The translations under genes were made by a program, and so were the position numbers. This document shows, in pieces, positions 1 to 64,000 of a stretch of DNA of 64,000 bases. The notes beneath the pieces are model-generated. The model worked only from the letters and a program-made list of their open reading frames with translations, had not been told where the DNA came from and made no database searches. Source of the DNA: Mycetocola zhadangensis (GTDB lineage: Bacteria; Actinomycetota; Actinomycetes; Actinomycetales; Microbacteriaceae); NCBI RefSeq assembly GCF_003668565.1, contig NZ_RCWJ01000003.1:1-64000 (forward strand). The letters run 5' to 3'. Each line of letters starts with the position of its first letter. Positions within the stretch are counted from its first letter, which is position 1.

Positions 1-1104
1 CTTCGAGTACAGGCGGAAGTAGTTCTGCAGGGTCACCGTGGCGAGGGTCTGGTTCTCGGCCTTGACCTGAACCCCTTCCTTCGCCTCGATGGCCTGGTGG
101 ATACCCTCGTTGTAGCGGCGGCCCATGAGGATACGACCGGTGTGCTCGTCGACGATCATGACCTCGCCGTTCATCACGACGTAGTCCTTGTCCTTCTTGA
201 ACAACGCGTTCGCCTTGAGCGAGTTGTTGAGGAACGAGATCAGTGGCGTGTTGGCTGACTCGTACAGGTTGTCGATGCCGAGGTAGTCCTCGACCTTTTC
301 GATGCCCGGCTCAAGCACGCCGACCGTGCGCTTCTTCTCGTCGACCTCGAAGTCCTCACCCTCGATGAGGATCTTGGAGAGGCGCGCGAATTCGTTGAAC
401 CAACGGTTCGCTTCCCCTGAGGAGGGTCCGGAGATGATGAGCGGGGTACGCGCCTCATCGATGAGGATGGAGTCGACCTCGTCGACGATGGCGAAATAGT
501 GACCGCGCTGAACGAGGTCCTTGGACTGCCAGGCCATGTTGTCGCGCAGGTAGTCGAAACCGAACTCGTTATTCGTTCCGTAGGTGATGTCTGCGTTGTA
601 CTGTTCGCGTCGCTGCTCAGGCGTCTGCCCTGCAACGATCACGCCGGTGGTCATGCCGAGAGCGCGGAAGACGCGCCCCATCAGCTCTGACTGGTACGTC
701 GCCAGGTAGTCGTTCACCGTGACGATGTGCACACCCTTGCCTGCAATGGCGTTCAGATAGGCGGGGAGGGTCGCGACGAGGGTCTTGCCCTCACCGGTCT
801 TCATCTCGGCGATGTTGCCGAGGTGGAGGGCCGCGCCGCCCATGATCTGCACGTCGAAGTGACGAAGACCAATGGTGCGCTTCGACGCTTCACGAACGGC
901 CGCGAAGGCCTCTGGGAGAAGTTCGTCGAGGGTCTCGCCCTTCTCAAATCGAGCCCGGAGTTCGCCCGTCTCGGCGCGCAATTCCTCATCGGTGAGTTCG
1001 GCGAAGTTGGGTTCGAGCGAGTTGACGGCTTTCGTCAGGTTCTCGAGCTTCTTGAGGATCCGGCCTTCGCCGACGCGAAGAACCCTCTCTAGTACTGAGG
1101 CCAC
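1..1104 (-). CDS. secA: Protein translocase subunit SecA, N-terminal 368 residues (truncated by window edge)
   Basis: SecA is the ATPase motor of the Sec general secretion pathway, acting at the inner face of the membrane with SecYEG. Reading from a GTG at 1104, 368 codons run off the left edge, so about the last 60% of the protein is outside. Visible are the Walker A segment MKTGEGKT (about residues 101-108), the Walker B stretch [15 protein letters not shown], and the VNDYLA and [15 protein letters not shown] motifs of NBD1. The last visible residues, [10 protein letters not shown], lie just before the conserved LAGMTGTA. The gene lies downstream of hpf on the same strand, separated by a strong hairpin, so it probably has its own promoter. 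Identity is certain; whether it is SecA1 or SecA2 rests on gene order, which fits SecA1. Confidence 0.97.
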
Positions 1105-1191
1105 GAATTGCACTCCACTTTTGTCTCTAGGGCACGCGAGTTTCGCGCCACCGCGCCGTGTGCGCGGGTGATGATCAACAGTCAGTCGATA

Positions 1192-1210
1192 ACGCTATCC
1201 ATGTTAGCGT
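1192..1210. promoter_or_regulatory. Short inverted repeat upstream of secA
   Basis: ACGCTA and TAGCGT form a perfect 6-bp inverted repeat with a 7-bp spacer, about 90 bp upstream of the secA start. It may be an operator or a leader hairpin of the secA transcript. No clear -10/-35 pair could be fixed around it, so this is only a candidate. Confidence 0.25.
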
Positions 1211-1260
1211 CCAGTCCGGTGGGAGCACCCTGATAACAACAGGCAATCACCCCCAAAAGT

Positions 1261-1299
1261 GTTCACGCGGGTGCCGGGAATTCCGGCACCCGCGTGAAC
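1261..1299 (-). terminator. Intrinsic terminator downstream of hpf
   Basis: A perfect 17-bp inverted repeat with a 5-base loop lies 24 bp past the hpf stop. On the minus strand it is followed by ACTTTTGGGG, a short U-run. The stem is very GC-rich and should end hpf transcription before secA, which explains why the two neighbours need not share a transcript. Confidence 0.8.
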
Positions 1300-1323
1300 A
1301 ACGGTCGAGTGATCCCTGCGGAT

Positions 1324-1989
1324 CTACGCTCGCTTCTTCGATTCCGTTGTGTCCTCGTCGAGCCCGATGACTCCGTAGTCCCAGCCCTTTCGGCGGTACA
1401 CAACGCTTGGCCTGTCGTTCTTGGCATCAACAAAGAGGAAGAACGGGTGGCCGACGAGTTCCATGCGGTCGACAGCTTCATCGACGGTCATGAACTCGGC
1501 CGGGAATACCTTCTCCCGGATAACAACCGGGCAGTATTCCTCTTCGGTGTTCTCCTCATTCTCATCGACCGCCGTCAGCACACCGGTGGCTACGCGTTCG
1601 ATGGTCTCAGGGTCAGCGGGTTGCAGGTCGATTCCGCTGAATCCTTCAGCACTCGCTGTCGAGAGTGATGTTCGCCGTTTCCCCCTCAATACTTTCTTTC
1701 GATCTTTCGCTCGACGCACTTGCTCGAGCAGTTTTGCAATTGCCAGATCAAAGGCAACGTACTTGTCTGAACCCGCCGCTTCGGCTCGAACGAGTGGGCC
1801 TGGACCGACGAGCATCAGCTCGACCCGGTCGTCTCCGGCCTTACCGCTCTTGTCGTGGTGACGGCTGACCTTGACCTCGAATGCGAGGGCTCGGTCTGAC
1901 AGGTGGGCTACTTTCGCTGATTTCTCCTCGACGTAATCGCGGAAGCGATCAGTGAGTCCCAGGCCTTGTCCGACAATGTTAATTTCCAC
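1324..1989 (-). CDS. hpf: Long-form ribosome hibernation promoting factor (HPF/RaiA)
   Basis: HPF binds the 30S decoding region and, in its long form, dimerises 70S ribosomes into inactive 100S particles in stationary phase. The 221-residue product has the S30EA-type N-domain (residues 1-100: starts MEINIVGQGLGLTDRFRDYV and contains KVSRHHDKSGKAGDDRVELML) and the C-terminal dimerisation domain (about 160-215: EKVFPAEFMTVDEAVDRMEL, then HPFFLFVDA and VVYRRKGWDYGVIGL). The length matches the long form. The ATG at 1989 gives the usual N-terminus. A strong hairpin ends the gene at 1299-1261. It sits between comF and secA, as in mycobacteria. Confidence 0.95.
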   Translation of the reverse strand: MEINIVGQGLGLTDRFRDYVEEKSAKVAHLSDRALAFEVKVSRHHDKSGKAGDDRVELMLVGPGPLVRAEAAGSDKYVAFDLAIAKLLEQVRRAKDRKKVLRGKRRTSLSTASAEGFSGIDLQPADPETIERVATGVLTAVDENEENTEEEYCPVVIREKVFPAEFMTVDEAVDRMELVGHPFFLFVDAKNDRPSVVYRRKGWDYGVIGLDEDTTESKKRA

Positions 1990-2099
1990 GTCAACCTCCC
2001 AGATCAGGCGTCCCGCCGCATAATCATGGGCGGTCCTTTCGCGCCTTTAGCCCCACGGTAGTCCGCGGGGGGAGATAAGTCACTCAGCAAACTGTGTGG

Positions 2100-2795
2100 T
2101 TACGGCCGGGGTAGAATGCGCCGTGGCGTCGCGGCGAGCACCACCCCACCGAGGACTCGTGCACCCGATTGCTCGAGCGCTCGACGCGCTTCGAGCAGCG
2201 TTGCGCCGGTGGTCACGACGTCGTCGACGATGAGGTAGCAGCGCCCCGTCGCGCGGTTGCGTGCGCGGAGCGATCCGGTCAGATTGCGCTGTCTGCCGGC
2301 GATTCCCAACCCGATCTGGTCGTCCGGCTGTCGGACGAGGGCGAGCGGATGCTCCGCGGCGAGGCGCGCATTAGCCACGAGCCTGTCGACGGGCCGGTAT
2401 CCCCTTCTCCGGTAGGCGGACCGGCTCGATGGAATCGTGGCGAGCGTCACATCGGCCACGGTGCCTGCCCGAGCGGGCAGCTCAGTGAGGGCCCGGTCGA
2501 ACGCCGAGCGGAGAAGGCCGCCGAGCGCTGCGGCAACGTCTGTCCGCTGCTCATTTTTGAGTGCGAGGAGAGCACGACGAACAACACCGTCGTAGTCTGT
2601 CGCCGCCCACACCGGAAACCCGTCGTCGAGCTCACGAACTGCGGGAGGTTTCGGAACGCTGGCCAGACAGGCGTCGCAGAGCGCGGCATCCGCTTGCCCA
2701 CAACCCACGCAGGCAACCGGGAGAAGCACCCCGATCGCCTCGCGAAGGGCTCGGCCGACGACCTGCGCGACCGGGGTGCTGTCGGAGACCTCCAT
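2100..2795 (-). CDS. ComF family phosphoribosyltransferase-like protein
   Basis: This 231-residue protein belongs to the ComF/GntX family, which has a type I phosphoribosyltransferase fold and is linked to DNA uptake in naturally competent bacteria; its role in actinobacteria is not settled. Two N-terminal CxxC pairs (C29/C32 and C40/C43) form the zinc finger typical of the family. The C-terminal PRPP-binding loop is visible as YLIVDDVVTTGATLLEA. The central YRRRGYRPVDRLV segment also matches the family. It lies between lpqB and hpf, the conserved actinobacterial position (Rv3242c-like). The ATG at 2795 has no strong Shine-Dalgarno sequence. Confidence 0.9.
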   Translation of the reverse strand: MEVSDSTPVAQVVGRALREAIGVLLPVACVGCGQADAALCDACLASVPKPPAVRELDDGFPVWAATDYDGVVRRALLALKNEQRTDVAAALGGLLRSAFDRALTELPARAGTVADVTLATIPSSRSAYRRRGYRPVDRLVANARLAAEHPLALVRQPDDQIGLGIAGRQRNLTGSLRARNRATGRCYLIVDDVVTTGATLLEARRALEQSGARVLGGVVLAATPRRILPRP

Positions 2796-2882
2796 CCGCT
2801 TAGCTTTGCGCGCGCAGCGATCGCGGAACCGGGAGTTGCACGATCGGGGGAAAGCCCGCCGTGCAGCCCGGCCTGTGGACAG

Positions 2883-4574
2883 TTAGCTCGGGCTCCCAAG
2901 CTGGGTGGCCAGGAACGCCACCCCGCTCGCGGTTGTCTGCCAGAGCGACGTGCGCAGTACCCGCACGTCACCCGCAGACGACAGCGCACGAAGTTGCTTG
3001 GTCGTGTTTCCCCCAACGATCTGCACGGCGTCGTCGAGGGTGGCCAGCCGCGTCGATTCTCCGCCGATCACCTGGGTGACGACCTCGCCCCGACCGTCGG
3101 ACGAGCTCGTCAGGGACGCGACGGTGATCTCGTCGATCCAGGTGGCGGAGAGGCCAGCGCCGTCACCGACCGCGAGCACGAGCGGATCGCCGAGGCTGAC
3201 CGGGGTGTTGTCTGCGGCGCGAGCGATGCCGGCAACGAGGAGCCGGGGTTCGCCAGCCGTGCGGACCAGGGCGAGGAGCCTTGTGCCATCCCGCGACACC
3301 TGGATGGACTGGATGCTCGACGCGTCTGGCCAGCTCGACATCACCGGTGACTGCGAACCGTCTGCGCGGATGGCCAGGAGCGAACCTGGCTCGCCCTCCG
3401 GGACACTCCAGATGAAACCGAATCGATCGAGTGACGGGGCGATGAGACCCGCCCTGCCGTCGACGCGAAGGCCTGAGGTTTGCGACTGCCGCACGGCGTA
3501 CACGCCGTCCGGCGTTCTGACCGCCGCGAGCGAGTGACTCGGGTTGACGACCGCCGCCGTTGCGCTGAGTGCCTCGATCTGCGGGCTGATGCCGGGGAGC
3601 CGCTCGACGGCGCCGCCGCTGAGGAAACCGAAACCGTCCTCGGTCATGGCGAGCGGCCGCGGGTCCACCCGTGGTCCTGGGATCGCGAGCACCGGGATGT
3701 CCTGAACGTTGCCGCTCACCGCGATGCTGACCGAGTTGATGGTCGACACACCGCTGAGACTCGCGGAGAGCTGCGCCTGCATGCGCTGCAGCGTCAGATC
3801 GTCTGCTTCGAACGCCTCACTGTTGAGGTCAACCTGCGCCACGTCACTGACGATGGGCACGGCGTTGCGGGTCAGCTGGGTGCCCTCGGGGAACGCCGAT
3901 GTCACAGCGCCGACAAGCCACTCGCTTGGCCCGTCGAGCAGGGCGTTGACGATCTGTGTTCCCGTCGACGCGCGCGATGGGAACCAGCGCAGGTCGGGGA
4001 CGAGGTGCGTCCATGACGGGTCAAAGAAGCTCAGTGCGTACGGATTGAAGACCTCGCTGAACTTCTGCTCGTCGAGCACGACTCCGTCCGGTGCTGAGTT
4101 GATCCGCCACTGGCCGTCCACCTGCACGAGCGCGAACACCCGGGTGGTCGGTTGCAGGTCGCTGAACTCGACGTACTCCCCCGACCCGTCGACAGATGCG
4201 ACAGGCACAAGGCTGACCTGCATGGTGAGAGCGTCCACCGAGGTGAATGCTCGCTGGTTGGCCTCGTCGATGAGCGCGCTCGCGTCAGGGTTCCAGGTCG
4301 ATTGGATCGACGGCGAGAGGTACTCACGTGCTGTCGCGTAGTCGTCGCGCGGGCTCGAGGCCGCGTCGATGAAACCGCGCAGGATCTGCTCCTGCGTCGC
4401 GTCCTTCTCGGGTCCCTGGGCGAGGAACTCGATCTCCGGGTCCTCGTCGGTCGGAACGACCTGCCCGATCTGCGGTGCACCCGATTGCGGGATGCCTGCA
4501 CAACCGGTGACGAGGACGGCCAGCGCGAGCGCCAGCCCAGTCGCGAGGGTGCTTCTCAGCCGCCTGCGGGTCAT
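2883..4574 (-). CDS. lpqB: Lipoprotein LpqB (GerMN domain plus beta-propeller)
   Basis: LpqB is the accessory lipoprotein of the MtrAB two-component system; in mycobacteria it interacts with the MtrB sensor and affects MtrA phosphorylation. The 563-residue product starts with a signal sequence and lipobox LVTGC (Cys25 is the predicted lipidation site). A GerMN-type domain follows, then a C-terminal region with propeller-like strands to the end. The start at 4574 overlaps the mtrB stop by four bases (ATGA), implying translational coupling. The reading frame stays open upstream to 4739, but that would put the lipobox 55 residues further in, so the coupled ATG is preferred. The mtrA-mtrB-lpqB operon order is standard. 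Confidence 0.95.
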   Translation of the reverse strand: MTRRRLRSTLATGLALALAVLVTGCAGIPQSGAPQIGQVVPTDEDPEIEFLAQGPEKDATQEQILRGFIDAASSPRDDYATAREYLSPSIQSTWNPDASALIDEANQRAFTSVDALTMQVSLVPVASVDGSGEYVEFSDLQPTTRVFALVQVDGQWRINSAPDGVVLDEQKFSEVFNPYALSFFDPSWTHLVPDLRWFPSRASTGTQIVNALLDGPSEWLVGAVTSAFPEGTQLTRNAVPIVSDVAQVDLNSEAFEADDLTLQRMQAQLSASLSGVSTINSVSIAVSGNVQDIPVLAIPGPRVDPRPLAMTEDGFGFLSGGAVERLPGISPQIEALSATAAVVNPSHSLAAVRTPDGVYAVRQSQTSGLRVDGRAGLIAPSLDRFGFIWSVPEGEPGSLLAIRADGSQSPVMSSWPDASSIQSIQVSRDGTRLLALVRTAGEPRLLVAGIARAADNTPVSLGDPLVLAVGDGAGLSATWIDEITVASLTSSSDGRGEVVTQVIGGESTRLATLDDAVQIVGGNTTKQLRALSSAGDVRVLRTSLWQTTASGVAFLATQLGSPS

Positions 4575-6268
4575 GAGCGTTCCTCTCTCACTTGCGTCGG
4601 AGCATCCGCTCGATCGATCGCGGGGGAAGGACCGTCCGCGTCCTCGGGGGGAAGCGGGAGCGGCGACACAGAGAACTCGCCGCCAAGCACGCGCGGCAGG
4701 GTGAGCCGGAAGCACGTGCCACCGCCGACCCGTGTCCACAGGTCGAGAGTTCCTCCGTGCAGTTGCGCGTCTTCGAGCGCGATGGCGAGGCCGAGGCCGG
4801 TGCCGCCGATGGTGCGTTTGCGCGACGGATCGGCCCGCCAGAACCTGTCGAAGACCCGCTCGGAGTCGGCCTCGGTCATTCCGTGCCCGTAGTCACGGAC
4901 GGTGAGAGCGACGGCCTGCTCGTTGCTGTCGACCACCACGACGATCGGGCGTCCTTCGCCGTGCTCGATGGCGTTGCCGAGGAGGTTCCGAACCACGCGG
5001 CGGATGCGCCGCGGGTCGGCCTCGACAGGCGAGTAGCCGCCCGGCGCGACAAGTCGGATCTCTGACCCCTTCTGCTCGGCGAGCGACGCAACACCATCGA
5101 TGGAGTCCTCGGCCAAGTGAATGAGGCTGGTCGGCTCGATTTCAAGCTGCACAGACCCGGCGTCGTACCGTGAAATTTCGAGCAGGTCGGCGAGCAGCAC
5201 CTCGAAGCGCTGGGTTTGGGTGTGCAGCAGCTCGGTCGTGCGGGCCATGGCAGGCGGATAGGTGTCGCGCTGGTCGTAGAGCACGTCGCCCGCGAGCCGG
5301 ATCGTGGTGAGCGGGGTGCGGAGCTCGTGCGAGACATCGGACACAAAGCGCTGCTGGACCTGGGACAGGTCGGCAAGTTCCTTGATCTGCTTCTGCATGC
5401 TGTCGGCCATGCCGTTGAACGACTGAGCGAGCGTCGCGAGTTCATCCTCGCCCTTTTCAGGAATTCGAACCTCAAGATCTCCGGATGCCAGTCGCTGGCT
5501 GGTCTCGGCCGCCACACGAATCGGGTTGGCAACGAGGCGCACAACCACCCAGGCGACGGACGCCAGGAGGATCAGGAGGGTGAGCCCGCCGATGAAGAGG
5601 GTGCGTTGAACGAAGAGCAGCGTCTCCTCGGTGTCGACCAGGTTGTAGCCGATGTAGATTTCGTACCTGCTGCCCTCAGGCAGGGTGATTTCGGTTCCGA
5701 CCACGATGCCGGGGTTGGTTCCACCGTTCGACGCCGGAAGTGAGACCGACTGCCACCACTGTTCGTCAGGGTTCTTCTGCACACTCGCGCGGAGGGCGTC
5801 GCTGATCACCCCGCTGAGCTGGGGGCTCTCGAAGTCCTGTGGAGCGACGGCGCTCGGCGATTGGCCCGGTGTGCGGTAGCCGGCGATGAGGGTGGAGCTT
5901 GAGGCGCGGGCGATCTCGGTGCGCGCGGCGCTCATCAGCTCCTGGATGCCGGCCCGGTCCTGGTCGCTCGAGGAGTCGAGGATGTTCTGGGCAGACGATG
6001 TCGCACGGAACGAGTCCTGCTGCACCTGGTCGACGCGGGAGGAGAAGAGGTCGTTGCCGATCGACAACGACATGTAAATGCTCGAAATGAGCACGGCGGC
6101 GAGCGACAACCCGAGGGTGACGATGACGGTGCGGAACTGCAGCGACCGTCGCCACGAGCGGACCACCCGGGTTGGCCAGGTCCTCCAGTTCGCGAGTCGC
6201 GCTCCGGCGACCCCTGCGTTGGCGCCGTACCCCGCTGGGCTCGCCGTCGATTCCCGGCTGAACACCAT
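4571..6268 (-). CDS. mtrB: Sensor histidine kinase MtrB
   Basis: MtrB is the membrane sensor kinase of the essential MtrAB system controlling cell-wall metabolism, osmotic response and cell division. The 565-residue product has TM1 at about 47-70, an extracytoplasmic domain of about 150 residues, TM2 at about 222-247, a HAMP domain (248-300), the phosphoacceptor His314 in SDVSHELRTPL, an N-box (NLLGNAIEHGEG) and the GTGLGLAIALEDA ATP-binding motif. Only five bases separate its ATG from the mtrA stop, and its TGA overlaps the lpqB ATG. All three genes therefore form one operon read leftward. Confidence 0.97.
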   Translation of the reverse strand: MVFSRESTASPAGYGANAGVAGARLANWRTWPTRVVRSWRRSLQFRTVIVTLGLSLAAVLISSIYMSLSIGNDLFSSRVDQVQQDSFRATSSAQNILDSSSDQDRAGIQELMSAARTEIARASSSTLIAGYRTPGQSPSAVAPQDFESPQLSGVISDALRASVQKNPDEQWWQSVSLPASNGGTNPGIVVGTEITLPEGSRYEIYIGYNLVDTEETLLFVQRTLFIGGLTLLILLASVAWVVVRLVANPIRVAAETSQRLASGDLEVRIPEKGEDELATLAQSFNGMADSMQKQIKELADLSQVQQRFVSDVSHELRTPLTTIRLAGDVLYDQRDTYPPAMARTTELLHTQTQRFEVLLADLLEISRYDAGSVQLEIEPTSLIHLAEDSIDGVASLAEQKGSEIRLVAPGGYSPVEADPRRIRRVVRNLLGNAIEHGEGRPIVVVVDSNEQAVALTVRDYGHGMTEADSERVFDRFWRADPSRKRTIGGTGLGLAIALEDAQLHGGTLDLWTRVGGGTCFRLTLPRVLGGEFSVSPLPLPPEDADGPSPAIDRADAPTQVREERS

Positions 6269-6273
6269 GCCAG

Positions 6274-6963
6274 CTATTGCGCGGCGGCGCCGGTGCCGGC
6301 GCGGTAGCCGACACCTCGAACCGTCATTACGATGCGCGGGTTATCAGGGTCGAACTCGACCTTGGCGCGGAGGCGCTGCACGTGCACGTTGACCAGGCGG
6401 GTGTCTGCCTTGTAGTGGTAGCCCCACACCTGCTCGAGCAGCATTTCGCGGGTGAATACCTGTTGCGGCTTCGACGCCAGGGTGAGCAGCAGGTCGAACT
6501 CGAGGGGGGTCAGGTTGATGGCTGTGTCGCCACGGCGCACCTCGTGCCCGGCGACGTCGAGGACGAGGTCGCCGATCTGCAGCGTGTCCAGGGCCTGCTG
6601 CGGTGCTGGGCGCAGCCGGGTGCGGATGCGAGCGACGAGCTCCTTGGGGTTGAACGGCTTGACCATGTAGTCATCCGCCCCTGATTCGAGCCCCTTGACC
6701 ACATCGGCCGTGTCGGTTTTGGCCGTGAGCATGATAATCGGCACGCCCGATTCCGCACGAATGCGGGTGCATACCTCAATGCCGTCGATGCCAGGAAGCA
6801 TGAGGTCGAGAAGAACGAGGTCGGGCTTGACCTCGTGGAAGGCGTCAACTGCGCCACTTCCGTCGGCGCAGAAGTGTGGCTCGAAGCCTTCGGTTCGCAA
6901 CACGATGCCGATCATCTCGGCCAGTGCTGTGTCGTCGTCGACCACCAGGATCCGTGCGTTCAT
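6274..6963 (-). CDS. mtrA: OmpR-family response regulator MtrA
   Basis: MtrA is the DNA-binding partner of MtrB. The receiver domain (1-115) has the acidic pocket VVDDD near residues 7-11, phosphoacceptor Asp53 (LLDLMLPG) and the conserved Lys in LTAKTD. A winged-helix DNA-binding domain (130-225) follows, with the GYHYKADTRLVNVHVQRLRAKV recognition region. At 229 residues the length is normal. It is the first gene of the mtrA-mtrB-lpqB operon and is transcribed away from the membrane cluster starting at 7158, so the 194-bp intergenic region must hold both promoters. A GAGG ribosome-binding site precedes the ATG. Confidence 0.97.
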   Translation of the reverse strand: MNARILVVDDDTALAEMIGIVLRTEGFEPHFCADGSGAVDAFHEVKPDLVLLDLMLPGIDGIEVCTRIRAESGVPIIMLTAKTDTADVVKGLESGADDYMVKPFNPKELVARIRTRLRPAPQQALDTLQIGDLVLDVAGHEVRRGDTAINLTPLEFDLLLTLASKPQQVFTREMLLEQVWGYHYKADTRLVNVHVQRLRAKVEFDPDNPRIVMTVRGVGYRAGTGAAAQ

Positions 6964-7157
6964 ACGCCTCGTTCTCGTTTCTTCGACCGGCTTTGGGCAT
7001 CCGGGCGCTCGGTACTCTGGAACAGATTACTGGCTCCAGCCGGGGACCTTCTGATGAACAGCATTTTTCCACGGTCCGGGCGCAGGATCGGAGGTGTGCG
7101 GGAGCTGGATATGCCACGATGAACGAAGGCAAGTTTTCGCTACGAGGGGGCCACTGA

Positions 7158-8510
7158 GTGACTCACGACCAGAACTGGCAGGCACCGGGATCGGCTGAAG
7201 AGCCGCCCCGCTATGGCGAGCGCGTTCCGCAATCGCCGCCAGCACCGCAGCAGGCACCGCAGAGCCAGCAACCGCCTGCCGGTCAGCCGCAGCAGTACCC
7301 GCAGGTGAACCCCCCTTCTGGCGCGAACCCGTACGGCCAGAACCCCTACCCCTCACAGCCCTCAGGGCAGGGTCAGTACGGCCAGAATCCGTGGGGCCAG
7401 CAACCGTACGGCGCTCCGCAGTTCTCCCAGCCCGGCTGGACCCCTCCCCCCAAACCGGGGCTCATCCCACTTCGACCGCTTGGATTCGGCACCCTTCTTG
7501 GGGCTCCTTTCCTCGCTCTCAAGCGCAACCCCAAGGCGACATTCGGCAGTGCATTACTTGTGCAGGCCATCAGCGTCGTGATCAGCCTTCTGGTGATTGG
7601 CGCCATCACGTTCTTCTTTGTGTCCCGGATCAGCTCCGCCTCGGCCGAGGATCAGGACGCGATCGCCGCTGGCGGTGTCGCCGCAATCCTGCTCGGCGCG
7701 CTCATTCCGTTCCTCATCACCCTAATCGGCACGGTCTTCCTGCAGGGGGTCATCGTCAATGAGGTCGCTCGGTCGACCCTCGGCGAGAAACTCACACTCA
7801 AGGCCGTGTGGAAGGCCACCTGGCCGAGGTTCGGACACCTGCTGCTCTGGGTTCTCGTGGCGACTGTCGCGTTCACCATTGTGCTCGCGGTCCTGGTCGG
7901 GATCGTCTGGATGCTCGTTGTGCTCGGCGGCGGGTTTATCGCGGCCGGTATCATCCTGGCCATCCTCGCCGGCATCGCCCTGATCGTCGTCGGGGTCTGG
8001 CTGAGCATCAAACTGTCGATCGTCCCGAGTGTGATCGTTCTCGAGCGCGCGTCGATGGGAGCCGCGATCCGCCGGTCATGGCGGCTCACCGACGGCTACT
8101 TCTGGCGCACCCTCGGCGTTCAGTACCTCATCGCCTTCATCGTCGGAACTGTGTCGCAGGTTGTTCTCACCCCGGTGAGCGTGCTCTATGTGATGGCGTT
8201 GTCAGCCGTCGACCCGACGGGAACAAGTGCCGAAAGCTGGGTTGGCCCTCTCGTGCTTTACGCGATCATGATTGTTCTGTCCCTGCTCGTCGGGTCGATC
8301 ACTTCCGTGGTTTCATCGGCGGCCATCGCCCTGATCTATGTCGACCTGCGGATGCGTAAGGAGGGGCTCGACCTCGAGCTGATCCGGTTCGTTGAGGCGC
8401 GGCAGACCGGAAACGCAACGGTTGAGGACCCCTATCTTCTTCAGGCGAGCGGCCGTCCGACGCCGATGGGGCAGGCCGGGCCTGCCGGGTCTGGTTCGCC
8501 GTGGGCCTAG
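7158..8510 (+). CDS. Membrane protein with GPDPase-type membrane domain and Gln/Pro-rich N-terminus
   Basis: The 450-residue protein has a cytoplasmic low-complexity N-terminus of about 95 residues rich in Pro, Gln and Asn-Pro-Tyr-Gly-Gln motifs. About six to eight hydrophobic segments follow between residues 120 and 420. The fold resembles the membrane domain seen in glycerophosphoryl diester phosphodiesterase membrane proteins (GPDPase_memb); no catalytic phosphodiesterase domain is attached. The GTG start is set by GAGGGGG seven bases upstream. It opens a five-gene operon with DUF4129, DUF4350, MoxR and DUF58 genes, a cluster often found beside mtrAB in actinobacteria. The function is unknown; membrane or envelope maintenance is an inference from neighbours. 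Confidence 0.85.
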   Translation: MTHDQNWQAPGSAEEPPRYGERVPQSPPAPQQAPQSQQPPAGQPQQYPQVNPPSGANPYGQNPYPSQPSGQGQYGQNPWGQQPYGAPQFSQPGWTPPPKPGLIPLRPLGFGTLLGAPFLALKRNPKATFGSALLVQAISVVISLLVIGAITFFFVSRISSASAEDQDAIAAGGVAAILLGALIPFLITLIGTVFLQGVIVNEVARSTLGEKLTLKAVWKATWPRFGHLLLWVLVATVAFTIVLAVLVGIVWMLVVLGGGFIAAGIILAILAGIALIVVGVWLSIKLSIVPSVIVLERASMGAAIRRSWRLTDGYFWRTLGVQYLIAFIVGTVSQVVLTPVSVLYVMALSAVDPTGTSAESWVGPLVLYAIMIVLSLLVGSITSVVSSAAIALIYVDLRMRKEGLDLELIRFVEARQTGNATVEDPYLLQASGRPTPMGQAGPAGSGSPWA

Positions 8511-9187
8511 CTGGCGCGTGGGGTGTGCCTGGCGGAGCACCGCTCGACGTGCCCGTCGACCCGACGGCGCCCGAGGCGCGGGACTGGTTGGTCGACGAGT
8601 TGTCGAAGCCCGAGTATGCCGCGGCGCAGCCGAGCCTGTTCGATCGGTTGAGCCAGGCGTTTTTTGAGTGGCTGGAGCGTCTGTTCCAGCCGGGAGCGTC
8701 AGTGCCGACCGACTGGGTTCCCGTCGCCATCGTGATCGCCATTGTGCTGGCGCTGATCGTCGCGCTTCTCGTCTGGGGTATGCCGCGCCTCAACCGCCGC
8801 AGCCGGGTGGCACAGGGCCTGTTCGGTGAGGATGACACCCGCACGGCCGACGAACTGCGCCGGTCTGCCGAGGGATTCGCCGCCGCCGGCGACTGGACGA
8901 ACGCGACCCTCGACCGGTTCCGCGCGCTCGCTCGGGACCTCACCGAGCGCACCATCGTGTTCGTCTCCCCCGGCACGACGGCCCATGACTTTGCCGGTCG
9001 CGCCGCTGAGGCGTTCCCGGATTCCAGCGACCGCCTCGCCTCGGCCGCCCGCACTTTCGACGATGTGCGCTACCTCGGCACCGACGGAACCGCCGAGCAG
9101 TACCGGTTGCTCCGGGCGCTGGATGTCGAACTCTCCGCCCGCACACCGGCGCGGCTGGAGTCGATCGAAACGGAACCGGCCTCATGA
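8501..9187 (+). CDS. DUF4129 domain membrane protein
   Basis: This 228-residue protein has a single membrane segment at about 68-92 (VPVAIVIAIVLALIVALLVW) and a cytoplasmic C-terminal DUF4129 domain, visible as the RSAEGFAAAGDWTNATLDRFRAL region and the later SDRLASAARTFDDVRYLG signature. The GTG start at 8501 lies inside the end of the previous gene (10-bp overlap) and its TGA overlaps the next ATG by four bases, so translation is coupled. DUF4129 proteins accompany MoxR/DUF58 systems and are sometimes fused to transglutaminases; no enzyme domain is present here. Confidence 0.87.
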   Translation: MGLAGAWGVPGGAPLDVPVDPTAPEARDWLVDELSKPEYAAAQPSLFDRLSQAFFEWLERLFQPGASVPTDWVPVAIVIAIVLALIVALLVWGMPRLNRRSRVAQGLFGEDDTRTADELRRSAEGFAAAGDWTNATLDRFRALARDLTERTIVFVSPGTTAHDFAGRAAEAFPDSSDRLASAARTFDDVRYLGTDGTAEQYRLLRALDVELSARTPARLESIETEPAS

Positions 9188-10428
9188 CCGGAAGGCTCCC
9201 AACCACGCGACCAGTGGCATCCGCTTCGCAAGAGAACCACGGTGACCAGGTCACCACGCCGCGGGCTCGCACCGTCGCCCGCCGCTCCGTTTTCTGGATC
9301 GGAGTTGCGGTCGTGGCGATTCTCGTTGTCGCGGCCACGATGCTGCTCACGCGGGGTGGAGCGTCGAGCGGTATCGAGTTGGACCCGGCGAACCCGGCAC
9401 CGACCGGGGCGAAGGCCACGGCCGAGGTGCTGCGCGACCAGGGGGTCGACGTGATCCTGCCTGGCAGCTACGGCGAGGCGATGCGTGAGGCGAAACGGCA
9501 GGGCACAACTCTGGCCGTCTTCGACCCGAGCGGATACCTCACTGACGAAAGGCTCTTCGACCTCGTCAGCACAGCGGATTCAACCGTGATTCTCGCACCG
9601 ACCTTCGCGCAGCTGCGGGTGGTCGCCCCTGACGTGTTTGCGGCGGGTGTCAGCGACGAGCCTGGCGCACTGGACGCGGACTGCGACCTGCCCGCTGCCG
9701 AGCGGGCACAAACGATCAGTCCAGGCGCCACCTTCCGGGTGAATTCCGAAACGGATGCCATTACATGCTTCCCCGCGGACACCGACGGTTTCGCTGTGGT
9801 GCAGTTGCCGGAGCAGAACGGCACGCTCACCCTGGTCGGCCCGTCGGAACTGGTCAGCAACGAGTCAGTGATTCTGCACGGCAATGCGGCGTTTGCGCTC
9901 GGGCTGCTCGGCGAAACCGGCCGTCTCGTCTGGTACCTTCCCTCGATCGCCGACGTTGAGGCATCCGGCCCGCCAGACGTTGCCCAGCTGACCCCGAACT
10001 GGCTTGTTCCGACGACGTCGCTGCTCGCGCTGACCGCGCTCGTCGCCATGTTCTGGCGTGGGCGCAGGTTCGGGCCGCTCGTCGCCGAGAACCTCCCAGT
10101 CACCGTGCCTGCCGGCGAAACGCTCGAGGGTCGCGCCAGGCTCTACCAGCGAATCTCCGCGCGCACCCGCGCGATCGACGCGCTCCGCATTGGAGCGGTT
10201 GGCAGACTCGGCCGCGTGCTCGGGCTGTCCCGTCACGCCACGGTTTATGAGGTAGCGGATGCCTGCGCCTCGGCACTCGGACGGCCTCGCGACGAGATTC
10301 GCGGCGTCCTGGTCGATATCCTTCCGCAGTCCGAACGCGACGTCGTGTCGATCTCGGACGCGCTTGCCAACCTTGAACGGGATACAGCGGCGGCCGTCGA
10401 TCCACGACCGCCGAGCCGCCCGTCGTAA
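9184..10428 (+). CDS. DUF4350 domain membrane protein
   Basis: The 414-residue protein carries an N-terminal membrane segment (about 35-58, FWIGVAVVAILVVAATMLL), a soluble domain matching the DUF4350 pattern (periplasmic in inferred topology; contains TGAKATAEVLRDQGVDV and LAVFDPSGYL), a second membrane helix (about 278-296) and a cytoplasmic tail. The Rv3691 group in mycobacteria has the same arrangement next to moxR. The start overlaps the upstream TGA (ATGA). A 67-bp gap follows before moxR. The biochemical role is unknown. Confidence 0.87.
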   Translation: MTGRLPTTRPVASASQENHGDQVTTPRARTVARRSVFWIGVAVVAILVVAATMLLTRGGASSGIELDPANPAPTGAKATAEVLRDQGVDVILPGSYGEAMREAKRQGTTLAVFDPSGYLTDERLFDLVSTADSTVILAPTFAQLRVVAPDVFAAGVSDEPGALDADCDLPAAERAQTISPGATFRVNSETDAITCFPADTDGFAVVQLPEQNGTLTLVGPSELVSNESVILHGNAAFALGLLGETGRLVWYLPSIADVEASGPPDVAQLTPNWLVPTTSLLALTALVAMFWRGRRFGPLVAENLPVTVPAGETLEGRARLYQRISARTRAIDALRIGAVGRLGRVLGLSRHATVYEVADACASALGRPRDEIRGVLVDILPQSERDVVSISDALANLERDTAAAVDPRPPSRPS

Positions 10429-10495
10429 CGTGGAGCCGACAGCCCCGCCGCCCCATTTCTCCCCCACCGACACTGACAACCGGAAGCAGAACTCG

Positions 10496-11725
10496 ATGAC
10501 ATCACCGCAGCAGCCGTACGAGGGACACCAGCAGACACCGCACCAGGCGGTGCCGCCGAACCCGTATGCGCTTGTCGGCGAGCAGCAGGAGCAGACCCGC
10601 CGGTCGCGTTCCGCCCAGCAGGAGCAGGCTGCGCAGCACGAGCAGCCGCGAGTCGAGCAGCATGCCGCACCGGCGCAGTACGCCCAGCATGCGGAGCAGC
10701 AGGCTCAAGATCCGCAGGCTCAGCAGGCTCCGCCTCAGCAGCAGCAGCCTCAGCAGCACGGCGAGTCCGCCCGCGTGCAGGAGCTTCGGGGAAAGCTCGC
10801 TCAGGTGCGACGCGAGGTCGCCAAGAGCGTCGTTGGCCAGGAACCTGCCGTCACCGGACTGATCATCGCCCTGCTCGCCAAGGGGCACGTGCTGCTCGAG
10901 GGCGTCCCCGGTGTCGCCAAAACCCTGCTCGTCCGCACGCTCAGCTCGGCGCTCGACCTCGACACCAAGCGCGTGCAGTTCACCCCTGACCTCATGCCTG
11001 GCGATGTCACGGGTTCGCTCATTTACGACGCGAAGACCGGCGAGTTTGAGTTCCGCCGCGGCCCGGTGTTCACCAACATCCTGCTGGCCGACGAGATCAA
11101 CCGCACACCACCGAAGACCCAGTCGTCACTGCTCGAGTCGATGGAGGAACGGCAGGTCAGTGTCGACGGTGTCACCCAGCCGCTCCCGACGCCGTTCATG
11201 GTGGCAGCGACCATGAACCCGATCGAATACGAGGGCACATACACGCTGCCGGAGGCCCAGCTCGACCGGTTCCTGCTCAAGCTCGTGCTCGACGTGCCCG
11301 AGCGAGAGCTCGAGGTCGAAGTGCTTCGTCGGCACGCGGCAGGCTTCAACCCGCGCGACCTCGCGGCGGCCGGGGTCACCGCTGTGCTCGGCGCCGATGA
11401 CCTCGCCGACGCCCAGCGCGCTGCGGCAACCACAGGGGTCTCGACGGACGTGCTCAGCTACATCGTCGACCTGGCCCGCGCGACGAGGCAGAGCCCGAGC
11501 GTGCGGATGGGTGTCAGCCCCCGCGGAACGACAGCGCTTCTGGCCGCCGCCAAGGCATGGGCGTGGCTCAGTGGCTACTCCTCGGTCACCCCTGATCACG
11601 TCCAGGCCATGGTCCTGCCCGTTTGGCGGCACCGGCTCCAGCTTCGTCCAGAGGCCGAACTCGAGGGCATCGCCTCTGATGCGATCCTCCGCTCCATCCT
11701 CAGCTCCGTGCAGGTGCCGATCTAA
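10496..11725 (+). CDS. MoxR-type AAA+ ATPase with Gln-rich N-terminal extension
   Basis: MoxR ATPases are chaperone-like AAA+ proteins that act with VWA/DUF58 partners in assembling or activating envelope and enzyme complexes. The 409-residue product has an unusual N-terminal extension of about 90 residues, very rich in Gln and His, encoded by CAG-rich DNA. The AAA+ core follows: Walker A GVPGVAKT at 136-143, Walker B LLADEINRT, sensor 1 region TMNPIEYEG and the lid domain. The ATG at 10496 has GGAAG upstream; the frame remains open further upstream (to 10259) but inside the DUF4350 gene. The TAA is directly followed by the ATG of the DUF58 gene. Confidence 0.93.
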   Translation: MTSPQQPYEGHQQTPHQAVPPNPYALVGEQQEQTRRSRSAQQEQAAQHEQPRVEQHAAPAQYAQHAEQQAQDPQAQQAPPQQQQPQQHGESARVQELRGKLAQVRREVAKSVVGQEPAVTGLIIALLAKGHVLLEGVPGVAKTLLVRTLSSALDLDTKRVQFTPDLMPGDVTGSLIYDAKTGEFEFRRGPVFTNILLADEINRTPPKTQSSLLESMEERQVSVDGVTQPLPTPFMVAATMNPIEYEGTYTLPEAQLDRFLLKLVLDVPERELEVEVLRRHAAGFNPRDLAAAGVTAVLGADDLADAQRAAATTGVSTDVLSYIVDLARATRQSPSVRMGVSPRGTTALLAAAKAWAWLSGYSSVTPDHVQAMVLPVWRHRLQLRPEAELEGIASDAILRSILSSVQVPI

Positions 11726-13033
11726 ATGACCGTCTCGGGGAGATTTGTCGCGCTCGTCGCCTTCGGCGTCGTCCCGGTGATCGTGCTTGGCTCATTCACC
11801 GGTGAGCCGGGCATTGTGCTGGGCCTGTGGCTGTTGTCCTGCGTGCTGATCGGCGTCCTCGATCTCTCGCTCGCGGCATCCCCCCGCCAGATCAGCACAG
11901 CGCGATCACTCCCATCACGCACACGGCTCGGCGAGACGGTGACGAGCGAGCTGTATCTCACGAACCGAGGAAAACGGACGCTTCGAGCAACGGTTCGGGA
12001 TGCCTGGCAGCCGTCAGCTGGACCGTCAACGAACCGCAGCAGGGTCACCATTCCCCCGCGTGAGCGCCGGGTGGTTGCGTTGCAGTTGACGCCGTTCCGC
12101 CGCGGCGAACGGCGGGTCGAACACGTCACCGTGCGCTCAGCAGGACCGCTCGGATTGATGTCGCGCCAGGCGACGATGACATCGCCGGGACAACTGCGGG
12201 TGCTTCCGCCGTTCAACGCCCGCAAACACCTGCCCTCCAGGCTCGCCAGGCTGCGGGAACTCGACGGTGCAACCAGCGTGATGGTTCGCGGGCAGGGCAC
12301 CGAGTTCGACTCGCTGCGTGAGTACGTCCGAGGCGATGACGTGCGGTCGATCGACTGGCGCGCGACCGCCCGTCGTCGAGACGTTGTTGTGCGCACCTGG
12401 CGTCCCGAGCGCGACCGCCGTGTGGTGATCGTCCTCGACACAGGACGCACATCGGCCGCACGCGTGTCAGACGAGCCGCGCATCGACACGGCGTTCGAGG
12501 CGTCGCTTCTCCTGTCAGCGCTGGCCACCCGCGCCGGCGACCGGGTCGACTTTGTCGCGTACGATCGCCGGGTCCGTGGTCGGGTGCAGGGTGCCACAGG
12601 GGCAGACCTGCTGTCGAAGCTCGTCGACTCCATGGCGGGCATCGATCCCGAGCTGATCGAGATGGACTGGGCTGCTGTCCCAGGGCAGGTCCGCAACATC
12701 ACCACGCAGCACTCCCTCGTTGTGCTGCTCACCTCGATCGACGCGCCTGGTGCCTCGACCGGGCTGCTGTCGGTGCTGCCGCAGTTGACGTCCCGCCACA
12801 CGGTAGTCGTGGCATCCGTCACCGATCCTTTCGCCCTCGAGGCCAGCCGCACGCGCGGCAACCGGGACGAGATTTACCTGGCCGCAGCCGCCGAGCGGGC
12901 GCTTCTCGACGTCTCACGGGTCTCGGCGGCGGTGCGCCAGCTCGGTGCTGAGGTCGTGACCGGGTCGCCGGAGGACCTGCCGCCCGCCCTCGCCGACACC
13001 TACATCGCGCTCAAGGCCGCCGGCCGGCTGTAG
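11726..13033 (+). CDS. DUF58 domain protein, MoxR partner
   Basis: The 435-residue protein has two N-terminal hydrophobic segments (about 5-50) and the DUF58 signature: GTEFDSLREYVRGDDVRSID followed by WRATARRRDVVVRTW. A VWA-like fold follows (VVIVLDTGRTS, metal-site-like). DUF58 proteins are nearly always encoded next to MoxR ATPases and are taken to be their effectors. The start codon immediately follows the moxR stop, so they are coupled. It ends the five-gene operon. In related genomes SpoIIM and RDD genes lie beside this point; here katA and fur intervene. Confidence 0.9.
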   Translation: MTVSGRFVALVAFGVVPVIVLGSFTGEPGIVLGLWLLSCVLIGVLDLSLAASPRQISTARSLPSRTRLGETVTSELYLTNRGKRTLRATVRDAWQPSAGPSTNRSRVTIPPRERRVVALQLTPFRRGERRVEHVTVRSAGPLGLMSRQATMTSPGQLRVLPPFNARKHLPSRLARLRELDGATSVMVRGQGTEFDSLREYVRGDDVRSIDWRATARRRDVVVRTWRPERDRRVVIVLDTGRTSAARVSDEPRIDTAFEASLLLSALATRAGDRVDFVAYDRRVRGRVQGATGADLLSKLVDSMAGIDPELIEMDWAAVPGQVRNITTQHSLVVLLTSIDAPGASTGLLSVLPQLTSRHTVVVASVTDPFALEASRTRGNRDEIYLAAAAERALLDVSRVSAAVRQLGAEVVTGSPEDLPPALADTYIALKAAGRL

Positions 13034-13226
13034 TCGGGCGCTCGTCCCCTCGCGCCGCCTTCCGTCGGCCCTCGCCACCGTCTGCCGCACGCCGCTCCCA
13101 CGCCCGCCGCCACCTCGCCGCACCATTTACCAAAAAGTGTCGGCTGGTCCGCGTTCGGCACACATCACAGAGCCATTTTCGGCAAATGGATCGCGGCGAC
13201 CGATGAAGCCGAGCGCTGAACCACGA

Positions 13227-13263
13227 AGGGCCCGACCTCCGCGCAATGCGGAAGCCGGGCCCT
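13227..13263 (-). terminator. GC-rich hairpin between DUF58 and katA ends
   Basis: AGGGCCCG and CGGGCCCT pair as outer arms, with CCGC/GCGG nested inside, 14 bp beyond the katA stop. The T-run on either strand is weak, so it is best read as a bidirectional or mainly katA-side terminator. A smaller repeat (CCATTT-5-AAATGG, 13173-13189) lies closer to DUF58. Confidence 0.6.
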
Positions 13264-13276
13264 CAGTCAGCAGTGC

Positions 13277-14743
13277 TTAGACGGCGACGCTCGTTGCAGC
13301 GAGTGCAGCGCCGAGCTTCGAACCGAGCTCGATGTCGACGTTCGACCAGTACGCGATGGCGCGCGCACGGATCTCAGCGTTCTTCACTGCACCGACGTGA
13401 CCGATGATCTGCGCGAGCAGGCGGGCCTTGGCCGCGTCGTCCATGACGTCGCGGTAGAGGGTTCCGGCCTGACCGAAGTCGTCGTCCTCGGGGTGCAGGG
13501 TGGCGGAGGTGCGCAGGAGCTCACCGTCGTTCTGCCATCCGGTCGATTCGGCAGCGCGTGCCGGGTCAGCGTGCGGGCCACCGAACGAGTTCGGGGCGTA
13601 CCCGGGACGGTCGGCCGGCGGGAAGTCGATGCGCGCTGCGCCGTCCTTCGAGTAGCTGTTGACCTGGGTCTTCGCGGCGTTGACCGGCAGCTGCGCGTGG
13701 TTGACGCCGACGCGGTAACGCTGGGCGTCCGCGTAGGAGAAGATGCGAGCCTGCAGCATCCGATCGGGGCTTGCTGCGATTCCGGGAACGAAGTTCGCCG
13801 GGGAGAATGTCGCCTGCTCGATCTGAGCGAAGTAGTTCTCGGCGTTCTTGTTGAGCGTCATGGTGCCGACCTTGATCAGCGGGAAGTCGGCGTGCGGCCA
13901 GACCTTGGTGACGTCGAACGGGTTGAACCGGTAGGTCTTCGCGTCTTCGTACGGCATGACCTGAACGGACATCGTCCAGCTCGGGTGGTTGCCCTCAGCG
14001 ATGTTCGTGTACAGGTCGTGCTGGTGGTAGTCAGCGTCCTGACCGGCGATTTCGGCAGCCTGGTCGGCGCTCAGCACAGCGATGCCCTGGTTGGTCTTGA
14101 AGTGGTACTTGACCCAGAAGCGCTCGCCGGCGGCGTTGATCCACTGGTAGGTGTGCGATCCGAAGCCGTCCATGTGGCGCCATGACGCCGGGAGGCCGCG
14201 GTCGCCCATCAGCCAGGTGACCTGGTGTGCGCTCTCGGGAGACTGGCTCCAGAAATCCCACTGCATGTCGTTGTTGCGCAGGTTCGAGCCCGGGAGGCGC
14301 TTCTGCGAGTGGATGAAGTCGGGGAACTTGATGCCGTCGCGGAGGAAGAACACCGGGGTGTTGTTTCCGACGAGGTCGTAGTTGCCTTCTGACGTGTAGA
14401 ACTTGAGTGCGAAACCGCGCGGGTCGCGCCAGGTGTCGGGTGAACCCTGCTCACCGGCGACCGTCGAGAAGCGGGCGAGCATCTCGGTAGCCGTGCCCTG
14501 CTGGAAGAGGGCGGCACGGGTGTACTGCGACACGTCCTCGGTGGTCTCGAAAACACCGAACGCTCCACCACCCTTTGCGTGCACAACACGCTCCGGCACA
14601 CGCTCACGGTTGAAGTGGGCGAGCTTTTCGGTCAGGTAGCTGTCGATCAGCGGGATCGCGCCGTCTGCGCCGACGGTGAGCGACTGGGAGTCAGCTGCAA
14701 CCGGGGTGCCGGTGTTTGTGGTGGTGTACGAAGTATCGGACAT
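13277..14743 (-). CDS. katA: Monofunctional heme catalase (KatA type)
   Basis: The enzyme dismutates hydrogen peroxide to water and oxygen in the cytoplasm. The 488-residue product is a small-subunit clade 3-like catalase. It shows the distal His55 in RVVHAKG, the catalytic Asn in [11 protein letters not shown] (N127/N128) and the proximal heme-ligand Tyr337 in [14 protein letters not shown]. An AAGGAGA ribosome-binding site precedes the ATG. A Fur-family regulator gene lies 79 bp upstream on the same strand, so the pair may be cotranscribed and peroxide- or iron-controlled, like furA-katG in mycobacteria but with a different catalase. The hairpin at 13227-13263 ends the unit. Confidence 0.96.
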
Positions 14744-14822
14744 GTATCTCCTTGGTGTTTCTGGGCGGGGCAGGGGGCAGCTGTCAGCCAGGGGTGCTGG
14801 CCGAAAGCGAAAGAGGGTGGGG

Positions 14823-15260
14823 TTAGCTGAGTGGCGCTGCGGCGCAATTGGGGCAGAGGCCCCAGTAGGTCACTTCGGCAGTTGTGAGGGTGAATCCGGA
14901 TGTTGTGACTGGCGTCAAGCACGGAGCGTGGCCGACCGCACAATCCACGTCACCGATCGCACCGCACTTCGAGCAGACGATGTGATGGTGGTTGTCGCCG
15001 ACGCGCAGTTCGTATCGCGCCGGGGAACCGGCCGGTTCGATCCGACGCACGAGACCGGCATCCGTCAACGCTCCCAGCACTCCGTAAATCGCCTGAACCG
15101 AGGTGTCGGGGAGTTCGTGCAAGACGATGTCGAAAACCGCCTGTGCATCAGCGTGTGGGTGCTTCTCGAGCGCGCGAATCGTCTCGACGCGCTGGTCCGT
15201 CGCACGGAGACCCGCCGAGCGCAGCAATTCGCGCTCAGGGCTGACTTCCGTGGGTGACAT
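14823..15260 (-). CDS. Fur/PerR-family metalloregulator
   Basis: The 145-residue protein is a Fur-superfamily repressor: an N-terminal winged helix (about 10-85, [14 protein letters not shown] and [20 protein letters not shown]) and a C-terminal metal-binding dimerisation domain. The domain has the [10 protein letters not shown] motif (H91-H93, C96, C99) and a second CxxC (C136/C139) that would hold the structural zinc. Its position just upstream of katA, on the same strand, suggests a peroxide-sensing PerR/FurA role; the residues do not decide between iron, manganese or peroxide sensing. A palindromic site sits 20-36 bp upstream of its ATG, as expected for autoregulation. Confidence 0.92.
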
Positions 15261-15279
15261 GTTCCCAGTCTAGTATCTA

Positions 15280-15296
15280 TTTTGATTCATTCAAAA
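15280..15296. promoter_or_regulatory. Candidate Fur/PerR operator upstream of the fur-katA pair
   Basis: TTTTGA and TCAAAA form a perfect inverted repeat with a 5-bp spacer in an AT-rich patch, 20 to 36 bp upstream of the fur start in otherwise GC-rich DNA. Size, AT content and position fit a Fur-family box. No equivalent lies between fur and katA, which supports one shared promoter. Confidence 0.6.
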
Positions 15297-15424
15297 CTAC
15301 AGTGAAAAGTATCTCGGCAACGTCGCGAGCGACCTCAAAGGGCTGCGAGAAGGCGGATCCGACGCGAGTGGACGAGCACGCGTGAGAGGCGAGCGGATGC
15401 CACACCTAACGCATGCGGAAACGG

Positions 15425-16420
15425 TCAGTTCGCGTAGATGCGCCGGGCGCCAGCTTCAAAGGCAGCCAGGTCCCCGGTCTCCCCCGCTCGGTACGCACGT
15501 CGACCGACGACGAGCATATAAAAGAGGAACGCCCCGAGAGCCGCAGCGCCGAGTCCGATCTTCACGGGCCACGGCCACGGCTGCGGAGTGACGAACCCCT
15601 CGAGAATGCCCGAAACGAGCAGAACAAAAACGAGGCCGATCGCCACGGTGAACAACGCGCGGGCGTCTTCGGCGAGGGCCTGGCCGCGCGTGCGTTTGCC
15701 AGGGGCAACCCACGCCCAGAAGATTCGCAACCCGCCAGCCGCCGCAACAAAGATGGCCGTGAGCTCAAGCAGGCCGTGCGGCGCAATGTAGAGGAAGAAC
15801 GTGTCACCCTCACCGAAGCTAAACAGCACTGCGGCGTTGAGCCCGAGGTTCTGCGCGTTCTGGAGGATCACGTACGGCACCCAAATGCCGGTGATGCCGA
15901 AGGCAATGCACTGCGCCGCTATCCAGGCGTTGTTGGTCCACACCTGGCCGGCGAACGACGCCGCGGGGTTGTCGGAGTAGTAGTTGGCGAAGTCCTCTTC
16001 AGCGACCCGGCGCAGTTCCTCGGTGCTGCCGAGGTTCGCGAGCACCTGCGGGTCGTTGAGCACCCACGCAGCCCAGAGTGCTGCAACGCCGACCGTGACG
16101 AGGGCGACGGCGAGGGTGAGCCAGCGCAACCGGTACAGCGCGGCGGGCAGTTGAAGCACAAAGAACCGCGGTAGCTGGCTGAGCACGTTGGCGCTGGCCG
16201 AGGTGAACCGCAGCCGCGACTTCGACAGCGTGACGCTCAGCCGGTCCCCGTGCCTGGTCGATCCGGCGGTGGTCTTGATCGCCGAGAGCTGAGTCGCTCC
16301 CGCCTGATAACGATCGATCAACTCGTCCGCTTCCGCGCCCGACAATGACCGCTTCGAGGCTAAAGCGTCGAGGCGGTCCCAGTCATTTCGGTGCGCGGCA
16401 CTGTAGGCGTCGAGATCCAT
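15425..16420 (-). CDS. Stage II sporulation protein M-like membrane protein
   Basis: The 331-residue protein has a soluble N-terminus (1-95, MDLDAYSAAHRNDWDRLDALA then the TQLSAIKTT region), followed by five or six membrane segments between 97 and 315. The SpoIIM-type signature is GLLELTAIFVAAAGGLRI. In non-sporulating actinobacteria this family accompanies RDD, DUF58 and MoxR genes and has no proven function. Its start codon is only 17 bp from the divergent RDD gene start, so no room exists for a normal leader on either side. Identification rests on pattern and context. Confidence 0.88.
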   Translation of the reverse strand: MDLDAYSAAHRNDWDRLDALASKRSLSGAEADELIDRYQAGATQLSAIKTTAGSTRHGDRLSVTLSKSRLRFTSASANVLSQLPRFFVLQLPAALYRLRWLTLAVALVTVGVAALWAAWVLNDPQVLANLGSTEELRRVAEEDFANYYSDNPAASFAGQVWTNNAWIAAQCIAFGITGIWVPYVILQNAQNLGLNAAVLFSFGEGDTFFLYIAPHGLLELTAIFVAAAGGLRIFWAWVAPGKRTRGQALAEDARALFTVAIGLVFVLLVSGILEGFVTPQPWPWPVKIGLGAAALGAFLFYMLVVGRRAYRAGETGDLAAFEAGARRIYAN

Positions 16421-16437
16421 CTGATTAGATACTATTC
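16421..16437. promoter_or_regulatory. 17-bp divergent region with -10-like elements; both genes probably leaderless
   Basis: The two ATG codons of SpoIIM and RDD genes are separated by 17 AT-rich bases. TAGATA lies at the right distance (16426-16431) for a -10 element whose transcript would start at the RDD ATG, and the complementary TATCTA does the same for SpoIIM. No Shine-Dalgarno sequence fits either gene. This implies overlapping divergent leaderless promoters. Confidence 0.5.
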
Positions 16438-17289
16438 ATGACTGACTCCCCCGGCGTGCAGATGTCGGATCTGTCTGACTCCTCCCAGCTGATCACCGGT
16501 GAGGCGGTCGCGCTCGACGTCCAGTCAGCGAGCTTCATTCTGCGCGCGGCAGGCGCCATCATCGACTTTCTGGTTTCGGTGCTCGTCGCCGCCGGATTGC
16601 TCTGGCTCCTCGTCGTCCTGGCAACACAGGGCGTCGTCGACCAGTCAGCAACAACCGCGTTCTCCACGGCAATCATCGTGTTCAGCACCGTGGTTCTCCC
16701 GACGGCGGTCGAGACCATCGGCCGCGGCCGCTCCCTCGGAAAGCTCGCCATCGGCGCACGCATTGTCCGCGACGACGGAGGTGCAACCGGGTTCCGCCAC
16801 GCCTTCATTCGCGCCCTCGTCGGCTTCTTCGAGATTTACATGACGCTCGGCGGTGTTGCCGCACTCACCGGCCTGCTCTCCACCCGCGCGAAGCGCCTTG
16901 GCGACCTGCTGGCCGGCACCTATGCCCAGCAGGAACGAGTTCCCCGCGCCGAGCCATCCGTCTACGGTGTTCCGCCTGTGCTGCAGTCGTGGGCAACGAT
17001 TGCAGACGTGGGGCGGATGCCTGATCGTCTGACCCGCAGGATCGCCCAGTTCCTGGGTCAGGCAGCGAAACTCACGCCGGAAACGCGCTCGCGGTTGGCA
17101 CGCGATCTGGCCGCTGAGGCATCCGTTTTCGTCTCTCCTGTCCCGAACGTCGACCCGGAGCTGTTTCTCTACGCGGTGTCTGCTGTTCGCCGGGATCGCG
17201 AGTACGCGGCGCACATGCTCGAGCAGCAGCGCCTGTCGACGCTGGCGCCTGTGCTCACCGGGCGCCCGCACGGGTTCCCTGAGCGGTAG
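16438..17289 (+). CDS. RDD family membrane protein
   Basis: The 283-residue protein has an N-terminal RDD domain (about 20-165): AAGAIIDFLVSVLVAAGLLW in TM1, GRGRSLGKLAIGARIVRDDG after TM2, and STRAKRLGDLLAGTYA, the second Arg/Asp motif. A soluble C-terminal region of about 115 residues follows. RDD proteins have varied or unknown roles, some as ion exchangers. It faces the SpoIIM gene across 17 bp, the same pairing as Rv3694c/Rv3695. The ATG appears leaderless. An array of imperfect repeats follows the gene. Confidence 0.88.
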   Translation: MTDSPGVQMSDLSDSSQLITGEAVALDVQSASFILRAAGAIIDFLVSVLVAAGLLWLLVVLATQGVVDQSATTAFSTAIIVFSTVVLPTAVETIGRGRSLGKLAIGARIVRDDGGATGFRHAFIRALVGFFEIYMTLGGVAALTGLLSTRAKRLGDLLAGTYAQQERVPRAEPSVYGVPPVLQSWATIADVGRMPDRLTRRIAQFLGQAAKLTPETRSRLARDLAAEASVFVSPVPNVDPELFLYAVSAVRRDREYAAHMLEQQRLSTLAPVLTGRPHGFPER

Positions 17290-17308
17290 CACCCGCGCCC
17301 CTCCCTCA

Positions 17309-17545
17309 TTTCGTCGGTCCGTTAGGGCGCCAACACCCCCGAACCGCGCACTTCGAGACCGACGAACGATGCACACCCCCGCCCGCACAACTTCATCGGT
17401 CCGTTGCGACGCGAAACAACGTCGAACCGCACACCTCCGGACCGACGAACGACGCCCACCCCCGCCCGCACAACTTCATCGGTCCGTTGCGACGCAAAAC
17501 GGCATTGAACGCGCACTTCCGGACCGACGAACGGCTGCACGCCAC
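17309..17545. repeat. Three tandem imperfect palindromic repeats, about 83 bp each
   Basis: Units start at about 17309, 17391 and 17474. Each opens with TTCRTCGGTCCGTT and, 40-50 bp on, carries the reverse-complementary arm GGACCGACGAACG, followed by CACCCCCGCCCGCACAA (third unit shortened). Units 2 and 3 are closer to each other than to unit 1. Each unit could fold as a stem-loop. They fill the gap between convergent RDD and ahcY genes and contain no convincing ORF. Confidence 0.8.
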
Positions 17546-17590
17546 CGCCCACCTGCCACGACCGCCCAGCGCGCCCCCGCACACGCGAAA

Positions 17591-17624
17591 ACGGCGCCGC
17601 CCAGCCGAAGCCGGGCGACGCCGT
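17591..17624 (-). terminator. Terminator downstream of ahcY
   Basis: ACGGCGCCGCCC and GGGCGACGCCGT form a 12-bp stem with one mismatch around a 10-base loop, 14 bp after the ahcY stop. On the minus strand it is followed by TTTCGCG. This is a plausible intrinsic terminator with a short U-run. Confidence 0.7.
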
Positions 17625-17637
17625 CGAAGGCGAACTC

Positions 17638-19128
17638 TTAGTAGCGGTAGTGGTCGACCTTGTACGGTCCATCCACGGTGACGCCGATGTAAGCGGCCTG
17701 CTCTTCTGAGAGTGTGGTGAGCTCAACGCCGAGTGCGTCGAGGTGCAGGCGCGCGACCTTCTCGTCGAGGTGCTTCGGCAGCACATACACGCCGACTGGG
17801 TAGTTCTCCTGGTGTGCGTACAGTTCGATCTGCGCGAGGACCTGGTTGGTGAACGAGTTGCTCATGACGAACGACGGGTGGCCGGTGGCGTTGCCGAGGT
17901 TCATCAGGCGTCCCTCGCTCAGCACGAGGATTGACCGGCCGTTCGGCAGGCGCCACTCGTGCACCTGCGGCTTGATCTCGACTCGCTCGGCGCCCTCGAT
18001 CTTTTCGAGTCCGGCCATGTCGATCTCGTTGTCGAAGTGTCCGACGTTGGCGACGATCGCGAGGTGCTTCATGTTCAGCATGTGCTCGGTCGTGATGACG
18101 TTGAGGTTGCCAGTGCCCGAGACGAAAATGTCGACCTGGTCGACGACGCTCTCGATCTTGGCGACCTGGTAGCCGTCCATCGCGGCCTGCAATGCGCAGA
18201 TCGGGTCAACCTCAGAAACGATCACACGGGCGCCCTGGCCGCGAAGTGCCTCGGCTGCGCCCTTGCCGACGTCGCCGTATCCGACAACGAACGCGACCTT
18301 ACCGCCGATGAGCACGTCGGTGGCGCGGTTGAGTCCGTCTGGCAGTGAGTGGCGGATGCCGTACTTGTTGTCGAACTTGCTTTTTGTCACCGAGTCGTTG
18401 ACGTTGATCGCCGGGAACAGCAGATCGTCGTTCCGGAACAGCTCATACAGGCGGTGAACACCCGTGGTGGTCTCCTCGGTGACACCCTGGATCTCGGCGG
18501 CGATCTTCGTCCAGCGGTCGGTCGATGTCGCGAGCGAGCGGCGCAGCAGCTCGAGGACAACCCGGCCCTCGTGGCTCTCGTCTTCAGCAGCTTCGGGCAC
18601 AGCACCGGCGAGCTCGTACTTGCGGCCGTTGTGCACCAGCAACGTGGCGTCTCCACCGTCGTCGAGGATCATGTTCGGGCCGGTCCAGTCGGCGCCGGCA
18701 GCGGCAGCCTCCGCTGACCAGTCGAAGATCTGCTCGGCGCACTCCCAGTACTCCTCGAGCGTCTCGCCCTTCCACGCGAAAATCGGGGCGCCTGCTGGGG
18801 CGTCGACGGTTCCGGTCGGGCCGACGGCGATCGCCGCTGCGGCCTCGTCCTGGGTAGAGAAGATGTTGCAGCTTGCCCAACGCACCTGGGCGCCGAGCAC
18901 TACGAGGGTTTCAATGAGAACGGCCGTCTGCACTGTCATGTGCAGCGAACCGGCGATGCGGGCACCGGCGAGCGGCTTCGACTCGCCGAACTCGGCGCGA
19001 AGGGCCATGAGTCCCGGCATCTCGTTCTCGGCCAGACGGATCTGGTGGCGGCCTGCCTCGGCAAGCGAAAGGTCACGGACCTTGAAAGGAAGTGCAGTAG
19101 CGGATGCGGCGGGTGGGGAAAGCGTCAT
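17638..19128 (-). CDS. ahcY: Adenosylhomocysteinase (S-adenosylhomocysteine hydrolase)
   Basis: This cytosolic NAD-dependent enzyme splits S-adenosylhomocysteine into adenosine and homocysteine and so closes the methylation cycle. The 496-residue product shows the substrate segment [16 protein letters not shown] (242-257, with K251 and D253) and the NAD-binding loop GYGDVGKG (283-290), ending with the invariant [11 protein letters not shown] that donates Lys/Tyr to the neighbouring subunit's cofactor site. Length matches actinobacterial SahH. Its place beside DUF3499 and mtrAB follows the conserved block. The ATG at 19128 has only a weak Shine-Dalgarno sequence. Confidence 0.97.
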
Positions 19129-19180
19129 AACTTCATTCTCGCAGACCCCGGGTGGGCAATCCCGGTGAGTGTGCAGCTTT

Positions 19181-19387
19181 CTACGTGTTGAGCACCTGGT
19201 GTCGAATGACCTGCCAGCCCTGTGGCACGCTCAACCGCTCGGCGTGAATCGCGCAGAGGTCATAGGTGTGCGGCTCCTTCGCCAGGCTCAGCGGCCCGAG
19301 GACGGCCATGGAGTCTGCGTAGTCGTAGGTGAGCGTCGAGACCGCTTCGCGCGAGCATCCGACTTTTGTGCATGGCCTGTCCAACAT
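19181..19387 (-). CDS. DUF3499 family small protein
   Basis: The 68-residue protein matches the actinobacterial DUF3499 family: CTKVGC near the N-terminus, then [41 protein letters not shown] and a short tail. Cys6, Cys11 and Cys45 with His49 could make a small zinc site; this is inference. The frame stays open far upstream (to 19861) but only from the conserved part does the sequence resemble the family. ATG 19387 is chosen; an in-frame GTG three codons upstream is possible. It is divergent from the metallopeptidase-like gene, as in Rv3258c/Rv3259. The function is unknown. Confidence 0.85.
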
Positions 19388-19460
19388 TCCTCTCACGATA
19401 CAACTGACAGGGTGCCTCGGAGAACACCTCGCCGTCGCTCCCGGCGAATAGGATGGCTGC

Positions 19461-19901
19461 ATGGCACGACGCGGGACGAGAAGCAGCACTTTTGCGCGGC
19501 GAGCGGTTCGGCACGACCGGCACGGCAGGGCACAGCGCAGCCCTGCGACGGGCCCGCACCTGCCGCCGCTGAAGAACCGTATCGACAGTTTCGACATGAC
19601 GGTCGCGGCCGCCGCAGACTTCCTCCGCGCAACCTGGCCCGACGAACTCGTCAACGTTCGGTTTGAGGTCGGCAACATGCCGGTGGGCGAGCAAAACGGC
19701 GAGGGTGTTGCGCGGTGGTGGACGAGTGCGGCCGAGCGACGTGTTGTGTTGTATCGGCTACCGATCCAGCGCATGAGCAAGCTCCATCGCGACGATGAGC
19801 TGCACCAGCGGATGATGATCGAGAGCTGCGTCTTTCGCGCGACAGCTGAGCTCATCGGCAAAGACCCGTGGGACCTCGGTCCCGACCGGTTTCGCTTCTA
19901 A
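19461..19901 (+). CDS. Metallopeptidase-family (zincin-like) protein without an intact HExxH
   Basis: The 146-residue protein corresponds to the conserved actinobacterial gene beside DUF3499 (Rv3259-like). It has a basic N-terminal tail, then FDMTVAAAADFLRATWPDELVNVRFEVGNMP, and a C-terminal helix-rich part ending PWDLGPDRFRF. Where zincin_1 members have HExxH, this protein has HQRMMIESCVF, so zinc peptidase activity is unlikely. AGGA eight bases upstream supports the ATG at 19461. The function is unknown; the family name comes from fold similarity only. Confidence 0.82.
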   Translation: MARRGTRSSTFARRAVRHDRHGRAQRSPATGPHLPPLKNRIDSFDMTVAAAADFLRATWPDELVNVRFEVGNMPVGEQNGEGVARWWTSAAERRVVLYRLPIQRMSKLHRDDELHQRMMIESCVFRATAELIGKDPWDLGPDRFRF

Positions 19902-19938
19902 CCACCCGCACACTGTCGGCTGGGCGCTGCCCGCCGTC

Positions 19939-21357
19939 CTAGCGCGGGTAGACGGTTACCGGAGTCGCCGACGGATTCGCGGGCTGCACCGCGAACGCGC
20001 TGATGCCCGTCGCTGACTGCACGCTCAACTGCGCAATCGCGCCTTCGGCGCCGGAAATCTGGTAGGACGCTCCTCCGGCCACCGGAAGAGCAACCGAGGT
20101 TCCGGCCGGGATCTTCGCCGTGATGGTCTCCCCCGCCGACGGCTCCAGCTCGACGGTGAGAGCGCGTCGTTCCGGGTTCGCGAGGTGCAGCACCGGGGTT
20201 TCCCCCGCCGGAACGGCAACCATGACCGCCTCGGGCAGCGCCGTTGACGCCTGGAACCAGGCGAGGTCACTGGACTCACCAACCGCCACCGAGGTCCGTG
20301 CACCTGCGACCACCGGCTGTGTCGACGACACCTCGACGGTGTAGCTGCCGACGGGCAGGTCCCTCAAACTGATTTCGGTGGCGATACCCGCCTCGAGTGC
20401 GAACTCAAGCGGCTGGGGTGATTCGCCGCCCTGCTCGCTCGTGAAGGAAACCGTGACGTCGGCCGGTTCGGTTCCCGGCGCGATCATCCGGAGCGCTGGG
20501 TTGTTGTCGTCGTAGTCCTCGTCGGAAACCACCGGTGCGTTCGGTGCGATGACGATGCCGGACAGGAACTGCTCGTTGGCGGCGGGCGCCGTCGGGGCGA
20601 CGTACTCAACGCCGTGCGGTGTGAGACCCCGAACGACACTGTGCTGGATCACGGCAGCAACCTGGCCGCCGCGGCTCGTGACGTGCACCACCGGCGTGAT
20701 GAGGTTCGGCGCGAATGCGGCAAGCGACAACAACTTCTGCTCGCCAGCCTTGACGATAATGCCCTGCGAACCGGGAGCGTCGACAGCGCCGCCCTCACCG
20801 AAGATGGCAATGTCGACGATGGCGTCCGACCGCGTCGGGTTGGTCAGCGCAAGCACGCTCGTTCGCCCGACATCGGTGGATCCACCGACGAGCCAGCTTT
20901 CAGCGCTTGGCTCGGCGCAGGCGCTTGCCGCGAAGCCGCTGAGGTCGCCGAGGGCCGCTGACTGAGACTGCGCGGCTGCGAGCAGAGGTGCGGTCGTGGC
21001 ATCCGTTGCACTCGGTTCACTGACAACGATCGGCGAGCCGAAGGCGTCCCCCGCCAGGTTGTTCGGAGCGACGAGCGGGGTCTGAGTCGGCTCGGACTCC
21101 GATCCGACGGTGAGCTCTGCCGCACCGAACGACGAAGCGTTGGATGAACCGTCGCCCGCAAGCTGTACAAGCGGCCCGGCGCACACGCGTGCCTGGTCGG
21201 CCGCCGTCGGTGTGACCACGGCGCTTGGCACCGCCGCTGTGACGCGCGGCAACTCAAAAGTGCCGACAGCGAACACCGAAGCTCCGGCAATGCCGACGCC
21301 GACGATTCCGGCGATCAGCCTGCCGCTCGTTTTGGCTACCCGTCGTTTATCGGCCAT
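19939..21357 (-). CDS. DUF5719 family exported protein
   Basis: The 472-residue protein has an N-terminal membrane anchor or signal (about 13-33, GRLIAGIVGVGIAGASVFAVGTF) and a long extracytoplasmic beta-rich domain with Ig-like stretches (for example SWLVGGSTDVGRTSVLALTNP). It matches the DUF5719 family, which in actinobacteria regularly follows a very large GT2 membrane protein. Its start overlaps the end of that gene by 11 bp, so the two are coupled and probably work together at the cell surface. No catalytic motif is visible. Confidence 0.85.
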   Translation of the reverse strand: MADKRRVAKTSGRLIAGIVGVGIAGASVFAVGTFELPRVTAAVPSAVVTPTAADQARVCAGPLVQLAGDGSSNASSFGAAELTVGSESEPTQTPLVAPNNLAGDAFGSPIVVSEPSATDATTAPLLAAAQSQSAALGDLSGFAASACAEPSAESWLVGGSTDVGRTSVLALTNPTRSDAIVDIAIFGEGGAVDAPGSQGIIVKAGEQKLLSLAAFAPNLITPVVHVTSRGGQVAAVIQHSVVRGLTPHGVEYVAPTAPAANEQFLSGIVIAPNAPVVSDEDYDDNNPALRMIAPGTEPADVTVSFTSEQGGESPQPLEFALEAGIATEISLRDLPVGSYTVEVSSTQPVVAGARTSVAVGESSDLAWFQASTALPEAVMVAVPAGETPVLHLANPERRALTVELEPSAGETITAKIPAGTSVALPVAGGASYQISGAEGAIAQLSVQSATGISAFAVQPANPSATPVTVYPR

Positions 21358-24300
21358 TGCTGTACTCGCTTTCGGTCGCGGCAGTGCGGCTCGCGATCGG
21401 GTTGCTTCCTGTTGTCACGTCTGAGGCGGATGCCACTTGGCCGGCCTCAGTTTCGACGGCTGGCTCGTTGTCAGCGGCGGTGTCGCTGCCGGGCTGGCGA
21501 TCGGTATCGCTGTCGCTCCCGGGCTGGGCGTCGGCCTCGGTTTCGCTACGCGGTTCGTCGACAGCGTCGGCACTCCACTCGGGGGATTCGACATTCGGCG
21601 AAACCGCGTCGGGAGTCGCCGCGACGGCTTCTTTCCGGTCCTCGACCTCGGCGTCGTGTGCGATTTCTGCGGCGAGGCTGGCCTCGGCTTCGGCGTCCGC
21701 CTTGAGCTCGGCTCGTTCGGCTCGGGTGAGCCTGCGTGGGCGTTCCCGGACGTCCCTGCGACCGACCGTGCGCGGCGATTCCTCGGCCGCGCGGCGCGAT
21801 GCCGCAGTGGGAACCGAGAGCAACAACGCGAATCCGAACACGATTGCCCAGCCGATCAGGACGGGTGTCGAGAACGGCGAGGAGGGACCGACGGCCGCCG
21901 TGGCATCCGTTTCACCTTCGAATCGCCAGAGAGTGCCGCGATCCGTGGGTCCGATGTGTGCGAGGACCGGGCTGCTGTCGAGCGCTGCTGAGGCGCGGCT
22001 CGACGTTGTGGTTGCCTCTGGACTCCTTTGCGCATCAGGTTCGACGAAGGCCGGCGAGAGCAGCACGTACTGGACGCCGAGCTCACTCAGCGTCGGGGCG
22101 GGGTCGTATCCGCCCTGCGAGACCAGGTTTCCGGCCAGGGCGGTGACCTGCTCGTCGTTGCTCGTGAGGTTCTCGCCTGTGGTGAGGATGGTCGACTGGT
22201 TGTCGAGGGTGTCTCCGACGCCGCGCACGATGCGAGCGGACACGCCGCCATCGGGCTGCGGGGTGACGATGAGAGTGGCAAGAGCCGGGTTCGTCGACGC
22301 CGCCGCCGAGACATAGGCGGGAAGTGTGCGACCGTCGCTCGCGACGATGGAGCCTTGCCCGAGCGGGAGAGTCGCGGCCATCGGCACCGCAACCACGACC
22401 GCGAGGATCGTGATCACGAGTGCGGGTACCGCTGCGCCGCGGCGGATGCTGTCGCAGCCGACGACGGCTGCTCCGGCGAGGCCGAGCCAGTACAGGCTGA
22501 GACCGGCGCCGGCCCAGACGCTGGTCACCGTTGATCCGGTGAGCGAGATCATCAGGGCGGTGGCGCCGACGGCCGTTGCCAGTCCGAGCAGTCCGACGAA
22601 GAGCAGAACGGCGGCACGGGCGCTGCCAGGGAGGAAGAGAGCGAGCAGGGCCATCACGGCGATGGGGGCGAGCAGCACTGGGACCAGCAGCTGCGCGGGC
22701 AGCCCGGTGAGGCCGAGCGCTGTGGTGATCGAGTCCCAGGCCGGGTTGCCGCCCGGCAGGCCGAGAGCGAGTTGCCACCCGGTAGTCGGCGCCGAGCTGA
22801 CGACAGCGCCAGGGTCGGCAAGAAGCAGCAGCCAGTGGCCGCGGACGATGCCCTGCTGCCAGATCAGCGGCGCGAACAGCGCTGCCGTTGGGATGACCAG
22901 CCAGACGATGCGGGCAATCTGTCGGCCACTGACGAAGAGCGCAAGCACCCAGATCACGAGGAAGGCCGGGCCGAGCGACGGCGCGGCGGCGATCGTCAGC
23001 GCGAGCAGCATCGACGCCACGGCAGAGGCCGCCCATGAGCGAGCGGCAACGGAGCCGGCGTAGAACAGCCACGGAAGGAGCAGGTGCACGATGATGGCGG
23101 CGGGGCGACCGTCGATCAGCGCGGTGAGGAACGGCGGGGCGACGGTCCACAGCACGGCGGCGACAATGCGGTACCCGCTCGATTCGGTGAGCCGGGTCGC
23201 CGCGAACCAGCCACCGAGGGTGGCCAGCGGCAGGGCCAGCAGCGTGAGCAGGACGAGGGAGTACGATGGGTCCCAGAACGTGACAGCCCCGAGAAGCGCC
23301 ATCACAACCGAGAACGGGTCTGCCGCACCGGTGAAGCCGATGCTGATGTCGCGCCACCCGAAACCGATGTTCTGCCACAGGTCCGCCACGGACGCCGAGA
23401 GTGGAAGCATCCCTCCACCTTCGACAGCGGATGCCGCGAGCAAATTAAAGAAGAGACCAACGCTCACGAGCGCGGAGGCGATGACGACCCAGCCACCGCC
23501 GCCGGTGAAAAACCTGAGGTCGCTTCGCTCGACCGTATAGACCGGAGCACCGGCTTCTCGGCGGAGCAGCCGTCGTCGGCGGACCTCCGCAAGCGGGATT
23601 CGGAGCGGCGAAATCGCCGACCAGCCCAGCTGCTTTGACGCCTGCAGGTTTTTACGGGCGTGCGCGACGCGGATCGGGCTGAACGCCACGTGGAACGCCG
23701 CGGCGAACTCGCCACCGACAAGACCGGGGTTCTTCGTGGCGACGCGCCACACGGTGCGCACAATCGCGAGCGGAACGAGGCTCAACCAGTGCAGCCAGAC
23801 CAGCGCGGCAGGCGCGTATACGAGCCGACGGTAGAGCTGTGCTCCGCGGGTTTGCCGAGCGCGCTTGCGGTAGGCGCTCGCTTTGCGTGAGCGGGACGGG
23901 CCAGCGATGCCGTCGCCCCCTGTGAAGACCAAAGCCGTGGGGACGACAACGACGCGGTGCCCGGCGAGGCGCACGCGAACGGAGAAATCGAGCGAGTCGT
24001 CGGTCGAGCCGAAGGCCGTGTCGAGACCGGAGGCCTGCTCCCAGACTGCGTGGCGCACGAGCATGCCGGCCGGCGCGGCACCGAGAACGTCGGAGACGGC
24101 GTCGTGCTGGCCCTGGTCGAGTTCCTCACCGACGAGGGAAACCGTGGCGCCGAGCGGGGTAAGTGCCTGACCGAGGGAAACGATGGTTGCGCCGTCGCGG
24201 GCATCCATCACCTTCGGCCCTGCCGCAGCAACCGATGGCGCGACCTCGAGTGCACCGACGAGCCGCTCAAGGGCATCCGGCGCTGGAGTGCTGTCCTGCG

Positions 24301-24589
24301 CGAGCAGCCAGAGGAATTCATCGGGCCCGCCGGACTGCGGGATGACCCGAACACCCTCGGCTAGCGCCGCAGCAAAGTTGAGCCGGTCCCCCGCCTCGAC
24401 TATCCGGTTCACACCGGCCGCTTCAAGCGCCTGGGTGACAGCCGCTGGTGACGCGCAGGCCACAGCGATGATCGAATCGGGCTGCCGCGTCTGGGCGGCG
24501 AGGGCGTCAAGGGTGTCCTGCAGGTGGTGTGAGCCATTAGGGCCGGTGCCATCGTGCACGACAAGGATCGCGGTTACTCGGGGAAACAT
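21347..24589 (-). CDS. Large membrane-bound family 2 glycosyltransferase
   Basis: The 1080-residue protein begins with a GT2 domain (about 1-260: VTAILVVHDGT, LLAQDSTP in place of the usual DxD context, and FGSTDDSLDFSVRVRLAGHRV). At least twelve membrane segments follow (about 265-760), then an extracytoplasmic segment, a last TM near 910 and a charged C-terminal tail rich in Asp, Glu and Ala (950-1080). It is likely to transfer sugars on the cytoplasmic or outer face during cell-wall polysaccharide assembly; the acceptor is unknown. The low-complexity acidic tail repeats SDTD and AD motifs. It is translationally coupled to DUF5719. Confidence 0.88.
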   Translation of the reverse strand: MFPRVTAILVVHDGTGPNGSHHLQDTLDALAAQTRQPDSIIAVACASPAAVTQALEAAGVNRIVEAGDRLNFAAALAEGVRVIPQSGGPDEFLWLLAQDSTPAPDALERLVGALEVAPSVAAAGPKVMDARDGATIVSLGQALTPLGATVSLVGEELDQGQHDAVSDVLGAAPAGMLVRHAVWEQASGLDTAFGSTDDSLDFSVRVRLAGHRVVVVPTALVFTGGDGIAGPSRSRKASAYRKRARQTRGAQLYRRLVYAPAALVWLHWLSLVPLAIVRTVWRVATKNPGLVGGEFAAAFHVAFSPIRVAHARKNLQASKQLGWSAISPLRIPLAEVRRRRLLRREAGAPVYTVERSDLRFFTGGGGWVVIASALVSVGLFFNLLAASAVEGGGMLPLSASVADLWQNIGFGWRDISIGFTGAADPFSVVMALLGAVTFWDPSYSLVLLTLLALPLATLGGWFAATRLTESSGYRIVAAVLWTVAPPFLTALIDGRPAAIIVHLLLPWLFYAGSVAARSWAASAVASMLLALTIAAAPSLGPAFLVIWVLALFVSGRQIARIVWLVIPTAALFAPLIWQQGIVRGHWLLLLADPGAVVSSAPTTGWQLALGLPGGNPAWDSITTALGLTGLPAQLLVPVLLAPIAVMALLALFLPGSARAAVLLFVGLLGLATAVGATALMISLTGSTVTSVWAGAGLSLYWLGLAGAAVVGCDSIRRGAAVPALVITILAVVVAVPMAATLPLGQGSIVASDGRTLPAYVSAAASTNPALATLIVTPQPDGGVSARIVRGVGDTLDNQSTILTTGENLTSNDEQVTALAGNLVSQGGYDPAPTLSELGVQYVLLSPAFVEPDAQRSPEATTTSSRASAALDSSPVLAHIGPTDRGTLWRFEGETDATAAVGPSSPFSTPVLIGWAIVFGFALLLSVPTAASRRAAEESPRTVGRRDVRERPRRLTRAERAELKADAEAEASLAAEIAHDAEVEDRKEAVAATPDAVSPNVESPEWSADAVDEPRSETEADAQPGSDSDTDRQPGSDTAADNEPAVETEAGQVASASDVTTGSNPIASRTAATESEYSNGR

Positions 24590-24723
24590 CGCGTCCAGAC
24601 TATGTTGACCTTGCGATCACGCCGCTGACGCTGTCGGCGTGGCACGGATTCGTCCGCCTCGAAGCAGGAGATCCGACGAGTGTCAATGGCCCTCGCGGAA
24701 ACGAGGCCCCCTCAGAAGGAAGG

Positions 24724-25041
24724 TTAGACGGCGCGCTTTTTGAGCTTGCGACGCTCGCGCTCGGAAAGGCCACCCCAGATGCCGAACCGCTCATCGTTCT
24801 CAAGTGCGTACTCGAGGCACTGCGAGCGAACCTCGCAGCTCGTGCAGATGCGCTTGGCATCGCGGGTCGAGCCGCCCTTTTCGGGGAAGAAGGCTTCGGG
24901 GTCCGTCTGAGCACAGAGAGAATCAGACTGCCACGCAAGCGGGTTATCGTCTTCGACCGGCTTCCGGACACCTGGTACTCCGAGTTGTACCGGATCGACG
25001 AACCAGTCCTCGGGAACACCAGAGCGATATTCAGGCGCCAT
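24724..25041 (-). CDS. whiB2: WhiB-family iron-sulfur regulator, WhiB2/WhmD type
   Basis: WhiB proteins are small [4Fe-4S] regulators that bind region 4 of the principal sigma factor; WhiB2/WhmD controls septation and division in mycobacteria. The 105-residue protein has the four cluster ligands C43, C66, C69 and C75, the GIWGG turn (87-91) and the basic tail ERERRKLKKRAV. The FFPEKGGSTRDAK segment is typical of the WhiB2 branch, and the position near DUF3499 agrees with Rv3260c. A promoter with TTGACG, 17 bp, TGTAAT lies upstream and is covered by an 18-bp palindrome. Confidence 0.94.
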   Translation of the reverse strand: MAPEYRSGVPEDWFVDPVQLGVPGVRKPVEDDNPLAWQSDSLCAQTDPEAFFPEKGGSTRDAKRICTSCEVRSQCLEYALENDERFGIWGGLSERERRKLKKRAV

Positions 25042-25087
25042 ATCTCTCTCCCCACTTGTTACCCGTGCGCCACGCGGCGCTACACAT

Positions 25088-25117
25088 AATTACACCTGTG
25101 TAATTCGGGTACGTCAA
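25088..25117 (-). promoter_or_regulatory. whiB2 promoter overlapped by an 18-bp perfect palindrome
   Basis: On the minus strand TTGACG (25117-25112) and TGTAAT (25094-25089) are separated by exactly 17 bp, a near-consensus sigma-70-type promoter about 48 bp before the whiB2 ATG. The palindrome AATTACACCTGTGTAATT (25088-25105) covers the -10 element and part of the spacer. It is perfect over 8+2+8 bases and looks like a repressor operator. Confidence 0.7.
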
Positions 25118-25130
25118 GTCGCAGATAGTA

Positions 25131-25155
25131 AACCCTCAACCCCCAATGGAGGGTT
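25131..25155 (-). terminator. Possible hairpin downstream of galE
   Basis: AACCCTC and GAGGGTT form a 7-bp stem with an 11-base loop, 34 bp after the galE stop. There is no real T-run after it, so termination is uncertain. It also lies upstream of the whiB2 promoter. Confidence 0.35.
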
Positions 25156-25188
25156 CATCGTGCGTTTACCGGCGTGTCGCGCCTCGGG

Positions 25189-26148
25189 TCAAGCCTTCGA
25201 CCGTGCGTCCCACGCACTCTGCACCATGTCGGTGAGCGTGTGGCGCATGGTCCAGTCGAGATCCCGTGCCGCAAGCTCTCCTGATGCCACGATCCGTGCC
25301 GGGTCCCCAGCACGGCGCGGAGCGACCTCCGGGTCGAATTCGATTCCGGTGACCTCGCGCATGGCGGTCATGATCTCGCCGACCGAGACACCGTCACCGG
25401 AGCCCAGGTTGTAGACGGGCTCGATCGGCTCGCCGGCGTCGAGCCGTCGGGCTGCGGCTACGTGAGAGAGGGCCAGGTCAGCAACGTGGATGTAGTCGCG
25501 CACGCAGGTGCCGTCTGCAGTCGGGTAGTCGTTGCCGTTGATCCGGGGCGTTCGGCCGTCGAGCAGCGCCTCGAACACGAGCGGGAAGAGGTTGTGCGGG
25601 CTGGTGTCGTAGACGTCCGGGTAGCCGGAGCCGACGACGTTGAAGTAGCGCAGCGAGGTGTGAGCGAGACCCTGGGCGACACCCTGGTCGTGCAGCAGCC
25701 ACTCGCCAATGAGCTTGGACTCCCCGTAGGGCGACTCAGGGCTTTTGGCCGTGGCCTCGGTGACGAGGTCAGTGTCGGGCGTGCCATAGACGGCGGCGCT
25801 CGAGGAGAAGACGACCCGACTCACGCCAACCTCTTCCATGGCGGCGAGCAGCGACAGGGTGCCGGTGACGTTCTGGGCGTAGGTGTGCAGCGGACGCTGC
25901 ACGGAGACACCGGCGTACTTGAATCCGGCGACGTGCACCACGCCCGTGACGTTGAAGCGGCGGAAAGTGTCGACGAGGTGACCGCCATCGAGGATGCTCC
26001 CCCGAACGAACGGGACGCCAGCGGGAACAAACGATTCGTGGCCACTCGAGAGGTCGTCGTAGATGACGACTTCCATCCCCTGCTCGGTGAATGCGCGAAC
26101 AACGTGCGCTCCGATGTATCCAGCTCCGCCAGTGACCAGCCAGGTCAT
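25189..26148 (-). CDS. galE: UDP-glucose 4-epimerase
   Basis: The cytosolic enzyme interconverts UDP-glucose and UDP-galactose, feeding galactose metabolism and galactan or exopolysaccharide synthesis. The 319-residue extended SDR protein has the NAD-binding GGAGYIG (7-13), the catalytic Ser region SSSAAVYG (115-122), and YxxxK as Y141/K145 in SPYGESK. The ATADGTCVRDYIHVADLA-type segment is GalE-like. Length is close to the family norm. It is read away from the regulator at 26754, and 376 bp with short tandem repeats separate it from the next gene. Confidence 0.93.
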   Translation of the reverse strand: MTWLVTGGAGYIGAHVVRAFTEQGMEVVIYDDLSSGHESFVPAGVPFVRGSILDGGHLVDTFRRFNVTGVVHVAGFKYAGVSVQRPLHTYAQNVTGTLSLLAAMEEVGVSRVVFSSSAAVYGTPDTDLVTEATAKSPESPYGESKLIGEWLLHDQGVAQGLAHTSLRYFNVVGSGYPDVYDTSPHNLFPLVFEALLDGRTPRINGNDYPTADGTCVRDYIHVADLALSHVAAARRLDAGEPIEPVYNLGSGDGVSVGEIMTAMREVTGIEFDPEVAPRRAGDPARIVASGELAARDLDWTMRHTLTDMVQSAWDARSKA

Positions 26149-26301
26149 AGTTCCTCCTCGATGCGGGATGCTTCCGCATCCTCGACGAGCCTATGGCACT
26201 GGCGAAACCGGAGCGAGTTCGCGACGTCGCGGAGTCCGTCCCGCACGCCCGCATGGCTTTGCTCCAGACGGCTGTTTCCGCGGCAGCTCGGCCGGTGATT
26301 C

Positions 26302-26388
26302 CCCTGCTCGGTCGCGAACGGCTGGTGGTGTCGCCGCTCGGTCGCAAACGGCTGGTCACCCCCTGCTCGGTCGCGAACGGCTGGCCGA
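26302..26388. repeat. Three tandem copies of a 29-30 bp repeat upstream of galE
   Basis: CTCGGTCGCRAACGGCTGG occurs at 26307, 26337 and 26366, with spacings of 30 and 29 bp. Copies 1 and 3 share the longer flank CCCTGCTCGGTCGCGAACGG; copy 2 is slightly diverged. An inverted, partial copy (GACCGAGCA) lies at about 26414. The region reads open on the plus strand but shows no family, so it is treated as noncoding. The rest of 26149-26525 holds nothing else I can name. Confidence 0.7.
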
Positions 26389-26525
26389 TTCCGAAAACTA
26401 CGACCCTCTTCGACCGAGCAAAGGTGCTTCAGCCATTTGAGTCCGAGCGAGCACCGCGGGCAGCACCCCGAGTGAGCAAGCAACGGCCCGGGTCACAATC
26501 GACCCGGGCCGGCACAGACGAGGAG

Positions 26526-26666
26526 CTAGACGAGGAAACGGTACTTTTCCATGGGACCCGCACTGCGGGTGGATACGCGACGGTAGCCGTCGCGACGGAG
26601 GGCGATCACGCTGGCGGCGGTCATGAAGAGAACGGCGGCCAGGACGAGAAGCAGTAAAACGATCAT
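26526..26666 (-). CDS. Small single-pass membrane protein, 46 residues
   Basis: A 46-residue ORF starts at the ATG 26666 and ends with TAG at 26526-26528. It begins MIVLLLLVLAAVLFMTAASV, one hydrophobic helix, followed by a conserved-looking cytoplasmic tail IALRRDGYRRVSTRSAG and KYRFLV. No internal signals conflict with coding and no other ORF explains the segment. It lies divergent to the GlxA-type regulator with a 20-bp palindrome between them, so it may be a target of that regulator. I have seen similar short IALRRDGYRRV proteins in Microbacteriaceae as uncharacterised; no function is known. Confidence 0.65.
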   Translation of the reverse strand: MIVLLLLVLAAVLFMTAASVIALRRDGYRRVSTRSAGPMEKYRFLV

Positions 26667-26691
26667 GGCAGTAAATCTAGGTATTGCCGTT

Positions 26692-26711
26692 TTCTGCCAC
26701 CAGTGGCAGAA
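26692..26711. promoter_or_regulatory. 20-bp perfect palindrome between small membrane protein and GlxA-type regulator
   Basis: TTCTGCCACCAGTGGCAGAA is perfect over 9+2+9 bases. A further half-site TTCTGCCA lies at 26731-26738, 39 bp downstream and in the same orientation, and ATTGCC copies flank the site at 26684 and 26711. The position, 43 bp upstream of the regulator's ATG and 26 bp upstream of the small gene, fits an operator controlling both directions. Confidence 0.7.
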
Positions 26712-26753
26712 TTGCCAACGTTCGATACTTTTCTGCCAGAGCGGAGCATCCGT

Positions 26754-27770
26754 ATGTTGAAGAAAATTGCCCTAGTCGCATTGCCCGATATGGCGCCATT
26801 CGAATTCGGTGTGATCTGCGAGGTGTTCGGCATCGACCGCGCAGACACCGGTGGGCCGGAATTCGACTTTCGTGTTGTCACCGCAGACCCCGGACCGGTT
26901 CGCACCAAACTCGGTTTCGACATCGTGGTGAACGACGACCTGTCGAGCGCAGCCGACGCTGACCTCATCGCCATCCCCGCGTACTCGGTATCCGGCGGCA
27001 AACCCGACCCGCGCATCTCGCAGCTCCTCCGAGACGCGGTCGACCGCGGCGCCTGGGTGCTCTCCGTCTGCAGTGGCGCATTCGCCCTCGCCGAGGCCGG
27101 CATTCTCGACGGACGCCGCAGCACCACCCACTGGATGTACACCGACCAGCTCGCTCGCGAATATCCGCTCACCGACGTCGATCCCGACGTGCTCTTCGTC
27201 GAGGACCGCGGCGTCATCACCGGCGCCGGCACCGCAGCCGGTATCGACGCGTGCCTGCACCTCGTCCGCAAGGAGCTCGGCGCAGCGGCGGCCAACGTCA
27301 TCGCGCGCCGGATGGTTGTTCCGCCGCAGCGCGACGGCGGTCAGGCGCAGTTCATCCAGGCGCCGGTGCCCGAGCGGCAGAGCGATTCGTTCGCCGGTGT
27401 CACCGAGTGGATGCTCGCGAACCTCGCCGACGACCTCACGGTCGACGTGCTTGCAGCGAAGGCGCTGATGTCTGAGCGCACCTTTGCGCGCCGGTTCCGC
27501 GCCGAGATGGGAGCGACCCCGGCGGCCTGGCTCAACCGACAACGGCTCATCCGCGCCCAGCACCTGCTCGAGCGCACCGACTACGGGCTCGAGCAGATCG
27601 CCTCGGAGAGCGGATTCGGTTCGTCGGCCGTGATGCGGCACCACTTCCTCAAGGTGCTGCACACGACGCCGAACGCCTACCGCCGCACGTTCAGTTGCAC
27701 AGACAGCGACGAGGAGATGCTCGCCGAGCTACAGGGTGGTGGTCGCCAGGAAGAGTTCACCAGCGCCTGA
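26754..27770 (+). CDS. GlxA-type transcriptional regulator (DJ-1/PfpI plus AraC HTH)
   Basis: The 338-residue protein joins an N-terminal DJ-1/PfpI-like domain (1-185) to a C-terminal AraC/XylS HTH (about 225-325: TVDVLAAKALMSERTFARRF and EQIASESGFGSSAVMRHHFL). The nucleophile-elbow region reads WVLSVCSGAFALAEAG, keeping the Cys of the fold, though such regulators usually sense rather than cleave. ATG 26754 with CGGAG nine bases upstream is preferred; an in-frame GTG at 26703 would begin inside the palindrome. Its 3' end overlaps the end of manA by 42 bp on the opposite strand. The palindrome upstream suggests autoregulation and control of the small membrane protein; the ligand is unknown. 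Confidence 0.88.
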   Translation: MLKKIALVALPDMAPFEFGVICEVFGIDRADTGGPEFDFRVVTADPGPVRTKLGFDIVVNDDLSSAADADLIAIPAYSVSGGKPDPRISQLLRDAVDRGAWVLSVCSGAFALAEAGILDGRRSTTHWMYTDQLAREYPLTDVDPDVLFVEDRGVITGAGTAAGIDACLHLVRKELGAAAANVIARRMVVPPQRDGGQAQFIQAPVPERQSDSFAGVTEWMLANLADDLTVDVLAAKALMSERTFARRFRAEMGATPAAWLNRQRLIRAQHLLERTDYGLEQIASESGFGSSAVMRHHFLKVLHTTPNAYRRTFSCTDSDEEMLAELQGGGRQEEFTSA

Positions 27771-28922
27771 CACGGTGAGCGGGCCTTCGTCCGGGGTGAC
27801 GTAGACGATGTCGCCGCGGTTCAGATCACGGCGAGCGGATGTTCCGGCGAGCGTCACAGTCCCCTCGGTGGTGATCGCAATAGCGGGCCCTGGCAACTCG
27901 AGTAGCGTCGGCTCGCTGCCCAGCCCGGCGACGTGGATCAGCTCGAAATCGGGCACGTCCGGCGCATAGAGCGCGGCACCGGCACCAGCTGGCCGCGGCG
28001 TCAGGTACGGAACGGGAAGCGGCGTGAAGTCGAGCACGCTGAGCAGCTCGGGCACATCGATATGTTTGGGTGTGAGTCCGCCGCGCAGCACGTTGTCGCT
28101 CGCGGCCATGAGCTCGACGCCGAAGCCGCGCAGATAGGCGTGGATGTTGCCCGCGGGCAGGTACAGCACCTCGCCGCGCGTGAGGGTCACACTGTTGACG
28201 AGCAGCGACACCACGATGCCAGGGTCGCCCGGATAGAACTCGGCGAGCAGCCGCACCGTTTTCACCGCGGGGTTCTCAGGGGCGGATGCCGCGGCGTGGG
28301 TCACAGCGGACACCAGCGCGGTCACGTCGTCGGTGAGCAGGTGTTCAACCACCGAGCGCAGCACGTCGGCGTCAGGGCCGTCAAGCCGGGACCGGAACTG
28401 GCGCAACTCATCGACGGCATCGGCAGCCAGGTTCGGCACGGTGAGCAGCGCGTCGACGTCGGCCGCGGCAGCGGCCACCGGGCGGAAACCGCAGAGCGCG
28501 TCGAAGGTGTCGCTCAGCGCGAAGATGAGTTCGGGCTTGTGGAACGCGTCCTTGTAGTTGCGGTTCGGGGCGTCGAGCGGAATACCGGCAGCGTTCTCCC
28601 TGTCGAACCCGGCGAGCGCCTGCTCGGGTGACGGGTGCGCCTGAAGCGACAGCGGAGCGTCGGCCGCGAGCAGCTTGAGCAGAAACGGCAGCCGTGGTTC
28701 GGTGAGCCCTGCCGCTGCCGGATCCCGTTCGACCCACGCGGCCAGCGTGTCGGCCCCGCCGGTCAGCTCGGGCTCCAGCACGCGGGCGGGCGATCCCGGG
28801 TGCGCGCCAAGCCAGAGTTCCGCCTCAGGTCCACCAGACGCCTCGGTGCCGAGAAGCTCGGAGATGGCCGTTTTCGACCCCCAGGCGTAGTCGCGCGGAG
28901 TATTGGCAAGCGGAATCAACAT
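27729..28922 (-). CDS. manA: Mannose-6-phosphate isomerase, type I
   Basis: The zinc enzyme interconverts fructose 6-phosphate and mannose 6-phosphate, feeding GDP-mannose for mannosylated envelope glycans. The 397-residue product begins MLIPLANTPRDYAWGSKTA and contains AELWLGAHPGSPARV, LSLQAHPSPEQA (metal-ligand Gln/His), HKPELIFAL (metal-ligand Glu) and the cupin region LYLPAGNIHAYLRGFGVELMA. The ATG at 28922 gives the normal N-terminus and has GGAAAGGA upstream; the frame runs open to 29066. The gene is divergent from the acyl-CoA dehydrogenase with a 208-bp shared region. It matches Rv3255c by position. Confidence 0.94.
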   Translation of the reverse strand: MLIPLANTPRDYAWGSKTAISELLGTEASGGPEAELWLGAHPGSPARVLEPELTGGADTLAAWVERDPAAAGLTEPRLPFLLKLLAADAPLSLQAHPSPEQALAGFDRENAAGIPLDAPNRNYKDAFHKPELIFALSDTFDALCGFRPVAAAAADVDALLTVPNLAADAVDELRQFRSRLDGPDADVLRSVVEHLLTDDVTALVSAVTHAAASAPENPAVKTVRLLAEFYPGDPGIVVSLLVNSVTLTRGEVLYLPAGNIHAYLRGFGVELMAASDNVLRGGLTPKHIDVPELLSVLDFTPLPVPYLTPRPAGAGAALYAPDVPDFELIHVAGLGSEPTLLELPGPAIAITTEGTVTLAGTSARRDLNRGDIVYVTPDEGPLTVSGAGELFLATTTL

Positions 28923-29130
28923 CGAGCGGGTCCTTTCCCGAACGGCAGGAGCAGCGAATGCGAAACGCACGCGGCGAACGTTCATCGACACCCTACAAGG
29001 AGCGAGAGGGAGCATCCGTTTCGGTTTGATCCAAACGGCAAGCAATTGCGTGGCCCTGCGCGGCATCCGTAGGCTTCAAAGCACTGCGGGCCGGGAAGCC
29101 CGCCGCCGACCACAACGCAACGGAGCACGA

Positions 29131-30309
29131 ATGTCGTTTGAACCCCTCGCCAGTGATTTCTATGGATTCGAGACGCTGCTGACCGCGCAGGAGCAAGACG
29201 CCCTGATGCGCGTGCGCAGCTACATGGAGACCTCGGTTCGCCCTGTCATCAACGACTTCTGGGAGCGGGCCGAGTTTCCGCACGAACTGATCGCCTCATT
29301 CCTCGAAACGGATGTCGCGCGTTACGCATTCGAGGAAGTCGCACCTTTCGAGAACTCGGCGGTGTTCCGCGGACTCGTCGCCATGGAAATGGCACGGGTG
29401 GACGCGTCGATGGCCACGTTCATCGGAGTGCAGGAGGGCCTCGCGATGGGCTCGATCAGTGTCTGTGGATCCGTCGAGCAGCGGAACGAGTGGCTGCCGA
29501 AAATGGCGAGCGGTGAGGTGATCGGCGCGTTCGGTCTGACCGAGCCGTTGTCCGGAAGCGACAGCGCGCGCGGGCTCCGCACGACGGCCACACGCGACGG
29601 TGACAGCTGGGTGCTCAATGGGGCGAAACGCTGGATCGGCAACGCCACCTTCAGCGACATCACCATCATCTGGGCCAAGGACACCGAGGACGGACAGGTC
29701 AAGGGCTTTATCGTCCGCACCGACTCCCCCGGCTACTCGGCCACGAAGATCGAACGGAAGATCGCGCTGCGCCCGGTGCAGAACGCCGACATCATTCTCG
29801 AGAATGTCGTCGTGCCCGAGAGCATGAGGCTCGCCAACGCGAACTCGTTCCGCGACACCGCCAAGGTGCTGCGGTTGACCCGCGCGGCCGTTGCCTGGTC
29901 GAGCGTCGGCGTCTCCGTTGGAGCATACGAAGCCGCCGTCGCCTATGCCAAGGAGCGTGAGCAGTTCGGCAAGCCGATCGCTGAGCACCAGCTGATCCAG
30001 GATCTGCTCGCGAAGTGCCTCGGCAACATCACGGCGTCGATGGCCATGTGTGTGCGGTTGTCGCAGATGTCCGATGAGGGCACCCAGCGCGACGAGCATT
30101 CCGCTCTGGCTAAGGGCTTCTGCACGGCGAAGATGCGCGAGACCGTCGGTTGGGCCCGCGAGGCCATGGGCGGAAACGGCATCGTCCTCGACTACGAGGT
30201 CGCCCGGTTCTTCGCCGACGCCGAGGCGCTGTACTCGTACGAGGGCACACGTGAGATGAACTCCCTCATCGTGGGCCGCGCGATCACCGGCAAGGCGGCG
30301 TTCGTCTAG
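29131..30309 (+). CDS. Acyl-CoA dehydrogenase, glutaryl-CoA dehydrogenase-like
   Basis: This FAD flavoprotein oxidises acyl-CoA thioesters at the alpha-beta carbons and passes electrons to ETF. The 392-residue product has the N-terminal helical domain, the FGLTEPLSGSD FAD/substrate motif, WVLNGAKRWIGNA in the beta domain, and the C-terminal four-helix domain with the catalytic Glu in SYEGTREMNSLIVGRAITG. The RKIALRPVQNADI region and the EGTRE context recall the glutaryl-CoA branch, but chain-length preference cannot be set from sequence alone. ATG 29131 with CGGAG upstream is preferred over the open frame to 28903. A long hairpin with a T6 run ends it. Confidence 0.92.
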   Translation: MSFEPLASDFYGFETLLTAQEQDALMRVRSYMETSVRPVINDFWERAEFPHELIASFLETDVARYAFEEVAPFENSAVFRGLVAMEMARVDASMATFIGVQEGLAMGSISVCGSVEQRNEWLPKMASGEVIGAFGLTEPLSGSDSARGLRTTATRDGDSWVLNGAKRWIGNATFSDITIIWAKDTEDGQVKGFIVRTDSPGYSATKIERKIALRPVQNADIILENVVVPESMRLANANSFRDTAKVLRLTRAAVAWSSVGVSVGAYEAAVAYAKEREQFGKPIAEHQLIQDLLAKCLGNITASMAMCVRLSQMSDEGTQRDEHSALAKGFCTAKMRETVGWAREAMGGNGIVLDYEVARFFADAEALYSYEGTREMNSLIVGRAITGKAAFV

Positions 30310-30319
30310 CCAAGCGGAT

Positions 30320-30420
30320 GCCGTCGCCCGCTCAGCAGGCAATCGTGCGTTCATCAGGACGCTTTGTGAGATTCTGTCCTGAAAATCGTGCGATCTCCTG
30401 TCAAGCGGGCGGCCTTTTTT
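30320..30420 (+). terminator. Long hairpin with T-run after the acyl-CoA dehydrogenase
   Basis: GCCGTCGCCCGCT near 30320 pairs imperfectly with AGCGGGCGGC at 30404-30413, which is followed by TTTTTT. Inside lies a second repeat TCAGGAC/GTCCTGA (30354-30382) and direct copies of AATCGTGCG. The T-run overlaps the stop codon of the DUF1905 remnant on the other strand. Confidence 0.55.
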
Positions 30421-30610
30421 AGCTGCGTTGTCCTTCAAAGCGGCTCGGCACCCTCACACACGCAACTGGGAGGCTCGGGGGCCCGCCGAGGCCGTTCACG
30501 ATGACGGTGACGGCTGGTCGCTTGCCTGCTCGGAGCGCCGTGATGATCTCCTCGGGCACCGCGATGCCCGTGTTGTTGCCCTTCATCGACATCGTCGTTG
30601 AAAGTTTCAT
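30419..30610 (-). pseudogene. Truncated DUF1905-domain gene remnant
   Basis: The first 41 residues (MKLSTTMSMKGNNTGIAVPE, then EIITALRAGKRPAVTVIVNG) match the beginning of the DUF1905 domain. The normal family sequence would continue with a Ser/Thr-containing strand and GGRY motif; here it changes abruptly to LGGPPSLPVACVRVPSRFEG and stops after 63 residues. A 3' deletion or recombination is likely. The ORF begins 12 bp after hipA on the same strand, so it could still be transcribed. No good Shine-Dalgarno sequence is present. An alternative is a short bona fide protein, which I rate less likely. Confidence 0.55.
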
Positions 30611-30622
30611 GCACCGAGCATG

Positions 30623-31825
30623 TCACCGCTCGAGCGTGAGCGCATCCCGTCGAAATCGCAATTCCCTCTGCGTTCCTCGCAGTGGAGAACCAGCGAATGG
30701 CAGATCCTCCAGAGCGAGAGACGCCGCCGCGGCCACCGCAATACGGTTAGCGGATGCTGCGGCTTTGGGCGGCAGGCCGAGGGAATCAGCAAATTCGGCC
30801 CAGTGGCGCGCCGTGAGGTTTTTGGTCTTTCCGGCGACCGAGAGCGCGAGGGTGTCGTCGCCGTACAGCAGCGTGCACGGCACGTCATACACGGGCGCGA
30901 CGACGAAGCCGCCGTGAGAATTGCCGAGAATCGAGAGGTTCTTCGCATGCAGGTCGCCGTTTCCGGTCAACCACGCAAACACAAACTGCAGATAGATGTT
31001 CCTCCTTGCCAGAACAGGCGCCTCGCAGTACTGCGCAAGCGCAGTGGCAACCTCCTCCGCCGTGACGAGGTATTTGGATGCCGGCGGAAGCCCCATGACC
31101 TGGGTGCCGTCTTCCAGCGGGAGCCGAAGCAGAGTGCCGCTCTGATCGACGGCTCGATCGAAACGTTCGACCAGAAGCCCGGCCCCGCCGTGTCGGTCGT
31201 GGATCACGGTGCTGGTCGCCACAGGAATTCTGAGCCTTTGCGCACTCGCGAGGTGAGCCGCCTCGTTGGCGACGAGGTGCGGATATTCTGCCGGGTCCAG
31301 TTTGAGCAGGTACCTCTTCCCCCGAAGAGCCAGAGGCGTTGTCAGCACGGATGCACTCGCCTTGTCCTGGACGCCTGGCACGCCGTGCAAGTCCACCGCG
31401 TCCGAGAGGTCAACGAAATCCAGCTCGTCCGGCAGTGAGGTGTCAGCCAACGCGTCCGGCTCAGTCGGTGTCTCGCCCGCTGGAACGATCTGAACATCAC
31501 CGGGAACGTCAGCGCCGACGATAAGAAGCAATGTCAGTTCGTCGTTGACACTCGTCTTGGCGGCATTCTTCAGAACGGTGAGCCGATGGCCTTCGGGCAG
31601 CAGGCCAGAGAAGAACGGGGGCAGCGCACCGTTTTTTGTCTCAATTGTTCGCGCCGAGGGAGGGAGCGAGATTGCGATGGGGCGATGCTCCCCCTTCAGG
31701 TAGGAATCGGTGTAGGCGAACGCCACCCCGCCGTCGTCCGTGCGCGACAGGCGTGCAGCCAACGTTCCGTTCTTGTAGACGTCGGCATCGCGAATCTGTC
31801 TGAATTCCCGCGGCTGTCTGGTCAT
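30623..31825 (-). CDS. hipA: HipA-family serine/threonine kinase toxin
   Basis: HipA toxins phosphorylate targets such as glutamyl-tRNA synthetase and trigger growth arrest or persistence. The 400-residue product has the N-subdomain-1 (SLPPSARTIETKNGALPPFFSGLLPEG as in HipA), a P-loop-like GVQDKASASV (151-160), the ATP-binding Lys175 in RYLLKLDP, LLVERFDR (218-224), catalytic Asp291 in GNGDLHAKN and the metal-binding Asp314 in PVYDVPCT. All kinase residues therefore appear intact. Its start overlaps the hipB stop by four bases. A DUF1905 remnant follows. The target in this organism is unknown. Confidence 0.93.
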   Translation of the reverse strand: MTRQPREFRQIRDADVYKNGTLAARLSRTDDGGVAFAYTDSYLKGEHRPIAISLPPSARTIETKNGALPPFFSGLLPEGHRLTVLKNAAKTSVNDELTLLLIVGADVPGDVQIVPAGETPTEPDALADTSLPDELDFVDLSDAVDLHGVPGVQDKASASVLTTPLALRGKRYLLKLDPAEYPHLVANEAAHLASAQRLRIPVATSTVIHDRHGGAGLLVERFDRAVDQSGTLLRLPLEDGTQVMGLPPASKYLVTAEEVATALAQYCEAPVLARRNIYLQFVFAWLTGNGDLHAKNLSILGNSHGGFVVAPVYDVPCTLLYGDDTLALSVAGKTKNLTARHWAEFADSLGLPPKAAASANRIAVAAAASLALEDLPFAGSPLRGTQRELRFRRDALTLER

Positions 31826-32022
31826 CGGGTAAGGGTCAATCGAAGCCCGAGGACGTCGGCTGTCTTAGCAACGGCTCGAAGCGATGGATTGCCGGCTCCT
31901 GTTTCGATGGCCCGAATGGTGCGCTCGGACGTTCCGGCCAGGTCGGACAACTCCTCTTGGGTCAGCCCCGCTTCCTTGCGGGCGTCCCGAATGCTGGCCG
32001 CGACAGCAGCGATGCTATCCAT
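31822..32022 (-). CDS. hipB: HipB-family antitoxin, XRE helix-turn-helix
   Basis: The 66-residue protein is a single XRE/Cro HTH domain: ASIRDARKEAGLTQEELSDL, AGTSERTIRAIETGAGNPSL, then AVAKTADVLGLRLTLTR. It is the antitoxin and autorepressor of the hipBA operon. The ATG at 32022 has a strong AGGAG six bases upstream, so the open frame extending to 32163 is rejected as start. It overlaps hipA by ATGA. Three copies of a 16-bp operator lie upstream at exact 60-bp intervals. Confidence 0.92.
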   Translation of the reverse strand: MDSIAAVAASIRDARKEAGLTQEELSDLAGTSERTIRAIETGAGNPSLRAVAKTADVLGLRLTLTR

Positions 32023-32034
32023 ATTTCTCCTCAG

Positions 32035-32050
32035 CGGTAATATCCTGCCG
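32035..32050. promoter_or_regulatory. hip operator 1
   Basis: CGGTAATATCCTGCCG has the form CGGNAR-N4-YTGCCG shared by all three sites. It lies 13 bp upstream of the hipB ATG and covers a possible -10 (GATATT on the minus strand, 16 bp from TTCACG). Confidence 0.75.
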
Positions 32051-32094
32051 ATTGTGGCGCCGTGAACGCTCTGCCGCCTAACATAGCCCTCTTT

Positions 32095-32110
32095 CGGCAA
32101 CATCTTGCCG
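32095..32110. promoter_or_regulatory. hip operator 2
   Basis: CGGCAACATCTTGCCG is a perfect 6+4+6 inverted repeat, the best of the three. Its start is exactly 60 bp from operator 1 and 60 bp from operator 3. Confidence 0.8.
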
Positions 32111-32154
32111 ATAGACCGGTTTTCGGACGCGCAGAATAGGGTCGCACCGGAAAC

Positions 32155-32170
32155 CGGCAGCATATTGCCG
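32155..32170. promoter_or_regulatory. hip operator 3
   Basis: CGGCAGCATATTGCCG matches operator 2 in 14 of 16 bases and is followed, as in the others, by GAT or AT-rich bases. It is the most distal site, about 133 bp upstream of hipB and 156 bp upstream of the glycosyltransferase gene reading the other way, so it may affect both. Confidence 0.75.
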
Positions 32171-32325
32171 ATGGCTCACCGGACCGGCCCGACTCTCGCG
32201 CCCAGCCCGGTCGCTTACCACCGCCAGCGGACCACTGTAAAGGCGGGGCTCCTCGCTCGTGCTCCCGGGTACAGTTGCCGACCGGGCACACTTTCGCCTT
32301 CACGCACCACGGGAGGGAGCTCACA

Positions 32326-33882
32326 ATGTCACGCATCCACCTGCGCCAGGGCCGCCACTTCGTGGTCACCTGGGGAATCTCTGACACCTTCGGCGGGATG
32401 ACCGGCGCGTTCCTGCACCGCTCCCGGGCATTCGTACGGCTCGGCGGGGTTTCCGTCGACGTGCTGACGTTTGACGCCCGTCCCGACTACCCCGAGGTCG
32501 AGCGCCGACTGCGCTCCACCGGCAGGATGATCGACGGGATGCGGCTGCTCAACCTGTGGGACTGGCTGCGTGATCACCCGACGCCCGAAAAATTTGCGCG
32601 AGCGGAGGCATCCGTCTTCTCACAGATTGTCGGCTCGCTCGCCCCGCTCGACCCAAACGGGTCGTACCACGCCGGAATGCGCGACGGCGTTCGCATGAGC
32701 CTCACGCGGTACGCGGACGACGGCGTCACCGAACTGCAGGTCGACCACTATCGGGCGGACGGCACCCTCGCTGTGATCGACCGGCGTGACATTCGACAGC
32801 GCGGCACGATCGGCGGGCGCAGCATTGTGCTCTGCGATCGGACCGGCCAGCCGGTGAAGGCGTGGGACGGCGCCTGGGCGCTGTATCGCTGGTGGCTCGA
32901 CCGGGTGCGCGACAAGAAACCGGCGACGATGATCGTTGACAGCAAGACCAGCGCGCGGTTCATGGTCGGCTATCGACGCAAGAAGGTGCTGATCCTGCAC
33001 GTGGTTCACGCCTCGCACCTGCAGGGTTCGAACGGCACGACCGTGCGCGCCTCACGCGCCGCTGTCTTCGCCGAGCCCGAATCGTTCGACGCACTGGTGT
33101 TTCTCACCGAGCGCCAACGGTCGGAGGCACGGCGAATGCTCGGCGACCGCGCGAACACAGCGGTGATCCCCAACGGGCGAGCGGTCCCCCGGGCGTCGGC
33201 TCGGCCGCCCGCTCGCGACGTTCACGCCGGCATCATGCTGTCTGCGCTCGAGAAACGCAAACGGGTCGACCACTCCGTGCGCGCCATCGCTGCGGCGCGG
33301 ACGGCCGGCTCCCCCGTCACCCTCGACATTTTCGGCGACGGCCCTGAGCGATCACGGGTCGCGGCTGCCATCACCAAAGCGGGCCACGGAGTCACGCTGC
33401 GCGGATACGATCCGGATGCCAGTTCTCACCTTGCCGAGAGCTCCTTCCTTCTCCTCAGCTCACGAAGCGAGGGTTTCCCGCTCGTGCTGGTCGAGGCGAT
33501 GGCTGCAGGCTGCCTTCCCATCGCATACGACATCCCCTATGGGCCTGCCGACATCATCCGGGACGGGAAAAACGGCTTCCTCGTGCCGCCTGGCGACGTC
33601 AAAGCACTCGCAGCAGCGATCGAGCGCCTGGCAAACCTGCCGGCCGCTCGAGTCGATGCAATGCGGCGCAACGCCGTCCGCACCGCCGCGGCCTACTCCG
33701 ACGAGGCGGTCACGAAGCGATGGGCTCTGGAACTCGATCGTGCCGCGAAGCGACGCGGCTTCCCGCCCGCCGCGCCAGTCGATGCGCTGGTGTTTCGACT
33801 GCGACGTGGAATAGCCAGGCGATGGCGAAACTGGCGGGGATCGAAATCGCCGCAACCAGCCACCACCGGCCGTCGCCGATAA
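32326..33882 (+). CDS. Family 4 glycosyltransferase, poly(glycerol-phosphate) glucosyltransferase-like
   Basis: The 518-residue protein shows a TagE-like N-terminal part (FVVTWGISDTFGGMTGAFLHRS, and a beta-rich insertion about 95-190) and a C-terminal GT-B domain. The GT-B domain has IMLSALEKRKRVDHSVRAIA, FGDGPERSRV and the EX7E motif SRSEGFPLVLVEAMAAGCLP. The family in Gram-positives glycosylates wall teichoic acid or other surface polyols; the substrate here is an inference. GGGAGGGA precedes the ATG. The C-terminus, about 60 Arg-rich residues (ARRWRNWRGSK), lies over the 3' end of the acyltransferase gene on the opposite strand. Confidence 0.88.
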   Translation: MSRIHLRQGRHFVVTWGISDTFGGMTGAFLHRSRAFVRLGGVSVDVLTFDARPDYPEVERRLRSTGRMIDGMRLLNLWDWLRDHPTPEKFARAEASVFSQIVGSLAPLDPNGSYHAGMRDGVRMSLTRYADDGVTELQVDHYRADGTLAVIDRRDIRQRGTIGGRSIVLCDRTGQPVKAWDGAWALYRWWLDRVRDKKPATMIVDSKTSARFMVGYRRKKVLILHVVHASHLQGSNGTTVRASRAAVFAEPESFDALVFLTERQRSEARRMLGDRANTAVIPNGRAVPRASARPPARDVHAGIMLSALEKRKRVDHSVRAIAAARTAGSPVTLDIFGDGPERSRVAAAITKAGHGVTLRGYDPDASSHLAESSFLLLSSRSEGFPLVLVEAMAAGCLPIAYDIPYGPADIIRDGKNGFLVPPGDVKALAAAIERLANLPAARVDAMRRNAVRTAAAYSDEAVTKRWALELDRAAKRRGFPPAAPVDALVFRLRRGIARRWRNWRGSKSPQPATTGRRR

Positions 33883-34867
33883 CAAACGCGACGCTGGCCA
33901 ACACCGGCACGTGCACGAGATAGAGGCTAAACGAGACGCGGCCAAGCCAGAGCGGCAAGCGAGCTGACAGCATCCGTTTCGCTAATGGTGACCCGATCGC
34001 CACGACGATCAGTCCTGCCGCACCGGCTCCGGCGAGACCCCAGAGTGCGGCGCTGAGGTCGGATCCGGCCGGCGCGATCGGCCGAGCCAGCCAACTGGCG
34101 ATGAGAAGACCAACGGATGCCACGGCAAGCGTTCCCCAGAGCAGCCCACTGCCGCGTCGGTTGCGTCGATCCGTCCAGGCACGGAGTTCGGGGAGGCTGA
34201 CGGCGATCAGGGTGCCGAGGAAGAATGTCGGAAGGTACACGAGCGCGTCGACGTCGATCACGCGGCCGAGCACCATGAGTGCGATCGAGACCACGGCGGC
34301 GAGCGCCCGGCGACGGCGCACAGCGAGCCCGACGACGACGAACACCGGCAGGAGGACGGAGAAGATCACCTCCCAGCGCAGCGACCAGAGCACGTTCACG
34401 ATCGTGTAGGTCTGCGGGAGGAGGGAGGACTCGTCGATCACCTGGCTGAGCGAGACGCTCGACGCGACGCGGTCGGCCAGCCAGCTGTCCGGTGTGATAG
34501 CGCCGGGTAGCCGAGGCACGAAAACGATGAGGGCGACCGCGAAGAGCACGGCGCCGACCACAGGCAGGTACAGGCGGATAAGTCGGCTGGGGTAATACCG
34601 AAGCCAGTCGAAGCTCGACGAGAGTGCCGGGATCGACACGACGAGGCCGCTGAGCACGAAGAAAACGAGAACGGCTTCGCTGCCGGCGGTGAGCGGGCGA
34701 AGCGGGGACTGGGTGATCCACTCCCACAGGCCGGCGGTCTCTTCGAGCCGCGGTCGTGCCATCAGTGTCAGGTGGTAGAGCAGTACCACCACCGCTGCGA
34801 CGCCGCGCACACCGTCGAGGGCGTGCATGCGTTCGGTTTCCCCTGTTGCCTTCCCCATTTCCTCCAC
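33710..34867 (-). CDS. OafA/YrhL-type acyltransferase 3 membrane protein
   Basis: This integral membrane acyltransferase is likely to O-acylate a surface glycan. The 385-residue product begins MHALDGVRGVAAVVVLLYH after a short leader, has FFVLSGLV and FDWLRYYPSRLIRLYLPV (the Arg-rich catalytic neighbourhood) and about ten membrane segments. The initial codon is unsure: GTG at 34867, ATG at 34858 and ATG at 34828 are all in frame. It is convergent with the glycosyltransferase and overlaps it by 173 bp. Both C-termini look genuine, because the overlapped part of this protein (HVPVLASVAFVIGDG and onward) is a normal last-helix region. Confidence 0.87.
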   Translation of the reverse strand: MEEMGKATGETERMHALDGVRGVAAVVVLLYHLTLMARPRLEETAGLWEWITQSPLRPLTAGSEAVLVFFVLSGLVVSIPALSSSFDWLRYYPSRLIRLYLPVVGAVLFAVALIVFVPRLPGAITPDSWLADRVASSVSLSQVIDESSLLPQTYTIVNVLWSLRWEVIFSVLLPVFVVVGLAVRRRRALAAVVSIALMVLGRVIDVDALVYLPTFFLGTLIAVSLPELRAWTDRRNRRGSGLLWGTLAVASVGLLIASWLARPIAPAGSDLSAALWGLAGAGAAGLIVVAIGSPLAKRMLSARLPLWLGRVSFSLYLVHVPVLASVAFVIGDGRWWLVAAISIPASFAIAWLFHVAVETPAHRLARRAGSRVASRHDRVPEPIAS

Positions 34868-34930
34868 GCTATGCGGAGTTGGCTGGGAGTTCGCGGGGTT
34901 GCCAATCGGCTCGCTAGGTGCAGCGGCGGG

Positions 34931-37066
34931 TCAGTCCTGCTTCCTGCCAGGGCGGGTGGCATTTCGGCGCCGAACCAGCAGAAGCACGAGTCCGGCCAAC
35001 ACGAGTGCTGCCGCGATCCCGCCGATTACGAGAATGCCCGTGTTGTCGACGCCCGACTGCGAGAGGGTGCTGCGGGTCCGGCCCTGTTCGGTGGCAGCGG
35101 GGTCTGTAGATGGCGACCCGCCGGTCACTCCGGGTGCAGCGGTCGTTCCAGGCGTCGGCACAGGTGGCACCGCGGGCGTTGTCGGTTCGACGGGCGGGTC
35201 TGTTGGCACGGGTGGCGCGACCGCGAGGCTCGAGACGCGCACGTAGTCGAACGTGCTGGTGAATCCTGCGCCGGCCATCGAGACCAGCCCGATGCGCGGT
35301 GCGACGCCGAGCGGGGTTGTCCAGGTTCCGGACTCGTCCCAGGTTTCGCCGTCGAGGCTTGTGTATCCGGTGTACAGGTTCTCGGTGTCGCTGTGCTGGC
35401 GAACGATGCGCAGGTAGGTGTCCTCGCCGACCGGACCGCCGACGCCGTTGCCGTACGCCGGGTATCCGGCGGGCACCGGATCCTGTCGTTTCGCGAACTC
35501 GGTCTGGCGGGTCTCCCAGATCGAGGAGACGGCGTGCTTAATGAAGTTGCCGTCATCGGTGTACAGCACGATGCCGCCCTGCACGAAGTTCTGGCAGCAA
35601 CCTTCTGCAGGAACCGAAACTGAGAGTCGCGTCTCCACGACGTAGTCGCCTTCCGGTGCCTGCTCGGTGAGGAGCCCGGCCGCGCCGGGGTCCGGACTGA
35701 GGTCAGCGCCCTGGGTGTCGAATCGGAACTGGCCGTCCTCAATCCCGTACGTCGACGCATCCGGTTCTCGGATCCACGTCCACTGCGGCGAGAGCGCATC
35801 CCCGTCGAACTCGTCTGAGAGCGCTGCGATCGGGTCGCCTGGCTGCGGCTGGGTCACGGGCGGGGATGCCGGGGCTGCCGTTTCCCCCGGCTGTGTCACC
35901 GGCGCTGGCTGAGGCGTATCCGATGGGCCTCGTCCACCGCGCACCGTTGGCCAACCGTCAACCCAGTCGATCCGATCCATCAGCACCGGCCGTTTCGTGT
36001 AGGTCTCCCCCTCGACCATATATGGGTCGTTCCGGTCGACGGCGTGGTAGACGATCCACTGTGTGCCGGCCAGGTCGGTCACCATCGAGTTGTGTCCGGT
36101 TCCGATCCAGCGGTTGCCGTTCTGGTGCAGCACGGGCGTTCCGCCGACCCGGCCGGCGAGAAGCGAGGTCCCTGTGCGATCGACGAACGGGCCAGTGGGA
36201 CTGGTCGAACGACCGGCGAACACCCCGTATCCGGTGAGTGGCCCGGCGCAGCAGTTTGTTGCCGAGCCGAGGAGGTAGAAGTAGCCGTCGTGCTCGACGA
36301 CGTTGGTTCCCTCGTAGCGGTTCGAGATCGACACCTCGATCTGGCTGGCCGGGTCGGTGCTGAGGCCGTCGGCGCTCAGCTCGCGCACCGAGAGTCCGCC
36401 GAAGTAGCTGCCGAAGTAGAGGTAGTTCTGGCCGTCGGCTGTGATCACCTCGGGGTCGAAGACCCAGCGGCGCGCGTTGGGATCGGTGCTCCCTGGCGGG
36501 GCCATCGGTTCAACGACGGGTGCGCCGGCGTCGGTCCATGGCCCGGCCGGAGTGTCGGCCGTTGCGACGCCGATGGCGGAACCGCCGCCTGGGGCGGTTG
36601 TCTCAGTTGCCGTGTAGTAGAGGTGGTATTGACCGTTCAGGTAGACGACGTCGGGGGCCCACATGTCACCGGCCCCGATCCACGCTGGCTTTTGCGGCAG
36701 CGCTTCGGCCACGAATGCCCAGGTGACCAGGTCGGTCGAGCGGTAGGTGGGGATGCTGTAAAAACGCAACGACCCGTCGGGGTTGGTTTCATCGGCGTCA
36801 AGCGCGTCCCGGGTGCAGAACAGGTACCAGGCCTCATCGGCGGGGTCAGCCGACCGAATGACGTCGGGGTCGGCGCATTGCTCGGCCGTGCGCCCGTCCG
36901 GCAGTGTGAGGGTGAGCGGATTGGTGTAGCTGCCCGTGGCAACCGCTGCGGCGAGCGCCGCTTCCGGACGCACGGTCGGGGCTGCGGCGCCGGCCGCGCT
37001 GGCCGGGATCAAGCCGAACATCAGTGCGGCAGCAGCGAATCCGGCGGCCAGGGGCAGTTTTCTCAT
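34931..37066 (-). CDS. Secreted GH43 glycosidase with ConA-like domain and C-terminal membrane anchor
   Basis: The 711-residue protein has a signal peptide (1-28), a GH43 five-blade propeller (about 45-390) with a catalytic-base region CADPDVIRS, WAPDVVYLNGQYHLYYT and NRYEGTNVVEHDGYFYL (acid). A proline-rich linker with QPG repeats follows. A beta-xylosidase C-terminal-like/DUF1349 lectin domain (about 425-620) is next, then a Thr/Pro-rich linker and the tail LSQSGVDNTG, a TM helix and RRRNATRPGRKQD. The tail resembles a degenerate LPxTG-type sorting signal. It probably releases arabinose or xylose from plant polysaccharide outside the cell. It is last in the ABC-transporter operon. Confidence 0.9.
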   Translation of the reverse strand: MRKLPLAAGFAAAALMFGLIPASAAGAAAPTVRPEAALAAAVATGSYTNPLTLTLPDGRTAEQCADPDVIRSADPADEAWYLFCTRDALDADETNPDGSLRFYSIPTYRSTDLVTWAFVAEALPQKPAWIGAGDMWAPDVVYLNGQYHLYYTATETTAPGGGSAIGVATADTPAGPWTDAGAPVVEPMAPPGSTDPNARRWVFDPEVITADGQNYLYFGSYFGGLSVRELSADGLSTDPASQIEVSISNRYEGTNVVEHDGYFYLLGSATNCCAGPLTGYGVFAGRSTSPTGPFVDRTGTSLLAGRVGGTPVLHQNGNRWIGTGHNSMVTDLAGTQWIVYHAVDRNDPYMVEGETYTKRPVLMDRIDWVDGWPTVRGGRGPSDTPQPAPVTQPGETAAPASPPVTQPQPGDPIAALSDEFDGDALSPQWTWIREPDASTYGIEDGQFRFDTQGADLSPDPGAAGLLTEQAPEGDYVVETRLSVSVPAEGCCQNFVQGGIVLYTDDGNFIKHAVSSIWETRQTEFAKRQDPVPAGYPAYGNGVGGPVGEDTYLRIVRQHSDTENLYTGYTSLDGETWDESGTWTTPLGVAPRIGLVSMAGAGFTSTFDYVRVSSLAVAPPVPTDPPVEPTTPAVPPVPTPGTTAAPGVTGGSPSTDPAATEQGRTRSTLSQSGVDNTGILVIGGIAAALVLAGLVLLLVRRRNATRPGRKQD

Positions 37067-37100
37067 TGTTCCTCCACGTTGAGGGGCGAGTCGGGCGGTA

Positions 37101-38150
37101 TTACGGGAGTTTCACGACGGGTGTGCTGTCGTCCCAGCTGAGCGGTAGAACGTTCATGCCGCGATACGCGATCGCGGGGTCCCAGGAGTGAAAGACGATT
37201 CGGTCGGATCCGTCCGGCCCCGAAATGATGTCCTGGCCACCTGGGCCGATGTAGGCCTCGTCGGTCAGCGCGCTGGTCAGGAGCGGCCCGTCGGCCTTGG
37301 TGTACGGACCGGTGAGTGCTGGGGCAGTGGCGTAGCCGGTGGCGTAGGAATAACCGCCGTAGTCGTTCGCCGAGTAGAACAGGACGTAGCTGTCGTCGTG
37401 GGTGACAATCACGGGCGCTTCGATGAGCGAGCCCTCCCACTCTTCGGTTTGCGAGAGCAACCGCACGGGCTCCCCCGCGAGGGACACACCGTCCGGCCCG
37501 AGCGGCGACAACTGCAACCAGGTGTCGAGTGCGCAGCAGTTGCCGTCGTTTTTCCAGACGAGGTAGCGAGAACCGTCGGCGTCGGTGAAGCTCGCCGCAT
37601 CGATGGCGCCGCCCTCGTCGAGTGGGCAGATCAGCGGCGTGTCACTTGTCGCCACGAACGGGCCAATGGGGGCGTCAGCCGTGGCAGCACCAATGCACTG
37701 TTTGCTCGACGCGGCGTCCTGGGCGGTGAAGTACAGGGCGAACCGGCCGTCGGCGAGTTCGGCGACGTCTGGCGCCCAGGTGCGACCCTCCTCCGCCCAG
37801 GCGGGGAGTTCGGGGAATGCGTCCTCGTCGGCAATTTCCCAGGTCTCGAGGTCGTCGGACGTTGCGAACTGCACGTTCGCGGTGAGGCTGTTTGTCGCGT
37901 ATGCGTAGTAGGTGTCGCCGATCTTCAGCACGTCGGGGTCGGGGAAATGCTGGGCGATGACGAAGGCGGCGGGTGACGCCGCTTCCGAGGTTTCGCCGTC
38001 ACTGGTGTCGCCGGTTGAGCATCCGCTGAGCACGAGCGTTCCAGTGAGAACCACGGCGACGGCAGCCAATAGGTGCCGACCGGCGTTGCCACGCGGCTCC
38101 GCGAAGCGAGTCGAGCTCGCGCCGCGGAGCCATTCGAGCGGCAATATCAC
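37101..38150 (-). CDS. GH43 family lipoprotein
   Basis: The 349-residue protein has a lipobox LVLSGC (Cys44 region) after a long N-terminus, then a single GH43 domain. The domain shows FPDPDVLKIGDTYYAYAT (catalytic base), TWAPDVAELADGRFALYF and GSLIEAPVIV (catalytic acid). It probably removes arabinofuranosyl or xylosyl units from oligosaccharides at the outer membrane face, feeding the adjacent transporter. The start is chosen as ATG 38150, which overlaps the permease stop by four bases. A GAGGAAC site precedes the next gene, 34 bp downstream. Confidence 0.88.
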   Translation of the reverse strand: MILPLEWLRGASSTRFAEPRGNAGRHLLAAVAVVLTGTLVLSGCSTGDTSDGETSEAASPAAFVIAQHFPDPDVLKIGDTYYAYATNSLTANVQFATSDDLETWEIADEDAFPELPAWAEEGRTWAPDVAELADGRFALYFTAQDAASSKQCIGAATADAPIGPFVATSDTPLICPLDEGGAIDAASFTDADGSRYLVWKNDGNCCALDTWLQLSPLGPDGVSLAGEPVRLLSQTEEWEGSLIEAPVIVTHDDSYVLFYSANDYGGYSYATGYATAPALTGPYTKADGPLLTSALTDEAYIGPGGQDIISGPDGSDRIVFHSWDPAIAYRGMNVLPLSWDDSTPVVKLP

Positions 38151-39076
38151 CCCTTCACACCAGACGATGCGACACTTTCGACGATCTGCCGCTGCGCGAT
38201 GGCGAACAGGATCAGTACTGGGACTGACGCAATCACGGCGCCGGCCATGACTATCGAGAAGTGGGTCGAGTATGCGCCCTGCAGTTGGGACAACCCGGGC
38301 TGCAGGGTGAGGTTCTCGGGGCTGAGCAGCACGTAGATCGGCCAGAGGAAGTCATTCCAGTTGGCCAGGAAGCTCAGCACGGCGAGAGTGGACAACGCCG
38401 GCTTCGACAGCGGAACGATGATCTGCAGGAAGATTCGCAGGTCACCTGCACCGTCGATGCGAGCCGCTTCCTCAATTTCCATGGGCAGTCCAACGAAGAA
38501 CTGGCGCAGGAAGAAGACCCCGAAGGCACTCGCAGCACCGGGAATCGAGATGGCCCAGATGGTGTCGAGCCAGCCGAGGTTCTGCACGATGAGGTAGTTG
38601 GGGATGAGGAAGATGACCGGCGGCACAAGCAGCGTCGAGATGATGAGCCCGAAGACAAGTTTTTTGCCCCAGAACTCCAGGCGAGCCAGAGCGTATGCCG
38701 CCGAGGCAGCTGTCACCAGAATGATGATCGTCTGGAGCGTGGCCGCCAGGAAGCTGTTGAGCAACCATCGGAAAATCGGCTGTTGCCCGGACGACAGGGT
38801 GGCGTACGCCTCGGTCGAGAACGGATTCGGGAAGATGCCGTACGGGTTCGTGATGACGTCGCCATCCGTCTTGAACGAGGTGATGAACACCCAGACGAGA
38901 GGGAGGATGATGATGAGCGACACCACGACGAGCACGACGTAGAGCAGCACGCCGCTGACCGTGCGTGGGCGAAGGCGACGTTGTTTGGGGACGCGACCGG
39001 AGGCATCCATTCGCTTATTGTTACCACCGGCGGACGAATTGCCGTCCTGCGGGCGGGTGGGAGTCGAAGTAGTCAT
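38147..39076 (-). CDS. Carbohydrate ABC transporter permease, MalG type
   Basis: The 309-residue membrane protein has six predicted TM segments and the EAA loop EIEEAARIDGAGDLRIFLQI (about 200-225) that contacts the ATPase. A 30-residue charged N-terminus precedes TM1. With the MalF-type permease and the solute-binding protein it forms a CUT1-family importer. No ATPase gene is nearby, so a shared MsiK-type subunit elsewhere is expected. It is coupled to the following GH43 gene by a 4-bp overlap and preceded by the other permease with an 8-bp gap. Confidence 0.94.
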   Translation of the reverse strand: MTTSTPTRPQDGNSSAGGNNKRMDASGRVPKQRRLRPRTVSGVLLYVVLVVVSLIIILPLVWVFITSFKTDGDVITNPYGIFPNPFSTEAYATLSSGQQPIFRWLLNSFLAATLQTIIILVTAASAAYALARLEFWGKKLVFGLIISTLLVPPVIFLIPNYLIVQNLGWLDTIWAISIPGAASAFGVFFLRQFFVGLPMEIEEAARIDGAGDLRIFLQIIVPLSKPALSTLAVLSFLANWNDFLWPIYVLLSPENLTLQPGLSQLQGAYSTHFSIVMAGAVIASVPVLILFAIAQRQIVESVASSGVKG

Positions 39077-39084
39077 CGTGGCCC

Positions 39085-40062
39085 TTACTCCGCGCGCTCG
39101 CGCTGTAGACGGAAGTTGATCACACTGATGATCGCCAGGAACGCGAACAGGATGTAGCTCATCGCTGAGGCGGCACCCATGTTGCTTTGGCCGAGACCCT
39201 GGTCGGAGATGTACATGATCGCCGTTCGGGTTGCGTTGCCAGGCCCGCCCTTGGTGAGCAGGAAGGACTGGCCAAACATGTTCGCCGAGGCGAGGATCGT
39301 TGTCGTCGTGACGAACAGCATCACCGGTCGGAGCCCAGGCAGTGTCACGCTGAAGAACTTGCGGATCGCACCGGCACCGTCGAGCGATGCGGCCTCATAG
39401 AGATCCGCGCTGATGCCCTTCAGGCCGGCGAGGAGGATTACGGCGTTGAAGCCGAGCGTCCACCAAACGGTCACGCCGACGAGTGAGACCCAGGCCCACG
39501 GTACGTCGACGGTCCACGGGATGTCTGTCGGCAGACCGATCAGCCCGAGCAGGTTGTTGAGCATTCCGGACTGGGTGTCGAGGATGTACCGCCAGATCAC
39601 GCCGATGACGGCGACGCCGAGCACGTATGGCGCGAAGAAGATAGCGCGGAATGCCGTGCCGCCCTTGATCTTGTTGTTCAGCAGGACGGCGAGCAGCAGC
39701 GGAATGACGAGCATCACCGGCACGCTCAGGAGGGTGAAGATGCCAGTGGCGCCCATGCTCTGCCAGAAGTCGCCGTAGGTGATCGAGCCCGGGGTGAAGA
39801 GGTCGATGTAGTTCTGCAGCCCGATGAAGGTCTGTTCGACCTTGAACGGGCTCCAGTCGGTGACGCTGATGATCAGGCCGAAGACGGCAGGCGTGATCAC
39901 GAACACCGCGAAGAGGGCGAGGAATGGCGCGAGGAACAGGTAGGCCGTGCCAGTGCGGCGCGGCACCCCCGTCGCCCCGACGCGTGAACGTCGGGACGAC
40001 GGCGGTACCGCTACCGCTGGCGCGGCCGGGTTAGGCCCGGCCGCGATGCTGGAATTAGTCAC
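39085..40062 (-). CDS. Carbohydrate ABC transporter permease, MalF/UgpA type
   Basis: The 325-residue membrane protein has six TM segments and the EAA loop DLYEAASLDGAGAIRKFFSVT (about 215-240). A Pro/Ala-rich N-terminal tail of about 35 residues is present. It is the second membrane subunit of the CUT1 importer. Its start overlaps the end of the solute-binding protein gene by eight bases. Substrate choice cannot be read from it, but the GH43 and GH2 enzymes around it suggest hemicellulose-, arabinan- or arabinogalactan-derived oligosaccharides. Confidence 0.94.
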   Translation of the reverse strand: MTNSSIAAGPNPAAPAVAVPPSSRRSRVGATGVPRRTGTAYLFLAPFLALFAVFVITPAVFGLIISVTDWSPFKVEQTFIGLQNYIDLFTPGSITYGDFWQSMGATGIFTLLSVPVMLVIPLLLAVLLNNKIKGGTAFRAIFFAPYVLGVAVIGVIWRYILDTQSGMLNNLLGLIGLPTDIPWTVDVPWAWVSLVGVTVWWTLGFNAVILLAGLKGISADLYEAASLDGAGAIRKFFSVTLPGLRPVMLFVTTTTILASANMFGQSFLLTKGGPGNATRTAIMYISDQGLGQSNMGAASAMSYILFAFLAIISVINFRLQRERAE

Positions 40063-41371
40063 CGTACTTGGTCTTGTTCTGCTTGAGGACTTCGTCCGCT
40101 TTCTTGGCGGCGTCGTCCAGGGCCTGTTTCGGGTCCTTCTTGCCGGTGACCGCTTCGTTCAGCGCTGTCGTGATGAACGCGTTCGCGGCGGTGATTCCGG
40201 GAGCGCTCGTCTCGAAGTGCGCGTACTCGAGTTGTTCGAGGAACGGCTCGAGCCTGGGATACGTCTGAACAAGTGACGGGTCGTTGCGTATCTCGTTTGC
40301 GGCGGGGAGCTCACCGGTTTCGGCCCATCCGGCTGAGTTGGCGTTCATCCACTTGACGAAGGTTGCTGATGCCGCCGTCTTGTTCTCGTCCTGGCCCTTG
40401 TTGTTCAGGAACATCCAGTGTGTCGAGCTGGACCAGACGGCCTTCTCGGTGCCGATCTGAGGAACGGGTACTGCGGTCCAGTCGATGGAGCTGAAGCCCT
40501 CGTTGGTGGTCTGCCAGATTCCGTTCCAGTTGAAGGCTGTCTTTCCTGCGAGCAGTCCCTTGATGTTGCCATCCTGGGCGACGTTCGCCGGGCTGTAGCC
40601 GTTCTTGATCAGGTCGGTCATGTGCGTGAGCGCCTGGACGCCAGCATCCGAGTTGAACGTCGCCTTGGAAACGTCCTCGTTGTAGAGGTCGCCACCGAAC
40701 TGCCAGAGTAGGGACTCGAACTCGAATGTTCCGGTGAAGACGTATCCGTCGACCCATTCACCCTGGATGCCCGCGGTCTTGAGCGCGTCGAGCGCCTTCA
40801 TGTAGCTGTCCTTGTCCGTGGGAACGACTGCGGGGTCAAGACCGGCCGCCTTCAGGACGTCGTTGTTGATGTACAGGCCGAGTGGTGTGACGCTCCACGG
40901 AATTCCGTACTGGTTGTCGGCATAACTTCCTGCCTCCATGAGCCCTTCGGGGAAGTCATCGGCGCTGTAACCGAGGGCGTCGACGATGTCGTCCGCTTCA
41001 AGGAGCAGGCCCTGGGCCGCGTAGGTTGCAATGTCGTCGCCGTGTGCGACTGCGACGTCTGGGCCCTTGCCCGCCTTGACCGCGAGAGGAAGCTTCTTCG
41101 AGATGTCGCCCCACTCCTGGGGAACGTTCTTGACGACGATGTTGTCGTGTTCGCTGTTGAACTTCTCGATGAGCTTCGGGACCAGGACGGGAGCGGCGCC
41201 GCCGGTCCAACCGTTCCAGAAACTGATCTCGACCTTCGGACCGTCATAGTCCTCGCCGGTGACGGTCGCGCCTCCTCCGGTGCTACCGGACGACCCACAA
41301 GCTGTGAGGGCCAAACCGACGCCGAGCGCCAGTGTCGCCGCAAGAGTCTTGCGGGCGAATCCCTTCTTCAT
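40055..41371 (-). CDS. Sugar ABC transporter solute-binding lipoprotein
   Basis: The 438-residue protein has a signal sequence with lipobox LALTAC (Cys near 25) and a family 1 solute-binding fold: FWNGWTGGAAPVLVPKLIEKFN, PDVAVAHGDDIATYAAQG, GIPWSVTPLGLYINNDVLKAAG and WNGIWQTTNEGFSSIDWTAVPVP. The first two are the domain-1 signatures of CUT1 binding proteins. AGAGGAG precedes its ATG. It is the first gene of the five-gene leftward operon and faces the LacI regulator across 226 bp. A LacI-type half-matching operator lies 82-97 bp upstream of its start. Confidence 0.94.
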   Translation of the reverse strand: MKKGFARKTLAATLALGVGLALTACGSSGSTGGGATVTGEDYDGPKVEISFWNGWTGGAAPVLVPKLIEKFNSEHDNIVVKNVPQEWGDISKKLPLAVKAGKGPDVAVAHGDDIATYAAQGLLLEADDIVDALGYSADDFPEGLMEAGSYADNQYGIPWSVTPLGLYINNDVLKAAGLDPAVVPTDKDSYMKALDALKTAGIQGEWVDGYVFTGTFEFESLLWQFGGDLYNEDVSKATFNSDAGVQALTHMTDLIKNGYSPANVAQDGNIKGLLAGKTAFNWNGIWQTTNEGFSSIDWTAVPVPQIGTEKAVWSSSTHWMFLNNKGQDENKTAASATFVKWMNANSAGWAETGELPAANEIRNDPSLVQTYPRLEPFLEQLEYAHFETSAPGITAANAFITTALNEAVTGKKDPKQALDDAAKKADEVLKQNKTKYGD

Positions 41372-41452
41372 AACTACTCCTCTTTGAGTTTTTCGCCCAA
41401 GGGGCGGTGCGCAGGGTTACACCCGTCGGAAACGAAGGGTGTGTTGAGTGAA

Positions 41453-41468
41453 TTTACAGCGCTGGAAG
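41453..41468. promoter_or_regulatory. Candidate LacI operator upstream of the ABC operon
   Basis: TTTACAGCGCTGGAAG shares its first ten bases with the operator before the GH2 gene and keeps the central GCGC. The right arm is degenerate. It sits in the 226-bp divergent region between the solute-binding protein and the regulator. Confidence 0.6.
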
Positions 41469-41597
41469 TGCGCAGTCAAGGACCCGAAATCCGGCCGGAG
41501 CGGTAATCTGGTTTCCGCCGATGTCTCAGACTCGCAATTTGCAGACGGACGCAACACGGGCGTGGCTCATTGCCGCACCGAATATCCAGGAGGAACC

Positions 41598-42683
41598 ATG
41601 GCGGGAGTTCGCCTGCAGGATGTGGCTGAACACGCTGGCGTGTCGATGAAGACCGTCTCCAACGTGGTTCATTCCCACCCGAATGTTTCGGCAGCCATGA
41701 GGGAACGGGTGCAGCGCGCCATCGATGAGCTCGGCTATCGGCCGAACGCGATCGGACGCCGCCTCGCCACCGGCCGCACCGGCCTGATCGCTCTGGCCTT
41801 CGCCGACGTGCGCCTGCCCTACTTCTCCGAACTGGCCAACGTCATCTCGAAGGCCGCTGCCGCAACAGGACCCGGTTATCGGCTGCTGCTCGAAGAAACC
41901 GAAGGCACAATCGAGGGCGAACGCGCTGTGCTCTCGGCGAGCGAGGCCGGACTCGTCGACGGCATGCTGCTGCAGCCATCCCGGATGTCATCGCGCGAGA
42001 TCGCCGAGCGCCACGGTGATCTGCCAATGGTTCTTCTCGGCGAAGGACCCGCTCCGCTTAGCGTGGATCGTGTGATGGTCGACAACGTCGCGGCGGCTAC
42101 GGCCGCCACGGAACACCTAGCTGCACTCGGGCGCGAGCGCGTCGCTTTCGTTGGCCACGAACGGTCGGGAATGTCCTCGACGTCCCGCCAACGCATCATG
42201 GGTTACCAGGAGGGACTCGAGCGGCACGGGCTTCCGGTTGACCACGACCTTCTCATCTCGACGGGAGCCATCACGTCACAGGACGCGGCCATCGCCGTCG
42301 GGGCAGCACTCGACCGCGGCGTTCGATTCGACGGGCTGGTTTGCCGTGACGACCTGGCCGCGATCGGCGCACTCCGCGCGCTGCACGAACGCGACATCAG
42401 CATTCCGGACGACGTCGCCGTCATCGGCTGGGACAACATCGCGTTTGCCGCCACCACTTTTCCGAGCCTGTCGTCGGTCGCGCCTAACACGCAGGCCCTG
42501 GCGCGCGTGGCGCTCGACATGCTCGCCGAGCGCATCGCCGGTTTCGACGGCATTGGGCGGCACCGGGTGGTCGACTTCGATCTGGTCCTGCGAGAGAGCG
42601 CACCCGCACTGGCGTCGACGGACGCACCCGGCGGGGAGTTGGCTTCCGTGCACGCCGGGTCGGCACACGCGATATCCGCCTAG
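41598..42683 (+). CDS. LacI-family transcriptional regulator
   Basis: The 361-residue repressor has an N-terminal HTH (VRLQDVAEHAGVSMKTVSNVV), hinge helix segment GRRLATGRTGLIAL and a periplasmic-binding-like sensor domain ending with DDVAVIGWDNIAFAATTFPSLSSV. It probably represses the ABC-GH43 operon and the GH2 gene until an oligosaccharide inducer binds. GGAGGAA five bases upstream fixes the ATG at 41598; the open frame continues to 41448 but lacks similarity. Operator candidates lie on both sides of the gene. Confidence 0.94.
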   Translation: MAGVRLQDVAEHAGVSMKTVSNVVHSHPNVSAAMRERVQRAIDELGYRPNAIGRRLATGRTGLIALAFADVRLPYFSELANVISKAAAATGPGYRLLLEETEGTIEGERAVLSASEAGLVDGMLLQPSRMSSREIAERHGDLPMVLLGEGPAPLSVDRVMVDNVAAATAATEHLAALGRERVAFVGHERSGMSSTSRQRIMGYQEGLERHGLPVDHDLLISTGAITSQDAAIAVGAALDRGVRFDGLVCRDDLAAIGALRALHERDISIPDDVAVIGWDNIAFAATTFPSLSSVAPNTQALARVALDMLAERIAGFDGIGRHRVVDFDLVLRESAPALASTDAPGGELASVHAGSAHAISA

Positions 42684-42721
42684 GTCCGTCCGTGGACCGA
42701 GGACGTTCCATGTCTCGCAGG

Positions 42722-42737
42722 TTTACAGCGCCGTAAA
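42722..42737. promoter_or_regulatory. LacI operator on the GH2 promoter
   Basis: TTTACAGCGCCGTAAA is palindromic apart from one base pair and has the central CG step typical of LacI-family operators. Its first six bases act well as a -35 element; 17 bp later CATGAT (42745-42750) may be the -10, placing the transcript start on the GH2 ATG. Repressor binding would block RNA polymerase. Confidence 0.75.
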
Positions 42738-42756
42738 TTGACGGCATGATGTGTGC

Positions 42757-44613
42757 ATGAGCAGCAGTCACGCCCGCCTCGACGACGAGGTACTCCGAGC
42801 CAGCCGCCAAGACGGCACCTACCCTCGACCGCAGCTTCTGCGACCGAACTGGGCCGACCTCAGCGGAACCTGGTCGTTCGCGTTCGATGACGCAAACGAG
42901 GGCCTTGCCAAGCACTGGTTCGACGCGCCGGCGTTCGACCGGGAGATTGTGGTTCCCTTCCCATTCGAATCGGAAGCGTCCGGTATCCACGACCCGTCGT
43001 TCCACCCGGTCGTCTGGTACTCCCGCGAGCTCACCGCCGACGAGCTTGCGGCAACCGGATTCTCAGCTGGCGACCGACGCCTGCACCTGCACTTCGGTGC
43101 GGTCGACTACCGCGCCCAGGTCTGGCTCAACGGTGTGCACCTTGGAGCGCACGAGGGCGGACACACCCCGTTCTCCTTCGATGTGACCGACGCTCTCGAT
43201 TCCTCGAGTGCCACCCAACTTCTCGTGGTGCGCGCTGAGGACGACCCGCTCGATGTTTCGCAACCGCGGGGCAAGCAGGACTGGCGCCTCGAGCCGCACT
43301 CCATCTGGTACCACCGCACGTCGGGAATCTGGCAGCCTGTGTGGTTGGAATCGACCGCCGACACCTTCGTGACCCTCCTTCACACCACCCCGAACGTCCC
43401 GGAAGGCACAGTCACGCTCCGGGTCGATCTCAACCGCCGACCGACCACCGACGTGCGCCTGAAGATGGCTGTCTCGTGTGAGGGCGACGAGTTGGCAACA
43501 GTGAGCGTCGCCGCGCGGGATATCGGCACCACCGTCGTCGTGCACCTGCCCCTGCAGTCCAACGGCCAGGCCTACGAGGAGTTGCTCTGGTCGCCTGAAC
43601 ACCCGCGGCTCCTCGACGTCAGCGTGACCGTGCTCGAAGATGCCGCATCGGCACAGGTTGCTGACGAGGTCTATTCCTATTTCGGGATGCGTTCCGCGAC
43701 AGTTGCTGGCGGGCACTTCCTGCTGAACGATCGCCCCTATTACGTCCGCAGCGTGCTGAACCAGGGCTATTGGCCCGAGTCGCATCTCGCCGCGCCAAGC
43801 GCCGCAGCGTTGAAGCGCGAGGCAGAGCTCATCAAGGAGCTTGGCTTCAACGCCACCCGTGTGCACCAGAAGTTCGAGGACCCCCGCTTCCTGTTCTGGG
43901 CCGACGTCCTCGGTCTCCTCGTCTGGGCAGAGACCCCCGGCACCTTCGAGTTCAGTCCGCGCGCGATCACGCGCATGAGCGCCGAATGGACCGCCGTCAT
44001 CGAACGTGACCTGTCGCATCCGTCCATCGTTACGTGGGTGCCCCTCAACGAGAGCTGGGGAGTGCAGCACATCGCGCACGACTCGCGCATGCGGGCGTAC
44101 GCCCAGTCGCTCGTGTCGCTCACCCGTGCGCTCGACCCCTCACGCCCCGTGGTCTCGAACGACGGCTGGGAGCACGTCGACTCCGACATCCTGAGCATCC
44201 ACGACTACGAGTGGTCAGGCGAGGTCCTCGGCGACCGATATCGCGACAAGGATGCCTGCGAGGCGCTGCTTGGAGGAATCGGCCCTGCGGGGCGACGGAT
44301 GCTCCTGGCTGGCCAGGAGATCGGCGAACGACCCGTCATGGTGACCGAGTTCGGCGGCATTTCCTATGCATCGAAGCAGGTTCCAGACGACGCGTGGGGA
44401 TACTCAACGGCTACGAGCTCGGACGACTTCGTCGACCGCCTCGACGCTGTGCTCGGTGCCCTCGCCGAGAGTTCGGCACTCGCCGGCTTCTGCTACACCC
44501 AACTGGTCGACACTCTGCAGGAGACAAACGGTCTGTTGGCGGACGACCGAACGCCCAAGGCCGACATGGCCACCTTGCGTCGGGTGATCACTCGATCCGG
44601 CCCGGCGGCGTAG
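42757..44613 (+). CDS. Glycoside hydrolase family 2 protein (beta-galactosidase/beta-glucuronidase type)
   Basis: The 618-residue intracellular enzyme has the sugar-binding jelly-roll domain (about 15-185), an Ig-like domain and a TIM barrel. The acid/base Glu432 lies in VPLNESWGV and the nucleophile Glu531 in VTEFGGISY. No signal peptide is present, so it acts on imported oligosaccharides. The GH2 family includes beta-galactosidases, glucuronidases and mannosidases and the sequence does not decide. The first ATG (42757) has no Shine-Dalgarno site, but fits a leaderless transcript from the promoter overlapped by the LacI operator; an in-frame GTG at 42751 is the alternative. Confidence 0.92.
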   Translation: MSSSHARLDDEVLRASRQDGTYPRPQLLRPNWADLSGTWSFAFDDANEGLAKHWFDAPAFDREIVVPFPFESEASGIHDPSFHPVVWYSRELTADELAATGFSAGDRRLHLHFGAVDYRAQVWLNGVHLGAHEGGHTPFSFDVTDALDSSSATQLLVVRAEDDPLDVSQPRGKQDWRLEPHSIWYHRTSGIWQPVWLESTADTFVTLLHTTPNVPEGTVTLRVDLNRRPTTDVRLKMAVSCEGDELATVSVAARDIGTTVVVHLPLQSNGQAYEELLWSPEHPRLLDVSVTVLEDAASAQVADEVYSYFGMRSATVAGGHFLLNDRPYYVRSVLNQGYWPESHLAAPSAAALKREAELIKELGFNATRVHQKFEDPRFLFWADVLGLLVWAETPGTFEFSPRAITRMSAEWTAVIERDLSHPSIVTWVPLNESWGVQHIAHDSRMRAYAQSLVSLTRALDPSRPVVSNDGWEHVDSDILSIHDYEWSGEVLGDRYRDKDACEALLGGIGPAGRRMLLAGQEIGERPVMVTEFGGISYASKQVPDDAWGYSTATSSDDFVDRLDAVLGALAESSALAGFCYTQLVDTLQETNGLLADDRTPKADMATLRRVITRSGPAA

Positions 44614-44676
44614 TGGCCGGAGGCTCGCCGCCTCAAGCGGGGTGGGCCCGGAGTTGCAGGCGATAACCTGTAATCC

Positions 44677-46050
44677 ATGACGACATCCCCGGTGCTGCCG
44701 CCCGTTGCGCTCTCGACCGAGCGTCTCTGGGTGGTAGGAATCGGCGCGCTCGCGATGTTCGTCGCATTCGCGGGTGACGGCATCCGTAATTTGATCACCA
44801 TCTGGGGCTTCGCGGCGCTGGCGATTTTCGTTGCGCTGGCGTGCGTGGTGGGAATCATTCGGGTCAAGCCGGCGATCGACAGGTCACGGCTACCGAAGGC
44901 GTTGATCGGTTTTCTGGGCTTCGCGGTGCTCTCAACGGCGTGGTCTGCGTACACCGGGGCCTCGCTGTTCACGCTCCTTGGCACCACCCTGACGACAATC
45001 GTTGGGATTTATCTTGCGCTCGTGCTCACCTGGTCAGAGGTCGTGCGGGTTCTTGCCATCGCGCTCAAATGGGTGCTCGGTTTGTCGATCCTGTTCGAGC
45101 TCTGGGTCGCATTCATTGTCCGCTCCCCTGTGCTGCCGCTCTTTGTTGACTTCGGCGACGAGAAGCCGCCGCTGCTCGCGATGTGGTCGCGCAATCTACT
45201 TCTCGAGGGCGGGCGCATCCAGGGGATCTTGGGCAATTCGAACCTGCTGGCCGTCATCGCACTGTTCGGCATCGTCATCTTTGGCCTGCAGCTCACGGCC
45301 GGCAGTGTGCGCCGCAGCTGGGGAATTGCATGGCTCGCTCTCGCGGTTGTGATTTTTGGGCTGACGCGCTCGAGCACAATGATTATCGCCGCGGTGGCCG
45401 CAGCCATAGTGCTGGGGGCTGCGGTTCTCATTCGAAGAAGCACGACGGCGAGGGGCCGCACCGCCGTATATTTCGGGCTCGGAGCACTTGCTGGCGTCGG
45501 CGTCTTGTTTGTCACGGTCTTCAACAACATCTTCCTCGCGCTTTTCGGCAAGAGCCCCGACCTGACCGGCCGTCTCGGCATCTGGGAGGAGGTCATCACC
45601 CTCGCGCAGCAACGCCCCTGGTTTGGTTGGGGCTACTCAAGCCCGTGGATTCCGTGGGTCGAACCGTTCGATGACCTCATCGTCCGTCGTGGAGTGCTGC
45701 AGTTGCACGCTCACAATGCCTGGCTCGATGTCTGGTTCCAGCTCGGCGTGATCGGAGTGGTCCTGTTCGCTGCGGTCGTCGTGTCTATGTTGTGGCGCAG
45801 CTGGTTCGCCGCGGTCGACCGCCCTCGTTTCGACCTCCGTGACGACCGTCCGTACACAGTGCTGTCATTGTTGCCGATCCTCCTGGCGGTGGTGCTCGTC
45901 GTGCAGTCCGTCGCCGAGAGCCGCATCCTGATTGAATCGGGCTGGGTACTCGTTGTCGCCCTCGCGCTCAAGACGAAGCAGTACCCGGTGATGGATGCCG
46001 TGAAGCAGCCCACCCTCTCCCCCGAGCTCGCTGTCGAAACCGGCCGATGA
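44677..46050 (+). CDS. O-antigen ligase/polymerase-like membrane protein (copy 1)
   Basis: The 457-residue protein has about ten to twelve TM segments and the large extracytoplasmic loop near residues 295-355 (SPDLTGRLGIWEEVITLAQQ, then PWFGWGYSS and QLHAHNAWLDVWFQLGVIG) that marks the Wzy_C/WaaL family. The conserved Arg in GRLGIW and His in HAHNAW match this family's active site. It would polymerise or transfer lipid-linked glycans outside the membrane. It ends in an ATGA overlap with a second family member, suggesting they are translated together. Confidence 0.88.
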   Translation: MTTSPVLPPVALSTERLWVVGIGALAMFVAFAGDGIRNLITIWGFAALAIFVALACVVGIIRVKPAIDRSRLPKALIGFLGFAVLSTAWSAYTGASLFTLLGTTLTTIVGIYLALVLTWSEVVRVLAIALKWVLGLSILFELWVAFIVRSPVLPLFVDFGDEKPPLLAMWSRNLLLEGGRIQGILGNSNLLAVIALFGIVIFGLQLTAGSVRRSWGIAWLALAVVIFGLTRSSTMIIAAVAAAIVLGAAVLIRRSTTARGRTAVYFGLGALAGVGVLFVTVFNNIFLALFGKSPDLTGRLGIWEEVITLAQQRPWFGWGYSSPWIPWVEPFDDLIVRRGVLQLHAHNAWLDVWFQLGVIGVVLFAAVVVSMLWRSWFAAVDRPRFDLRDDRPYTVLSLLPILLAVVLVVQSVAESRILIESGWVLVVALALKTKQYPVMDAVKQPTLSPELAVETGR

Positions 46051-47357
46051 CCTCTCCGCGCCCGTTCCCGCATCACCCTGCCATCGCCACGCTGATTCGA
46101 GGGCTGGCCAGCGCTCACGCCGCAGCAGCCCTGAGCCTGACCATCTTCGGAGTGGCCTTTGCCACACCGTTGATTCGGTCGATGCTCGGCTGGAACGGGT
46201 TAGTCGGCGTCGTAGCAGCTCTGGTTCCGATCGCCATCCTGGTCGTGATCGCCAGGTGGGACACAATCGAGTGGCACGGGCTTTTGCCGGTCTCGATCTT
46301 CGCGTTCGTGGGGTGGTGCCTGCTTTCGACGTTCTGGACGGACCACCAGTGGGTCACCCTCGCCAGCTCGCTGTACCAGATCGCCTTTGCATTTCTGGGT
46401 CTGACGGTCGCGCTCACGAGGGACATGATCCAAATTGTGCGGTCCGTGGGTTCCGTGCTTCGTGCGCTCCTGACCGCGTCGATCGCGATCGAAGTACTCT
46501 CCGGGCTCGTCCTCGACATGCCTTTCGCGTTCATGGGCGTACAGGGAAACATCGCCATGGGCGGGCCGATTCAGGGCGTGTTCGGCACGCGCAACATGCT
46601 CGGATTCATGGCGCTGATTGCACTCGTGACGTTCGTGGTCGAGTGGCGAACGCGCGCGGTGACCAGGGGCACACTGATCTACTCCCTCGCGATCGCCGTC
46701 GCCTGCCTCGGCCTAAGCCAGTCCCCGGTCACAGCCCTCGTCGCTATGGCTCTCGGTCTGGCGGCCCTCGCCCTGTACGGACTCCGCCAGGCGCCGAAGG
46801 AAACCCGGCGCACCCTCCAGTGGGCGCTAGCCGGGTTGACCCTCATCGGGCTCTACATCACTTACCTGTCACGGTCGCGCGTGCTCGCCCTGCTAAACGC
46901 GGGAAGCGAATTTGAGTACCGTTACTTGCTCTGGTCCCAGGCTTGGAAGCTTGTCCCCGTTCATGACCTCGAGGGTTGGGGCTGGACAGGGTTCTGGCAG
47001 GACGTGGCGCCCTACAGCTACATCAATAATGCGCTTGTCCGCGAGCATGACACGAGCCTCAACGCTTTCCTCGACGTCTACCTTCAGGTCGGCCTTGTCG
47101 GCCTCTGTGCTTTTCTCGCTCTGATCGTTTTGGCATTTGTGCGCTCGTGGCTGCTGGCCTCAAACCGCCGAACTGTCACCTACACCTGGCCGGCACTGGT
47201 TATGGTCGCGCTGATCGCCACCAGCACCGCTGAAAGCTTCATCCTTGTCGAAGCTGGCTGGTTGCTCCTTGTTGTCTGTTCCGTGAAGGCGTCTCAGAAC
47301 ATGAGCTGGCGGTCCCGGTTGCGGAACAGTACGGTTTCCCCCGTACCGACCGAGTGA
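46047..47357 (+). CDS. O-antigen ligase/polymerase-like membrane protein (copy 2)
   Basis: The 436-residue protein has the same general plan as its upstream neighbour: about ten TM segments, a loop with EFEYRYLLWSQAWKLVPVHD, GWGWTGFWQDVAPYS and REHDTSLNAFLDVYLQVGLVG. The GWGWTGF and HDTSLNAFLD pieces correspond to GWGYSSP and HAHNAWLD of copy 1. They are diverged relatives rather than a fresh duplication. One may be polymerase and the other ligase; this is inference. The ATG overlaps the previous stop by four bases. The rfbC gene follows after 76 bp. Confidence 0.86.
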   Translation: MTSPRPFPHHPAIATLIRGLASAHAAAALSLTIFGVAFATPLIRSMLGWNGLVGVVAALVPIAILVVIARWDTIEWHGLLPVSIFAFVGWCLLSTFWTDHQWVTLASSLYQIAFAFLGLTVALTRDMIQIVRSVGSVLRALLTASIAIEVLSGLVLDMPFAFMGVQGNIAMGGPIQGVFGTRNMLGFMALIALVTFVVEWRTRAVTRGTLIYSLAIAVACLGLSQSPVTALVAMALGLAALALYGLRQAPKETRRTLQWALAGLTLIGLYITYLSRSRVLALLNAGSEFEYRYLLWSQAWKLVPVHDLEGWGWTGFWQDVAPYSYINNALVREHDTSLNAFLDVYLQVGLVGLCAFLALIVLAFVRSWLLASNRRTVTYTWPALVMVALIATSTAESFILVEAGWLLLVVCSVKASQNMSWRSRLRNSTVSPVPTE

Positions 47358-47433
47358 CGCTTGCCTGCTCAGCACGGACTCTGCGGAGGCGGTCGTTCGA
47401 GTGAGCGAAACCACCGTTGGTAGACTTTCCAGC

Positions 47434-48057
47434 GTGAAGATCCGCGAGCTCGCCGTCCAGGGCGCATTTGAAGTAACCCCCCAGCAGTTCCCCGACGACA
47501 GGGGGGTCTTCATGGAGTGGTACCGATTCGACAAGCTTGAGGCCGTCGTCGGCCATCCGCTGAGGCTTGCGCAAGCGAATACATCCGTCTCGCGCAAAGG
47601 GAGCCTTCGGGGCATTCATTATGCCGACATTCCGCCGGGCCAGGCAAAGTATGTCACTGCCATGCGTGGAGCAGTTCTTGACTTCGTAGTCGACATCCGC
47701 GAAGGTTCAGCCACTTTCGGGCAATGGGACTCCGTGCTACTCGACGACGGTGATAGGCGGGCTGTCTATATCTCGGAGGGCCTCGGACATTGTTTTCTGG
47801 CGCTCACGGACGATGCGACAGTGTCCTACCTTGTTAGCGAAACGTTCAGTCCCGGCCGCGAACACGGGATCACTCCACTCGACCCAGATATCGATCTGCG
47901 CTTCCCGCTAGAAGCAGATGAGCTGCTGCTGTCCGAGAAAGACCGGGGCGCGCCAACCCTAGGCTCGTTGACAGGAAAGAACGTCCTCCCCCAATGGAGC
48001 GACTCGCTCAAACTCTCCGCAGTATTGCAAACAGGCACGAAAGGCATGAGGAATTAG
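47434..48057 (+). CDS. rfbC: dTDP-4-dehydrorhamnose 3,5-epimerase
   Basis: The cytosolic enzyme makes dTDP-4-keto-L-rhamnose from the keto-glucose form in the dTDP-rhamnose pathway. The 207-residue cupin shows [11 protein letters not shown], the catalytic His62 in SLRGIHYAD and Tyr132 in [14 protein letters not shown] 47434 gives the usual KIRELAVQG start; TAGACT at 47421-47426 is at the right distance for a leaderless transcript. An in-frame GTG at 47401 with GGAGG eleven bases upstream is the alternative. One base separates its stop from rfbA. Confidence 0.93.
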
Positions 48058-48058
48058 T

Positions 48059-48919
48059 ATGCGTGGAATCATTCTCGCCGGAGGATCGGGCACTCGCCTT
48101 TGGCCCATCACTAAGGGCATCTCGAAGCAACTGATGCCGATCTATGACAAGCCCATGATTTATTACCCCTTGTCCACCCTCATGATGGCGGGTATCACGG
48201 AGGTACTCATAATCACGACTCCGGAGTACAACGCGCAATTCAAGGCGCTCCTTGGCGATGGTTCCCAACTCGGCATGCGGCTCGAATACGCAGTCCAGCC
48301 CTCGCCCGACGGCCTCGCGCAGGCATTCATCATTGGGGAAGAATTCATCGGAGATGATTCTGTCGCCCTCGTTCTCGGGGATAACATATTCCACGGAGCC
48401 GGACTGGGAACTGCACTGAAGAAGAATTCATCCGTCAACGGGGCACTCATCTTTGCGTACCACGTGGCTGATCCCACAGCGTATGGAGTGGTCGAATTTG
48501 ACGACTCGATGCGAGCGGTTTCCATCGAAGAAAAGCCGCTGCAGCCGCGCAGCAACTACGCCGTCCCAGGCCTTTATTTTTATGACAACAAGGTAGTCGA
48601 AATAGCAAAGTCTATTGAGCCGAGCGCCCGAGGGGAACTTGAGATTTCGTCGATCAACGAGGAGTATCTAAATCAAGGCACCCTCAAAGTTGAGATACTA
48701 GCTCGCGGCACCGCATGGCTGGATACCGGCACCTTCGAATCGATGATGCAGGCCAGCGACTATGTTCGTGTAATCGAAGAACGCCAAGGATTCAAAGTCG
48801 GTTGCATCGAAGAGATTGCTTGGCGCAATGGTCTTATTTCGTCCGCGGAGCTCGGCGAACTGGCAGAGCCGCTCGTGAAGAGTGGATACGGTCGCTACCT
48901 GCAGACCCTGCTGAAGTAA
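48059..48919 (+). CDS. rfbA: Glucose-1-phosphate thymidylyltransferase
   Basis: The cytosolic enzyme joins dTTP and glucose-1-phosphate into dTDP-glucose, the first step to dTDP-rhamnose. The 286-residue protein opens [20 protein letters not shown] with the nucleotide-binding loop, followed by [29 protein letters not shown] (catalytic Asp) and the [11 protein letters not shown] motif. GAGGAA stands before the ATG. rfbB and rfbD are not in the window, so the pathway is completed elsewhere. It ends the rightward run that starts at 44677. Confidence 0.96.
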
Positions 48920-49556
48920 ATAATGTACCGAGCACAACTTCGGTGCTCCCGCTACGCGAGACGTTGGACGTCCGCAACGTGGGCGCTACGCGGAAACGCC
49001 CGCGCCTTGGGTTGAAGTGCCCAGATCGCACCTGCTCCTCATGTGAGCGACGCCAAACTGTGCTCACTGTCAAGGGCTGCGCTACCCCAGCACCGGGACA
49101 TGAAATTCAAAGACGGTCAGATGTTCGCCATTTCGAATCTTTGCATCGCAAGGGCGCCGCCGGTGAGGCAACGACAATGGTGATGATGACCCTCCGGATA
49201 TCGCCAGAGAGCGCGCAGCCTCCGCGCGCAACCGCGGCGAGACGTCCACTCGGGTGCGCGCGTAGCGGCCCGCTGGAGACCGCTACGACCGGCTCTTTGA
49301 CCTCCCGCGCCTTATGGTCAGACGATCTCTGATCCAATCAGGGGCTCACATGTTTCAGGGACCCGCAAGGCTTCCGGTCTCTCGTGACAGGGCATGGGGC
49401 CTGCGCCACCACCCGATCGCAAGTGAACTCGAATGCGGCTTGCGACTCTTCCAAGGCATGTCTCACTCCGCTTGTGGCTGAGAGCTAAGATCGCGTTCGA
49501 GCCCACAGTCGAGCCGGCTCTGAGCTGCGCGTTCCTGTGCGTGGGGGCTTACGGGT
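48920..49556. other. 637-bp intergenic stretch without a convincing gene
   Basis: Between convergent rfbA and the GT-C-like gene I find no ORF with a family signature. Two short plus- and minus-strand reading frames have random-looking products. A small stem-loop (GAGCAC/GTGCTC, 48930-48948) follows rfbA but lacks a T-run. The stretch near 48955-49070 reads RKRPRLGLKCPDRTCSSCER on the plus strand, faintly like the Cys-rich N-terminus of ISL3 transposases; it may be a decayed element. Confidence 0.5.
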
Positions 49557-51800
49557 TCAGGCGGGATCCAGGGCCTGTACTCCTCTGTCAGATTCGTCAC
49601 TTCGCCCAATGCGATCGTTCCTTCGTCTGAGAAACACCGCTACTGCCCAGCCAGCAACGCCCATGACCGCGAGCACGAACGCGGCCACCTCTATATGCCA
49701 ACCGGGCGGTCGGAAAGTTATCGTCACAGTGTCCCCGACGCGACCTCCGGGGACGTCCACGCCGAGGAGGAATCCATCGACAGGGCTGCGAGTCAAGTCG
49801 GCATTCTCTGCGAAATAGCCAGGCCAGGCCAACCTGCTAAAAGCCACTGTGCCACCGTTCGAAGGGACTGCGACCACTCGCAAGTTGATCTCGGTGTCAC
49901 TTATTCCAATCGTTTCGACTTCGGTACCTTCGCTCGTCCAAACGACTCCCCCCGCGGGAGGAATTGGTTCTATGCGCGTCCACTCAGCCGTCAGCCCCTC
50001 GTCCGAAACAACCCTCCATCCTGGCGGCGGCGATTCCCAAGCGGACGCGGGTACCGATGTTTTTAGGATTTGGAGACTGTTTATGGATAGTTGGTCGACG
50101 AGAAGGAGCCCCGTAGCCCGTCGCTCGAAGAGCGAGTCAAGCAATTCCGGGCAAGTCCCTCCTAGGTACTGCAAGCAGAGCGCGGAGTTGTAGGCTGCAA
50201 AACCGATCAACTGATAGCGGTTCTGTACTCTAGCTGGACTGAGATACCACGAGTTTGCCATGGACGTTTCTCGCCAAGCGGCTGGGTTACCTCCATACTG
50301 CGTTGGGTCGCCGACCACGAGCACATCGCCTGGGAGGTCTTGCAGGACGCTCTTCGCGATACTCGTATCCGCCGGCACATTGTTTTTGGAAAGCGGACTC
50401 GCTGGAGTGTCGTGGTGCTGAATCAAAGTCGTCATAAGTGCAATGGTTGCGACAACGCCGGCGACCCGGCCCCATTGCGTCCCGTCTTGACGCCACCTGT
50501 TGGTACGTAAAACGAACCAAACCAGAAATACTCCGACCGATGCGCAAGCAAAGGCTGCAAGGAGCGCAAGTAAATGGCTCGGTAGCTGCGCCCATGCCAA
50601 ATACGCTCCAATCGCGATGATTGCCAGCGCGGCAATCAGCCTTTGTTTACTCATTCTCGGAGCCGGCCATCGACTGAGGAGAATCACGCTCAGCAAGATA
50701 GCTGCGAGCGCTACATAAGGCATGAAACGCACTGGATACCGGAGAGGTCCGATCACCGTGGGAAGCAGGACATAAGCTGTCGCGAGAACGAGCACGATCG
50801 CCACATCACGAATCAACGCTCTACCCGCGACCGCCCTTTTCCAATCGACAAAACACAAGACAGGAAGGAACCAGGCAATGTAGAGCATGGGGCTGGTAGC
50901 CGTTGGGCCCGTCCACCACCATGAAGCAACCTGTGGGAACGCGGTTGCGAGCGTTGAGCTGAGCAGCCCAGCGATATCCGTGGCCATCATTCCGTCGTTG
51001 CCAACTACGGACACGGCACGATTCGTCACCGAGCCCGTTAGCACGCCAGGTAGAAACACTGTCACCGCAACGAGAACGAGGGCTAGTCCGACGCCGACGA
51101 CTTTCCACGCGGATGGCCAAGCGCGACGAAGGAGGGCATCAATCCCGACCGCAAGCAACACGAACCCGATCGCAAATGTGCCTTGAAGATAGCCCACGGT
51201 GACAATCAAGTAGCCGCTCAGGAAAGCCCACAAGGGCAGGTCCGCGCCAAGAACTAAACGTCTCAACATGAGCCAGAAGTACGGAATCAAAGCCCACACA
51301 ATGAGGCCGGTAACCCAAGACGGGCTATCGAAGTAGACGGTGAAGCCGTTTAACGTCACGGCGACGCCACCAACGAAAGCAAGCTCGGGCCGGGCGCCAT
51401 ACGACCGCGCCAGCAGGAAGACCCCAACCGACGCCAACACAAGGAAACTTATCTTTATCGCTGTCATGGTGGCCACTGCGTTACCACCGAGATAGGTCAT
51501 CACGCCCAGCAGCATCATCAGTGGGTTCCAGGTGCCCCATTGACCCTCAGCGAGGAAATTCCCGCTCGACCACACTGAGGGGTCTAGGACAGGAATCTTC
51601 CCGGAGGTCAGACTTTGTCCCAGATGGAACCAGACGCCGAAGGCCCCATTCTCGGTATCATCCTGAAAATAGAATCGACGGTTCCACATCAATGGGAGCA
51701 AGGCAAGTACGGCAGTCAATCCCGCAGTCGCCAACAACCATGAACCGGCGTGGAGCGCAGGGCGTGCGGTGTCGTCCCCTTGGGTACTCTGCCCAACCAT
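49557..51800 (-). CDS. Large GT-C-like membrane protein (paralog A)
   Basis: The 747-residue protein has about twelve TM segments (35-470) and a C-terminal extracytoplasmic beta-rich domain closed by a last TM near 710-735. The first outer loop carries RFYFQDDTENGAFGVWFHLG, with the paired Asp of GT-C glycosyltransferases, followed by SSGNFLAEGQWGTWNPLMMLLG. It shares this loop and the C-terminal GGVVWTSEG and WPGYFAENA segments with the protein at 55747. The ATG at 51800 with AAGGGA upstream is preferred; the frame runs open to 51914 into the preceding gene. Probable lipid-linked sugar transfer or YfhO-like role; the substrate is unknown. Confidence 0.82.
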   Translation of the reverse strand: MVGQSTQGDDTARPALHAGSWLLATAGLTAVLALLPLMWNRRFYFQDDTENGAFGVWFHLGQSLTSGKIPVLDPSVWSSGNFLAEGQWGTWNPLMMLLGVMTYLGGNAVATMTAIKISFLVLASVGVFLLARSYGARPELAFVGGVAVTLNGFTVYFDSPSWVTGLIVWALIPYFWLMLRRLVLGADLPLWAFLSGYLIVTVGYLQGTFAIGFVLLAVGIDALLRRAWPSAWKVVGVGLALVLVAVTVFLPGVLTGSVTNRAVSVVGNDGMMATDIAGLLSSTLATAFPQVASWWWTGPTATSPMLYIAWFLPVLCFVDWKRAVAGRALIRDVAIVLVLATAYVLLPTVIGPLRYPVRFMPYVALAAILLSVILLSRWPAPRMSKQRLIAALAIIAIGAYLAWAQLPSHLLALLAAFACASVGVFLVWFVLRTNRWRQDGTQWGRVAGVVATIALMTTLIQHHDTPASPLSKNNVPADTSIAKSVLQDLPGDVLVVGDPTQYGGNPAAWRETSMANSWYLSPARVQNRYQLIGFAAYNSALCLQYLGGTCPELLDSLFERRATGLLLVDQLSINSLQILKTSVPASAWESPPPGWRVVSDEGLTAEWTRIEPIPPAGGVVWTSEGTEVETIGISDTEINLRVVAVPSNGGTVAFSRLAWPGYFAENADLTRSPVDGFLLGVDVPGGRVGDTVTITFRPPGWHIEVAAFVLAVMGVAGWAVAVFLRRRNDRIGRSDESDRGVQALDPA

Positions 51801-51882
51801 CGTGTCGTCCCTTCGGAGCGGTCCCGTCTGTTTCAAAGCGGCCGAAACGGGCGGCGAAGCGGTGCGGAGCCCGCCCGTCACC

Positions 51883-52788
51883 CTAAGCGTCCGCCAGCGA
51901 CTGCGGGAAATCACGACGCGGGTTGAACCCGACTGCTTGGGCGAGCTTGCCGAACATGGTCACTCTGTGCCGCCACGCCACTTTCCCTCGCTTCATCCCA
52001 ATTACAACGCGCGCCGCGAAGATCAAGAATGAGAACACATTCTGGTGGTGGAGCCTGTACGAGCCTTCATTTCTGACGCCGTAGGCGAACTTCCAAGCAT
52101 TTCGGTCGTCGATCATCCCAAAATTCACGCCCCTGTTATCGCCCATGTCATGAACGACGACGCTGCTCAATACCTGAACACCAGGGCAAATCGCAGTCAA
52201 CCGCAGGGTGTACTCGTGATCATCAAACCAAATAAAGTACTCCGCATAGGGCAGGCCGTTCTTCTCAATCGCCCAGCGGGGTATAAGAACCGATACGAAC
52301 GAGCAGCTCTTCACCATGACGCTGTTCTGCCCACGCGAGATTAGGCGTGCCCAGTCCCAAGTCGTTTCCGGGTTATTCATCTCGCAGATTGAGCCATCGA
52401 CAAAGTTGACCAGGGAACATGCGAACGGAACGTCCGGACCAAGTTCGCCGACTGCTGCGTCATAACCCCGTTCGAGTTCACTCAACGAGTCAGCCGCTGG
52501 GTAGCAATCATCATCCATGATCCACACGAAGTCGTGCCCCAGGTCGTACGCTCGTCTCATCCCTGTAGAGAATCCGCCCGCGCCCCCGGTGTTAGAACCG
52601 AGCGTCACTATCTCGAGCCGATCGGACGATGGCAAGCCTTGTAGGTACTGACCAGTTCCATCTGTTGAGGCATTGTCAACGATGATCAGTGCATCTACCG
52701 GGCGCGCCTGCGCTTCTATAGATTCGATGACCGTCTTGAGCTTCTCGAGCCGGTTGAATGTGACAATTACGGCGGCTATTGTTGCCAT
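51883..52788 (-). CDS. Family 2 glycosyltransferase, galactofuranosyltransferase GlfT1-like
   Basis: The 301-residue cytosolic protein is a GT-A fold enzyme: MATIAAVIVTFNRLEKLKTV, DALIIVDNASTDGTGQYL, NTGGAGGFSTGMRRAYDLG, and the metal-binding DxD in WIMDDDC. An acceptor-site Asp-rich motif is seen in YFIWFDDHEYTLRL. NTGGAGGF is typical of the GlfT/rhamnosyl-galactofuranosyl branch. The ATG at 52788 has AAGGAG eleven bases upstream, inside the previous gene; an in-frame ATG lies at 52812. It overlaps the GT4 gene end by 13 bp. It probably adds one sugar to the repeat unit. Confidence 0.87.
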   Translation of the reverse strand: MATIAAVIVTFNRLEKLKTVIESIEAQARPVDALIIVDNASTDGTGQYLQGLPSSDRLEIVTLGSNTGGAGGFSTGMRRAYDLGHDFVWIMDDDCYPAADSLSELERGYDAAVGELGPDVPFACSLVNFVDGSICEMNNPETTWDWARLISRGQNSVMVKSCSFVSVLIPRWAIEKNGLPYAEYFIWFDDHEYTLRLTAICPGVQVLSSVVVHDMGDNRGVNFGMIDDRNAWKFAYGVRNEGSYRLHHQNVFSFLIFAARVVIGMKRGKVAWRHRVTMFGKLAQAVGFNPRRDFPQSLADA

Positions 52789-54443
52789 TTGGTGTAAAGC
52801 TCCTTGGTCCATTCATGGGCGGGGCGAAGGCTAGCGAACTCATTGGCGAGTTGCCTCTCCTGTTGCCAGTTCTTTTCGCGCAGCGGCTCGGATTCGACCA
52901 AGGCGCGGACGATTCGCTCGGATTCGTCGATGAATCGCTGCGGCGAGCGGGGAACCAGAAGGTCAGGTGCGACCAAAGTTGACTGGGAACCTACATCGGC
53001 AGACAACACGGGCACTCCGGCTTCGATAGCCTCAATGGTTGTCAGAGTGACGCCCTCGTTCTGAGAACTCACCACCAAAAGATCACTTTTCGCGAGTGTT
53101 TCGGCCACTGGGATCTTCTCAGTTGCGAATTCAACTACGTCATTCAACTTGAACTTCGTTACTTGGTGCCTGACAAAATCTTCCAATTCCCCGCTTCCGT
53201 GCAGAATGAATTTCACGGGCAGTCCGCTGTCGACCAGCCGCCTGGCTAAGCGAACGAACAGGTAGGGCCGTTTCTGATGTGCCAAACGTCCGACAAACGC
53301 CACGGTGAATAAAGCTCGGTCGCGCCGTGATTTGACGGCAGATGCCTGCGGGGTTTCGAGAGTGGTTAGGCCGAATAGTGGAGCGAGCGCTACCTTCTCC
53401 GGAGCCACGCCCTGAACTCCGATCAGCCACTCTTTGAGCTGCGGAGAGATCACGTGATGAATGTCGATGTAATCGTCGTAGCGCGCGCCGTGATACGGAT
53501 AGCCACCGCCGTTGTACTCGAGGATGTGGAGAGTCTCAACGATCGGGACCTGCGGGAGATGCGCTCGTAGCCAAGGTAGGCGGTCGTACAACCACATGCT
53601 GTGGTGGACAAACACCCCAGACAAGTCATAGTTGGCAAGTATTGCCTCGAGCAACGGCTCCGAATGCTCTGGCTGACCAACCGGGTGAGTCAACGTGATG
53701 ACGATGGCACCGTCGAGTTCCGCCTTGGTAATCCACGAATGGGATGAAGGTACGTCCGTAATCACGATTGGGACGAATCCCTCGCTGCGCGCGAGACGAA
53801 TAGTTTCCACGGCCCAGCGCTCCGCCCCTCCCAAGTCGAGCCAATGCAAACCGAACAAGATCGCTTTCGGTCCCTCGATGAGGGACGGTTCGGCAGGAAT
53901 CGCGGCCACTCGCTCGCGCGGTATTCGACGCGTGTTGAGCTCGGCCTCACGACGGTGGAGTAACCTCTGCCTCACAAAGTCATATTGCGCAGGGAAACGT
54001 CGTTCAGCTTCAGCCCGCAGTCGCCAGTACGGACTCAAACGCGACAGCGTCGCATGAGCGGTTACAGTTTCAGGATCGCGGTCGACAATGATATGCCGCT
54101 CCCCTGTCTCGACGTCAGGAACCCACTTGCCTTGGACGGGTGAATAGTGCTGATGAACGTTGCCTCTTGCTAGGCTTCTAAAGGCGAAAGAGCCCACAAA
54201 TTGAGCGTTGGTTCCATGTTCCCCACGACGCGTAGAGAAATCCGTGTAGTGGGTGTGATCGCCTGCATTAGCGATATATATGAAAGCCGTCAGCTCGGCT
54301 CCTGGGTTGTCCAGTGCGTGAAACACGATGGCGCTCGAGACCAAGCGGTCCTGCCGGGCGCTCAGAGCCTCGCGAACATGCCGCCTGCGATCGATGTCCA
54401 TCACTTGGAATAGCTCAGAGACGTTCGCGCCGCTCTCTTGCAT
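52776..54443 (-). CDS. Family 4 glycosyltransferase with long N-terminal extension
   Basis: The 555-residue protein has an N-terminal region of about 165 residues with no recognised domain (contains FIYIANAGDHTHYTDFSTRRG and GERHIIVDRDPETVTAHA). A GT-B domain follows: GLHWLDLGGAERWAVETIRL, FVHHSMWLYDRLPWL, AFVGRLAHQKRPYLFVRLARR and the EX7E stretch SQNEGVTLTTIEAIEAGVP. ATG 54443 with AAAGG upstream is preferred to the earlier open frame. Gene overlap with the GT2 implies coupling. The role is transfer of a sugar during surface glycan assembly. Confidence 0.85.
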   Translation of the reverse strand: MQESGANVSELFQVMDIDRRRHVREALSARQDRLVSSAIVFHALDNPGAELTAFIYIANAGDHTHYTDFSTRRGEHGTNAQFVGSFAFRSLARGNVHQHYSPVQGKWVPDVETGERHIIVDRDPETVTAHATLSRLSPYWRLRAEAERRFPAQYDFVRQRLLHRREAELNTRRIPRERVAAIPAEPSLIEGPKAILFGLHWLDLGGAERWAVETIRLARSEGFVPIVITDVPSSHSWITKAELDGAIVITLTHPVGQPEHSEPLLEAILANYDLSGVFVHHSMWLYDRLPWLRAHLPQVPIVETLHILEYNGGGYPYHGARYDDYIDIHHVISPQLKEWLIGVQGVAPEKVALAPLFGLTTLETPQASAVKSRRDRALFTVAFVGRLAHQKRPYLFVRLARRLVDSGLPVKFILHGSGELEDFVRHQVTKFKLNDVVEFATEKIPVAETLAKSDLLVVSSQNEGVTLTTIEAIEAGVPVLSADVGSQSTLVAPDLLVPRSPQRFIDESERIVRALVESEPLREKNWQQERQLANEFASLRPAHEWTKELYTKWQQ

Positions 54444-54569
54444 GAAACATGAACCTTTCGATGGGAGTTCCCGGTGCCACGCCCAGCGAGCAGGCACCCG
54501 CCAACCGATCCAGTATAGGCGACCGACCTTGAGGCTCTCGCTGGAGCCTGACGGGGAACGCCGACACGC

Positions 54570-55754
54570 CTATATCCGGGTCATCGGCGCGTCGTTCACG
54601 GCCCGCTCGGGCACGTGAGCCAGCGACATACGCCGCATGGCCCGCCGACTCGGTTCTTCCAGATAGCGCCAAAGTACATATCCGCAAGCCACGACAACTA
54701 CCGGAATGAGAAGGAAGCCCAGCTTGGACCCGATCGTTCCGGGAGCGAGCAACCCGACTTTCTGTTGTAGCCACCAAAAAATCTCTATTAGGGGCATGTG
54801 GACGAGATACACGCTGTACGAAATCATGCCGCCAAGAACCATGACTCGATTCGCTAGCAGCCGCGATAGGCCCCCTTGGCTTAGTGCGAGGCCACCGATC
54901 AACACCAACAGCACCGGTATCAGCAAGGCTCCAGCTTGAGGGCGACCGATTAGCTCGATCGCAACAGCCAGTGCAAAAAATATAACGACCGCCGCCCAGG
55001 TGACGCCTTGGGCAAGCTTCTCTGTCCTCTTAGAGTCGCTGACTTTGGCCAACGCGTAATAGAGGACTGCGCCAGCCATAAATTCGCCAAGAATCCGCAC
55101 AACCCACATAAACGGTGCGTATAGCCCCAGCGTGGCCGAGAAGAGAACCACAGGAAGGAGAGCTCCGAAGGCCAAACCCATCAGCGCCCGCCGCGAAAGA
55201 GCATGACCCATGCGATATATGAGCAGAGCGATAACGGGAAAAAGAAGGTACGCGAACGCTTCGGCCGAGACTGACCAGGCCGCTCCATTCCACGTAAGGC
55301 GTTCAAAATCCGGCTCCGTCCATTGCACGATCAGGAGAGCTTGGCGAAAGAAACTGAGAACGCTGTATTCCCGAGGTGCTACCGGGTCAGGTGAGGCAGT
55401 TGCTACGAAAATGCCATGCCAAATGGCTGTGAAAAGCAGCATTGCCATATATGCAGGCCATATTCGCGCGAGGCGCGCCCACCAGAAGACGGCAACCGAT
55501 CTGCGCGTGAACGTCACGCCCATACGGTCTCCGTAGTTCATCGCAAGAATGTAGCCGCTTAGCATGAAGAACAAATCCACACCAAGCTCTCCATGCGACA
55601 CGACCGGGCCTATGACCGCGTACAACCCAGGCGCTTCGGAAGCGATATTCCCCCGGATGTGGAACAACACCACCCATAGTGCTGCGACTATCCGGATCCC
55701 AGTCAACGATCGCACATGGCGTACCGCACCGGGGGCTATTTGGGCATCAGCCAT
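54570..55754 (-). CDS. OafA/YrhL-type acyltransferase 3 membrane protein
   Basis: The 394-residue integral membrane protein starts with a short cytoplasmic tail and the LTGIRIVAALWVVLFHIRGN motif carrying the catalytic His, then LFFMLSGYILAMNYG, FWWARLARIWPAYMAML (Arg/Tyr motif) and about ten TM segments. The ATG at 55754 is fixed by GAGGAAGAAACAA; a TTG further upstream is rejected. It probably O-acetylates the polysaccharide made by this locus. Its start overlaps the end of the GT-C paralog B gene by eight bases, and 126 bp lie before the GT4 gene, so one leftward operon is likely. Confidence 0.9.
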   Translation of the reverse strand: MADAQIAPGAVRHVRSLTGIRIVAALWVVLFHIRGNIASEAPGLYAVIGPVVSHGELGVDLFFMLSGYILAMNYGDRMGVTFTRRSVAVFWWARLARIWPAYMAMLLFTAIWHGIFVATASPDPVAPREYSVLSFFRQALLIVQWTEPDFERLTWNGAAWSVSAEAFAYLLFPVIALLIYRMGHALSRRALMGLAFGALLPVVLFSATLGLYAPFMWVVRILGEFMAGAVLYYALAKVSDSKRTEKLAQGVTWAAVVIFFALAVAIELIGRPQAGALLIPVLLVLIGGLALSQGGLSRLLANRVMVLGGMISYSVYLVHMPLIEIFWWLQQKVGLLAPGTIGSKLGFLLIPVVVVACGYVLWRYLEEPSRRAMRRMSLAHVPERAVNDAPMTRI

Positions 55755-58095
55755 TTGTTTCTTCCTCAACTGCCGCTTGGTTGGATCCTGCCGCGCGCGG
55801 CGCGCTACCGGGCTGGGGAGCGGCAGCTGTGGCGCGGCTTCGGAGCCGGTGTTCCAGTACGAGGCGCTCGAGACCGCCCGACCCGGCCGGGTCCGACAGA
55901 GCGTTTCGCCGATGCCGTCGTTGCACCTTGGCGGCTAGCCACAGCACGGTCCACGTAAGAACAAGAACCACGAGCAACACAGCGGCGATTATCTGGACCT
56001 TCCCGCCCGGATTTACGAACGCAACGGTCACTCTCTGGCCCTCGCTAGAAGCAGGCACGTCGACCGACATGAGAAACCCGTCCATTGGCTCAGAAGAAAC
56101 GGTTCCACCGCTGACCTCGTACCCCGGCCACGAGATACGACTGAGGGCAAGAGAACCTCCGCCCGCTGGTACAGAATCGGCGACGAAGGTGACGGAATCC
56201 TCAGAGGAGACAACGTTGGACACCGACATGCCTTCGGACGTCCAGACCACCCCACCCGCGCCCGCAATCTGTGTTTTTCTGCTAATCAAACGGGTCTGAT
56301 CAGAATCCTCCACGATTTCCCAGCCGGCAGGTACAGTCTCCCATTCATTGGCTGTAAACACTCGCTTGACCAGTTGAATACTGCTGACGCCCAAATTGTC
56401 AACGAGGAGGTTGCCGGTATCCGGCTGGATCTCAAACAATTTTCTATACAGGTCTGCGCACGTTGACCCTTGATAGACCATGCACAAAGAGTCCTGGTAC
56501 CCAGGGTAGAAGACGGATGTGTATGCGTTTTGGACGCGAGCATCCGATACGTACCAAAGATTACCGATCGAAGTCTCTCCCCAATCATCCGGGTGAACTA
56601 TCCCGTCCACAATTCCCCCTACCACGAGCACATCCCCAGCCGCGCCGGCCAGAGGGGACCGCAGATCGCTAACCGAATGGGGCACTTTGTAGTCGGTCAG
56701 GGGGCCATTGGGGTGCACGACATGCTGGGGCACGACGACAAGGCAAGCTCCGGCCAGCATCAACACCGGCACGGCGGTCGCGGATAGCCCAGTGAGCCGA
56801 CCTGAACGGAGATGACCGGACGGAGACCCGGTCGCCTGACTTGTGGGCGCTGATGTCAAGCGGTAAATCAGCGCGAACACAAGCAGAGCGACGCCGGTGA
56901 ACAGGAGGATCGCGGGCCCATACTTTGGGGACTGGACGAACGTCAGCCAGGCGCTAGAAACGGTGAAGGCCACCGCTGCCACGAACCGTCGGCGAGGGAC
57001 CGGGCGCAGGAATGCGCGAGACAGTCCCACGGCGAGAATCACCAAGAGGGGAAGCGCAAAGTACGGCATCATCCTGATCGGTATCCGCAGAGGGCCAAAG
57101 TCGCTGGGAAGCAACACTCCCACCAGTGCAACCGTTAGGACTACGATGACGCTGACACGCGCTCGAAGCAAGGGCGCGAGTTTCGACCACTCAATGAAGA
57201 AGAACAGCGGGAAGAACCAGGCCGTGTAAAGCAACGGAGCATCAGGAAAGTTGACACCCCATAGCCCGACCTGAGGCACTCCAACTGCGGTACTTGACGC
57301 GAAAATACCGGACAAATCCGCCGTCAACAATCCTGTGTTCACCACGCTCTGCACGCGACCCGAGACTCCCGCAGTCAAGAGCGCAGGTAGGTGCACGATC
57401 ACCGCAAAGAGACCGGCCCCTATCGAGACCACGAACCCGCGTACCATCGTTGGACCGTGCCGGAGCAAAATCGCCTCAACCAAAGTCGCGGCGAGGGCGA
57501 CCGCCAGGAAGAGCGTCGCATGAAAATATCCGATGCCTATCAGCAGCATGCAAACGAATATTGAGAGAACTAGTCCTTTCCCCCTGAATATTGCTCGTCG
57601 CGCAAGTCCCCACGCGAACCCGAAAAAGCTCCACGCAAGCAATCCGTTGACCCATGACGGAGCATCCAAATAATATGTAACGCCTACGAAAGGGAGGGCG
57701 GCCGCGACTGCTGCGGCGAATGGTCGGGTCGCAGCAAAGGTTCGGGACAGGACGTACATGCCAAGCCCGCCCAAAACTAAGCAGACCACTTTTACGCCAG
57801 TGCTGAACCACATGGCGTTCGGCACTAGGTGTGACGCGAGGCCGATGAGCCACAGCGGCGGACTGTAAAGACCCCACGCCCCTTCAGCGAGGTAATTCCC
57901 GGACTGCCAAACTAGAGGGTTGATGGGCGACCAGTTCCCCTCCAAGATACGGGTCCCGATTTCGTACCACTGCCCATACGCGCCTATCTGCGTGTCGTCG
58001 ACGAAGAAGTAGGAGCGGTTGACTAGCAGGGTCCCTGCCGCGCCTGCCAGAATCGCCAAAACGACGAGCAGGGGCCAAAGGAAACGGGAGCGCAT
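55747..58095 (-). CDS. Large GT-C-like membrane protein (paralog B)
   Basis: The 782-residue protein is the sister of the 49557 product. It has about twelve TM segments, SYFFVDDTQIGAYGQWYEIG in the first outer loop (paired Asp) and NYLAEGAWGLYSPPLWLIG, then a C-terminal extracytoplasmic domain with GGVVWTSEG, WPGYEVSGG and a final TM (about 715-735). A charged tail of 60 residues follows, rich in Ala, Arg and Pro. Family assignment is GT-C/YfhO-like by topology and motifs. It may transfer a sugar from a polyprenyl carrier to the growing glycan. The ATG at 58095 starts just before the hydrophobic segment LLVVLAILAGAAGTLLV. Confidence 0.82.
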   Translation of the reverse strand: MRSRFLWPLLVVLAILAGAAGTLLVNRSYFFVDDTQIGAYGQWYEIGTRILEGNWSPINPLVWQSGNYLAEGAWGLYSPPLWLIGLASHLVPNAMWFSTGVKVVCLVLGGLGMYVLSRTFAATRPFAAAVAAALPFVGVTYYLDAPSWVNGLLAWSFFGFAWGLARRAIFRGKGLVLSIFVCMLLIGIGYFHATLFLAVALAATLVEAILLRHGPTMVRGFVVSIGAGLFAVIVHLPALLTAGVSGRVQSVVNTGLLTADLSGIFASSTAVGVPQVGLWGVNFPDAPLLYTAWFFPLFFFIEWSKLAPLLRARVSVIVVLTVALVGVLLPSDFGPLRIPIRMMPYFALPLLVILAVGLSRAFLRPVPRRRFVAAVAFTVSSAWLTFVQSPKYGPAILLFTGVALLVFALIYRLTSAPTSQATGSPSGHLRSGRLTGLSATAVPVLMLAGACLVVVPQHVVHPNGPLTDYKVPHSVSDLRSPLAGAAGDVLVVGGIVDGIVHPDDWGETSIGNLWYVSDARVQNAYTSVFYPGYQDSLCMVYQGSTCADLYRKLFEIQPDTGNLLVDNLGVSSIQLVKRVFTANEWETVPAGWEIVEDSDQTRLISRKTQIAGAGGVVWTSEGMSVSNVVSSEDSVTFVADSVPAGGGSLALSRISWPGYEVSGGTVSSEPMDGFLMSVDVPASSEGQRVTVAFVNPGGKVQIIAAVLLVVLVLTWTVLWLAAKVQRRHRRNALSDPAGSGGLERLVLEHRLRSRATAAAPQPGSAPRAAGSNQAAVEEETNG

Positions 58096-58164
58096 AGGTC
58101 ACCATTATCCCTCATCACTGAAGGGACGACCTCACCGCACCCGCTCGCTCGCTCCCGTCGCTCT

Positions 58165-60504
58165 CTAGTAGGGCCGCCCATTCGCGATGTCTGCCAACCC
58201 CTGCGGACCCGCGGTGAGGATGCTTGGCGCCGAACCGCCGTTCAACGATAGAAGTTGTTCCCAGCTAGTGACCGCTCGCTTCGTTCCACCGATTACGTGG
58301 TAAACGGTCGCACTCTCCGCCGCTTTCACGAAGACCGAGGACAGAGGGCCACTATCCGCGAGAGTCAGCTGGGCGCAGGTGAGGTCGGCAACCATCGTCG
58401 ATCTCAATCCAGTGACGCCCGGTGCGCTGAGGGGATACAGGCGACCGCCTGCAGCGAAATAGGCGGTCCCTCCGCAGATGAGTTGCCTACTCAGACTTTC
58501 GCCGGCCTGAACATATCCACTCATGGAAGCAGCGTCCGTTTGTGACCAATTCTCTATGCCGAGTTCGGCCGTGGTCACGAAGGATCCCACCGGGACCCTC
58601 TTGTCGAACCCATCGATGAGGAAGACTGTGGGATTGTCGGCCGTACGCACCAGACTCGCAGGAGACAGAATCGAAGGCCCGCTTGGCATTGAAGCAACAT
58701 TCGCAGCGGAAATGGCGATCACCTGCGGGGTTGCGCCGCCATTGATAGCGATCGCCGCAGTCCACGATTCGATTTTCGAAGCCTTGCCACCTCGAAGAAC
58801 GTACACGTTCGGGGATCCTGCTGGCTGGATGAAAACTGCCGGGCCGTCTGCTCTCGCGCCTTGTGGCACCCGTGAACAGAAGTCGGAGCTGACATCGGCG
58901 ACCGGTATTCCGGCGGTCGCGGCTGACGGCGCGGCCCGCAGCGTGCCTTGCGACATCATGAATACTGCATTGTCACATCTCACCGCGAGCGAAAGGTCTT
59001 GCGTTCCGCGCTGGTATCCCGCAAATATTGCGTCTGGTACCACCGCATAGCGGGACTTACCTATCTCAGCTGGGATGGCAAATGAGGGAACCGGGATCAA
59101 GCGATCTAGTCCGTCGACGATGAACACTCGTGCGTCGCCGGCCGATTTCACAAGGGATAACGGCTCGAGCAACGTCTTTCCAAGCGCTAGCTTGCTAGCA
59201 GCCGACGCGGAAATGCTGGTCAAGTACGGCACCGCGCCACCATTGAGAGTCAACACCGCATCCCAACTATGAATGGGATGCCTGACATTACCTGAGAGCC
59301 AGTAGACCGTGGGCGAACCGGCAACCAGGAAGTACGCTGACACGTCAGCTCCTGTCCCAATGCGACCGAGCTGCTCAGATGTGAGGTCGATAGCTGCCCC
59401 ACAGGACGAGCCGTACGCTACCAAGAGCTCGCACGACGAAAAGCGATGCTTTTGGCCGTTTTCGACACCATACACGTCGCCGTTCAAGGGGTTACGAATA
59501 GTTGTACTCGCCGGCTTCGATGCGGTCGCGTATCCGTTGAGGTATGCGCTACTCACGACACGATAAGGCCCGAGAGCCGAGAGAGTGTTGAAGACCTCCA
59601 TTGAGGGCACTCGATACTTTGTCGTCCCCGACACGAGGTAGAGGTCTGGATTGGAATCTGTCCGGAGGAAGTAGCCGCCATTTTGGGCACTTCCGAACCA
59701 GTCGGTGAACATTCTCCAAAAATTACGATTGCCGTACGCTGAGCAACCGTCGCCGGTGCCGTAGAGGTTGTTTAGGGCCGCGTCGTTCGGCCGGTAGGGC
59801 GTGTAGTTGTAGAGACCCGCCGTCGCTTGGTTCTCGATATATAGAGGTGCGCTGCCGCAGGCAGCGGTGGGATGCCACTGGACGTTGTTGACTCGCCCTG
59901 CTCGGTGATTGAAGTACGTCGGATAGTACTGGTACCTCTTGAACTGTAAAGCAGCGTTATACACCTGGTTGAAGTAGCCGTAGTACCGTGCATCACATTG
60001 CGCCGTGTCCGGACAAGCGAAACCCGTGGCAGAGCGGTAGCTTCCGGCGCCAGGGCTGGTCGCACTCACTAGGCTTTGCTCTTTTTCGAGAAGCACAATA
60101 AGCACCTGCGGGTTGATCCCGCACGCGATTGACACCCAATAGATGATCGCTGCCGCCGACAAGTTGTTCTGACCACTAAGCGGGCTGCACCCGGCAGCTT
60201 GAGAAGGCTGGGAGGTCGTAGCTTGGCTGTAGTCCTTGAGACAGGTGTACCCAGCCTTGCAGTTCGGCACCTTGCTGTTCAAGAACGTCTGAATTTGCCC
60301 GACGGACATTGTCCCCGAATCATAAAACGTCGCGTCGCTTATGATGTTGCCGGGATTGAAATCGCTTGCCACGGCGGCGGACGCCGGCTCTGGAGGCTGG
60401 AATGCCGTAATCAGTCCGCAGGCGACAACGAGAACCATGATGAGTTTGGACCACGCATTAGGGTGCGAACCCCTGCTGCGAGTCTGAGCTGCGGTACCTA
60501 CCAT
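58165..60504 (-). CDS. Secreted multi-repeat surface protein
   Basis: The 779-residue exported protein has a signal peptide (about 20-50) and an N-terminal domain (FNPGNIISDATFYDSGTMSV, Cys-rich, with KVPNCKAGYTCLKDYSQ and LIVLLEKEQSLVSA). The Glu-rich LLEKEQS and NPQVLIVLL stretch resembles a lysozyme-like helix, but no catalytic domain could be named. The rest is made of three superrepeats of about 167 residues, marked by LNGG at DNA positions near 59240, 58740 and 58240 and by ESWTAAIAINGG-, DGLDRLIPVPSF- and CDNAVFMMSQGTLRA-type blades, suggesting a beta-propeller-like fold. ATG 60504 has GAGGA upstream; the open frame to 60753 is not used. Confidence 0.8.
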   Translation of the reverse strand: MVGTAAQTRSRGSHPNAWSKLIMVLVVACGLITAFQPPEPASAAVASDFNPGNIISDATFYDSGTMSVGQIQTFLNSKVPNCKAGYTCLKDYSQATTSQPSQAAGCSPLSGQNNLSAAAIIYWVSIACGINPQVLIVLLEKEQSLVSATSPGAGSYRSATGFACPDTAQCDARYYGYFNQVYNAALQFKRYQYYPTYFNHRAGRVNNVQWHPTAACGSAPLYIENQATAGLYNYTPYRPNDAALNNLYGTGDGCSAYGNRNFWRMFTDWFGSAQNGGYFLRTDSNPDLYLVSGTTKYRVPSMEVFNTLSALGPYRVVSSAYLNGYATASKPASTTIRNPLNGDVYGVENGQKHRFSSCELLVAYGSSCGAAIDLTSEQLGRIGTGADVSAYFLVAGSPTVYWLSGNVRHPIHSWDAVLTLNGGAVPYLTSISASAASKLALGKTLLEPLSLVKSAGDARVFIVDGLDRLIPVPSFAIPAEIGKSRYAVVPDAIFAGYQRGTQDLSLAVRCDNAVFMMSQGTLRAAPSAATAGIPVADVSSDFCSRVPQGARADGPAVFIQPAGSPNVYVLRGGKASKIESWTAAIAINGGATPQVIAISAANVASMPSGPSILSPASLVRTADNPTVFLIDGFDKRVPVGSFVTTAELGIENWSQTDAASMSGYVQAGESLSRQLICGGTAYFAAGGRLYPLSAPGVTGLRSTMVADLTCAQLTLADSGPLSSVFVKAAESATVYHVIGGTKRAVTSWEQLLSLNGGSAPSILTAGPQGLADIANGRPY

Positions 60505-60697
60505 TGTTGCGTCCTCGATGTTTAGCACGGTCGGAGATCGACTCAAAGTCAGCCTATCTGCGGACGGCCGCGGGGCCCTCGACCCTGATCCTATTTGATT
60601 GTGGGGCGCAACTCCGGCACGGTATACAGACTCCCCCCAAGCACCACAGGGTAATGTTGCGCAGGTACTTGCCCTGCCACGAGAAAGCTTGACTGCA

Positions 60698-62152
60698 ATG
60701 ATGACCGTTTCCGCGCCCTCCGACCGGGAACTCCCGCACCCGCCTGCTGGCATGCAGGGCGAAGCTGGTCCGCTACTGCGTCTCTTTCGTAATCAGAAGA
60801 TTGCGTTTCTGTTCGTCGGCGCGACGAACACCGTCATCGGTTTCGCCTTCTTCGTAGGGTTTGAGTTCACCATAGGACGGCTCTGGGGCTATCTCGCTAC
60901 GCTCGCTTTCGCGCATGTCTTCAGCGTCCTGTGCGCATTCTTCCTTTATCGACGTTTCGTTTTCCGCGTGCGCGGGCACGTCTGGCGAGACTTGGCGCGC
61001 TTTGAAGTGGTCTACCTGATTTCGCTCGCGATTAACTTCGCCCTCCTTCCGTTGCTCGTCGAGGTCGGGAAGATCCCACCAATTCCCTCCCAAGCGCTCA
61101 TCGTCTTTGTAACGACGATGGTGAGCTTTTTCGGACATCGATCGTTCTCATTTCGTCGTTCAGCTGCGAAATCCACCGAATCCACAACCGATAGTGAGGC
61201 CACCGGGGTTCAAATGCATCAAAAACACTCAAACTTGCCAGAGCGAAGTCGTCCACTAGTGTCAGTCGTCGTTCCGGCATATAACAACGCCGAGTATCTA
61301 GAAGAAACGATCGAGTCGGTTCTCGCCCAGACGTACGAAAATCTCGAGATAGTCATTGCTGATCACTCCTCGACAGACCGAACTCTAGAGATCATGAACC
61401 GCTACGCCGGTCTCAGCAACGTCAAGCTGTTGTCGACCGAGGCTGGAGGCGGAGCGCTACGCAACTGGAACCGCGTCAGCCAAGCAGCCACAGGTGAGTA
61501 CATCAAGCTGGTTTGTGGGGACGATCTTCTGTACCCGTGGATAATCGAGGAACAAGTATCTCAGTTCCTCGCGAACCCGAGCGTGGTCCTCGTTGCCTCA
61601 TCGCGTGACATCGTCGACGCACACAATAAGCCGTTGGTTCGCAATCGCGGCATCGCGGGCATGACCGGCCTCCACCGTGGAGCCGCAGCAGCTCGAAAGA
61701 CGGTTCGCGAGGGCACTAACATCTTCGGCGAGCCGGGTTGCGTCCTTATGCGCCGCGCATCGCTCGAAGCAGTTGGCTGGTGGGACTCACGGTTCCCCTA
61801 TTTGATCGACGAGGCGACCTACATTCGGGTTCTGCTCACCGGTGATTTTGTGGGCATCAAGCGTTCGTCGGCAGGTTTCAGAGTGTCGGACAGCCAGTGG
61901 AGCGTCAGACTCGCAAAGCAGCAAGTAGAACAGGCAACGGGATTCCACCGTTGGCTTGCCACTTCACGACCTGACGTCGTTTCGAGCCTGGACCTGCGAG
62001 TGGGCAATGCGCGAGCCCGCCTTACTTCGGCGCAGCGACGCTTAGCATACGTCTACCTATCGCGGCGGATGTCACGAACGAACGACAGGATTGCCGTGAT
62101 GCGGCCCGAGCGAAGCTCGGCTTCGAAACAGAAAGATGGTTCCAGGTCGTGA
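60698..62152 (+). CDS. GtrA-domain membrane protein fused to a family 2 glycosyltransferase
   Basis: The 484-residue protein has a GtrA-like domain with four TM segments (about 33-150; KIAFLFVGATNTVIGFAFF, CAFFLYRRFVF and VTTMVSFFGHRSFSFRR, the usual C-terminal GtrA motif). A Ser/Thr-rich linker follows (151-185), then a GT2 domain from 187 (VSVVVPAYNNAEYLEETIES, with GDDLLYPW in the metal-site position). GtrA proteins move polyprenyl-phosphate-linked sugars across the membrane. An in-frame ATG at 61214 might give a separate GT2 product. The start is ATG 60698 with weak GAGAAAG upstream. It overlaps the next gene by GTGA. Confidence 0.88.
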   Translation: MMTVSAPSDRELPHPPAGMQGEAGPLLRLFRNQKIAFLFVGATNTVIGFAFFVGFEFTIGRLWGYLATLAFAHVFSVLCAFFLYRRFVFRVRGHVWRDLARFEVVYLISLAINFALLPLLVEVGKIPPIPSQALIVFVTTMVSFFGHRSFSFRRSAAKSTESTTDSEATGVQMHQKHSNLPERSRPLVSVVVPAYNNAEYLEETIESVLAQTYENLEIVIADHSSTDRTLEIMNRYAGLSNVKLLSTEAGGGALRNWNRVSQAATGEYIKLVCGDDLLYPWIIEEQVSQFLANPSVVLVASSRDIVDAHNKPLVRNRGIAGMTGLHRGAAAARKTVREGTNIFGEPGCVLMRRASLEAVGWWDSRFPYLIDEATYIRVLLTGDFVGIKRSSAGFRVSDSQWSVRLAKQQVEQATGFHRWLATSRPDVVSSLDLRVGNARARLTSAQRRLAYVYLSRRMSRTNDRIAVMRPERSSASKQKDGSRS

Positions 62153-63159
62153 CATCGACGAACGCCCGCGGATACGACCACAGCATCTCTGTGGTGGTGC
62201 CCGTATACCAAGGCGAGAAGACACTTCCCTCGCTCATGCGCGAGATAGCTCCGTTTCATGTCCCGTCGATCACGCCAGGGGGCAGCAGTTATGCCGTCAC
62301 AGAGGTGCTTCTCGTGTTCGATCACGGGCCTGACCGCTCGGCGGACGTGATTCGTGAACTCGAAGCGGAGTACCCATTCGTGAGGGGAGTATGGCTTAGC
62401 CGCAACTTCGGGCAGCATGCGGCAACGCTGGCCGGAATGGCCTCGTCGGGAGGCGACTGGATTGTCACCCTCGACGAGGACGGCCAGCATGACCCATCTG
62501 ATATCGGCGGGCTGCTCGACACTGCGATGGACCAAAGTGCTTCGGTGGTATATGCCCGGCCGACTAATGAGGCACCTCATGGGACTCTCCGAAATGCCTC
62601 GTCAAAGGGTGCGAAATGGCTTCTGGCAAAAGTTTTCGGAGGAGAGAACGCCTCCGAGTATCAGAGCTTTCGCCTCGTTCTTGGCTCCATCGGACGTAGT
62701 GTCGCGGCATATTCTGGTTCGGGGGTATATCTCGACGTAGCCATGGGATGGGTTGCCAATAGGACCGCTACATCGCCAGTGCTGCTCCGCCAGGAGGGGG
62801 ATCGCCGCTCGGGTTACTCGACCCGCCGGCTGTTGTCTCATTTTGTTCGCATGGTGCTCTCGACTGGAACGCGCGGCCTGAGAGTCGTGAGCGCTCTAGG
62901 TGTCATCTTCGCGGTGCTTGGCGTTTTGATGACCGTTTTCATTTTCGTTCAACGCATCATCGGTGGAGTTTCAGCAGAAGGTTGGGCGTCAACGATTGTC
63001 GTTATTCTGCTGAGTTCGGGCGCAACGCTATTCTCCCTTGGAGTGATCGCTGAGTACATCGGAGTCAACGTCAACATGGCGATGGGCAAGCCCCCATATG
63101 TTGTCGTCACGGATCCGGCCAACGGGCCACTTGGACGAAAGCCGACTCAAAACTCGTGA
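62149..63159 (+). CDS. GtrB-like polyprenyl-phosphate glycosyltransferase (DPM1-type GT2)
   Basis: The 336-residue protein is a GT2 enzyme with a C-terminal two-TM anchor (about 245-310), the plan of bactoprenol glucosyltransferases. SISVVVPVYQGEKTLPSLMR, VFDHGPDRSADV, TLDEDGQHDPSD (DxD), and the QSFRLVLGSIGRSV region are visible. It probably loads a sugar onto polyprenyl phosphate, which the preceding GtrA domain would flip. The GTG start overlaps the previous TGA, and its own TGA overlaps the GTG of the next gene, so the three are coupled. Confidence 0.9.
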   Translation: MTSTNARGYDHSISVVVPVYQGEKTLPSLMREIAPFHVPSITPGGSSYAVTEVLLVFDHGPDRSADVIRELEAEYPFVRGVWLSRNFGQHAATLAGMASSGGDWIVTLDEDGQHDPSDIGGLLDTAMDQSASVVYARPTNEAPHGTLRNASSKGAKWLLAKVFGGENASEYQSFRLVLGSIGRSVAAYSGSGVYLDVAMGWVANRTATSPVLLRQEGDRRSGYSTRRLLSHFVRMVLSTGTRGLRVVSALGVIFAVLGVLMTVFIFVQRIIGGVSAEGWASTIVVILLSSGATLFSLGVIAEYIGVNVNMAMGKPPYVVVTDPANGPLGRKPTQNS

Positions 63160-64000
63160 CTCTTCGCGTCTGGACAATCGGCGCTCGCGGATTGCTCGGA
63201 GCTGCGTGTGTTCGCTCAGTCCTCCGTCGGGCGCCATACTGGGTAGCGCATGAAAGCCGCCCGCTCCCCTGGTCTGATGCGAGCCGTTTTGCCGATGCCG
63301 TCGATGAGGCGGGACGCGAATTCATTGACGCGTTGAATGAGGGCGACGAATGGGCGGTTTTGTGGGCCGGTGGAGCTGCGGTAACCTCGACCCCCCAAGC
63401 ACTACTCGACCATGAGATCGATCAACTGACTATCGCTTTAGATGCCATCGGCCGCGCTGCCCGAATCAGAAATGTGGAAAGCCAAGGGACGTTCTTTTAC
63501 GCGTCCTCCGCGGGCGGCGTCTACGGGGGCTCAGTTGACCCGCCATTTGACGAGCGCACGCTCCCGGCGCCCATTTCCCCATATGGCCAATTCAAAGTGG
63601 TTGCGGAGAAAACGGTTCGACAGTTCTCCGATCGCTACGAGGTGTCTAGTGCAATCGGTCGGATATCGAACCTGTATGGGCCGGGGCAGCGCATGGACAA
63701 AATGCAAGGAATTATTTCGCATCTTGCCCTGGCACAGTACTCCCCTAGGCCAGCCTCGATCTTCGTCCCGCTTGAAACTGTGCGCGACTATTTCTATGTC
63801 GACGATTGCGCCGATCTGGTGTGCCGCTTTGTAGGGCGCGTGCGCGATGAGACGCGAACGGCGGGCACGGTCAGCGTCACGAAGAATTTGGTCTCCGGCC
63901 AGGGCGTGACCATAGGAGAACTTCTTGGTCTTATGCGCGATGTGTCAAAGGGGCACCCCCATGTGATGCTCGGCTCCTCATCGACAGCCGCTCTGCAAGC
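63156..64000 (+). CDS. NAD-dependent epimerase/dehydratase (extended SDR), truncated at window edge
   Basis: A GTG at 63156, overlapping the previous TGA, opens a frame that runs off the right edge after about 281 residues. It starts TLRVWTIGARGLLGAACV (a divergent Rossmann GxxGxxG), then shows YASSAGGVYGGS (catalytic Ser), SPYGQFKVVAEK with the YxxxK pair, and TVRDYFYVDDCADL, the usual conserved segment. It probably makes a nucleotide-sugar precursor for this locus. The coenzyme-binding loop is weaker than usual. Sugar specificity cannot be told. Confidence 0.88.
   Translation, partial: MTLRVWTIGARGLLGAACVRSVLRRAPYWVAHESRPLPWSDASRFADAVDEAGREFIDALNEGDEWAVLWAGGAAVTSTPQALLDHEIDQLTIALDAIGRAARIRNVESQGTFFYASSAGGVYGGSVDPPFDERTLPAPISPYGQFKVVAEKTVRQFSDRYEVSSAIGRISNLYGPGQRMDKMQGIISHLALAQYSPRPASIFVPLETVRDYFYVDDCADLVCRFVGRVRDETRTAGTVSVTKNLVSGQGVTIGELLGLMRDVSKGHPHVMLGSSSTAALQ

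Follow-up and report, generated by a model that had tools for sequence, protein, structure and literature searches.

What are the three palindromes that stand at an exact 60-bp period upstream of a hipBA operon in Mycetocola zhadangensis, and why are they so evenly spaced? The locus lies in the 64,000-nucleotide stretch of DNA that we analyzed (hereafter the window), and its features are as follows.

30623 to 31825, minus strand: hipA, encoding a 400-aa HipA-family kinase (HipA_C 2.3e-40, Couple_hipA 3e-20).
31822 to 32022, minus strand: hipB, encoding a 66-aa Xre-type helix-turn-helix antitoxin (HTH_3, 5.6e-14).
32035 to 32052, minus strand: candidate operator O1, a palindrome with forward letters CGGTAATATCCTGCCGAT, just upstream of the hipB Shine-Dalgarno-like GAGGAG.
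32080 to 32085, minus strand: possible -10 element TATGTT between O2 and O1, weak and about 8 bp upstream of the family -10-like peak.
32095 to 32112, minus strand: candidate operator O2, 60 bp upstream of O1, forward letters CGGCAACATCTTGCCGAT, where by family alignment the -35 region would be.
32155 to 32172, minus strand: candidate operator O3, 60 bp upstream of O2, forward letters CGGCAGCATATTGCCGAT.

The two genes form a minus-strand operon joined by an ATGA overlap. This is the arrangement of a HipBA type II toxin-antitoxin system, in which a HipA-family kinase gene is immediately preceded, and overlapped, by the gene of a helix-turn-helix antitoxin. The recognition helix of HipB includes E33 and T35, and the top-scoring model for the protein is TIGR03070 (Y4mF family antitoxin), at 63.9 bits, under the curated cut-off of 71.65. 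HipA carries its N-terminal subdomain (Couple_hipA) together with HipA_C in a single 400-aa chain, not as the separate HipS of HipBST systems, and its GxQxK, GNGDxHxKN and YD columns are invariant (14/14). Toxicity of HipA, its neutralization by HipB and repression of the promoter by the complex are putative functions here. In the loop before GxQxK, window HipA has a glycine three residues ahead of the GxQxK glycine and E. coli HipA has a serine there, S150; among the relatives compared for this loop, the HipA of L117 carries serine. Beside the end of hipA, a short frame (30419-30610, minus strand) is by eye similar to the beginning of a longer frame that occupies this position in the congener G003 (L157:3160-3630). 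Its DUF1905 match reaches E 0.095 only, and it appears to be what is left of a gene, at a site that varies. An apparent second hipBA locus on contig C4 was rejected: C4:308187-380126 equals C3:1-71940, with exact identity in the three sections compared (800 bases at the start, 11,001 bases surrounding the locus and 1,927 bases at the end). The copy is a contig-end overlap, so whole-genome counts see the locus twice.

The three 16-mers reported by a sequence-only reading of this DNA are present exactly as written at 32035, 32095 and 32155, start-to-start distances being 60 and 60. The element common to the three sites, CGGNARNATNYTGCCGAT, is an 18-nt palindrome, slightly longer than the 16-nt version (CGGNAR-N4-YTGCCG) recognized in that reading. 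The 18-nt consensus matches the window three times and gave no match in 100 dinucleotide-preserving shuffles. The 16-nt consensus gives five strand matches in the window, all at the three sites, and a mean of 0.28 (maximum 2) in shuffles. Genome-wide, CGGNARNATNYTGCCG with zero mismatches occurs at the three sites, at their C4 copy and at one further place, C3:422918, which we rejected as an operator because it sits inside a long frame (cstA-like by eye). A lone operator-like palindrome, TGGCAATATACTGCCG, at L008:3489-3504 (G000 C4:270488) lies between metX-like and sensor-kinase-like frames (by eye) and may be chance or an orphan HipB site. The period had been described as almost six helical turns, which holds as an approximation only: with 10.5 bp to the turn, 60 bp makes 5.7 turns, and neither 60 nor 61 bp makes a whole number.

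HipA matches are absent from all five other genomes of the genus compared. At family level they occur in 110 of 398 genomes and at order level, where a profile was used, in 111 of 297, mostly as distant matches and with the window's own genome counted. A scan of named genomes, represented by the best 80 of 499 loci, gave up to 72% identity among the matches listed, Arthrobacter first. When 140 loci were scored with a HipA profile, orthologs reached at least 320 bits and the rest at most 158, except for a contig-end fragment at 228. Removal of nine loci without a HipB hit and six with duplicate upstream stretches left 104 orthologous actinobacterial loci and 21 loci of other HipA groups; the 104 are non-identical only, and a few pairs are near-duplicates (e.g., L101 and L103).

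The 60-bp operator spacing is not peculiar to the window locus. In a blind pair search of the 230 bp upstream of hipB, which uses neither letters nor distance, the best distance among the 104 loci was 60 in 50, 61 in 21, 70-72 in 17 and 120-123 (about twice the period) in 12. Shuffled upstream regions showed no comparable peak. Control regions 1.2 kb upstream gave 59-62 bp in 5/76 and 70-72 bp in 4/76, against 72/104 and 17/104 for the loci's own regions, with scores that overlap between the two (own minimum 32.0, control maximum 40.0). An unconstrained triple fit, allowing 20-110 bp, placed both intervals at 59-62 bp in 74 of the 104 loci; in five more both fell on 59-62 or 70-72 bp with at least one long, in 18 one of the two did, and in seven neither did. 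This fit has no score threshold, and some of its third sites are poor, for example in L026, L116 and L120. Weight-matrix sites with no distance filter showed a direct interval of 59-62 or 70-72 bp in 98/104 loci, and the 174 unfiltered adjacent intervals comprised 146 at 59-62 bp, 20 at 70-72 bp, five at 117-124 bp and one each at 28, 66 and 165 bp.

Arrays accepted within a range of 56-73 bp, which was set after the triple-fit results were seen and is why we give the filter-free counts alongside, occur upstream of hipB in 102 of the 104 orthologous loci. Among these 102, O1-O2 measured 57 (1), 59 (1), 60 (52), 61 (30), 62 (1), 70 (6), 71 (3) and 72 bp (8), that is, 57-62 bp in 85, 70-72 bp in 17 and 63-69 bp in none; O2-O3, present in 82 loci, measured 58 (2), 59 (2), 60 (50), 61 (25), 70 (1) and 71 bp (2). 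Thirteen representatives below 50% HipA identity gave O1-O2 distances of 60 in four, 61 in eight and 72 in one. Three loci combine one interval of 61 bp with another about one turn longer: L082 (72, 61), L086 (61, 70) and L138 (61, 71). Because 20 of the 102 arrays have two sites only (14 of them at 70-72 bp, including Arthrobacter, Pseudarthrobacter and Sinomonas), the third operator is not indispensable. L084 and L117 each carry four operators at the 60-61 bp period. No array was found in L094 and L139 of the 104, L094 having 66 bp between GC-rich, chance-like sites. Outside the 104, the further ortholog L214 has a 60/61 array and a clear array was not found in L215. By eye, L017 has a tRNA-like 3' end just upstream of O3, about 150-220 bp upstream of hipB. 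Freely varying spacing among homologous loci had been named beforehand as grounds for dropping the operator reading; what we observed instead is a spacing of 60-61 bp, or one lengthened by roughly a helical turn.

The sequence between the sites is not conserved in the same way. Between representatives below 70% HipA identity, spacers of equal length agree at 28% (622 pairs) and 27% (472 pairs) of their positions, and therefore length has been kept and sequence has not. In the short class, the standard deviation of the spacing is 0.62 and 0.64 bp for the two intervals, and that of the O1-to-hipB distance, measured to the aligned start, is 19 bp. Mapped on a quick tree of HipA (102 rows), the length class shows few changes, two for O1-O2 and two for O2-O3, each of about one turn. 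We take near-constant spacing despite diverged spacers as selection on spacing, a reading of sequence comparisons that suggests operator-bound proteins act in one ordered assembly. The exact 60/60 spacing in the window might also be the relic of a recent tandem duplication of a 60-bp unit, but spacers 1 and 2 of one locus average 28% identical (25 representatives) and the period persists between loci whose spacers are as diverged as this. The spacer comparison contradicts the duplication, and we give it practically no credence. Very improbable, too, is the proposal in the sequence-only reading that the distal site controls the divergent glycosyltransferase gene. O3 does lie about 160 bp from the glycosyltransferase ATG in the shared intergenic stretch, but all five congeners have the gene after the same upstream gene (acyl-CoA dehydrogenase by eye, 0.14-0.72 kb between aligned parts) without hipBA, and in the nearest of them homology upstream of the glycosyltransferase starts at window position 32268, 96 bp beyond O3. 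No glycosyltransferase match at 1e-10 was found in the other ortholog loci within the flanks searched. Since the congeners lack hipBA beside the glycosyltransferase, hipBA is probably a local acquisition in the window genome.

The half-site letters differ between groups of orthologs. In comparisons computed without L094 and L078, HipB residue 33 was the most informative column for half-site position -5, with E accompanying C in 36 loci and D accompanying A in 12 and C in one; C at -5 is also found with V, T, P, S or Q at this residue (26 loci). Residue 35 was among the best three columns for position -3, where F or L goes with C in 34 loci and T with A or G in 42. For several other half-site positions the best HipB column falls outside the recognition helix, and the operator and residue traits change only two or three times on the HipA tree, a clade-structured association with too few changes to test. 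The association is support, though not proof, for recognition of the palindromes by HipB. With arrays upstream of hipB in 102/104 loci and half-site letters that track residues 33 and 35, the sites are very probably HipB operators, as had been proposed.

A promoter can be placed among them by family alignment. In 77 three-site loci, the hexamer TANNNT occurs 48 times in O1-O2 spacers versus 17 times in O2-O3 spacers, and 20 of the 48 start 32-35 bp upstream of the O1 center. Given the position of this -10-like peak, O2 would cover the -35 region and O1 would lie near the transcript start. A scan for consensus promoters and terminators found none in 31900-32400.

Our preferred explanation, to which we assign a probability of roughly 0.65, is that the palindromes are autoregulatory HipB operators of the hipBA operon, helically phased for joint action. 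The sites, their position, the conservation of their spacing, the whole-turn steps and the residue-base association can be read from the sequences compared. From these we infer binding of HipB(A) at O1-O3, repression, participation of the toxin, cooperativity, and looping or wrapping. HipB dimers would occupy O1, O2 and O3, probably each with HipA as in E. coli. O1 and O2 would bracket the core promoter, with the -10-like hexamer about 30-35 bp upstream of the O1 center; O2 would cover the -35 region and O1 the transcript start, and the bound complexes would jointly close the promoter. The distance would be fixed because neighboring complexes need one rotational register, which may serve contacts (HipA-HipA or HipB) between complexes on a bowed stretch of DNA, or bends that sum to a wrapped array. 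An extra, approximately whole turn (10-12 bp) would be tolerated, and intermediate lengths were seen in none of the accepted arrays.

Multiple HipB operators and HipBA autoregulation are already known, as are three evenly spaced operators in Legionella HipBST. This last system is the closest precedent: PMC10653801 describes three even operators, O1-O3, upstream of hipB, with 18-nt sites and 53-bp gaps, the first operator lying 24 nt ahead of where hipB starts. The start-to-start spacing computes to 71 bp (53 + 18) against 60/60 here, and 70-72 bp is the other class of our ortholog group. In Legionella HipS and HipT are separate proteins, whereas here there is one HipA protein. A profile of the group's HipA scored 139.6 bits with HipT(Lp) and 67.3 with HipS(Lp) in the PDB, 129.7 with Shewanella HipA (4pu3) and 122.5-126.5 with E. 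coli HipA; the group's HipA is nearer to the HipS-HipT pair than to either of the others. E. coli K-12 hipBA likewise has several palindromic HipB sites upstream of hipB and a hipB/hipA overlap, but its four TATCC-N8-GGATA sites are spaced at 28, 39 and 28 bp, so that the window's three sites, with other letters and 60/60 spacing, are unlike the E. coli hip operators, a point on which the sequence-only reading was right. Window HipA is 27% identical to E. coli HipA. E. coli HipB has a C-terminal tail ending in W and the 66-aa window HipB ends before such a tail; according to PMC10627512, the HipB of HipBST is likewise without the C-terminal residue of the E. coli protein. In the literature searched, with subscription journals thinly covered and sources available in part (we drew on PMC3920265, PMC8262856, PMC10653801, PMC10627512, PMC4803016 and PMC6581861), evenly spaced hip operators were found only for Legionella HipBST (PMC10653801), and neither the conserved 60-61 bp array in actinobacterial HipBA, nor variants of it by one turn, nor a common spacing ladder was found.

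Three independent operators, each bound by a HipB dimer alone, with O1 and O2 set by promoter geometry, O3 a spare and no joint complex, would fit the bracketing of the -10-like element by O1 and O2 and the 20/102 loci that have two sites only. They would also fit the Legionella work, where HipB(Lp) gave a shift with 50-bp fragments that held one operator each and possible intermediate occupancy was suggested (PMC10653801), which the authors contrast with E. coli. Promoter geometry, however, accounts poorly for O2-O3, which is as tight as O1-O2 (0.62 and 0.64) and about one turn longer in three loci, though -10-like hexamers are much rarer there (17 vs 48), and we consider independence unlikely. 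The conserved phase argues for some joint assembly. Such an assembly may work through contacts or through summed bends, and E. coli offers precedents for both: HipB is reported to bind cooperatively at four operators and to bend the operator by 70 degrees, with HipA as co-repressor, and the HipA N-subdomain is reported to participate in dimerization during DNA binding. A version of the preferred explanation in which phasing serves DNA shape alone, the promoter being curved or wrapped by the summed HipB bends so that RNA polymerase is kept out while neighbors make no contact, would draw on that bend and on the tenth base from the dyad, which in the 60-bp group is A or T without exception (100%) on one side and in 88% of cases on the other. 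The reported dimerization of E. coli HipA speaks against it, and we regard shape alone as a minority possibility. The dimerization residues are reported to differ in HipS of HipBST; with window HipA nearer to HipS-HipT, this argues against simple transfer of the contact model.

Other HipBA groups have arrays of their own. Among the 21 loci of other HipA groups, the triple fit gave even spacing at 26-29 or 37-38 bp in 10, 46/46 in two (L029 and L030, which are related, score low and are off the ladder described below) and uneven spacing in nine. Forty further HipA places were picked by hand from longer lists, mainly as matches starting near the HipA N-terminus; 19 exceeded all 40 pooled shuffles, 15 of them even at 26-30 bp, one at 37/38 and three uneven. 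HipBA loci on viral contigs and on plasmids of rhizobia and other proteobacteria, in part annotated with a Y4mF family antitoxin, resemble the window in having three even palindromes, but at 49-50 bp and with other letters, often of the TTTCCCGANCGGGAAA type; both intervals were 48-51 bp in 24 of 33 such loci, some of them near-duplicates, and nine fell outside, L216 and L217 being two of the nine. Shuffles for the 40 places (one each, pooled) and for the 33 plasmid and viral loci (12 each) preserve base composition only. L210, L249, L254, L256 and L215 exceed their own shuffles with uneven spacing. Two viral-contig HipA relatives, L216 and L217, have A/T-rich palindromes at 35/31 and 33/31 bp, above shuffles and off the ladder.

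The rung means, 27.0, 37.4, 49.7, 60.4 and 71.0 bp, fall on a line of 11.1 bp per step that 5 of 5000 random sets of five matched, an exploratory fit whose five rungs were chosen after the data were seen and which leaves out the off-ladder loci (L029, L030, L216, L217, L210, L249, L254, L256, L215 and the three uneven ones among the 40 further places). In the interval lists, compiled by hand, the 26-bp intervals of three loci were entered twice (mean 27.0, or 27.1 without), and the 50-bp list holds near-duplicate viral loci. With its computed spacing, Legionella HipBST would fall on the rung at 71 bp. We tentatively propose, at somewhat less than even odds and from sequence comparison, a general HipBA rule of usually three even operators on a ladder of about 11 bp (about 27, 37, 50, 60 and 71 bp), each group occupying one or two rungs and the letters drifting with HipB.

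The associations at residues 33 and 35 are a start on a HipB recognition code, and a conserved spacing rule offers a means of searching unstudied genomes for HipB operators, whatever their letters. If the ladder is true, it would mean a common higher-order assembly of HipB(A) on DNA that conserves its register and not its length, possibly built with the toxin's help. How HipBA assembles on its promoters bears on the silencing of growth-arresting kinases.
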